DNA from: Nitrospirota bacterium
GTDB taxonomy: Bacteria > Nitrospinota_A > UBA7883 > JACRGQ01
Direction of reading: 5' to 3'
Assembly: GCA_024275955.1 (NCBI GenBank)
Contig: JAJRYD010000017.1
Span: forward strand, 1-34,613
DNA: 34,613 nt
Below, piece after piece: positions 1 through 34,613 of this stretch; within the stretch, counting starts at the first letter, position 1; each line of letters begins with the position of its first letter. The notes below the pieces were generated by a model, which had not been told where the DNA came from, ran no database searches, and saw only the letters and a program-made list of their open reading frames with translations. Made by a program: the position numbers and the translations under genes.

Positions 1-139
1 CCGTCCTTAAGAAAGGTAAACGGCTATAGACATCTCATAGAATTAAGGAGCATTATGAAACGTATCCTGAATACCGGTAAAGTTGCAAAGGTAGCGTGAC
101 GGTCATGCCGGAAATTTCAACTAAGAAAGGGCTTGATTC
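1..139. repeat. Left copy of 139-bp terminal inverted repeat
   Basis: Bases 1-139 are the exact reverse complement of 34475-34613; identity stops at base 140. The inner boundary falls at a codon edge of the methyltransferase gene, just after codon 300, so the repeat has replaced the 3' end of that gene. The plus strand carries a GGAG ribosome-site-like sequence before an ATG at 55, opening only a 14-codon reading frame. No transposase is visible because the sequence ends inside the repeat. It is most likely the end of an insertion sequence at which an assembly graph broke; a genuine terminal repeat or a fold-back artefact is less likely. Confidence 0.85.
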
Positions 140-1039
140 ATCAATGAGGCCAACATAAGGAGGGCTTGTAACAACGCCATGAAATAATGGAACCTTAGCA
201 AACCTACTATCTGAATTAAGCACTTTAACAGTTGCACCATTTTGCACTTCTGAAAATTCCTTTATCCTTTTTACCGTATCCATACAATATCTAGAAATAA
301 ATTTAAACGCATTGTCAGTTGGCCTGCACATGCGGGAATGCTTACGACAATAATATTCCTCAGTTTGAGGTTTTTTAGGAAAGTCAAGTTCATGGTGTGC
401 CGTCATGCGGGCCGATCTAGCAGAACGTGAAAGAATTATTTTTAGTAAGTTCTTATTTTTATATTTTGGAATTAGTTTTAGAAATAAGAGCAGGTCATTT
501 AAAGCCTTTGGGGCAAACCATTCTTTTAAATATTTATTATCTCTTAATGCCTCATGGTCATCTGTTTTAGAATGTTCAAACAATGTGCCATCTTTGTATA
601 AATACATTTCATCAAGTATCTGATTGATTTCTGTTGTCACTTGTTCAAAGTCGTAAATTTGAGTTTTAACCTTTGATAAAAGAACATTGAATGCAGATAC
701 ATCGTAGCCAATACTGTTTATCCCCAGCTCGTTTGCCTGAACTAACGCTGTGCCGGACCCACAGAATGGGTCAATGACCGTTTGCCCTTTTGAAAAAAAC
801 TTGCGAAGAAAGACCTCCACTAGTTGAGGAATGAATTTACCTAAATATGGATGTAGCCTGTGGACATGTTTTGTCCTTAACTTCTCAGGTAAATCTTTTT
901 CACTCCAATCCAAATTAAGTTGTCCCAAGGGAGTATTTGGCTTGACCAAAGAAGGAATTGTCGGCGATGACGAAGGTTTAATTTTCTCTTCAAGTGTTGA
1001 TGTTTTCATGTTCCCCATAAGCTTTGAGGATTCTACCAT
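53..1039 (-). pseudogene. DNA (adenine/cytosine-N4) methyltransferase, 3' end lost
   Basis: This is an amino-type SAM-dependent DNA methyltransferase. The SAM-binding motif I reads DPFCGSGT at residues 90-97 and the catalytic motif IV reads TSPPY at 291-295. The order motif I, long middle region, motif IV fits alpha/gamma-type N6-adenine or N4-cytosine enzymes. Homologues continue after the VGLID segment with a conserved Tyr-His-Glu-rich stretch, but here residues 301-328 come entirely from the terminal repeat, so the C-terminal part is missing. No upstream ribosome site clearly decides between Met1, Met8 and Met11. The gene is AT-richer than its neighbours and no restriction enzyme is visible beside it. 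It is probably inactive as written, although motifs I and IV are both present. Confidence 0.8.
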
Positions 1040-1223
1040 ACTAGAATAATCCGCTTGTCCATTATCATCCCATTCAGAATAATTCTACAGCCACTCTTAG
1101 CTCACTTCCTACCCATCATACGCCTGCCATGTGGATTCCTTGTAACGGCTTATACTTTAACTTGCTGAAAAATATGTAAATAATCAGACTAAATTGAACC
1201 GCCTCTCCTTAGCCTGCCCTCTA

Positions 1224-2696
1224 CTACTTCAGCCCCCTATACCCATAGCCTTTGTATAGATAAAAGGTACGCGCGTAAACGGTATTGCGTCGGCGGCGTA
1301 TCTCGATTTCCACAGGCTCTTCCACCCTGTCAAAAAGATAATAGGCCGACGGCCCTTCCGTAAAGATATTGTCGGCAACGAAAATAAAGTTAGCTCCTAT
1401 AGGCGGTTCTGCTGGGTCAAAGAAATCGAACTGGTCTGTTTTCTTGTTCAGCGAGAATACCGGAATCCTATCCTGCACAGCAAAGACTATCGGCCCGGAG
1501 AGAACATGATTGTGCGACATAACAAACTTTGGTTTATCGTCCGGTAATGAAGCATACATCTCTTCTATCTTCGGCCCTGCTTCGTCCCACCCGTAGAGGG
1601 TGTTGGTTATATCGTACCTCGGTTTATCAAACGGAATGACAGGGTAAAACGTCTGAAAGAAAAGGACGAGTGAAAGTATAAAGCCAACCCCTAGGGAGAG
1701 AGCGGTAAACCGCTTGAAAAACTTTCCGCCTTCGACAAACAGATACCCCCAGGCGGGGAAAAGCGCTAGATACCCAAGCGCCGTCCAGTGCGGTTCGCTT
1801 TCTTTTGTCCAGAAAGTTATAAGCATGAAAAAAGCGAGAGGAGGAACGCCGAGCCAAAAAGGAACAAAAAACTTTTCTTCCTTTTCCACAAAAACTTTTT
1901 TGAATAAAACATACGCCACATAAATAAGCGCGAGCCAGATAAACGGAGAGTAGTAAAGCATCTGCCCGCCAAGAGCCTCCGCCATATGGTTAAGCTCAAA
2001 GCCTCTGCCGGAATGATGCCGCTCGGTTAGATGAAATTTGAACGACGGAAAATCGTTCTTCACGTTCCATATAAGAACCGGCGAAAAGACAATAAGCCCC
2101 AAAACCCCGCCGAGGTATATATGCGGCGCTTTTAAATGTTTTCTATAACCTTTGTGCCACGCAAGCATAAGAAGCGTGAAAGGAATAAGAGGAAGCACCA
2201 TATACTTGCTTAACAACCCAAGCCCCACCGTAATGCCGACAAGATACCAGAGCATAGGCTTATCATTTTTAAGCAGATAAGCGACAAGGTAAACAAAGAG
2301 AAACCAGAAAAACATAGCAGGTACATCCGGCACTATCTGCAACCCGCCGTACGCCAGTATCGGGCAGAAGTTGAACATCATCAGCGCGTAGAAAGCCGCC
2401 TTGTCGCTTTCAAAAATCAGAACAGTTGTACGGTGCAAAACGATACAGCTAAATATATACAGCGTGGCGGATGGAAAGCGTGTCCAGAAAACCCCCGTAT
2501 CGTCGATGCTGTTAAATATTCTTATCAGCCACGCTACCATCGGAGGGTGGTCGTAATAACTCCAGTCTATATTTCTCGACCATGCCCAGTAATACGCCTC
2601 GGCATCGCCAAGGCCGGAGCTTTCCATAGCGATGAGGCGTAGCCAGCCTATAGTAAGAACCATTGTTACCGCGCGAATCTGCCATTTTATCGACAT
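1224..2696 (-). CDS. GT39/ArnT-like membrane glycosyltransferase
   Basis: A 490-residue polytopic membrane protein of the dolichyl-phosphate-mannose mannosyltransferase/ArnT (PMT_2) superfamily. These enzymes move a sugar from a polyprenyl-phosphate donor to an acceptor on the periplasmic face of the inner membrane. After the first membrane helix comes an Asp-x-Glu motif (D31, E33) in a DAEAYYW segment, then YYDHPP at 47-52, the usual first periplasmic loop of the family. About ten further hydrophobic segments follow, ending in a roughly 130-residue soluble domain. It starts 2 nt after the lpxI stop, so it is the last gene of the oxidoreductase-lpxI-glycosyltransferase operon. That context suggests a lipid A or LPS core acceptor, but the sugar and acceptor cannot be read from the sequence. 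Confidence 0.82.
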   Translation of the reverse strand: MSIKWQIRAVTMVLTIGWLRLIAMESSGLGDAEAYYWAWSRNIDWSYYDHPPMVAWLIRIFNSIDDTGVFWTRFPSATLYIFSCIVLHRTTVLIFESDKAAFYALMMFNFCPILAYGGLQIVPDVPAMFFWFLFVYLVAYLLKNDKPMLWYLVGITVGLGLLSKYMVLPLIPFTLLMLAWHKGYRKHLKAPHIYLGGVLGLIVFSPVLIWNVKNDFPSFKFHLTERHHSGRGFELNHMAEALGGQMLYYSPFIWLALIYVAYVLFKKVFVEKEEKFFVPFWLGVPPLAFFMLITFWTKESEPHWTALGYLALFPAWGYLFVEGGKFFKRFTALSLGVGFILSLVLFFQTFYPVIPFDKPRYDITNTLYGWDEAGPKIEEMYASLPDDKPKFVMSHNHVLSGPIVFAVQDRIPVFSLNKKTDQFDFFDPAEPPIGANFIFVADNIFTEGPSAYYLFDRVEEPVEIEIRRRRNTVYARTFYLYKGYGYRGLK

Positions 2697-2698
2697 TA

Positions 2699-3502
2699 TT
2701 AAATCGCCACAAAAGGCAGACCGGCTTCATCGCATGCCGCGACGACTTCCGGCAGGTTTACGACAACGGTGCGGCCCGCCTCTACGGCAAGGCCGGAAGC
2801 GCCGCCGCTTACAAGATGTTCTATGGTTGCTAGACCGACAGAAGGAATGTCGAATCTAAAGTCCTGTTTGGGCCGGCTTGTTTTAATCATTACCGCTCCG
2901 CTCCCTCCAGCAAGCCTGCATCCACGTTCAATAGTTTCGTCGGTTCCCTCTACCGCTTCCACTGCTATAACGCTCTCGCCTTTTACTATAAGCGTCTGCC
3001 CCACATCCTTGCCGGCGAGATCTTTGCAAAGCTCGAACCCGTAATCAAAATCTGCCTGCACATCTTTAGACGGCTTATGCTTTCCAAGCAGACCTTTTGG
3101 CGGAAGAAAGTTAGGTAGCCAATCGGTCTGCTTTTCCACAATCAGACCGTTTTTTTCCAGCTCTTCTATGATGGAAAGCATAATAGAGCTGTCTCTTTTC
3201 ATTATCCGTTTTGCCATTATTTTCGCGCCAGTAACATCTAGCATAAGGTCGGTAAACACCATCGCTTTTTTAAATTTACCTATAAGAACCACTTTCTTCG
3301 CGCCTGCACTTTTAAGAATTTTTATTGTTTTGCCGACCTTGCCTATAGGATGCGTATAGACCGTTGCCAAACCGCCAAGCCCTGTCGCGTTAGCTTCATT
3401 GAACGTCACCGCAACCACCGCGACGGAACGTTTTTTTGCCGTTTCGCAAACCGCTATCGGCAGGCTTCCGCTACCAGCTATAAGGCCAAGAGTGCCGCCC
3501 AT
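2699..3502 (-). CDS. lpxI: UDP-2,3-diacylglucosamine pyrophosphatase LpxI
   Basis: LpxI hydrolyses UDP-2,3-diacylglucosamine to lipid X and UMP, the fourth step of lipid A synthesis, in organisms that lack LpxH. The 267-residue length is normal for the family. The N-terminal GLIAGSGSLP segment (6-15) and the C-terminal QDFRFDIP motif (213-220) are family signatures; aspartates 214 and 218 lie in the region containing the essential aspartate of Caulobacter LpxI. The start ATG overlaps the TGA of the upstream oxidoreductase by one base, and the glycosyltransferase follows 2 nt after the stop, indicating translational coupling. The gene marks the host as an LPS-making Gram-negative. Confidence 0.93.
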   Translation of the reverse strand: MGGTLGLIAGSGSLPIAVCETAKKRSVAVVAVTFNEANATGLGGLATVYTHPIGKVGKTIKILKSAGAKKVVLIGKFKKAMVFTDLMLDVTGAKIMAKRIMKRDSSIMLSIIEELEKNGLIVEKQTDWLPNFLPPKGLLGKHKPSKDVQADFDYGFELCKDLAGKDVGQTLIVKGESVIAVEAVEGTDETIERGCRLAGGSGAVMIKTSRPKQDFRFDIPSVGLATIEHLVSGGASGLAVEAGRTVVVNLPEVVAACDEAGLPFVAI

Positions 3503-4494
3503 CAGCCGCCGTTAGCCAGTTTAAACTTTTCCAATATCTGGAGCGCGACCTTTAGCGACTTTAGTTCATTTTCAACCGACACGTTTCTGCTGGTGCGCTC
3601 AAAAACGCAGTCGACAAGGTGCTGAAGCTCGAGCTTTAGAGGGTTTTCACGGTGAACAAAAATCCTTTCGCGCCTTTCCTCTTCTTTGTACTTAAGCTCT
3701 TTTGTTTTCGTAGTGCCGGAGGAATCTCTCAATTCGTGCTGGGAAGTTACAAGGCGATGGACGTTTATCTCCTGATCGGCAAAATCCATCTTTATATATT
3801 CCTCGCGGGACGTTATCGCCATATTCCGTATTTTATTCTGCGTTGCCCTGCTGGCGGTTACCGTTGCCAGACAGCCCGATTCAAACAGTATCTGCACCAC
3901 AACTATGTCATCGCGCTTAGAGAAGACTATACTCCCCATAACATTAATCTGTTTTACTTCGGACTTTACAAGGTTGAGAATTATATCTATATCGTGAATC
4001 ATAAGGTCGAGTACTACGCCATCCTCGGCTACACGGGGGTCGTAAGGGCCAAGCCGCCTGCTTTGTATAAGTAGCGGCTCTTTCACCAGCTTTTGTAGCT
4101 CCTGAACGGCGCCATTAAACCGCTCGACATGGCCAACATGCAAAACAAGGTCATTCTTCTCGGCGATATCAAAAAGCTCCTTAGCATCTTCGTAATTATT
4201 GGAGATAGGTTTTTCGACCAGCAGGTTCGTGCCGTTGAGGAGCGCTTCTTTCGCAACCTCGTAATGAAGCTTGGTAGGAACAGCAACGGTCGCTATATCG
4301 ACCTGTTGCACCAGATCTCTGTAATTTTCAAAATATTCGATACCGAATCTTTCGGCCGTAGCCTTGCCCAGCTTTTGGTTTACATCGGCAATTCCCACAA
4401 TTTCGACATCCCGTATCTCTGAATAGCAGTTGAGGTGAAAAGTACCCATCCGTCCGACACCGATAACTCCCACGCGCAGTTTTTTATTTTCCAT
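3502..4494 (-). CDS. Gfo/Idh/MocA-family oxidoreductase (lipid A cluster)
   Basis: A 330-residue NAD(P)-dependent oxidoreductase. The N-terminal Rossmann fold has its glycine motif at residues 9-17 (GVIGVGRMG). The family's EKP motif lies at 94-96, where the lysine contacts cofactor and substrate, and an HVERFN segment follows. It is the first gene of the operon, overlapping lpxI by one base. Oxidoreductases of this family beside lpxA/lpxI/lpxB are common. One characterised member, GnnA, oxidises the 3-OH of UDP-GlcNAc so that GnnB can aminate it, giving amide-linked acyl chains in lipid A. No gnnB is visible here, so that function is only a possibility suggested by context. Confidence 0.88.
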   Translation of the reverse strand: MENKKLRVGVIGVGRMGTFHLNCYSEIRDVEIVGIADVNQKLGKATAERFGIEYFENYRDLVQQVDIATVAVPTKLHYEVAKEALLNGTNLLVEKPISNNYEDAKELFDIAEKNDLVLHVGHVERFNGAVQELQKLVKEPLLIQSRRLGPYDPRVAEDGVVLDLMIHDIDIILNLVKSEVKQINVMGSIVFSKRDDIVVVQILFESGCLATVTASRATQNKIRNMAITSREEYIKMDFADQEINVHRLVTSQHELRDSSGTTKTKELKYKEEERRERIFVHRENPLKLELQHLVDCVFERTSRNVSVENELKSLKVALQILEKFKLANGG

Positions 4495-4679
4495 AGCTGA
4501 AACGGATTATAGCAACCGATTGGGGGGGGTGGCAATGGCGGGTAATGCGCCTATTAAATCTGCAACGGTCTATAACGCTTAAGGCAGACCGTGAAAAGAG
4601 CCGAAACGCAGACAAAAAATTAGAGGAAAATGGCTGTAAGTTCTTTAAAAAGACGTTTTGTACACAGCTTTTAGGGGCC

Positions 4680-5744
4680 TTATTTTTGTTTGCCTTTCTT
4701 TTTGGCCGGCGTATCGACACCGCTGTAGATAGACAACTCTTTGAAAAGCTTTCTTGGAACCGGAACTTTTATAAGCTTTCCTTCTGGAAGATCCTCTTCT
4801 GGAATCATCGAATTCATTACAGCCGTTTCGAAGGCAAGCTTTTCATCTCCGCTAAGTTTAGCCGCCACGCTTCTAAAGCTGTCTCCTTTTTTGGTCCTGT
4901 ATATTTCTAGGCGGTATTCCGGTTTGGCTTTTTTCCCTTTTCTTCTGTCGACCTTCCCCCACGGCAATCCTCTTACCATGTTTATATACTCATCTCTTTT
5001 TACCAAAGTCTTTTTGCCCCTATTAAGAAGTATCTGCGATTTTTCTCCAACCCGTACAATTCTCTCTATCGTGTCTGGGTGAGTGGCGATAAAAGCATGA
5101 TACCCAACCCCCCCGACTCTTGACTTAAACCGCAAGGTACGAAACATTTTCGCGCTTTCGCTCGGGTCGTAACCTGCCTCGTAGGCATATATCATCCCAA
5201 GTTCATCGGCATTCAACTCCAGCTCTCTCCCGTACCCAAGTTTTTTCATAGCCGATATGGAACTGCCGGCAACAAGCAGTGCGGCGCTGTCGCCGCTGCT
5301 CGAGCCGCTCGCGACGCTTCCAGCCAAACCTGCGAAAATGAGAAACATGTCGCCCATGCTCTTTTTCAGCTGTTTAACGGAATGATGGCCTATTACATGC
5401 CCAGTCTCATGCCCAAGCAAGCCGGCCAACGCCGCCTCGCTGTCGAGATACGCAAGCATGCCGGTAGTTACATATATGTATCCGCCCGGCAAAGCGAAGG
5501 CGTTGAGCATAGGATCTTCTAAAACCGTAAAGCGGTATTCAAACTGCGGGTCGTCTATCGAGCCGAGTAGCTTTTGGCCGACAGACTGCACATACTCCTG
5601 CAGTGCCTTATTTTCACTTACCTGAAACATCTTGCGTATATACCTGTCGGATCTAGCACCTATTTTTATCTCTTCTTCCAGCGTTACCGCCAAAACATCG
5701 AGCGGAACGAGCAAAAGCAAAAAGAAAATCAGAGATCGTTTCAT
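4680..5744 (-). CDS. Periplasmic M48 zinc metalloprotease (BepA/LoiP type)
   Basis: A 354-residue exported protease. Residues 1-19 form a signal peptide (Lys-Arg, hydrophobic core, ending near VLAV). The zinc motif HETGH lies at 112-116 and the third ligand is probably E176 in an E-x-x-A-D segment, both typical of M48 peptidases. A Gly/Ser/Ala-rich loop separates them. After the peptidase domain (to about 250) comes a basic linker and a region at about 275-340 that looks LysM-like, followed by a Lys-rich tail, which would suit a peptidoglycan- or envelope-associated quality-control protease. It is transcribed away from the agmatinase-family gene, and 185 bp separates it from the next gene, so it is probably its own unit. 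Confidence 0.88.
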   Translation of the reverse strand: MKRSLIFFLLLLVPLDVLAVTLEEEIKIGARSDRYIRKMFQVSENKALQEYVQSVGQKLLGSIDDPQFEYRFTVLEDPMLNAFALPGGYIYVTTGMLAYLDSEAALAGLLGHETGHVIGHHSVKQLKKSMGDMFLIFAGLAGSVASGSSSGDSAALLVAGSSISAMKKLGYGRELELNADELGMIYAYEAGYDPSESAKMFRTLRFKSRVGGVGYHAFIATHPDTIERIVRVGEKSQILLNRGKKTLVKRDEYINMVRGLPWGKVDRRKGKKAKPEYRLEIYRTKKGDSFRSVAAKLSGDEKLAFETAVMNSMIPEEDLPEGKLIKVPVPRKLFKELSIYSGVDTPAKKKGKQK

Positions 5745-5792
5745 CTTCTAATATTATCATTTTTCTGTTACAAAGATGATGTGGAAAAGGGG

Positions 5793-6659
5793 ATGAACTC
5801 TTACGATTTCGATTTTGGCGGGATAAGCTGTTCCTACGATGCGTCTTCCATCGCTATACTGCCTGTGCCGTATGCCGGAACAGTAACCTACGGGCAGGGA
5901 ACGCATGAAGGCCCAGCGGCTATACTAAACGCATCTCAAAACGTAGAGACCTACGATTTTACTACCGGAAAAAACCTTGAAACCCTCAAACTATCCACAA
6001 TGCAGATGATAGACTGCGCGGGCGAACCTGAAGAGGTTATGCCAAGAATAGAAACTGCTGTCGCGCAAATCGTATCCGACGGCAAACAGCCGTTCATGCT
6101 CGGCGGAGAACATTCTATAACAGGCCCTGCCGTAAGGGCGGTGGTCAAGCATTTTGGAGAGTCGCAAATAGGGGTAGTACAGCTTGATGCCCATGCCGAC
6201 CTGCGCCAAAGCTACTCAGGCACTATCCACAGCCATGCGTCGGTTATGAGCCGTGTGCGGGAGGTAGCGCCTGCCGTACAGCTTGGGGTACGAAGTTGCT
6301 CAATCGAAGAAGCTAAACTTATAGAGAAACAAAAATATATTATTCTAAGCCCTGAAGACTCTTTGAAAACCGATAAGCTGGAAAAAGCGCTTGAAACACT
6401 CCCAGAAAAAATTTACCTCACGGTTGATATAGACTCTATCGACCCTTCAATAATCCCATCGACAGGAACACCAGAACCGGGGGGATACAACTGGTATGAG
6501 ATAAATAAAATAATAGAAACCATCGGCAGGTTTAAAAAGGTTATCGGCGCCGACTTAGTGGAGCTTGCCCCGATTGAGGGGACGCACGCGCCGGACTTTA
6601 CCGCCGCCAAACTGGCATTCAATATACTTTCCATCATGAGCGGAGAGCCTACGGCATGA
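5793..6659 (+). CDS. speB: Agmatinase/arginase-family ureohydrolase
   Basis: A 288-residue Mn-dependent ureohydrolase that most resembles agmatinase, which converts agmatine to putrescine and urea. The metal ligands are visible: GGEHS at 104-108 (H107), DAHAD at 132-136 and DIDSIDPS at 212-219, followed by the family signature GTGTPEPGG. The frame is open 73 codons further upstream, but that stretch lies inside the divergent protease gene. The ATG at 5793, directly after an AAAGGGG sequence, is preferred; an in-frame GTG at 5781 is an alternative. The stop overlaps the start of the next gene (ATGA), implying coupled translation. No arginine decarboxylase gene is present in the window. Confidence 0.88.
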   Translation: MNSYDFDFGGISCSYDASSIAILPVPYAGTVTYGQGTHEGPAAILNASQNVETYDFTTGKNLETLKLSTMQMIDCAGEPEEVMPRIETAVAQIVSDGKQPFMLGGEHSITGPAVRAVVKHFGESQIGVVQLDAHADLRQSYSGTIHSHASVMSRVREVAPAVQLGVRSCSIEEAKLIEKQKYIILSPEDSLKTDKLEKALETLPEKIYLTVDIDSIDPSIIPSTGTPEPGGYNWYEINKIIETIGRFKKVIGADLVELAPIEGTHAPDFTAAKLAFNILSIMSGEPTA

Positions 6660-7243
6660 TAAACGATACCGGACAGATAGGTTTTGACTTTAACCAAGAG
6701 CAACAAAAGCGCGTTGTGGTTTTCGATCTTGAAACACAGCTTTCAGCCAGTGAAGTAGGCGGATGGGGCAACACGCACCTTATGCGGGTAGCTGTAGGCG
6801 TGGCGCACGACTCGGCAGACGGCGAGTACAAAGTCTTTTATGAAGACGACATGCCGGAACTCCTTAAACTGTTGAAAAGTGCTGATGTTGTCGTCGGTTT
6901 TAATTCGCGCAGTTTCGACTACGGGGTATTAAAGAGATACACCGACGAACCTCTAAAAGATATATTACCGACGCTCGACTTAATAGAAAAGGTACAAAAA
7001 AGCATCGGGTTTAGAGTGGGGCTAAACAACATCGCTTCCGCCACCGTAGGGGCCGAGAAAAGCGCCGACGGGCTTCAATCGCTCAAGTGGTTCAAGGAAG
7101 GAAAGCTCGGCCTGATAGCAGACTACTGCAAACAGGATGTAAAAGTTACACGCGACGTTTATCTGTTCGCCCTGACAAACGGACATCTTTTTTACACAGA
7201 TAAAAAAGGGAAGAGAATAAAGTTTCCGGTAAAGCTCGATTGA
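6656..7243 (+). CDS. RNase H-fold DEDDy 3'-5' exonuclease-like protein
   Basis: A 195-residue stand-alone exonuclease domain of the DnaQ-like superfamily, close to the RNase_H_2/YprB type. The acidic motifs are in order: Exo I D24-x-E26 in a FDLET segment, Exo II GFNSRSFD with D88, and Exo III Y157-x-x-x-D161 in YCKQD. The tyrosine places it in the DEDDy group. It begins inside the stop codon of the agmatinase-family gene. A helicase partner, often fused to such domains, is absent, so the substrate is unknown. Confidence 0.8.
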   Translation: MINDTGQIGFDFNQEQQKRVVVFDLETQLSASEVGGWGNTHLMRVAVGVAHDSADGEYKVFYEDDMPELLKLLKSADVVVGFNSRSFDYGVLKRYTDEPLKDILPTLDLIEKVQKSIGFRVGLNNIASATVGAEKSADGLQSLKWFKEGKLGLIADYCKQDVKVTRDVYLFALTNGHLFYTDKKGKRIKFPVKLD

Positions 7244-7311
7244 CCGCGTTAGCAAGGGCCAAACCCGCCCGAACTTCGGCAGGTTGTTCGAGAAACTCTT
7301 TGCCATTAGGT

Positions 7312-7439
7312 GGGCTGTTGCCGAATGATATAAATTTGATTTTTCCACAAATTACCAACCACTAAAGACTCTATTTTTAAGAAGTAAGAAAATGAACTTC
7401 TCCTTTAAACGCTCAAAAAACTCTTTTGGAAACAGTCCC
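7312..7439 (-). mobile_element. MITE-like element, copy A
   Basis: A 128-bp element related to copies at 16463-16590 and 17639-17766, here in opposite orientation. Its ends are imperfect inverted repeats: GGGCTGTTGCCGAA at the low-coordinate end against GGGACTGTTTCCAAA read from the other. It is flanked by the direct repeat TTAGGT at 7306-7311 and 7441-7446, one extra base lying before the second repeat. It sits between the exonuclease and Crp/Fnr genes and carries no gene of its own. Confidence 0.8.
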
Positions 7440-7462
7440 GTTAGGTAGAAGCTCCGTTCCGA

Positions 7463-8179
7463 CTACCTGCCGACATCGGCCCCTCCGTCAAGGTTGTCGG
7501 CAAGGTTTTTAAGCCTTCCTTTATCCTTTATAAGGATATTTTTGCCATCAACCTCTATTACCCCATCACTCTGCAAACGGCCAAGACAACGCACAGCAAC
7601 TTCAAAAGATGTTCCTATACATTCCGCCAGCTCTTTTCTTGTGAGGAACAGCTCTACCCGTAGGCCTTTCCCCTTTTCCACTTTGCCCATCTTCCCCCCC
7701 ATATTTAGAAGAAAGCGTGAAAGCCGCCGGATTACCGTCTGCACAGCCATACTGCCGAGGTCGTCTGTTATTGAACGCATTTTGGAGCTAAGCCCTGCCA
7801 TTACGGTGTGGGCCACCGAAGGGTTTGATGTAATGATCCGCAGAGCTTCATTTTTTTCTATCTTTACAGCTCTACCGGCGATAACAGCCTGACACGACGC
7901 AGGGTACGGCCTGCCGTCTATCACCGCTACCTCGGCGATGACGGAACCTTGCCCGAAAATCCCTATAATCGCCGTTTTTCCAGAGGCATATTCCTTAAAA
8001 ACCTTAACCTCTCCCGTAATAATGCACCATAGATGAGCAGGAGGATCCCCCTCTTCAAATAGAATTTCACCTTTACTAAACTCCAGAACATCAGCATGCT
8101 TTGAGCATTCTTCCAGCGCCTCATCGGGCAGGCCGGAGAAGAGTTTTACGCTCTCAATATCCTTTTTGATAAAAGTCAT
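7463..8179 (-). CDS. Crp/Fnr-family transcription regulator
   Basis: A 238-residue regulator. An N-terminal cyclic-nucleotide-binding-type beta-barrel (about 10-120, with an EGDPPAHLW stretch) is joined by a dimer helix to a C-terminal winged helix-turn-helix (about 165-215, LTRKELAECIGTSFEVAVRCL). There is no N-terminal cysteine cluster of the FNR 4Fe-4S type, so it is more like Dnr/NnrR or Crp in sensing. The frame opens at a TTG at 8194, but the ATG at 8179 preceded by TTGGAGT is the better start. It faces the DUF1858 membrane protein across about 120 bp and may control it; the effector cannot be read from the sequence. Confidence 0.87.
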   Translation of the reverse strand: MTFIKKDIESVKLFSGLPDEALEECSKHADVLEFSKGEILFEEGDPPAHLWCIITGEVKVFKEYASGKTAIIGIFGQGSVIAEVAVIDGRPYPASCQAVIAGRAVKIEKNEALRIITSNPSVAHTVMAGLSSKMRSITDDLGSMAVQTVIRRLSRFLLNMGGKMGKVEKGKGLRVELFLTRKELAECIGTSFEVAVRCLGRLQSDGVIEVDGKNILIKDKGRLKNLADNLDGGADVGR

Positions 8180-8221
8180 AACACTCCAACTCAAATTTAG
8201 AGTTATCTAGTAAAGTAATAA

Positions 8222-8250
8222 TTAACCGTTTAACGAAACTATTTTATAAT
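8222..8250 (+). promoter_or_regulatory. Putative operator and -10 box upstream of the DUF1858 gene
   Basis: In the divergent region, TTAACCGTTTAA (8222-8233) has the TTAA-N4-TTAA shape of Crp/Fnr/Dnr sites, and TATAAT lies at 8245-8250. The palindrome would cover the -35 region of the plus-strand promoter. Its centre is not at the canonical -41.5 position, so activation is less certain than binding. Confidence 0.4.
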
Positions 8251-8302
8251 AAGTCTTTGCCTTTGTAAAAAGGCACTAACGTGCTGAGGAGAAACCGGGA
8301 CA

Positions 8303-9238
8303 ATGGAAAAATACCCTAAACTATTTATACTCGCCTCTATAGGCTACCTGCTACTTGGCGTACTTATGGGGCTTCATATCGGAATGGCGGCAGACAAGCC
8401 GTATATTTTCAGGTTCATACATGTACATCTTAACCTTTTGGGCTTTATGTCTATGTTCATATACGGTGTTGCCTACCACATACTCCCACGCTTTAACGCT
8501 AGCCCGCTCAAACACCCTGGAACTGTCGCCGTCCATTTTTACCTCGTCAATATCGGGCTTATCGGCATAGTGGTTTTTGCTTCCCTAGACGGTCTTGGCG
8601 GGGAAGGGATACCCCAAGCAGGGTTCATAGCATCTTCTCTGCTTGAAGCGGCAGGCATATTTCTATTTGCCTACAATATTATTCCGGTAATGCTTCCGGA
8701 AAAAGAAGAAGAAGAGGCTCCTGCTATAGATGGCTCAGACAATGTCCCCGGGATACTTGGCAACTGGCCGGGACTTGCGGATATCTTTAACGAGCATGGC
8801 TTGAAAGCTATTATCACTCCCGAGGCGATGGCGAGCTTTGCGAAAAGCGTTACCATTTCGCAGGCATGCAAAATTCATAAAGTAGATGAAACAGCTTTTC
8901 TCGCAAAACTAAATGAAGGAGTAAAATCCGGCAGTGCCGGTAACGCGCCGAAAATAAAAAGCGGCCCTTCTCCTGAAAAAAAGGCCGCCGACACAATGGC
9001 CAAAGGAAAAAAGATAGCAAGAGGAGAGCTGTGCGAAAGCGAAACTCTTATCGGCTCACTCATAGAGGTTTACCCGGAGACTAAGCCGGTTTTCGAAAAG
9101 CATTACGGCGAAGGATGCTTTACCTGCCCCGGACAAGCATTTGAAACGCTAGAGCAAACAGCGACAATGCATGGTATAAAGACTAAGAAAATCCTCGACG
9201 AGGTTAACGCGATAATCAGCTCTGTTAATAACGGTTAA
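8303..9238 (+). CDS. NorB/CcoN-like membrane domain fused to DUF1858 domains
   Basis: A 311-residue protein with about four membrane helices (8-28, 38-60, 75-95, 105-130). These carry histidines H25, H40, H42 and H59 in an HVHLNLLGF...YHILPRF pattern, which resembles the haem-binding helices of nitric oxide reductase/cbb3 oxidase subunit I and NnrS-type proteins. The soluble part has a first DUF1858-like region at about 145-205 without cysteines and a second at about 245-308 with C272 and C275 (CFTCPG). DUF1858 often accompanies hybrid-cluster and nitrosative-stress proteins. Sitting opposite a Crp/Fnr regulator, it may take part in NO or redox sensing/defence. The membrane part is too short to be a full oxidase. 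Confidence 0.7.
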   Translation: MEKYPKLFILASIGYLLLGVLMGLHIGMAADKPYIFRFIHVHLNLLGFMSMFIYGVAYHILPRFNASPLKHPGTVAVHFYLVNIGLIGIVVFASLDGLGGEGIPQAGFIASSLLEAAGIFLFAYNIIPVMLPEKEEEEAPAIDGSDNVPGILGNWPGLADIFNEHGLKAIITPEAMASFAKSVTISQACKIHKVDETAFLAKLNEGVKSGSAGNAPKIKSGPSPEKKAADTMAKGKKIARGELCESETLIGSLIEVYPETKPVFEKHYGEGCFTCPGQAFETLEQTATMHGIKTKKILDEVNAIISSVNNG

Positions 9239-9261
9239 AAGATTTCTGGAGAATTTATAAA

Positions 9262-9915
9262 ATGAGTATGTTTTTAGGCCCTATCCACCACCTGATGTAT
9301 AACAAGATAAAGGTCGCCGCTGGGCGCGCGCAGTCTATCATTAAAACGTTTAAAGATAAATTCGGCGAGGAGGCCGAAGAAACCATAAAGGCCGCTATGC
9401 CGGACGGGCCTATTGATTTTGGCGATACCCCGCTTGAAGAACTTCTGGGCGACAACCCTATACACCAGTTCTTGCAAAGCCTTATAGACAAAATTGAAAC
9501 GGCCGAGGCATCGCTGGTTACGGCGTTGCTTTACCGCTTCCCAGATGAAAGCGGCGAACTGCTGAAAGAAGCTTTTGCGAAACATGGCGGAGAAACAGCC
9601 AAAGCTGACGCTGGGACCACGGCAGGATTAAACGAAATTACCAGCCAGCTAAACCAATCCTATCTGGAAGGAATGCCATGCGACCCTGGTGGGTCATTCA
9701 ACCAGAAAGATGAAAATTCGATGGAAATCAGCCACAGCGACTGCCTGCATAAGCCTAAATGGGACAGCGTCGGAGCGCCTGCCGACATTATGTGCGGACT
9801 GCTCGACAGCTGGGTAGAAGGCTTTGCAAAAGCACTGAACCCCAACGCAAAGGTGGAAAGAGGGGCATCTTTACCAAAAGGCTCCGAGAGCTGTAGCTGT
9901 ATCCTGACTGTCTAA
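9262..9915 (+). CDS. Hypothetical protein with C-terminal Cys-x-Cys
   Basis: A 217-residue soluble protein that I do not recognise with certainty. The N-terminal half is helical and acidic. The C-terminal half has several cysteines (in an MPCDPGG segment, an HSDCLH segment, an IMCGLL segment) and ends in SCSCILTV. This layout recalls small ligand-handling families such as the L-2-amino-thiazoline-4-carboxylic acid hydrolase-like group, but that is a weak resemblance. A GGAG lies about 10 nt before the ATG. It follows the DUF1858 membrane gene by 23 bp in the same direction, so the two are probably co-transcribed, and the cysteines would suit a redox or metal role. Confidence 0.6.
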   Translation: MSMFLGPIHHLMYNKIKVAAGRAQSIIKTFKDKFGEEAEETIKAAMPDGPIDFGDTPLEELLGDNPIHQFLQSLIDKIETAEASLVTALLYRFPDESGELLKEAFAKHGGETAKADAGTTAGLNEITSQLNQSYLEGMPCDPGGSFNQKDENSMEISHSDCLHKPKWDSVGAPADIMCGLLDSWVEGFAKALNPNAKVERGASLPKGSESCSCILTV

Positions 9916-9978
9916 AAATAAGGCTCTAAATGCCGGAAAAGGCTCAGCGGTGCTAGAATCTCCTTCCTTTTCATATAT

Positions 9979-10007
9979 TTGAAAAATATCTATCTTTCTT
10001 ATATGAT
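9979..10007 (+). promoter_or_regulatory. Sigma-70-like promoter
   Basis: TTGAAA (9979-9984) and TATGAT (10002-10007) are separated by 17 bp, 41 bp upstream of the next gene's start. It suggests the 252-residue gene has its own promoter. Confidence 0.55.
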
Positions 10008-10047
10008 GTAGGTAGCGGTAAAATGCTTATGATGGAAGGAGTTTCTA

Positions 10048-10806
10048 GTGTCTGACACCAAAGAACCCAACTCCCAAGAGAGCGATAAAAGTGAGGCTGA
10101 TGAGGAGAAAAAAGAACACAACCTTACCACCTGCCACGAAATAGCAAGACACGCGCTGAAATTATATGCCGGAGAGCTTGCCAGCGGCGGCATAAGCCAA
10201 GAGATACTGACAGAAGCCTTTAAAAAATCGTGGACAGGTCTTGATGCCTACCTGAAAGGTATCAACAAAAGCTGTAGCAACGGCGCCTCTTCAATAAGCG
10301 CGGCTCTCAAAGTGCAGGAAAAGAGAAAAAACTTCTTCGGTCGTCTTATAGTTCACGAAATATCGGCGTTAATACCTTTGGTTTCCAACGAAGAGATTTC
10401 TAAAGAGATTAGAAGCGAGCATGTCGTGGGCAAAATCCCCCGCGACGTTATTTACGGCTACATGGGAGCTGTAGATGATATGTTTGGAGATGAGTTTAGA
10501 GAGAGCGCTCAAAAAAGACTTACCAGAATAATCGACGCCAACAAAAACCTGCATACAGGCCTTTACGACTGGGATAAATTTTACAGCGACCCCGAGTCGA
10601 AGGAGATACGGCTCGATATTTTTACTAAAATAAAAGAGAAGTGCGCCGCGAACGACGACTGGTTTGAATGGTTCAGAAAAAGAATTACCAGATCAGAAGA
10701 ATTTACCGGACATATGAAAAGAGGGCTAGAGGAGGAAGAGTTCCGCCTTATTCTTCATACGATGTTCAACAGCCTCGGAAAAAACAAGCCAGATATTCCG
10801 TTCTAG
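10048..10806 (+). CDS. Hypothetical helical protein
   Basis: A 252-residue protein, predicted soluble and largely helical, that I do not recognise. It starts with GTG, supported by a GGAAGGAG ribosome site 6-7 nt upstream. The first 25 residues are very acidic and polar and probably disordered. The rest has regularly spaced hydrophobic and charged residues and no signal peptide or clear catalytic motif. It follows the Cys-rich hypothetical gene by 132 bp with a good promoter in between, so it may be only loosely tied to the DUF1858 cluster. Confidence 0.62.
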   Translation: MSDTKEPNSQESDKSEADEEKKEHNLTTCHEIARHALKLYAGELASGGISQEILTEAFKKSWTGLDAYLKGINKSCSNGASSISAALKVQEKRKNFFGRLIVHEISALIPLVSNEEISKEIRSEHVVGKIPRDVIYGYMGAVDDMFGDEFRESAQKRLTRIIDANKNLHTGLYDWDKFYSDPESKEIRLDIFTKIKEKCAANDDWFEWFRKRITRSEEFTGHMKRGLEEEEFRLILHTMFNSLGKNKPDIPF

Positions 10807-10862
10807 CCGTCTTAACGCCTATGCAGGGTTCCGGTCACAATCCGGTGAAGAGGTTCGTAGAG

Positions 10863-11732
10863 CTACTTTTTAATAAGCCTCTTGAGGGCTTTAAGGTTTT
10901 CGACATCTTCTTTCATATCTTTTCCTTTAGGGGTCTCCAGCACCATCGGCACGTCAATGAAACGTTTATCATTCATAAGAAAGCGAAACGGCTCTGCCCC
11001 AAGAAAACCTTTTCCTATATGTTCATGCCGGTCAACCTTTGACTCAAATTCCCTTTTTGAATCGTTAAGGTGAAAAAATTTTACGTTTTCCAGCCCCACA
11101 GCTTTGTCCAGTTTTTTAAAAGTTTTTTTATATTCTTTTTCGTCTCGCAAGTCATAGCCTGCCGCAAAAATATGACAGGTATCTACGCAGATGCCGACGC
11201 GCTTTTTGTTTTTCGTTTTACCAATAAGGTACTCAAGATGTTCAAACTTGTAGCCGAGGTTCGTTCCTTGTCCCGCAGTCGTTTCAATCGTAAGGATAAC
11301 CTCTTCGCATTCCGGTGTTTTTTTAATAGCTTCGTTCATACAGCTGGCAACAGCCTTTAGCCCCGCTTCCTCGCCGCTTCCGACATGCGACCCAGGGTGA
11401 AAAACAAGCAGTGGTATCCGAAGTACGGAGGCGCGTTTAATCTCCTCTATAAAAGCCTTTAGCGATTTATCCCTCAGCGCGCTATCCGGCGAAGCAAGGT
11501 TTATAAGATAGGAATCGTGAGAAGCTACGGCAGATATTTTAGATCCTTTTAGTTTTTCAAACCACGCGTCTACAGATTTCTTTTCAAGTGGTTTCGCTTT
11601 CCACTGGTTTGAAGTTTTCGTAAAAATCTGCATGGCGGTACAGCCGACCGACATTCCTCTTTCCGGCGCGGTTTCCACACCGCCGGCTATAGAGACATGG
11701 GCGCCTAGAAGCATCTCTCTTTTTGTTGTCAT
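10863..11732 (-). CDS. nfo: Endonuclease IV (AP endonuclease)
   Basis: A 289-residue AP endonuclease of the Nfo/TIM-barrel family, which cuts DNA 5' to abasic sites in base excision repair. The zinc-ligand motifs appear in order: GAHVSIAGG near the N-terminus, HDSYLINLA, FHPGSH, IETTAGQG, CVDTCHIFAAGYD, HLNDSK and the closing DRHEHIGKG. Length is normal. The upstream ribosome site is weak (an ACGGGT stretch). It is followed in the minus direction by a short gap and is probably a separate unit from the kinase 70 bp upstream. Confidence 0.95.
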   Translation of the reverse strand: MTTKREMLLGAHVSIAGGVETAPERGMSVGCTAMQIFTKTSNQWKAKPLEKKSVDAWFEKLKGSKISAVASHDSYLINLASPDSALRDKSLKAFIEEIKRASVLRIPLLVFHPGSHVGSGEEAGLKAVASCMNEAIKKTPECEEVILTIETTAGQGTNLGYKFEHLEYLIGKTKNKKRVGICVDTCHIFAAGYDLRDEKEYKKTFKKLDKAVGLENVKFFHLNDSKREFESKVDRHEHIGKGFLGAEPFRFLMNDKRFIDVPMVLETPKGKDMKEDVENLKALKRLIKK

Positions 11733-11802
11733 TTTACCCGTACGCCTTTCATAATGTTGGCTGTTGCCTTCATACTAGGATTATAGCAAAGCTCTGCCTG
11801 TC

Positions 11803-14418
11803 TCACCCAACGGCAAGACGCGCAAAAGTTTCCTGCAAGGTTTTCGACGCGACAGGCTTAACAAGGTATTCAAGCGTTATCCCTTTTTCTTTGGCGATGC
11901 TGTAAACTTCCTGCTCTTTCTCCACCGTGCCATCCGCGGAGATAACGACAATAGGACAGTAAAAGTTATCCGGCAAATGTTTTAACAGTTCGGTTCCGCT
12001 TACTTTCGGCATATGCATATCCAGAAGGATAACATCAAAATCCTTTTTATCTTCTATCGCTTCCAACCCCTGCGCCCCATCCTCGGCAAATAATATCTCG
12101 TTCCCTTTGAGCATCTCCCCGATAAGCATTCTTATGGAAGGATCGTCCTCCACTAATAGTATATTTTTACCTTGTATCAGATATTCCTCGGCAGTGCTAA
12201 GCTTCCCGCTACTATCCGTTTTTACCATCTCTAGCGGTAGCGACACGGTAAAACACGAGCCCTCGCCCACTTTCGATGTTACGGAGACAGTCCCTTTCAT
12301 CGCCTTTATTAGACTCTCCACAAGGGAAAGACCTAGGCCGACACCTCCCTGGCTTCTTGTCATAGATCCGTCAAGCTGGCGAAACCTATCAAAAATAACC
12401 TCCGTGTCGTGTTTAGATAAGCCGCACCCTTCATCAAGCACTTCGAGAAGAAGCTTGCCCTCTTCTGCCCTGATGCCAAGCTTAACCGTACCGGCATCGG
12501 AATACTTTATGGCGTTTTCACCAAGATTTTGAAAAATCTGTTCAAGCCGTTTTTGGTCGCCTACAAAAATAAGGTCATCCTCCAAGAAGCTACTCATATT
12601 GGTCTTCAATGTTATATTTTTCTCGACAGCGGCCGATATCAAAGCGTTATGAACCGACGAGAGAAGATAGCAGGCCGAGACAGGTTCGGCTACAACATCT
12701 AACTGCCCTGCTTCGATTTGGCTTAAATCAAGAAGGTCGTTTATAAGGTTTAAGAGCTTTTCCCCCTGCTGGATTACAATATTATTAAACCTCCCTGTCT
12801 CCTGCATCGAAACTTTTGCGGACTTTAAGCTGTTTAAAGCCGATTCAACAGCCTCTACCGCCTCCTTATCTATGCCGACAGTGTCATTGTCTGCCTTAAT
12901 TTTCTTTGTCCGTTGATTAGAAACGATGAACAGCTCACTGATAGCCAAGAGTACTCTGTTTATCTCTTTTTCAATTTCCACGAAATCGTTCAGCACCCTG
13001 TCCTGATAATCGCTACCTAGCTTTGTAAATCCAAGCACGGAGGAAAGCGGAGTTCGAAGCTCGTGCGACATATTCGCAAGAAAGTCTGACTTTAGCTGGT
13101 TCGCTTTTTCGGCCTTTTTCTTTGCATCCTCAGCTTCCTTGATCGACTGAACAGACTGCGCGAGCAGTATTTCCTGTTCTTTCAGCATAAGTTTATGCTC
13201 GGTAATATCCCTAAATATCCCCTGAACGACAGTCCTTCCCGATATTTGCAAGAGTGTTCCGGTTATCCCGACATCAAGCCTACTGCCGTCTTTGCGAAGC
13301 ATCAACATCTCCGGCGCCACACCTTTGCCATGCCTTACATGCTCTTCGAATATCTGCTGGTATTCCCCGCGTAATTCCTCAGGGTAGAGTTCCAGATGGT
13401 TGGTGCCTACTATCTCTTCCTTCGTTCTTCCGGTAAACTCCGATGCCATTCGGTTTGAATCAATAATTATTCCTGTCTTTGCGTCAGCCACGATAATCGC
13501 GTCGCTCGCAAATTCTATAAGGCCATGATATCTGTTTTTATTTTCACTCATAAGCAGGTTCCCGCGTTCACGCCGACCATGAATAAATAAAAGCAATAGC
13601 CCAGACAGCACGACAAATGCCGAAGCACCGTAGGAAAGAAGCTGTACGCGCGGCAATATTTCGGCTTGGGCCGCTTCGTCATTTTTATATTCCTCATTAT
13701 AAGAAAGCCGAAGAGACGGCATTCTATTAGACAATCTGGAAATAATCATTTTTACTTCTGCCTCGATGAGATGAACCGATGCCGAGATATCAGCCAAAAG
13801 TTTTTTACGGTTCTCTTCGTTTTTAGGCTGTGTCGGCAATCCGGCAAAGTCGGTCATCATCAAAAAAAGGGCATCCGCTTTTTTTACCTGCTCTATCGTG
13901 TCATCCCAAACCTCAAGATAAAACCGTTCGCTAAAATGTCTGCCGTGACCCCTGCGAAATTCGATAATATCCCGTAGGTAGCGTTCCGCTTCAAGCGACT
14001 CCTCTACTATTATCTCCAGTGAAGGCGTTTGAAGCTCTTTACCTCTGTTTTGAGAGTTAACCGCAAAAAAAGCATGCTTAATAGGCATAAAAAGAATTGA
14101 TATCTTTTGGGAAAATTTCAGAGTCATTATCATCTCGCTGGTTTGAAGGTCGCGGGCTTTGTCCGATTTCTCGATTCTCTCGAAAACCGGCTTATATAAA
14201 AACCTGTGCGTCCCCCACGCGCTAAGCATGCCTGCAAGCATTAAAAGCAGGATCAAAACACCAAGAGGCGTTTTTACGGCAAGTTTTATATCTGAGCCGT
14301 CATCTGCGCCTAGACGGTCGGAAAACTCGGCAACCTCGCCGTCGCTTTTCTTTTCCCCGCTGTAGGTACTGCCGCCCAACATCAACTCCCCCACCTGTCC
14401 CAAACATTGCCTGCCCAA
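11803..14418 (-). CDS. Hybrid sensor histidine kinase with PAS and receiver domains
   Basis: An 871-residue membrane-anchored hybrid kinase. An N-terminal helix (about 50-68) and a second (about 259-279) enclose a roughly 190-residue, mostly helical periplasmic sensor region. A PAS domain (about 295-410), a short coiled coil, the HisKA H-box SHELRTP with phosphoacceptor H452, a HATPase_c domain (about 615-730; N-box with ENAIKYS, GLGLSL G-box) and a receiver domain (751-871; D800 in LLDMHMP) follow. The H-box and the second HisKA helix (about 554-570) are separated by roughly 60 residues more than usual, an uncommon insertion. No cognate regulator gene lies beside it, so output may go to a distant partner. 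Confidence 0.9.
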   Translation of the reverse strand: MGRQCLGQVGELMLGGSTYSGEKKSDGEVAEFSDRLGADDGSDIKLAVKTPLGVLILLLMLAGMLSAWGTHRFLYKPVFERIEKSDKARDLQTSEMIMTLKFSQKISILFMPIKHAFFAVNSQNRGKELQTPSLEIIVEESLEAERYLRDIIEFRRGHGRHFSERFYLEVWDDTIEQVKKADALFLMMTDFAGLPTQPKNEENRKKLLADISASVHLIEAEVKMIISRLSNRMPSLRLSYNEEYKNDEAAQAEILPRVQLLSYGASAFVVLSGLLLLFIHGRRERGNLLMSENKNRYHGLIEFASDAIIVADAKTGIIIDSNRMASEFTGRTKEEIVGTNHLELYPEELRGEYQQIFEEHVRHGKGVAPEMLMLRKDGSRLDVGITGTLLQISGRTVVQGIFRDITEHKLMLKEQEILLAQSVQSIKEAEDAKKKAEKANQLKSDFLANMSHELRTPLSSVLGFTKLGSDYQDRVLNDFVEIEKEINRVLLAISELFIVSNQRTKKIKADNDTVGIDKEAVEAVESALNSLKSAKVSMQETGRFNNIVIQQGEKLLNLINDLLDLSQIEAGQLDVVAEPVSACYLLSSVHNALISAAVEKNITLKTNMSSFLEDDLIFVGDQKRLEQIFQNLGENAIKYSDAGTVKLGIRAEEGKLLLEVLDEGCGLSKHDTEVIFDRFRQLDGSMTRSQGGVGLGLSLVESLIKAMKGTVSVTSKVGEGSCFTVSLPLEMVKTDSSGKLSTAEEYLIQGKNILLVEDDPSIRMLIGEMLKGNEILFAEDGAQGLEAIEDKKDFDVILLDMHMPKVSGTELLKHLPDNFYCPIVVISADGTVEKEQEVYSIAKEKGITLEYLVKPVASKTLQETFARLAVG

Positions 14419-14536
14419 AGAGAGATTAAACAGCCGTCAACCTTAAAAGCTAAGCCGCTCCTGCTCACTTGGAGTGTGCGGTAATTCTATCATTGATTGA
14501 TGGAAAGGGATGGAAACAGTTATCAGCATAACCGCC

Positions 14537-16243
14537 CTACTTAACGTAACGAGAATAGGATGGTATCCACATCCTTTCCCTTATCGCCTCTTCAATATCC
14601 CCTTCAACATCTCTCCCCACTCCCTCTTTTCTCGCCTGCAGATAAACAGCTTTGGCGACATTAAAGGAAATCTCAAAAAGGTCTTCAAAGTCTGGGTAAA
14701 CTACCCCGTTATCAAGCCGTTCTTTTGGCACAGCCTCCGCCATGGCGAAAGCGGCAGAGGCGAAAAAAGAAGGTTTAATCACTCTTGCTTTAGCGACAAT
14801 AGCCCCCAGCCCGATGCCGGGAAATATAAGCGCGTTATTGCCTTGGCCTATCTCGTATTCTTTGCCGTTTACTGTAACAGGGGCAAACGGCGAGCCGGAA
14901 GCGACTATCGCCCTGCCGAGGGTATACTCTAAAAGCCAGCGTGGGTCAGCTTCCGACTTTGAAGTCGGGTTCGACAGTGTAAAGATTACCGGCTTAACGC
15001 TGTTTTCCATCATCATGTCGACAATTTCCTTATTGAAAGAATCTTTCTGCGCAGACACGCCGATGAGAACCGTTATACGACCGTTCCTTACAACGTCCGG
15101 CAGAGAATATTCATGCAGGTTATCTATCAGCCATCTCTCCACAGTTGTCCGCGGTTTGGCAAACTCTTTCTTATAGTCCTCCAGCCCCGCGCGGTCATCG
15201 CATATCAGCCCTCTGGAATCTATGATAAATATTCTGCCGGCCGCGTCCTGTTCGCTCATTCCTTCCAGCAAGAGGGCCGCTTTTAGCTGACGGGCAATAC
15301 CGACACCTGCCGCGCCGGCTCCATAGATGGCGAACTTCTGGTCGGAAAGTTTTTCCCGCTTTATTTTCATCGCGCTTATAACCCCGCCGAGGGTAACAGC
15401 TCCTGTCCCCTCTATGTCGTCGTTAAAAGATGGATGAGCTTCGCGGAAGCTGTCCATATTCTTAAACGCGTTGCTCTTCGAAAAATCTTCCCACTGCAAA
15501 ATGGCGTTTGGAAAGTTCTTCTTAACTCCGTCGACCATTTTTTCTATAAAGCTGTCGTACTTGGCACCTTTTATCCTTTTTTGTCTGCTACCAAGATAGA
15601 GAGGGTCGTCAAGCAGTTTTTGATTGTCCGTGCCGACGTCAAGACATATCGGAAGGCATTGCGACGGATGAATACCAGCGGCAACTGTGTAACGAGAGAG
15701 TTTTCCAACAGGTATCGCCATACCGCTGACTCCCTGATCTCCTATACCAAGAATGCCCTGACTGTCGGTAACAACAATTATTCTCAGATCTTTAGCCGCT
15801 GACGGAAGATGCTTGGCCATCTCCTCCATTTTGCCGACATTCTCAGAGTCGATAAAAAGACCGCGTGGCTTCCTATATAGATGCCCATGTTGCTCTACCG
15901 CATCACCGATGGTGGGGGTATATATTATCGGAAGCATCTCGTTTATATATCTACGGAGAAAAGCGTAGAAAAGCGTTTCATTTCTATCCTGCAGTGAACG
16001 TAGAAAAACATACTTGCTCACGTTGCTTCTCTTTATGTCGTAACTTCCTCTTACGCGGGTAAGCTGTTCTTCCATAGTGGAAGCGTATGGAGGAAGCAAG
16101 CCCTCAAGGCCGAAATTGCTTCTATCTTCCGCTGGAAAAGCGGTGCCTTTGTTTAGTAGCGGATCGTTAAGAAGCTCCTGCCCGTACTTCGTCACTTTTA
16201 GCAGATAAGCGCCTTTTTCATCTTTAGACAGCCTGTAACGCAT
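14537..16243 (-). CDS. NAD(P)-dependent malic enzyme
   Basis: A 568-residue large-form malic enzyme that decarboxylates malate to pyruvate with NAD(P) reduction, linking the TCA cycle with pyruvate. Family segments are clear: YTPTIGDAVEQ, GDQGVSGMAIP, CLDVGTDN, the divalent-metal region NDDIEGTGAV, the Rossmann glycines GAGAAGVG and the C-terminal ASGSPFAPV. The frame opens at a TTG at 16267, but an AGGAAAGG ribosome site 8 nt before the ATG at 16243 supports the later start. The length matches MaeA/SfcA-type NAD enzymes rather than the short or MaeB-type forms. Confidence 0.93.
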   Translation of the reverse strand: MRYRLSKDEKGAYLLKVTKYGQELLNDPLLNKGTAFPAEDRSNFGLEGLLPPYASTMEEQLTRVRGSYDIKRSNVSKYVFLRSLQDRNETLFYAFLRRYINEMLPIIYTPTIGDAVEQHGHLYRKPRGLFIDSENVGKMEEMAKHLPSAAKDLRIIVVTDSQGILGIGDQGVSGMAIPVGKLSRYTVAAGIHPSQCLPICLDVGTDNQKLLDDPLYLGSRQKRIKGAKYDSFIEKMVDGVKKNFPNAILQWEDFSKSNAFKNMDSFREAHPSFNDDIEGTGAVTLGGVISAMKIKREKLSDQKFAIYGAGAAGVGIARQLKAALLLEGMSEQDAAGRIFIIDSRGLICDDRAGLEDYKKEFAKPRTTVERWLIDNLHEYSLPDVVRNGRITVLIGVSAQKDSFNKEIVDMMMENSVKPVIFTLSNPTSKSEADPRWLLEYTLGRAIVASGSPFAPVTVNGKEYEIGQGNNALIFPGIGLGAIVAKARVIKPSFFASAAFAMAEAVPKERLDNGVVYPDFEDLFEISFNVAKAVYLQARKEGVGRDVEGDIEEAIRERMWIPSYSRYVK

Positions 16244-16267
16244 AGAATGAACCTTTCCTGACTCCAA

Positions 16268-16744
16268 ACGGTTGATATAAGGTAATTTTAAACCTCTTTG
16301 ATTGATTTCCCAATACTTTTTGGCAAAAGCCCGATTTTAGCCGGCTATCGCGCCGCTTCTACAGCAAGATAGCGCCCTCTATTCAAAATACCGATAGCTA
16401 ACACTGACCTAGCACGGCATCTTTCCTTGAAATGTTGTATTTTCAGGTTTTTTCTACTTACAGGGACTGTTTCCAAAAGAGTTTTTTGAGCATTTTAAGG
16501 GAAAGTTTATTTTCTAACTTCTTTAAAATAAAACCGTTAGAGATTGGTAATTTGTAGCAAAACCAAGATTGTCTTATTCGGCAACAGCCCCTTACAGCAC
16601 AAACGATAGCTCTGCTCTTTTCAGAAAGTTTTAGCATCTTTTCAGGCACTTCGCCTCTATCAAACGGAGATATTCTGCCGTTAATGGCAGGCTTTAAAAC
16701 AGACCCGCTTGTACGCCTAGCGCGCCTTTGCAAAGGAGAATAAA
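16268..16744. other. Intergenic region between malic enzyme and ABC ATPase
   Basis: A 477-bp stretch without a convincing gene. It contains MITE copy B (16463-16590) and, just before the ABC gene, the ribosome site AAGGAG at 16733-16738. A short open frame across the MITE on the minus strand is not supported by any start or homology I can see. Confidence 0.6.
16463..16590 (+). mobile_element. MITE-like element, copy B
   Basis: A 128-bp element with ends GGGACTGTTTCC and, read inward from the other side, GGGCTGTTGCCGAA. It is flanked by a perfect 6-bp direct repeat CTTACA at 16457-16462 and 16591-16596, the expected target-site duplication. It shares its length and internal blocks (a GAGTTTTTTGAGCATTTTAAGG stretch, a TTGGTAATTTGTAG stretch) with copies A and C. 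Confidence 0.87.
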
Positions 16745-17488
16745 TTGTATAATGACCGGGTGATACGCTTTGAAAACGTGAGAAAAAACTACGGAGAGGT
16801 TATTGCCGTAAAAAACCTCAACTTATCGGTAGGCAAAGGCATCTGTTTTGGATTTCTAGGGCCGAACGGAGCAGGAAAAACCACCACAATAAAAATGCTT
16901 ACAGGGCTTCTAATACCTACCTCCGGCAAGGTTTTCATAAACGGAATAGACATACAGGAAAAACCGGAAGAGGCAAAAAAGATTCTTGGGTTCATTCCAG
17001 ATAAACCGTTCATATACGACAAACTTACCGGAAAGGAATTTCTAAACCTTATGCTCGACATCTACGAAGTTAGCAGACAAAAGGCGGAACCTTTTAGAAA
17101 AGAACTGCTCGGTATATTTCTGCTTAGCGGCTGGCAAGACGAACTGGTAGAAAACTATTCGCACGGCATGAAACAAAAGCTTGTAATAACCGGCGCTCTT
17201 ATACATAACCCGAAGATAATTGTTGTAGACGAACCTATGGTAGGGCTGGACCCGCATGGTCATAAAGTAGTAAAAGCACTTTTTAAAACTTTTTGCGAAA
17301 AGGGAAATACCATATTTATGTCTACTCACACTCTCGGCGTGGCGCAGGAGCTATGTCATAAAATCTCGATAATAGAAAAAGGAAAAATAATAGCGACAGG
17401 CACTGTAAAAGAGCTTGGCTCACAGGCGCGTTCCGATTCCGATAAACTTGAATCAATATTCCTCAAACTAACCGAAGCGGTAGAGTAG
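16745..17488 (+). CDS. ABC transporter ATP-binding protein (orphan)
   Basis: A 247-residue ATPase subunit. The Walker A motif is GPNGAGKTT, the signature motif is degenerate (ENYSHGMKQK), Walker B is IIVVDEP and the switch histidine lies in STHTLG. This resembles ABC-2-type exporters and GldA/NatA-like ATPases. The start is a TTG at 16745, supported by AAGGAG six bases upstream; an in-frame GTG at 16760 would shorten it by five residues. No permease gene follows, and the gene lies between MITE copies B and C. The substrate is unknown and the ATPase would need a permease encoded elsewhere. Confidence 0.88.
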   Translation: MYNDRVIRFENVRKNYGEVIAVKNLNLSVGKGICFGFLGPNGAGKTTTIKMLTGLLIPTSGKVFINGIDIQEKPEEAKKILGFIPDKPFIYDKLTGKEFLNLMLDIYEVSRQKAEPFRKELLGIFLLSGWQDELVENYSHGMKQKLVITGALIHNPKIIVVDEPMVGLDPHGHKVVKALFKTFCEKGNTIFMSTHTLGVAQELCHKISIIEKGKIIATGTVKELGSQARSDSDKLESIFLKLTEAVE

Positions 17489-17862
17489 CCCGTGGGCGGT
17501 AAAAGCAGGTAGCCGCGCCCTGATAGGAAAGATTAAGGTACTCGGTAAATTAGGGGCTACCCGCTCTACAGTGTTTGGCGGTTTTTCCGCAAAATCTTTG
17601 CACAACAAGATTGCCGACTGCGAATCTACAGCTCTTATGGGACTGTTGCCGAAAGAGTTTTTTGAGCATTTTAAGGAGAAGTTCATTTTCTAACTTCGCA
17701 AAAACAGAGCCTTTAGGGGTTGGTAATTTGTAGAAAGATCAAATTTATCTCATTCGGCAATAGCCCCCTTATACGCTGACGGCGACAGAAAGGCTGATGC
17801 CTTCGCCGGCGAGACGGCGGCATTCAATCTTGAGAGTGCAGAACAGCATAAAAGAAAGCCGG
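17489..17862. other. Intergenic region after the ABC ATPase
   Basis: A 374-bp stretch without a convincing gene. It holds MITE copy C (17639-17766) and GC-rich short inverted repeats (GCCGGC motifs around 17805 and beyond) that might end the neighbouring transcript. No permease remnant was recognised. Confidence 0.5.
17639..17766 (+). mobile_element. MITE-like element, copy C
   Basis: A 128-bp element with ends GGGACTGTTGCCGAA and, inward from the other side, GGGCTATTGCCGAA. The flanks carry the direct repeat CTTAT (17634-17638 and 17768-17772), with one extra base on the right. It is in the same orientation as copy B, 1.05 kb away, so B and C bracket the ABC ATPase gene. Confidence 0.83.
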
Positions 17863-18309
17863 CTAAACAGTTTCGCCGGCATGTTCGACGGTCGGCTCTT
17901 TGGCAGGCTCTTTTTTCCAGCCACGCGCCATAACAGCTCTTATTATCATCCCTGCCATCGCAAACATAAGAACCGCGTTGATAAAAAACACCGAATGCCC
18001 TAACCCGCTTTCCTGCATAACAGCAAGCGAAGAACCTGTTAGCGGCAGTTCGAGCAGATAGCCGGTGCCGGCAAAGAAGTTGACAAGATACGCGCCGCCC
18101 CTAAAAATACATGCAACCGCTATTATGGAAGATGTTATCCGCATACCGGCGTAGATAAAATGAGTGAAAAGCGCAAGATGAATGACATGCCTTAAAAGCG
18201 ACGTGGAACAATCACCGCATGTTACGAAAGCAGAGGTAACCGCTATTATCAACAGCTTTAGAACGAAGTAGACTACGGAGGCTTGCAAAAACTCTTTTTT
18301 GCCTCTCAT
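17863..18309 (-). CDS. Hypothetical small membrane protein
   Basis: About 148 residues with about four hydrophobic helices and a charged Lys/Glu-rich tail. I do not recognise the family. The frame opens to 18402, but the ATG at 18309, preceded by AAGGCGGAG, fits best. CGDC lies after the first helix. It is divergent from aspS and upstream of MITE copy C. Confidence 0.5.
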   Translation of the reverse strand: MRGKKEFLQASVVYFVLKLLIIAVTSAFVTCGDCSTSLLRHVIHLALFTHFIYAGMRITSSIIAVACIFRGGAYLVNFFAGTGYLLELPLTGSSLAVMQESGLGHSVFFINAVLMFAMAGMIIRAVMARGWKKEPAKEPTVEHAGETV

Positions 18310-18346
18310 GGCGCTCCGCCTTGCCTTCATCCTTAGCCGAAAGTTA

Positions 18347-18538
18347 TTAAAACTGGACAGCTCCGATACCTCCTTTGTTTTTGGAAGGGAACAGTTCACC
18401 ACAAACAGTATGGAATTTCAACTTCTCAACCGCCTCATCCGCATATTGAAGGCTGTTAAGCAGGTAGCTGGTAGCAGGAATGAAAAGATTTCCGGACAAA
18501 GCTGACAGGAGCAGTTTGAGCGCGCCTTTTCGGTTCAT
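18347..18538 (-). CDS. Possible small Tat-like signal protein or gene remnant
   Basis: A short reading frame (about 63 residues from the ATG at 18538) whose N-terminus, [15 protein letters not shown], resembles a twin-arginine or Sec signal region. The rest has no recognised motif. Its 3' end lies in a different frame of the region just before the membrane-protein gene, and its 5' end overlaps the aspS promoter. It may be a decayed gene. Confidence 0.25.
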
Positions 18539-18561
18539 TTCCAAAGGAAAAAAAGTATAAT
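18534..18561 (+). promoter_or_regulatory. Putative aspS promoter
   Basis: TTCATT (18534-18539) and TATAAT (18556-18561), spacing 16 bp, lie 25 bp before the aspS start, which has its own GGAG ribosome site. Confidence 0.5.
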
Positions 18562-18585
18562 ACCTCTCTTAAATTAAGGAGAAAA

Positions 18586-20370
18586 ATGGCTGATATTAAG
18601 AGAACTCACAACTGCGGGGCGTTGCGAATCGGCAACGACGGGGCAACCGTAACCCTAAAAGGATGGGTAGATTCAAGACGGGACCACGGCGGGCTGATAT
18701 TTGTCGACCTGCGCGACAGAGAAGGCATTATACAGGTAGTGCTAAACCCCGAAATAGGGCAGATAGCCCACCAGCATGCGCGCGATATCCGCTCGGAGTA
18801 TGTTATAGAGGTAACTGGCAAGGTCTCTGTGCGTCCTGACGGGACTGTGAACGACAACCTTCCGACAGGCAAAATAGAGGTTTATGTGGATGAACTGCTG
18901 GTATTAAACCGTTCAAAAACAGTGCCTTTCCCCCTTGACGGATCAGAAGATATCTCCGAAGCTATGCGTTTGAAGTATAGATATCTCGACCTGCGCCGGA
19001 GTGAGATGCAAAAGAAGATTGCCGGCAGGGCAAAGCTCGTCAGCATAATAAGAAGCTTTCTCGATTCAAACGGTTTTTTAGATATAGAAACTCCGATGCT
19101 AACCAAATCTACCCCGGAAGGGGCGCGCGACTATCTTGTGCCTAGCAGGGTTGCGCCGGGGAAATTCTACGCACTACCGCAAAGCCCTCAGCTGTTTAAA
19201 CAGCTTTTAATGATTAGCGGGTTTGATAGGTATTACCAAATAGCAAAATGTTTCCGCGATGAAGATTTGCGCGCAGACCGTCAGCCGGAGTTCACGCAGG
19301 TAGATATGGAGATGTCGTTCATGTCGTCGGATGAAATTATCGAAATAATGGAAGAGCTTTTCGTGTTGGTATTCAAAGAGGTTAAAGGGGTCGATATCCC
19401 CCGTCCGTTCCCGAGGATAAAATGGCACGATGCAATGCTTCGTTACGGGAAAGATGCCCCTGATACCCGCTTCGGGCTTCTTATAAGCGATGTTTGCGAC
19501 CTTGCGAATCAGGCAGAGTTTAACGTGTTCAAAGGAGTGCTTAAGAACGGCGGCGTGGTGCGTGGTCTTGCCGCTCCCGGCATCACCGGCTACAGCCGTA
19601 AAGATATGGACAACCTTACCGAAGAAGCGAAGATTCATGGCGCGAAAGGTCTCGCGTGGGTAAAGATAATGGAAGACGGCGCGTACAACTCGCCGATAAC
19701 GAAATTTTTTCCAGATGGCGTGCTAGATAAAATAAAAGAAAGGCTAGGAGCAAAAGACGGCGACACGATGCTTTTTCTTGCCGACAGCGAGGATGTCGTT
19801 TGCGCTGGTCTCGCGCATATACGGCTTCACCTTGCTGGTAAGCAAGGGCTTATTGACGACAGCAAGTTCGACTTTGTATGGGTGACCGACCCGCCTGCCT
19901 TTGAATACAAGCCGGAAGATAAAAGATATGTCGCGATACACCATCCGTTTACGACAATAACGAAAGAGACCCGCGAACATCTGGAAACAGACCCAACAAA
20001 AACGCTTACCGACGCGTATGACATAGTTCTCAACGGCACCGAAGTCGGCGGCGGCTCTATCCGTATCCATGAGCGCGAATTGCAAGACAAGGTTTTTAGG
20101 GCGCTTGGCATAGATGAAGATGAAGCGAGAGAAAAGTTCGGGTTTCTTCTTGAAGCGTTGGAATATGGCGCGCCGCCGCATGGTGGCATCGCTATCGGTC
20201 TTGATAGACTTGCGATGATACTTACAGGCTCCGAATCTATACGCGACGTTATAGCCTTTCCAAAAACGCAAAAAGCGTTCGACCTTATGGTCGATGCCCC
20301 TTCCGATGTATCGCCGATACAGCTTAGAGACCTTTACCTAAAACCGACCATAAAACCAAAGAAAGATTAA
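18586..20370 (+). CDS. aspS: Aspartyl-tRNA synthetase
   Basis: A 594-residue class IIb synthetase that charges tRNA-Asp. An N-terminal OB-fold anticodon-binding domain ([19 protein letters not shown]) leads into the catalytic domain with motif 2 ([16 protein letters not shown]) and motif 3 (GIAIGLDRL), plus the bacterial GAD insertion between them. ATG and an AAGGAG ribosome site fit. The stop at 20370 is immediately followed by the ATG of gltX, so the two form an operon. The bacterial type is often non-discriminating (also charging tRNA-Asn); this cannot be judged here. Confidence 0.97.
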
Positions 20371-21750
20371 ATGATAAAAACCCGTTTCGCTCCAAGCCCC
20401 ACAGGGGCGCTTCATCTTGGCGGCGCGCGTACCGCGCTTTTTAACTGGCTTTACGCTAGAAATCAAAAAGGCAAGTTCGTGCTGAGAATGGAAGATACCG
20501 ACAAAGAGAGAAGCACGCAGGAATCTGTCGATGAAATTCTCGAATCTCTAAAGTGGCTGGGGCTTGATATTGACGAAGGCCCATACTACCAAAGTGAGCG
20601 TACCGAAGTTTACAAGGAGAAGGTAGAAAAACTTTTGGCCGACGGCAAGGCGTACCGTTGCTACTGCACGAAGGAAGAGCTAGATGCCGCGAGGCAAGCG
20701 ATGCAAAAAGCCGGAAAGAAGCCTATGTATAACAGAAAGTGCAGGGATAAAGATGGAGACCAGTCTAAACCGCATGTGATACGTTTTAAAATGCCTATTG
20801 AGGGGGGTACCGTCTTTCACGATACGCTTAGAGGAGACGTAAAAACCAAAAACGAAGAGCTGGACGACCTCATAATACGCAGAACCGACGGCAACGTTAC
20901 ATATAACCTTGTAGTGGTTGTAGACGACGCGGAAATGGGCATTACCGATATAGTACGCGGCGACTACCATATAGCGAACACACCAAAACAGCTGAACCTT
21001 TATAAAGCTCTTGGCTACTCACCGCCCAATTTTACTCATGTGTCGCTTATCCTTGGCAATAATAAGAAACGGTTAAGTAAAAGAGACGGCTCTGGTTCTG
21101 TTCTTTCGCTGAGAAATAAAGGTTTTCTGCCGTCGGCTGTCGTTAATATGCTCGCTAGGCTTGGATGGGGGTATGGCGATGAAGAGGTTTTTACCGTAGA
21201 CGGCCTTATTGGAAAATTTTCGCTCAGAAACCTTACGCTCTCGCCCGCGGTGTTTAACGATGAAAAGCTTGCGTGGCTCAACGTACAGCATATAAAGCTG
21301 ATGGACAATGAAAAGCTTGCCGAAGCGGCAATGCCGTTCGTCAAAGCTAAGCACCAAAACGCTACGCGGGAAGATATGCTAAAGCTTATCCCTATGCTTA
21401 AAGAAAGATCCCGCACGCTTGTGGAGCTGGCATCCGGTACAGATTTCTTTTTTGCGGAAAGCGTGGTCTTTGATGAAAAGGCGAAAGCGAAGTTTATAAC
21501 CAAAGAAACAAAACCGGCTCTAAAGGAAGCGATAAAGCTGATAGAAGAGCTTGGCGTGACCGATTCCGAAAAACTTAACGAAGCTTTCAAAGCATCAGCT
21601 GAAAAACTTTCTATAAAAATGAAAGCGATGGCACAGCCGGTAAGAGTGGCGTTGACAGGCAAAACTGTTTCGCCCGGTATTTTCGAAATGATGTCTGCTT
21701 TAGGTAAAGAGGAATCGCTAAAGAGAATCGGGATGGCCAGCTCTTTATAA
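20371..21750 (+). CDS. gltX: Glutamyl-tRNA synthetase
   Basis: A 459-residue class I synthetase. The HIGH-type motif lies at the N-terminus (FAPSPTGALHLGGART), a zinc-site region with CYC and YNRKC spans about residues 99-124, and the KMSKS-equivalent is KRLSKRDG. The start codon abuts the aspS stop, and the upstream ribosome site is weak, which suggests translational coupling. Length matches bacterial GluRS. It may also charge tRNA-Gln in GatCAB organisms. Confidence 0.97.
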   Translation: MIKTRFAPSPTGALHLGGARTALFNWLYARNQKGKFVLRMEDTDKERSTQESVDEILESLKWLGLDIDEGPYYQSERTEVYKEKVEKLLADGKAYRCYCTKEELDAARQAMQKAGKKPMYNRKCRDKDGDQSKPHVIRFKMPIEGGTVFHDTLRGDVKTKNEELDDLIIRRTDGNVTYNLVVVVDDAEMGITDIVRGDYHIANTPKQLNLYKALGYSPPNFTHVSLILGNNKKRLSKRDGSGSVLSLRNKGFLPSAVVNMLARLGWGYGDEEVFTVDGLIGKFSLRNLTLSPAVFNDEKLAWLNVQHIKLMDNEKLAEAAMPFVKAKHQNATREDMLKLIPMLKERSRTLVELASGTDFFFAESVVFDEKAKAKFITKETKPALKEAIKLIEELGVTDSEKLNEAFKASAEKLSIKMKAMAQPVRVALTGKTVSPGIFEMMSALGKEESLKRIGMASSL

Positions 21751-21824
21751 CGATGAAACTTTTTGTTGCATTTTCTTGGATGGTTCCGGTTTTTTAAAAA
21801 CGGTCAAAGAGGTCTTGCTGGCAG

Positions 21825-22193
21825 ATGATTATTTCCGACCTTGAATATCATATGGCGATTCGCTTTTCCATTGATGAATTTTTAAACTCTAAGATGAAAA
21901 GTGATTTAGCGATAATCATCCCCGATATCTTGTTGGAATATAAGGGTGCCGTTAAAGAAATGAAGATTACTTCCAGCAGGTTTTATCTTAATTTTACGGC
22001 AGGTGCCGACTGCTCTCCAAAAGAAGTCGCGGAAAGTATCGTGCGCGGCGCGTCTAACCGGCTGGTGCGTCTGCATAAAAAAATCGAAGGCTTCGACCTT
22101 ATTTTCAAAAATCCTGTTTATATTAAAACAGGGTCAAAACCTTCCAAAAGACAGCTTGATGATTTTTTTTCGATTGCGGCTACCGGCATATAA
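21825..22193 (+). CDS. Conserved-looking hypothetical protein
   Basis: A 122-residue soluble protein that I do not recognise. It lies 74 bp after gltX and about 100 bp before the bactofilin. It has no signal peptide and no catalytic motif I can name. Only a poor ribosome site precedes the ATG. Confidence 0.5.
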   Translation: MIISDLEYHMAIRFSIDEFLNSKMKSDLAIIIPDILLEYKGAVKEMKITSSRFYLNFTAGADCSPKEVAESIVRGASNRLVRLHKKIEGFDLIFKNPVYIKTGSKPSKRQLDDFFSIAATGI

Positions 22194-22296
22194 TTTTTTA
22201 AAAAAGTTGTTTAGCTCTTTTTTCTTTATTGGGATATACTGGCGGCGTGTTCTTGGAAGAACGAATAGCAAATATTTTTCAAGGAAATGAATAAGG

Positions 22297-22719
22297 TTGT
22301 CAAAAAAATTTAACGACGTTGGAAACATTAAAGCATTTCTCGGCTCCGGCGCGGAGTTTGAAGGCCTTTTAAGCTTCGATGGCACTGTCAGGATAGACGG
22401 CCTTTTCAAAGGCGAGATACAGACAAACGACTGCCTTATTATCGGAGAGTCCGGCAGGGTTGACGCCGAGCTTCAGGTAGGACATCTTATTGTTATGGGC
22501 GAGCTGAATGGTAACGTGAGGGCCAGCGAAAAAGTGGAGCTTACCGCGACAGGCCATGTAAAAGGCGATGTCATAACCTCCGTTCTTGTAATTCAGGAAG
22601 GTGCCAGCGTAGAAGGCAACGTGCAGATGGACAGCTCTGGAGGAGAGTCGGACAAAAAGCTGATAAGCATAAAAGATTCCGGCGATGCTTCCGGCTCAAG
22701 CAAAGCTGTAGCCAACTAG
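22297..22719 (+). CDS. Bactofilin cytoskeletal protein
   Basis: A 140-residue polymer-forming cytoskeletal protein. The body is a repeating right-handed beta-helix pattern with FLGSGAEFEGLLSFDGTVRIDG and later GxV/I turns, typical of bactofilins, which form filaments that organise cell-wall synthesis or polarity; a Ser/Asp-rich tail follows. The only plausible start is a TTG at 22297, with AAGGAAATGAATAAGG just upstream. An overlapping 8-codon frame starts at the ATG at 22287 in another frame, so a single-base error in the adjacent A-run is also possible. Confidence 0.88.
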   Translation: MSKKFNDVGNIKAFLGSGAEFEGLLSFDGTVRIDGLFKGEIQTNDCLIIGESGRVDAELQVGHLIVMGELNGNVRASEKVELTATGHVKGDVITSVLVIQEGASVEGNVQMDSSGGESDKKLISIKDSGDASGSSKAVAN

Positions 22720-22802
22720 CTCTCCAGCTTGGATAGCTTTATCACCCCAGAATCCATCTATACGAATTTCTATCTATCTTGGGCTAGAATAGCTAAAAGA
22801 GT

Positions 22803-22846
22803 GCGCCCGTAGCTCAGCTGGATAGAGCATCTGACTTCGAATCAGA
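22803..22846 (+). tRNA. tRNA-Arg(TCG), 5' half only, interrupted
   Basis: Bases 22803-22846 form the acceptor 5' strand GCGCCCG, a D-arm (GCTC/GAGC) and a complete anticodon arm (stem TCTGA/TCAGA, loop CTTCGAA, anticodon TCG). The variable loop, T-arm and matching 3' acceptor strand do not follow. Instead the sequence runs into tandem repeats and an integrase gene. The break lies right after the anticodon stem, a common crossover point for tyrosine integrases. A -10-like TAGAAT lies at 22785-22790. Confidence 0.8.
22830..22846 (+). other. Likely integration (att) site in the tRNA anticodon arm
   Basis: The near-palindromic anticodon arm is the junction between host tRNA and element. The integrase 170 bp away, and the lack of the tRNA 3' half, mark this as the left end of the element. 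No second copy of the core was found to the right edge of the window, so the element end lies outside or the copy is too short to see. Confidence 0.6.
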
Positions 22847-22850
22847 TACT

Positions 22851-22880
22851 CTGAAACATCCTGAAATATCCTGAAACATA
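22851..22880 (+). repeat. Three tandem 10-bp repeats, possible integrase arm sites
   Basis: The units CTGAAACATC, CTGAAATATC and CTGAAACATA follow one another directly after the truncated tRNA. Regularly spaced short direct repeats beside att cores are typical arm-type binding sites of DUF4102-type integrases. Function is inferred from position. Confidence 0.55.
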
Positions 22881-22941
22881 AAAATGACGGATAATCCCTT
22901 TAAAAATAGGTAATTAGCTAAATAGTCGTTTCACTATTTGT

Positions 22942-22997
22942 TTGCCTGTATCACCGAATTTCATGTAAAATGCTAGCCATATGAACCGTGGCTAGCA
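22942..22997 (+). promoter_or_regulatory. Integrase promoter with inverted-repeat operator
   Basis: TTGCCT (22942-22947) and TAAAAT (22966-22971) are 18 bp apart. A perfect inverted repeat TGCTAGCCA (22971-22979) / TGGCTAGCA (22989-22997) overlaps the start region, just before the GGGAG ribosome site. A second hairpin, AAATAGT/ACTATTT (22920-22939), lies upstream. This suggests integrase expression is regulated. Confidence 0.45.
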
Positions 22998-23015
22998 GAT
23001 AATCAAGGGAGCAGT

Positions 23016-24230
23016 ATGGCATTTACCAATCCAAAAGTTCGGGCTATGAAGCCCAAGGAAAGCCGATATATCTCTTGGGAAGACGGCTCTACCGGACTAG
23101 GGGTTAGGGTTTCTCCGCAAGACCGGAAAACCTTTATCTTCATGTACCGCCATGAAGGGAAGTCACGGATGATGACTGTCGGCCCCTACCCCCGTATAAC
23201 TCTTGCCGAAGCGAGAGTAAGAGTAGCCAATGCCAAAGAAAAACTTTCAAGAGGTGTTGATCCCGGGTCGGAATGGGTGAAGTCAAAAAAAGCTAATCGT
23301 GAAGCTCCAACGGTTGACGATCTGGTCGAGGTTTACCTTGAAAAGTGGGCAAGACCTCGCAAGAAAAGTGCCGCAGAGGATGAACGGATTCTTCGTAAGG
23401 ATGTACTGCCGCTATGGGGCAGGCGAAAGGCGAAAGCTGTAAAGCGAAGAGATGTAATATTGCTTCTTGATAATATCGTAGGGAGAGGCGCACCGATTGC
23501 GGCGAATAGAACTTTTGCAGTAATAAGAAAAATGTTCAGGTTCGCACTTAGCCGTGATCTTGTGGAAACGAGTCCTTGCGAAGCGGTTGTCGCTCCGGGA
23601 AAGGAAACGAGGCGTGACAGAGTTTTGAGCGAGAATGAAATAAAGGCGTTCTGGCTTGGGCTCGATAAAGCGCAAATTACGGAAGGTCTTAAGTTTGTTT
23701 TAAAGCTCCAGCTTGCCACAGCCCAAAGGCGGGGAGAAGTTGTCGGAGCAGAATGGTCTGAGTTTGATATGGATAGTCGGTTCTGGACTATTCCAGCTGA
23801 AAAATCGAAAAATGGGCTTCCGCATCGTGTACCGTTATCTCCTCTGGTTCTTGATTTGCTAGAGGATTTAAAAAAGCTTTCCGGTGAATCAAGATGGCTC
23901 TTTCCATCCAGAGGGCCAAAAGATTCTCCTCTGTTTCCAAGCTCTGTAGTGCATGCGATAACTCGCAACATGGATGTTTTTAAGGTTGAGCATTTCACGC
24001 CGCACGACCTGCGGCGAACCGCCGCCAGCCATATGACATCTATTGGAATATCTCGCTTGGTAGTGGCAAAGATTTTGAATCATGCCGAATCCGGCGTTAC
24101 CGCAGTTTATGATCGCCATTCTTATGACAACGAGAAACGACAGGCTCTCAATGCTTGGAGCCGGAAGCTGGAATCAATTGTTAGCGGGGAAATGGAAAGA
24201 GGTAAAGTCATTGATCTGGTTAAAAAATAG
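23016..24230 (+). CDS. int: Tyrosine integrase (DUF4102/CP4-57 type)
   Basis: A 404-residue site-specific recombinase. The N-terminal arm-binding DUF4102-like domain (about 1-95) is followed by the core-binding and catalytic domains. The catalytic set is visible: R238 (TAQRRGE), K263/K265 region, H330 and R333 (HDLRR), H356 (NHAESG) and Y365 (VYDRHSY). It catalyses integration and excision. GGGAG lies 6 bp before the ATG. It lies beside a truncated tRNA-Arg, its expected target type. Confidence 0.95.
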   Translation: MAFTNPKVRAMKPKESRYISWEDGSTGLGVRVSPQDRKTFIFMYRHEGKSRMMTVGPYPRITLAEARVRVANAKEKLSRGVDPGSEWVKSKKANREAPTVDDLVEVYLEKWARPRKKSAAEDERILRKDVLPLWGRRKAKAVKRRDVILLLDNIVGRGAPIAANRTFAVIRKMFRFALSRDLVETSPCEAVVAPGKETRRDRVLSENEIKAFWLGLDKAQITEGLKFVLKLQLATAQRRGEVVGAEWSEFDMDSRFWTIPAEKSKNGLPHRVPLSPLVLDLLEDLKKLSGESRWLFPSRGPKDSPLFPSSVVHAITRNMDVFKVEHFTPHDLRRTAASHMTSIGISRLVVAKILNHAESGVTAVYDRHSYDNEKRQALNAWSRKLESIVSGEMERGKVIDLVKK

Positions 24231-24234
24231 GATA

Positions 24235-24262
24235 TTGCACATATACGGCATTGCCGTATAAT
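24235..24262 (+). promoter_or_regulatory. Toxin-antitoxin promoter and perfect palindromic operator
   Basis: TTGCAC (24235-24240), 16 bp, TATAAT (24257-24262). Between and over the -10 lies the perfect palindrome TATACGGCA-T-TGCCGTATA (24242-24260), the expected autoregulatory operator for a type II toxin-antitoxin pair. Confidence 0.75.
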
Positions 24263-24275
24263 GGGGAAGTAGTAG

Positions 24276-24584
24276 ATGGAGTTCATCGAAACGCCGTTAT
24301 TTAGCAGGATTGTACGCGATTACTTCAGCGACGATGAATATACCGCCTTGCAACTATCGCTTGTGATGAATCCTGAAGCGGGATCGATTATCCGGGGAGG
24401 CGGCGGTATTCGCAAGCTTCGCTGGGGAGCCGCTGGTCGTGGCAAGCGTGGCGGGTATCGGGTTATTTACTACTGGAAGAATAAAGTCGGTGAAATATGG
24501 CTTTTAACAATGTATGCCAAGAACGAAAAAGAAAATATATCGCACGAAATGCTCCGTAAGTTTAGAGAGGAGATTGATAAATGA
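24276..24584 (+). CDS. RelE/HigB-type toxin
   Basis: A 102-residue member of the RelE/HigB toxin superfamily. The basic core GGGGIRKLRWGAAGRGKRGGYRVIYYW and an LLTMYAKNEKE C-terminus are characteristic. These mRNA interferases act with the ribosome. The toxin comes first and the antitoxin overlaps its stop by 4 nt (ATGA), the HigBA/NadS-like order. It lies within 50 bp of the integrase, so it may stabilise the element. Confidence 0.88.
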   Translation: MEFIETPLFSRIVRDYFSDDEYTALQLSLVMNPEAGSIIRGGGGIRKLRWGAAGRGKRGGYRVIYYWKNKVGEIWLLTMYAKNEKENISHEMLRKFREEIDK

Positions 24585-24847
24585 GTAAGCGTAATATTGG
24601 TAAAGAAATTCTGGACGGAATCAGAGAAATAAAAGCTGGCAAGGGGAAGCGTTTTACTGTGAAGTTGCCGGACAACGTGAAGGATGTCAGAGAGAAGATG
24701 AAATTGAGCCAATCGGCATTTGCGGCACTGCTTGGCGTAAGCGTTAGAACTTTGCAAGACTGGGAGCAGGGAAGACGCAAACCTTCAGGCCCAGCGTTAG
24801 CCTTACTGCGAGTTGCTGTAAAAAATCCTAGGGCACTTGTTAGTTAG
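24581..24847 (+). CDS. XRE-type antitoxin
   Basis: An 88-residue antitoxin. A 30-residue basic N-terminus precedes a helix-turn-helix (about 40-70, KLSQSAFAALLGVSVRTLQDWE, then GRRKPSG), the DNA-binding part that represses the pair through the upstream palindrome. The start overlaps the toxin stop. Confidence 0.85.
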   Translation: MSKRNIGKEILDGIREIKAGKGKRFTVKLPDNVKDVREKMKLSQSAFAALLGVSVRTLQDWEQGRRKPSGPALALLRVAVKNPRALVS

Positions 24848-24951
24848 CTAGGCTGAACGCATGCTTCGCAAGACTCAGTAGCCAAGGGATTAGTGTTCAA
24901 AAGATCTTTCGGTAAGGTCAATTCAAATATGATAAATAATCAGAGGTAGTT

Positions 24952-25071
24952 TTATAAGGCACCGTACTTATTGCCTATGTCATGCGTTAGTGCAACAAGG
25001 ATATCTGAACTGTCGAGAATGCTACTAATTAGTGCCTCTAAGTCCACACGCTCTTCATTGCTTAATGTGAC
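24952..25071 (-). pseudogene. In-frame 39-codon extension of the XRE gene after a TAG
   Basis: Downstream of the XRE regulator's TAG stop (25072-25074) the same frame stays open for 39 codons to a TAA at 24952-24954. The encoded stretch starts VTLSNEERVDLEALISS and ends DIGNKYGAL, with the amphipathic character of a real protein. It has no ATG; an in-frame GTG at 25047 is possible. It may be the original C-terminus of the XRE protein cut off by an amber mutation. Confidence 0.4.
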
Positions 25072-26088
25072 CTAGATTCGATTATTCTCCTTCAGACCAA
25101 TCTCGATATGATTGCTTTTTGTGTCGTGATCCTTCGGTATGCAATCCCACTTGTCAGTTCTAAGTTCTTGCTTTAGCTCATCATGCAATGCATAAAGATA
25201 GAATCCATCGCATTCTATTTTTGTTTTATCAGCTACAGATATAGTACATTTGAAGCCTTCTCCATACGTGACCAAGGTTGTACAGGTGTTGTGAGTTAGC
25301 TCAAAGTTGCCTGATGGAGCTACTTTCTCTAGTAGTGAAAAATCGACCATAGGCCAGTATTCGTTCGGATGTTTTGAGGCTTTTAATACAAAGAAAATCC
25401 ACGGCGATAGCAAATCTGAAATCCGTTTAATTACTTCATTTGGGAGGTTGTTGTTTTTGTATACAGTGCTTTCTAGTAAAAATAGAAAACACTTAGTAGC
25501 TGATTTAGCGACAGTAAATTTTACTTTTTCATGGGCGTAGAGTTGTGGTAAATATTTTATCGGGTGTTCTTCTAGTTTCATTCCAGAAGGGGATTCAGAG
25601 CTTAGGTAGGACTTTACTTCAGCTAAGTTAAGAATCTCTAGACGTAATAACTCATCTATGCAGTGAACTATAGTAGCAACCCATGCTGAAGTAGCTCCCC
25701 TTTCAGGTGCGTGAAAAAGGGCAGACTTGATTGTCATGTTGCCCCACACTTTACGAATTTCTCCTGCTATCCACAATAATTCGCCCCGAGTTCTAATTCC
25801 GTAGTGTTTAAGGTATGAAACTTTGTCTTCTTGCTCTTGAAGGTTGGAGTCAATTTTCCATGTTGCCCATATCTTTTCCTTGGTGCTTTTCCCAAGAAGC
25901 CAATCTTTGTTAACTTGCAAGATATTTTCAAATAAGCAGGCAACATCTTCTGTTAGAGCCCTTTTTCCGCCTTCAATACGAGATAATTGGGCATCCGAAA
26001 TTCCTAGTAGACCGCTTAGATCTCTTAGGGGGAGGGCAAGTTTTTCCCTAATATACTTAACCCTTTCGCTTGCGTTCTTTAATTCCAT
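25072..26088 (-). CDS. XRE-family regulator with large unknown C-terminal domain
   Basis: A 338-residue protein with an N-terminal helix-turn-helix (about residues 8-62, DLSGLLGISDAQLSRIEGG) and a roughly 270-residue C-terminal region that I do not recognise, possibly a ligand or protein-binding domain. It is transcribed divergently from the AlpA/relaxase operon across palindromes at 26130-26206, which makes it a good candidate controller of transfer. It may have been longer, see the in-frame extension past its TAG. Confidence 0.72.
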   Translation of the reverse strand: MELKNASERVKYIREKLALPLRDLSGLLGISDAQLSRIEGGKRALTEDVACLFENILQVNKDWLLGKSTKEKIWATWKIDSNLQEQEDKVSYLKHYGIRTRGELLWIAGEIRKVWGNMTIKSALFHAPERGATSAWVATIVHCIDELLRLEILNLAEVKSYLSSESPSGMKLEEHPIKYLPQLYAHEKVKFTVAKSATKCFLFLLESTVYKNNNLPNEVIKRISDLLSPWIFFVLKASKHPNEYWPMVDFSLLEKVAPSGNFELTHNTCTTLVTYGEGFKCTISVADKTKIECDGFYLYALHDELKQELRTDKWDCIPKDHDTKSNHIEIGLKENNRI

Positions 26089-26129
26089 CTATTCCAAACC
26101 GGCTAAAAATAAAAGCACTCTTTACCAGA

Positions 26130-26168
26130 GTCAGCATTCATGCTACCATTGGTAGCATGAATGCTGAC
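26130..26168. promoter_or_regulatory. Perfect 39-bp palindrome, likely double operator
   Basis: The 19-bp arm GTCAGCATTCATGCTACCA is followed by one base and its exact reverse complement. Each arm is itself a hyphenated palindrome (AGCAT-N2-ATGCT), giving two adjacent dimer sites. It lies 41 bp upstream of the XRE gene start and 77 bp before alpA. A transcription terminator is less likely because no T-run follows. Confidence 0.75.
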
Positions 26169-26179
26169 AACGTGTCTAT

Positions 26180-26206
26180 TGTACCAAAAACTAGGAGCTT
26201 GGTACA
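26180..26206. promoter_or_regulatory. Second inverted repeat near the alpA-like start
   Basis: TGTACCAA (26180-26187) and TTGGTACA (26199-26206) are perfect arms around an 11-bp spacer. It lies between the 39-bp palindrome and the alpA-like gene and may be bound by a different regulator. Confidence 0.55.
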
Positions 26207-26245
26207 CCAAAAGTAGGAATCAAATAAATTTTTTGAGGAGGAAAT

Positions 26246-26455
26246 ATGGAGATAGTTAGACCGAATCAGGACATTCAAATAGTCCGGCCAAGCCAGGTGT
26301 GCAAAATGCTTCAGATATCAAGAGCTACGCTCTGGAGGCGAACAAAAACAGAAAATTTTCCAAAATCCATAAGCCTTGGGGGTGGGACTGCTGTCGGGTA
26401 CATCAAATCGGAGGTAGAGCAATGGATTTTGTCGCAACGAAAGAAGGCTACTTGA
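26246..26455 (+). CDS. AlpA-family excisionase/regulator
   Basis: A 69-residue MerR-like helix-turn-helix protein (VCKMLQISRATLWRRTKTENFPKSISLGG), typical of AlpA/Xis proteins that activate integrase or excision in phages and ICEs. A strong GAGGAGG ribosome site precedes the ATG. It starts the transfer operon, 13 bp before the relaxase. Confidence 0.85.
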   Translation: MEIVRPNQDIQIVRPSQVCKMLQISRATLWRRTKTENFPKSISLGGGTAVGYIKSEVEQWILSQRKKAT

Positions 26456-26468
26456 GAGGGGTGGCAGG

Positions 26469-29191
26469 ATGCTTTCGGTAACAACAATCTCGGTAGGTCA
26501 GGCTGGGTCATATTATCAGAAGGACTCTTACTATGTCGCTGAAGGGGGAAAAGGGCAGTGGGCAGGTAGAGGAGCCAAGCTTTTAGGTTTGAGTGGTGAG
26601 GTTAGGCAGGAGGAATACCAAAATCTTATAGAAGGTAGATCACCTTGTGGCAAGGTTCAGCTCGTTGGCGATTCGAACAATGGCAAAGAGCTTAAGGCTG
26701 GAATAGACCTTACTTTTTCTGCTCCGAAGTCGGTAAGCATTCTGGCTGAGTATAATCCGAGAATTTTTGAGGCTCACCGTAAAGCCGTAGGTACAGCCTT
26801 AGAGGTTGCTGAGAGGTATGCCGCAGGACGGCTTTATAACAGTGATACGGGTAAGGTAGAGAGATTCAAAACGGGCAACATAGTAGCGACGAAGTTCGAG
26901 CACCGCACCAGCCGAGAATTAGACCCACAACTGCATACGCATTCCTTTATTGCAAATATCACTCGACTTCCCAACGGTGAGTTCAGGGCTTTAGATAGGG
27001 GCGATTTTTTTAAGCAGAAGTTATACCTTGGTCAAGTCTACCGCTCAGCAATGGCATCAGAGCTTCAAAAGCTTGGTTACGCCGTCACGCATGATGAAAA
27101 AGGGCTGTTCGAGATTGCCGGTGTAGATAAAGAGCTTATTAAAGAATTTTCCAGCCGGTCTGCACAGATAGAAACTAAAAAAGTCGAGCTTAGGAAAAGT
27201 TTCCAAATGCGAGTGAATCCAAGCTGTCTGAGCTTGCCTGTCTTGATAGCAGGGTAGCTAAAAAGGATGTTGACCTATCTGCTATCCGTAAAAACTGGCA
27301 AGAGCGAATAAGAAAGCTTGGGTATAGCAAAGAGCAGATTCTAAAGTCTGTAAAAGAAGAATTTACAAAATCACAAACTGCCGATAACCGGCTGTCGGCA
27401 GATGAATATTTGAAACTAGCGGCCAATGCCATTCATGACAATGAATCTACCTTTAGCCGTGAGTCAGTGATAAAAGATGCTCTAAAGCTGTCAGTGGGCA
27501 AATATACCAATGCCGACATCGAAGCTTCTTTTGATTCCCTTTTGAATAAAGAGTTTCTTCAGGTTGGGAAACAGTATGCAACGGCTGAGATGGTACGGAT
27601 TGAACATGAAATCCTTTCCGAGGTTCTTGAAGGGCAGAATACGAAAAACTCGGTATCGAGTGCCGCGAAAATTGAGAAGAAGCTTTGCAAGCATCTACAC
27701 CTAACCACCGGACAACGGCAGGCAGTTGAGCTTATAGCGACAACGAAAGATCAGGTTATAGGAATACAGGGGGACGCAGGAACGGGAAAGACGACAGTCT
27801 TGAAAACTGCGAAAGAGGTAATCGAAAAAGAGGGGTACAGGCTTCGTGGTCTTGCGTTTACGGGGAAGGCGGCCAATGAGATAGAACAGGCAAGCGGTAT
27901 TAAATCGAGCACGCTTCATAGCTTTTTGGGAACGCTTGAAAATGAAGAAAAGGCTACGGCAGAGATTGGCAAAAACGAAATATGGGTTGTGGACGAAGCC
28001 AGCCTAGTAGGTTCCCGTCAGCTTAAAAGTTTGATAGATGCTTCGGGGAAGTATGACGCACGTCTTGTCCTAATCGGCGACACAAAACAGCTTGCGGCGG
28101 TTAATGCCGGAAAGATATTTAAGGAACTCCAAGAGCACGGCATGGCTACTGTTCGTATGACTGAAACGCTTCGGCAGACCGATGAAACCTATAAATCGAT
28201 AGTCTCTGCTATTTCCGAACACCGATTGGAAGATGCCTTTGACCTTATTCGAGAAAACGGGAAGATTGAGATAGCTGAAAAAGGCGACTTGAGCAATAAG
28301 GTTTGTGCAGATTATTTAAAGTCCAATATCGAAAAAACGATAATCGTTACCGATACAAACCGCAACCGGCAGGAATTGAATTCCCAAATTCGAGAGCAGC
28401 TAAAAGCCGAAGGGAAGCTTACTGGTGAAGCGGTTTTTAATACCCTTGAACCCAAAAACATCACCGGCATAAATCGTAATTTTGCAAATTCCTACGAAGA
28501 AGGAAACCGGCTTGTATTTACCAAAGCGGGGGCTGGCAGTAGGGCTGGGACAATCGCAAAAGTCGTTTCTGTAGATACCCATAATCACACATTGAACTAT
28601 GAAATTAAAAAGAAAGATGGCAGTTCCGAAATACGAGAACTAAACCTGAAAGAGCATGGCGATAAGGTCTCAGTTTTTAAAGAATATGAAACCGAGTTTG
28701 CAGAAGGGGATAAAGTTCTTTTTGCCAAAAACGACAAGATGTTTGATGTCCAGAATGGATCAACCGGAACGGTTAAAAAGATTAACGGTGACCAGCTTTC
28801 CGTAAAAATGCAAAATGGAGACAGCAAGAAATTCTCCATAGACCAATATCGCTACCTTTCCCACGGCTACGCCATAACTGATTACAAAAGCCAAGGGCAA
28901 ACCGCAGATAAGGTTTTGGTGCATGCCACCACCTCCGATATGGAGAAAACCTTTAATAGCTTTTACGTCTCCTCTACTAGAGGGAGAAATGATTTCAAGA
29001 TATATACCGACAACGATTCGAAGCTTATGGAGCAAGTGAAGCTGGAACAGGAAAAAACCAGCACCATCACTAAAAAGAGCGCAGAGCAGGCGATGAATCA
29101 CACTTCGGATAAATCAGAAATCAGCAACTCCAACGAAGTGTCAGAAGGGAAAGGAATAAGCAAAACAGCAGAAATAGAAATAATCATTTAG
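26469..29191 (+). pseudogene. MobF (TrwC/TraI) relaxase-helicase with a frameshift
   Basis: The relaxase nicks oriT and unwinds the transferred strand. The N-terminal part has Tyr pairs Y15/Y16 and Y21/Y22 near the start, a GxGQWAGRGA stretch, DLTFSAPKSVS and the metal-binding H145 with H156/H158 (DPQLHTH). The C-terminal RecD-like helicase has Walker A (GDAGTGKTT, bases 27770-27796), Walker B (VVDEAS), and later motifs in HGYAITDYKSQGQT and VSSTRGRND. At about 27194-27200 the frame changes by -1 in an AGGAAAAG run: frame 1 ends at 27257, while frame 2 (…EKFPNASES…) continues to 29191. Restored, it would be about 907 residues. It may be a real mutation or a sequence error. Confidence 0.85.
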
Positions 29192-29216
29192 TTCATTTTT
29201 AGAAAAGGAGATTTTT

Positions 29217-29399
29217 ATGGCAAGGAAAACGGAAACGATTGAGGACTTAACTGAGAAGATTGCCAACTTGGAAAAGCGCAAAAAGGCGATGGAACAAAAA
29301 CGGATTTTAACGCTTGGTAGAATTACAGAAAAGCACCTCAAAGGCGGTTTTTCAGACATCCAGGCCTTTATTGCAGAACTGCAAGAGGTGAAGCAATGA
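29217..29399 (+). CDS. Small TraD-like conjugal accessory protein
   Basis: A 60-residue Lys/Glu-rich helical protein with a short coiled coil (about 10-30, LTEKIANLEKRKKAMEQK). It resembles the small TraD-type conjugal accessory proteins. AAAAGGAG precedes the ATG. It follows the relaxase and precedes the putative oriT. Confidence 0.55.
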   Translation: MARKTETIEDLTEKIANLEKRKKAMEQKRILTLGRITEKHLKGGFSDIQAFIAELQEVKQ

Positions 29400-29468
29400 G
29401 CCTTGCATTGCTTAAATTTCGGGGGACTCGTTTTACTACCACACCCACGCAACTGATGCTGATGTTTT

Positions 29469-29592
29469 TGTCTTACGCCTTAAAGGGTAATCGCCTAAAA
29501 AATAAAGGTGTAGTGCGTAAGACAGTCTGTAATACGGTTGCGTGCGGTGTGGCGGGTAAGGGTCTGATTTTTAATTCAGAAATATGTCTTAC
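29469..29592 (+). other. Putative oriT with F-like nic core
   Basis: An inverted repeat TGTCTTACGC (29469-29478) / GCGTAAGACA (29515-29524), a small AGAC-A-GTCT repeat (29520-29528) and a third TGTCTTAC (29585-29592) surround GCGTGCGGTGTGGCG at 29540-29554. This closely resembles the F plasmid nic core GCGTGGGGTGT/GGTGC. It lies between transfer accessory genes, the usual place of an oriT. Position of the nick is inferred. Confidence 0.5.
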
Positions 29593-29611
29593 AGCGAGAG
29601 AGGCGTTTTAA

Positions 29612-29950
29612 ATGTCTGAGAGACGGGTTCTAAACTTTCGAGTGTCGGAAGAGCTGGCAAAGGAAATAGAGCAAAAGGCCAAGACTATGGGGCTAACGGT
29701 TTCTGGATATATGCGCTTCCTTGCAAAGAATGAAATGGTCATTTTGCGGGAAATTGAATTGTTGAAAATCCAAATTGCCAGACTTCAAAACACTATTTTG
29801 GACACAAACAAAATGGCATTCCGTGCGTACAGGTACGGTTGGTTTTGTGCCTTTGCTTTGCGTGAGTCGCAGATTAAACAGGTCGAACTAAAAGTGGAGA
29901 AAGAGCTAAGAGAATATGAGGAATCGATTAAAGAAGGAAATTTAAAATGA
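29612..29950 (+). CDS. Ribbon-helix-helix MobC-like relaxosome protein
   Basis: A 112-residue protein. The N-terminal RHH fold (RVLNFRVSEELAKEIEQKA, then LTVSGYMRF) is followed by a helical charged tail. MobC/TraY-like RHH proteins bind oriT and help the relaxase. Its start follows the oriT-like stretch, and its stop overlaps the coupling protein start by 4 nt (ATGA). Confidence 0.7.
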   Translation: MSERRVLNFRVSEELAKEIEQKAKTMGLTVSGYMRFLAKNEMVILREIELLKIQIARLQNTILDTNKMAFRAYRYGWFCAFALRESQIKQVELKVEKELREYEESIKEGNLK

Positions 29951-31800
29951 AAACGAAAGAGTCAAGCAATTCAGCAAGTGGATTCGAGATATGGAAAAAT
30001 CAGTTAAAGATGAGTATCGCAATGCATCGAGTTATCTTTTTGATCTGTCTAGCGGTTTGGTCGTCAAGTACCGTGATATGGGTGTTTAAAGCGAATGATC
30101 CCGGAGAGTTTTCACTTATCTGGCGTTACCTCTGGGCAGAGGAGTTTGGGGAAAAGACTCCTAACGGGAAGTGGCCAGAGTTTGTTTATGAAGGGCGTGT
30201 TTACCAATTCAGTAATCAGGAGCTATTGGCAAGTCCAAAGATCAAAGAAAGGGTTGATACGATTTTGGAGAAGTGGAAAGCAGATGTAACTTTTAAAGCG
30301 ACAATCGCTTTTGGGCTATCAGTAATTTTGTACATCATCATTTATAAGTTTTTCAGACGTTATACAAAAAAGAGAATGGCCCCGCGTCATATAAGAGGAA
30401 CCCGCCTTATTACAGAGAGAGAATTGATAAAGGCGGCCAAAAGCAATGGAGGTGGTAGTAGATTCAGTATCGGCAATCTGCCGATCCCTGTAGATATAGA
30501 ATGCAAGAGTTTCTTCTTTGTAGGAAGCTCCGGTAGTGGAAAAACTCAGGCGATTCTCCCGATGATTTCCAAGGTACAGGAGAGTAATCAAAAAGGGATT
30601 GTTTATGATATTAAGGGCGACTTCACATCTTCGATGCATAGGGAGGGGAAAGATTTTATCTGGAATCCTCTCGATGCGAGGTCTTTAAAATGGACAATTT
30701 TTAATGACATAAAGAGCATTCAGGATGCTTATAAAATTGCCTTTTCCCTTCTTCCCAGTACAGGCGGAATGGATGCAACCGCACATTTCCGAAATGCGGC
30801 AAGGGATCTTTTTATCGCATGCCTTCTGCACTGCTACCAGACCGGCAAGCGGACAAATAGAGATCTCTGGCAACTGCTTTCATCTTCGATTCCTGAGTTG
30901 GCAAAGTTACTTAAAGGTTCTGTGCTGACCGAAAAAGGTGCAACTCACATTCAGGATTCAAAGCAGTACGCCCAAAGCGTTGTCGGTTCCATGATGCCTT
31001 TGGTGAGCGTTATTGAATATATGCCGGATGGTGATTTCTCTGTTGATAGTTGGGTCAAAGATACTGAGAACCCCAATATCATATTTATAGGAAACCGCCC
31101 GGATATGGAAGATTTTCTTAGACCGGCGATGAGTCTGTTTGTCGATTTTATAGGGACACGGGTTCTTTCAATGCAGGATGATATAAAGCGCAGGATTTAC
31201 TTTTTCATGGATGAGTTTCCATCTTTAGGTAATTTGGGAAGTTTGCCAAAACTTCTTTCTATGGGGAGGAGCAAAGGATTTTCTGGGATTCTTGCGGCTC
31301 AAAGCAATTCACAGATTATAGAGAAGTATGGAGAGAATGTTGCGGCAGAGATTATTAATGGTTGCGCTACATATGCAATTTATAATCTTCGAGATCCTAA
31401 GTCGGCAAAATATTTTGCGGATGCAATAGGGCAACGAGAGGTGGAGCATCCGACTGAATCCACCACATACACTGCTGGTGATGGTGCTAGAGACGGCGGC
31501 GGCATTAATCAGGGTAGGGTAAAGGAGCATGCCGTTATGGCAGAGGAGCTTCAAGCATTACCGGAACTGACCTTTATTCTAAAATTGGCCAATTGTCCGA
31601 ACCCAGCAAAACTAGAAATCTCTTTTCGAGAATTCCCTAAAATAGTTTCTTCTTATATAGAGAGGGAGGGAATGGATATCGAAAGCCTGCTTAAGGCGGC
31701 AATGGAGGCTAAAGTGAATAAGCCGACAAACGATAGCAAAGAACCCCCTAAAGACGATTTACAAATTGATGGTGAACTGGAGGAATGGCTTGATGGGTAA
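29947..31800 (+). CDS. Type IV coupling protein (TrwB/TraD/VirD4 type)
   Basis: A 617-residue conjugation ATPase. Two N-terminal membrane helices (about 27-47 and 114-136) precede the soluble ATPase. Walker A is GSSGSGKT (193-200), Walker B is IYFFMDEF (D422, E423), and a LLSMGRSKG/AAQSNSQI segment follows, as in TrwB/TraD. It brings the relaxosome to a type IV secretion system. Its presence with a relaxase, but without VirB/Tra channel genes, is the hallmark of an IME or an incomplete ICE. Confidence 0.92.
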   Translation: MKTKESSNSASGFEIWKNQLKMSIAMHRVIFLICLAVWSSSTVIWVFKANDPGEFSLIWRYLWAEEFGEKTPNGKWPEFVYEGRVYQFSNQELLASPKIKERVDTILEKWKADVTFKATIAFGLSVILYIIIYKFFRRYTKKRMAPRHIRGTRLITERELIKAAKSNGGGSRFSIGNLPIPVDIECKSFFFVGSSGSGKTQAILPMISKVQESNQKGIVYDIKGDFTSSMHREGKDFIWNPLDARSLKWTIFNDIKSIQDAYKIAFSLLPSTGGMDATAHFRNAARDLFIACLLHCYQTGKRTNRDLWQLLSSSIPELAKLLKGSVLTEKGATHIQDSKQYAQSVVGSMMPLVSVIEYMPDGDFSVDSWVKDTENPNIIFIGNRPDMEDFLRPAMSLFVDFIGTRVLSMQDDIKRRIYFFMDEFPSLGNLGSLPKLLSMGRSKGFSGILAAQSNSQIIEKYGENVAAEIINGCATYAIYNLRDPKSAKYFADAIGQREVEHPTESTTYTAGDGARDGGGINQGRVKEHAVMAEELQALPELTFILKLANCPNPAKLEISFREFPKIVSSYIEREGMDIESLLKAAMEAKVNKPTNDSKEPPKDDLQIDGELEEWLDG

Positions 31801-31831
31801 GGATTAATAGGTAGAATTCATTGAGATCTTG

Positions 31832-31882
31832 ATGATCTTTTTGATTATTCTTTCAGCGATTTTACCGAGAATAGAAAAATAA
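31832..31882 (+). CDS. Possible 16-residue hydrophobic peptide
   Basis: MIFLIILSAILPRIEK reads from an ATG at 31832, in the gap after the coupling protein. No ribosome site is seen. It may be chance. Confidence 0.15.
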   Translation: MIFLIILSAILPRIEK

Positions 31883-31904
31883 ACTAATTTAAAGGAGGTA
31901 GAAG

Positions 31905-32183
31905 ATGAGTAAAGGTAGCGATGTGACACCATTACGGTTAGGAGGCTTTGATGATTGTATTGTTGGGGTAGGCTCTAGATGTGGGCAAGCCATGGTTATA
32001 TATGACGCAGAAAAAATCCTTGATAAATTGTCGCAAGAGATGAGCAGAGAGGAAGCCCTTGACCATTACTATTCCAAGATTGAGGGAGATTGGCAAGGCG
32101 AAGGTACGCCCGTGTTCATGCAACTCGCCACCTATGAAGATATAGTGGAAAGATCGGGGAAGTTTGATGGAATATCTAATTAA
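31905..32183 (+). CDS. Conserved-looking small hypothetical protein
   Basis: A 92-residue protein with an AAAGGAGG ribosome site. It resembles a common family of phage and plasmid-borne small proteins with a DDCIVGV...RCGQ start and a GEGTP segment, seen here as GGFDDCIVGVGSRCGQ and WQGEGTPVF. Its function is unknown. Confidence 0.65.
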   Translation: MSKGSDVTPLRLGGFDDCIVGVGSRCGQAMVIYDAEKILDKLSQEMSREEALDHYYSKIEGDWQGEGTPVFMQLATYEDIVERSGKFDGISN

Positions 32184-32271
32184 TTTTTCTGGAAACCTCG
32201 GGCGGATTATTGTGCGAGAGCGTGCTATGCACTATTTTTTGGTTTGCAATAACCTCGCTAAGTACGTTCAC

Positions 32272-33861
32272 CTATGATTCTTTTAGCGTAGCCACATAGT
32301 AGCTTAAGATTTTTTGCAGCTCCTTGTAACGGCCTTGTATGGCCAGTTGATTAAAGGTATTGACTACAGTAAGTTCAAGAATTCCTGGGCCGCCATAGAA
32401 TAGAAGATGTTGACGTTCATATTCTTTTGCCCACCACAGCACACATGGCGTATTCATTGGCATGTAAATTTTCAACTTGGACTCTCTAATTAACCTATCT
32501 AGAGTCTGCGACACTGATTTATGAATTGTGATGTCTACTATCTGCTCTCCATTAAGATGAACTATTCCGCTGGGCGATATTTCCAGTTTTCCTATCTTGT
32601 TACTGAATGATTTTCTGTACGAGAAGTGATCTGACCCTAACTCATTGACCAGATACTTGAAGTAGGCACTTCTTTCGAATTCATCCTCTTTGCCTGCCCA
32701 GAGACCATCTAAGGTCTTGAGTCTTCTCTTGCAACCATCAAATCTTGAGATTTTGTCGCATTCCTTATACCACTTCTTTGCTTCTAGTAGATTGGCCTTG
32801 ACTAACCCCTCGCCGTGAAAGTATATATTCCCCAGTATGAAAACCGCATCGACATGATTACCAAAAGCGGCTGCTTTCTTTAACCACTTGACCGCTTCAA
32901 TGTAATTTTTTTTGTAGGGTTTTGTGCCAGAGTAAAATATTTCCCCAATCTCTGCGTATGGATGAGAATACTCATTCCTGCCACCAAGTTCGGCCCATTC
33001 CCCTGCTTTCTGCACGCTCTTCTCGTAACCTTCCCATCCGAACAGATGGGCTCTAACTAAATATATGATAGCGTCATAGTTGCCGCTGTTTGCCGATTTT
33101 GTGATCCATTTAATTGACTCAGGAATGTTTTTTTTAACGCCACGCCCGTTCCTGTAGGCACCATGTATCCTGTTGTAAGCACGGGTTAATCCTTTATCTG
33201 CAGCTTTTTTGTAATATTCTAATGCTTTTAGATGGTCTACTTTTACTCCCACCCCATCTGCGTAGCAGTCGCCCAGATTAAAAAGTGCATATTGGCTCCC
33301 ATTATCGGCCGCTTTCGTATAGTATTCGACTGCCCGTTTCTCATCTTTTTCAACACCATTTCCGGATATATAAATACGACCAAGTTCGTTTGCTGCGTGG
33401 CTGTATCCTAAGTCACTTGATTTTTGGAAATGCGTAATAGCGTCTTTGACAGAAACTTCCTCGCCCAACAAACCCTTTTGGAAAACTTTGCCCAAATTAA
33501 AGTGTGCCTCTGCATTTTCTTTGTTTGCAGCTTCTCGTATTAGCTCCAATGCTTTGGCTTTATCTACCTTCGTGCCAACGCCATTCCAATAGCAAAACCC
33601 CAGTCGAAGTATTGCTTCAGGGGCACCAGTGGCTACGGCTTTCTTAAACCATCGAAAAGACTTATGATTATTTTGGGTGCCGCCAACTTTTCCCCAATAG
33701 TAAGCTTTCCCCAACTCTATCTGGGCTTGGACATCGCCCGATTTCGCTTTCGCCGCTAACTGCTCGTAGCCGTAATAGTTCTCGCTTTTTCCAGCTTCGG
33801 TCAATGTCGATATTGAAATGGTAAAAACAAACGCCGCCAAACAAATAATAAGAGCCCTCAT
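32272..33861 (-). CDS. Secreted Sel1-repeat protein
   Basis: A 529-residue protein with a signal peptide (about 1-23, ending near TEA). It has about nine Sel1-like repeats (residues ~30-385), 36-residue helical units with ALFNLG...YADGVGV-type cores, and a roughly 130-residue C-terminal region that I do not recognise. Sel1 proteins scaffold protein complexes in the periplasm or outside. GGGAGG lies 5 nt upstream of the ATG. It appears to be cargo, convergent with the 92-aa gene. Confidence 0.85.
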   Translation of the reverse strand: MRALIICLAAFVFTISISTLTEAGKSENYYGYEQLAAKAKSGDVQAQIELGKAYYWGKVGGTQNNHKSFRWFKKAVATGAPEAILRLGFCYWNGVGTKVDKAKALELIREAANKENAEAHFNLGKVFQKGLLGEEVSVKDAITHFQKSSDLGYSHAANELGRIYISGNGVEKDEKRAVEYYTKAADNGSQYALFNLGDCYADGVGVKVDHLKALEYYKKAADKGLTRAYNRIHGAYRNGRGVKKNIPESIKWITKSANSGNYDAIIYLVRAHLFGWEGYEKSVQKAGEWAELGGRNEYSHPYAEIGEIFYSGTKPYKKNYIEAVKWLKKAAAFGNHVDAVFILGNIYFHGEGLVKANLLEAKKWYKECDKISRFDGCKRRLKTLDGLWAGKEDEFERSAYFKYLVNELGSDHFSYRKSFSNKIGKLEISPSGIVHLNGEQIVDITIHKSVSQTLDRLIRESKLKIYMPMNTPCVLWWAKEYERQHLLFYGGPGILELTVVNTFNQLAIQGRYKELQKILSYYVATLKES

Positions 33862-33997
33862 AAAAACCTCCCTCTAATTTTTAATATCTTTTAATCTTGG
33901 CGGTACATTTTTGCTCTGCCCTCGACACCCTCCAGATGCTTGCTTTTATACGTTTTTTGTGGGGACTGGTAATAACTATACTAGGAATACTTATAAA

Positions 33998-34032
33998 ATG
34001 CTAATCGTAGTATGTAGAATTATAGTTAGCAT
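33998..34032. promoter_or_regulatory. Inverted repeat upstream of the XRE regulator
   Basis: ATGCTAA (33998-34004) and TTAGCAT (34026-34032) are perfect arms around 21 bp, with several TAGTAT/ACTATA-type short repeats nearby. It is a plausible operator for the small XRE gene 40 bp away, which recalls the autoregulated C-boxes of restriction-modification controllers. Confidence 0.35.
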
Positions 34033-34071
34033 ATTTCTACACTTTTCATAGTTATCCCACAAATATGGAAG

Positions 34072-34293
34072 ATGCTAGTGAAAAGTAAAATATTGATCTA
34101 TTTCGGGAAAAGGGTTCGAGAGTTGCGAAAAGCCCGTGGCTTATCTCAGGAAGAACTAGCGGAAAAGGCTAGTGTTCACAGAACATATATCGGGATGATT
34201 GAGCGAGCCGAAAAAAACATTACCCTGCTGAATATCGAAAAGCTCAGCAAGGCCTTAAAAGTAAAGGTCGGGGATATTTTCTCTAGTTACTAA
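34072..34293 (+). CDS. Small XRE regulator, R-M controller-like
   Basis: A 73-residue single-domain helix-turn-helix protein. The pattern FGKRVRELRKARGLSQEELAEK followed by HRTYIGMIERAEKNITLLNIEKLSKAL is typical of small controllers found with DNA methyltransferases or restriction enzymes. The ATG at 34072 and an in-frame GTG at 34078 (preceded at 6 nt by GGAAG) both are possible. No restriction gene follows before the right repeat. Confidence 0.75.
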   Translation: MLVKSKILIYFGKRVRELRKARGLSQEELAEKASVHRTYIGMIERAEKNITLLNIEKLSKALKVKVGDIFSSY

Positions 34294-34305
34294 TAATCTT
34301 AAATC

Positions 34306-34423
34306 TTATTTCAAGAGGTAGAGAGAAGGCTGACTTCTCAAAATTTAAGCGATGCTCTGGCAGATCTGCTCGTCTCCAAGGGTATTCTAGAATATATATG
34401 TTTTGACAATGAAGTAGAGTAGT
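34306..34423 (+). pseudogene. Open reading stretch without start codon after XRE gene
   Basis: One frame from about 34306 reads as a protein-like stretch (LTSQNLSDALADLLVSKGI, then EYICFDNEVE) to a TAG at 34421-34423, but it has no standard start codon. It may be a relic of a gene or a coincidental open frame. Confidence 0.2.
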
Positions 34424-34474
34424 TTACAGTCAAAGTTATTAGAAAATGGCTTGCAAGAGTTGGATTAAAGACGC

Positions 34475-34613
34475 GAATCAAGCCCTTTCTTAGTTGAAAT
34501 TTCCGGCATGACCGTCACGCTACCTTTGCAACTTTACCGGTATTCAGGATACGTTTCATAATGCTCCTTAATTCTATGAGATGTCTATAGCCGTTTACCT
34601 TTCTTAAGGACGG
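34475..34613. repeat. Right copy of 139-bp terminal inverted repeat
   Basis: Exact reverse complement of 1-139. Outside the match, the flanking sequences differ. Read from here outward it begins GAATCAAGCCC and ends at the window edge. Its orientation places the same repeat, pointing outward, at both ends of the window. Confidence 0.85.

What the first reader, a model, noticed from the sequence alone, without database searches (positions are those of the whole stretch)
22803..22880. tRNA-Arg(UCG) split in its anticodon arm by a mobile element
The 5' half of a canonical tRNA-Arg is present, but the element does not supply a 3' half, as most tRNA-targeting elements do. The gene would be non-functional here unless another tRNA (for example ACG anticodon) reads CGA.
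Basis: partly seen in the sequence, partly recalled or inferred. Interest (0 to 1): 0.6.

Follow-up and report, generated by a model that had tools for sequence, protein, structure and literature searches.

The report
Mobile element split an arginine tRNA gene
A conjugation-type mobile element has inserted backwards into the anticodon loop of an arginine tRNA gene and, unlike its relatives, left the gene broken at both ends; the cell can still read the codon because an intact second copy of that tRNA lies elsewhere in the genome.

Summary
Window 22803-22846 is the 5' half of tRNA-Arg(UCG), whole through the anticodon arm; from 22847 an integrative, mobilizable-type element follows (tyrosine integrase, MobF relaxase, NikA-like, TrwB-type coupling protein). 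The missing 3' half is on another contig, C31:3816-3860. A relative's gene order shows that C3 and C31 are the two breakpoints of one inversion, so the two halves come from one gene. Joined, they give a perfect 77-nt tRNA-Arg(UCG). The halves share only a 12-bp core, CTTCGAATCAGA. In 18 related elements the integrase-side end abuts the tRNA 3' half, and in the four whose far end is held, that end rebuilds the tRNA. Here the integrase end, homologous to that of a close relative, abuts the 5' half: the insertion is in the opposite orientation and neither end rebuilds the gene. The core matches the antisense strand of this anticodon arm perfectly, which explains the orientation. Viability is explained by an intact tRNA-Arg(UCG) on C54; there is no tRNA-Arg(ACG). 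A third 3' half lies beside a second integrase on C51. Anticodon-loop insertion is known; antisense, non-restoring insertion is an unusual variant. Limits: the element's middle is unassembled and there are no reads.

The parts
22297..22719 (+). bactofilin-like gene; upstream flank that precedes an intact tRNA-Arg(TCG) in relatives G002, G005 and G008
22803..22846 (+). 5' half of tRNA-Arg(UCG): acceptor 5' strand, D arm, whole anticodon arm
22835..22846 (+). 12-bp core CTTCGAATCAGA, repeated at the other end of the element (C31:3816-3827, followed by the tRNA 3' half to 3860)
22847..23015 (+). integrase-side attachment arm with about 10-bp direct repeats (CTGAAACATC/CTGAAATATC/CTGAAACATA); aligned to the same arm of relative L100 (0 of 500 shuffles as good; core to int start 180 vs 177 bp)
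23016..24230 (+). tyrosine integrase, full length (Arm-DNA-bind_3, Phage_int_M, Phage_integrase); the R, HxxR, H and Y motifs are present in the family alignment
24276..24584 (+). RelE-like toxin candidate
24581..24847 (+). HTH antitoxin candidate paired with the RelE-like gene
25072..26088 (-). HTH (Xre-type) regulator
26469..27257 (+). MobF/TrwC relaxase domain
27410..29191 (+). TraI/TraA-type helicase part, in another frame than the relaxase domain
29612..29950 (+). NikA-like mobilization protein
29947..31800 (+). TrwB/TraD-type coupling protein
34475..34613 (-). terminus of a multicopy IS at which the contig ends; the middle of the element beyond it is not assembled
18403..18585 (.). inversion breakpoint: AspS is here joined to the orthologue of a gene that lies about 8 kb beyond the tRNA in relative G002

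Best explanation
A MobF-type integrative, mobilizable or conjugative element inserted by tyrosine recombination into the anticodon loop of the chromosomal tRNA-Arg(UCG) gene that stood between the bactofilin gene and what is now the C31 flank. Its family normally places the integrase end against the displaced tRNA 3' half and rebuilds the tRNA at the far end with a carried 3'-half copy. This element's core, read on the integrase strand (TCTGATTCGAAG), matches the antisense strand of this anticodon arm 12 of 12, because the arm CTGA-C-TTCGAA-TCAG is nearly palindromic. It therefore went in backwards. Its far end carries no tRNA half, so the gene was cut into a 5' half (window) and a 3' half (C31) and not restored. 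The cell tolerates this because an intact tRNA-Arg(UCG) on C54 reads CGA. Shown: both halves, the core, one parent gene, reversed orientation relative to relatives, the absence of a rebuilt tRNA at either assembled junction, and the second copy. Inferred: the antisense match as the cause of the orientation, and loss of function of the split copy.
For: 5' half and 3' half found and joined in a script: one perfect tRNA-Arg(TCG), one base (discriminator) from the C54 copy. In G002 the order is FliJ-MgtE-like-AspS-GltX-bactofilin-tRNA, with three further genes 8-13 kb beyond; in G000 MgtE-like joins the 3' half (C31) and AspS joins those three genes inverted (C3), the two breakpoints of one inversion. 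In 18 relatives with readable integrase ends the 3' half, cut at the anticodon, faces the integrase. In L104, L197, L198 and L218 the far end holds a complete tRNA with 49-95 bp repeats. The C3 integrase arm aligns with that of L100 from the core outward, 40 vs 21.6 +/- 3.8 in shuffles, so the integrase end is intact and the tRNA is reversed. Among the genome's 40 intact tRNAs, both strands, only antisense Arg(TCG) matches the core 12 of 12; the next is 9 of 12. No T-arm lies near either junction of the element. Second copy and no Arg(ACG).
Against: The stretch between C3 and C31 is not assembled. Both contigs end in the same type of IS end, so at least one further segment or a rearranged IS pair lies between them, and a second element in tandem could own the C31 end. 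No integrase as close as 60% identity was found, so this exact element's usual target is unknown. No reads were available to test for a mixed population. The core match is partly circular, since the core was read from this insertion.
Confidence: 0.77

Rival explanations
1. A tandem array: this element ends inside the unassembled gap, and a second element owns the C31 junction. The tRNA was first split by a restoring element and later broken by rearrangement.
For: The gap between C3 and C31 holds at least one further segment or a rearranged IS pair. A second integrase sits at another tRNA-Arg(TCG) 3' half on C51. The genome is rich in IS copies.
Against: The C31 junction carries exactly the same 12-bp core as C3. 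No integrase gene lies next to the C31 junction, as a standard-orientation element would have. No further Arg(TCG) 3' half is found in the bin.
Confidence: 0.15
2. The tRNA was originally restored at the integrase end and the carried 3' half was later deleted.
For: In many known tRNA islands the restored gene lies next to the integrase (general knowledge).
Against: The integrase arm aligns with that of L100 from the core outward with no missing stretch. All 18 readable relatives have the displaced 3' half on the integrase side.
Confidence: 0.05
3. Assembly chimera at the 44-51 bp repeat shared with C54.
For: C3 and C54 share 51 bp at 96% identity here, and the genome is a fragmented draft.
Against: Most contig-end overlaps cap at 141 bp, far longer than the repeat. 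The synteny and the matching C31 junction are independent of it.
Confidence: 0.03
4. The two halves are transcribed apart and joined in trans, as in archaeal split tRNAs.
For: Both halves are sequence-perfect.
Against: Nothing in the evidence suggests trans-splicing in this bacterium; no T-arm or tRNA-like flank was found near either junction in the element, and an intact copy makes it needless.
Confidence: 0.01

Closest known systems
tRNA-targeting genomic islands with anticodon-loop crossover (Islander class A, PMC4383910)
   Same: Tyrosine integrase; crossover in the anticodon loop; a displaced tRNA fragment marks one end.
   Different: Islander's defining signature is a restored tRNA plus a fragment (3760 islands with 3' and 159 with 5' fragments). 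Here there are two fragments and no restored gene at the locus.
The integrase's own family: elements at L099 and L100 (tRNA-Thr CGT), L104 (tRNA-Asn), L197 and L218 (tRNA-Pro), L198 (tRNA-Gly)
   Same: Related integrase (57, 55 and 43% identity for L099, L100 and L104), the same crossover point, and an integrase arm alike in L100.
   Different: Those with a readable integrase end lie in sense orientation with the 3' half on the integrase side; the four whose far end is held rebuild the tRNA there.
ICEBs1 in secondary attachment sites (PMC3715440)
   Same: An ICE inserted in a site that it does not restore; one secondary gene, yqhG, was hit once in each orientation.
   Different: Those sites are ordinary genes found in the laboratory; here the site is the anticodon arm of a tRNA, in antisense.

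Membership tests
tRNA-targeting tyrosine-integrase element, anticodon-loop class | intact tyrosine integrase gene next to one end | tested here: met
tRNA-targeting tyrosine-integrase element, anticodon-loop class | junction within the anticodon loop with a short shared core at both ends | tested here: met
   CTTCGAATCAGA at C3:22835-22846 and C31:3816-3827
tRNA-targeting tyrosine-integrase element, anticodon-loop class | target tRNA restored at one end by element sequence | tested here: not met
   no tRNA at either junction; the gap between C3 and C31 was not seen
tRNA-targeting tyrosine-integrase element, anticodon-loop class | integrase end adjoins the displaced 3' half, as in relatives | tested here: not met
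   it adjoins the 5' half
Integrative mobilizable or conjugative element | relaxase and coupling protein | tested here: met
   MobF relaxase domain and TrwB/TraD-type protein
Integrative mobilizable or conjugative element | own type IV secretion genes (would make it an ICE) | tested here: inconclusive
   none recognised among the ten element proteins scanned in the 11.6 kb held; the middle of the element is missing

The most novel reading that the evidence does not exclude
Every anticodon loop has U33 and usually A37, so its antisense strand again looks like an anticodon loop with the reverse-complement anticodon (Arg UCG reads as Ser CGA). Anticodon-loop integrases would then have a built-in antisense off-target that always destroys the tRNA. 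Such insertions would survive only where a second gene copy exists, and island finders that require a restored tRNA would miss them.
Probability: 0.3. Interest if true: 0.55.

Novelty: new variant of a known kind. Interest (0 to 1): 0.42.

Why it matters
Elements that enter tRNA genes are thought to be tolerated because they rebuild the gene. This is a well-anchored case in which the gene is not rebuilt, with a simple reason in the near-palindrome of the anticodon arm. It predicts a class of insertions that current island finders cannot report, and it bears on why genomes keep or gain second copies of a tRNA gene.

Tried and rejected
I first took C31 or C54 as joined to C3 through one IS copy. 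The IS has two different ends, and C3's right end, C31's left end and C54's left end all show the same one; C3's 8-bp flank (GCGTCTTT read outward from the IS) has no partner in the bin, so that link was dropped and synteny used instead. I considered that C54's full tRNA might be the restored end of this element; C31's synteny speaks against it. Tested whether the element's usual target is tRNA-Thr(CGT) or tRNA-Ser(CGA): the core matches Thr only 9 of 12, and the C31 end shows no T arm of any tRNA. No relatives of the integrase at E <= 1e-50 in plasmids; one at 30% in phages. Literature searches for tRNA genes disrupted without restoration found no direct precedent in the open library. An alignment of integrase arms with wrongly chosen coordinates was uninformative and redone. 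The C51 neighbour gene has no relative in the class, so whether that tRNA locus is ancestral stayed open.

Full report
What is there. The window is a whole contig (C3) of a 2.45 Mb, 56-contig, 98% complete draft genome. Bases 22803-22846 are the 5' half of tRNA-Arg(UCG), complete through the anticodon arm. No tRNA is called in the window, and the Rfam tRNA model matches only its middle. At 22847 a mobile element begins: a 404-aa tyrosine integrase with arm-binding, central and catalytic domains, a RelE/HTH pair, a regulator, a MobF relaxase domain and helicase in two frames, a NikA-like protein and a TrwB/TraD-type coupling protein. The contig ends at 34475-34613 in one end of an IS that is also found at ten other contig ends.

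Where the other half is. A pattern search of the genome for the T arm and acceptor strand of this tRNA found the 3' half three times: in an intact tRNA-Arg(TCG) on C54, and as orphan halves on C31 and C51. In relative G002 the order is FliJ, MgtE-like, AspS, GltX, a small gene, bactofilin, intact tRNA-Arg(TCG), and 8-13 kb further on three more genes. In G000, AspS on C3 is joined to those three genes in inverted order, and MgtE-like on C31 is joined to the tRNA 3' half. These are the two breakpoints of one inversion, so C31 holds the other half of this very gene. Joined in a script, the two flanks give a perfect 77-nt tRNA-Arg(TCG) that differs from the C54 copy only at the discriminator base. 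The halves share the 12-bp core CTTCGAATCAGA.

How its relatives behave. In 18 related integrases with a readable integrase end, that end abuts a tRNA 3' half cut at the anticodon, on the strand opposite to the integrase: Thr, Arg, Asn, Pro, Leu, Lys, Gly and others. No 5' half was seen there, though the motif used to look for 5' halves could miss some. Where the far end is held (L104, L197, L198, L218), it carries a complete tRNA with 49-95 bp direct repeats beginning in the anticodon arm. So the family rule is: displaced 3' half at the integrase end, rebuilt tRNA at the far end.

Why this one is different. The integrase-side arm of C3 aligns with that of L100 directly from the core, with the same spacing to the integrase start (180 and 177 bp; no shuffle of 500 scores as high). 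That end is therefore intact, yet it abuts the 5' half: the element lies backwards. Among the genome's 40 intact tRNAs, on both strands, the core read on the integrase strand matches only the antisense strand of tRNA-Arg(TCG) in all 12 positions; the next best is 9. The anticodon arm is nearly palindromic, CTGA-C-TTCGAA-TCAG. Because the element's far end holds no tRNA half, neither end rebuilds the gene. I infer that the antisense match set the orientation; since the core was read from this insertion, that inference needs an integration assay.

Does it matter to the cell. The genome's arginine tRNAs have anticodons TCT, CCT, GCG, CCG and TCG. There is no ACG, so CGA needs UCG. CGA is rare in the chromosomal genes sampled (16 of 8752 codons) and commoner in the element (20 of 2410). 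The intact C54 copy supplies it. That copy lies in a region with an IS end and a 3' half of a tRNA-Arg(TCT)-like gene, also cut at the anticodon.

Comparison with what is known. Anticodon-loop insertion is common: Islander lists 2083 such islands, and its method requires a restored tRNA. ICEs can enter secondary sites that they do not restore, once in each orientation in one gene. I found no report of an antisense, non-restoring insertion in an anticodon arm in the open library, which does not cover most subscription journals. I file this as a new variant of a known kind.

Limits. The element's middle is not assembled, so a tandem array cannot be excluded. No reads were available, so a mixed population cannot be excluded either.

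Noticed in passing
window 1-139 and 34475-34613: Both contig ends are the same end of one multicopy IS, in inverted order. Eleven contig ends carry it and about ten carry its other end; five pairs can be matched by an 8-bp target duplication, among them this contig's left end with C43.
   Followed up: yes
contig C51 (L070) 2448-5900: A second, distant integrase (about 25% identity) beside another orphan tRNA-Arg(TCG) 3' half, with a Phage_CRI replication gene whose end runs into hemL: apparently a truncated filamentous-phage-like element whose far end and rebuilt tRNA are gone.
   Followed up: partly
contig C54 (L071), about 3114-3160: A 3' half of a tRNA-Arg(TCT)-like gene cut at the anticodon loop lies about 180 bp after the intact tRNA-Arg(TCG); it differs from the genome's own tRNA-Arg(TCT).
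   Followed up: no
contig C20 (L040) 407-483: The arginine tRNA for CGC/CGU has anticodon GCG, not the usual ACG; only weak TadA-like matches are found in the genome and its relatives.
   Followed up: partly
window 26469-29191: The MobF relaxase is split into a relaxase-domain ORF and a helicase ORF in another frame: a frameshift, a draft error, or two genes.
   Followed up: no
window 26130-26168: A 39-bp near-perfect palindrome before the relaxase gene, a candidate operator or origin-of-transfer element.
   Followed up: no
window 7312-7439, 16463-16594, 17637-17770: A dispersed repeat of about 130 bp, also on C31, C51 and C54, one copy lying near each breakpoint of the inversion.
   Followed up: partly
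L099 2098-2165: Match to the Rfam int-alpA RNA downstream of a related integrase, above its gathering score.
   Followed up: no
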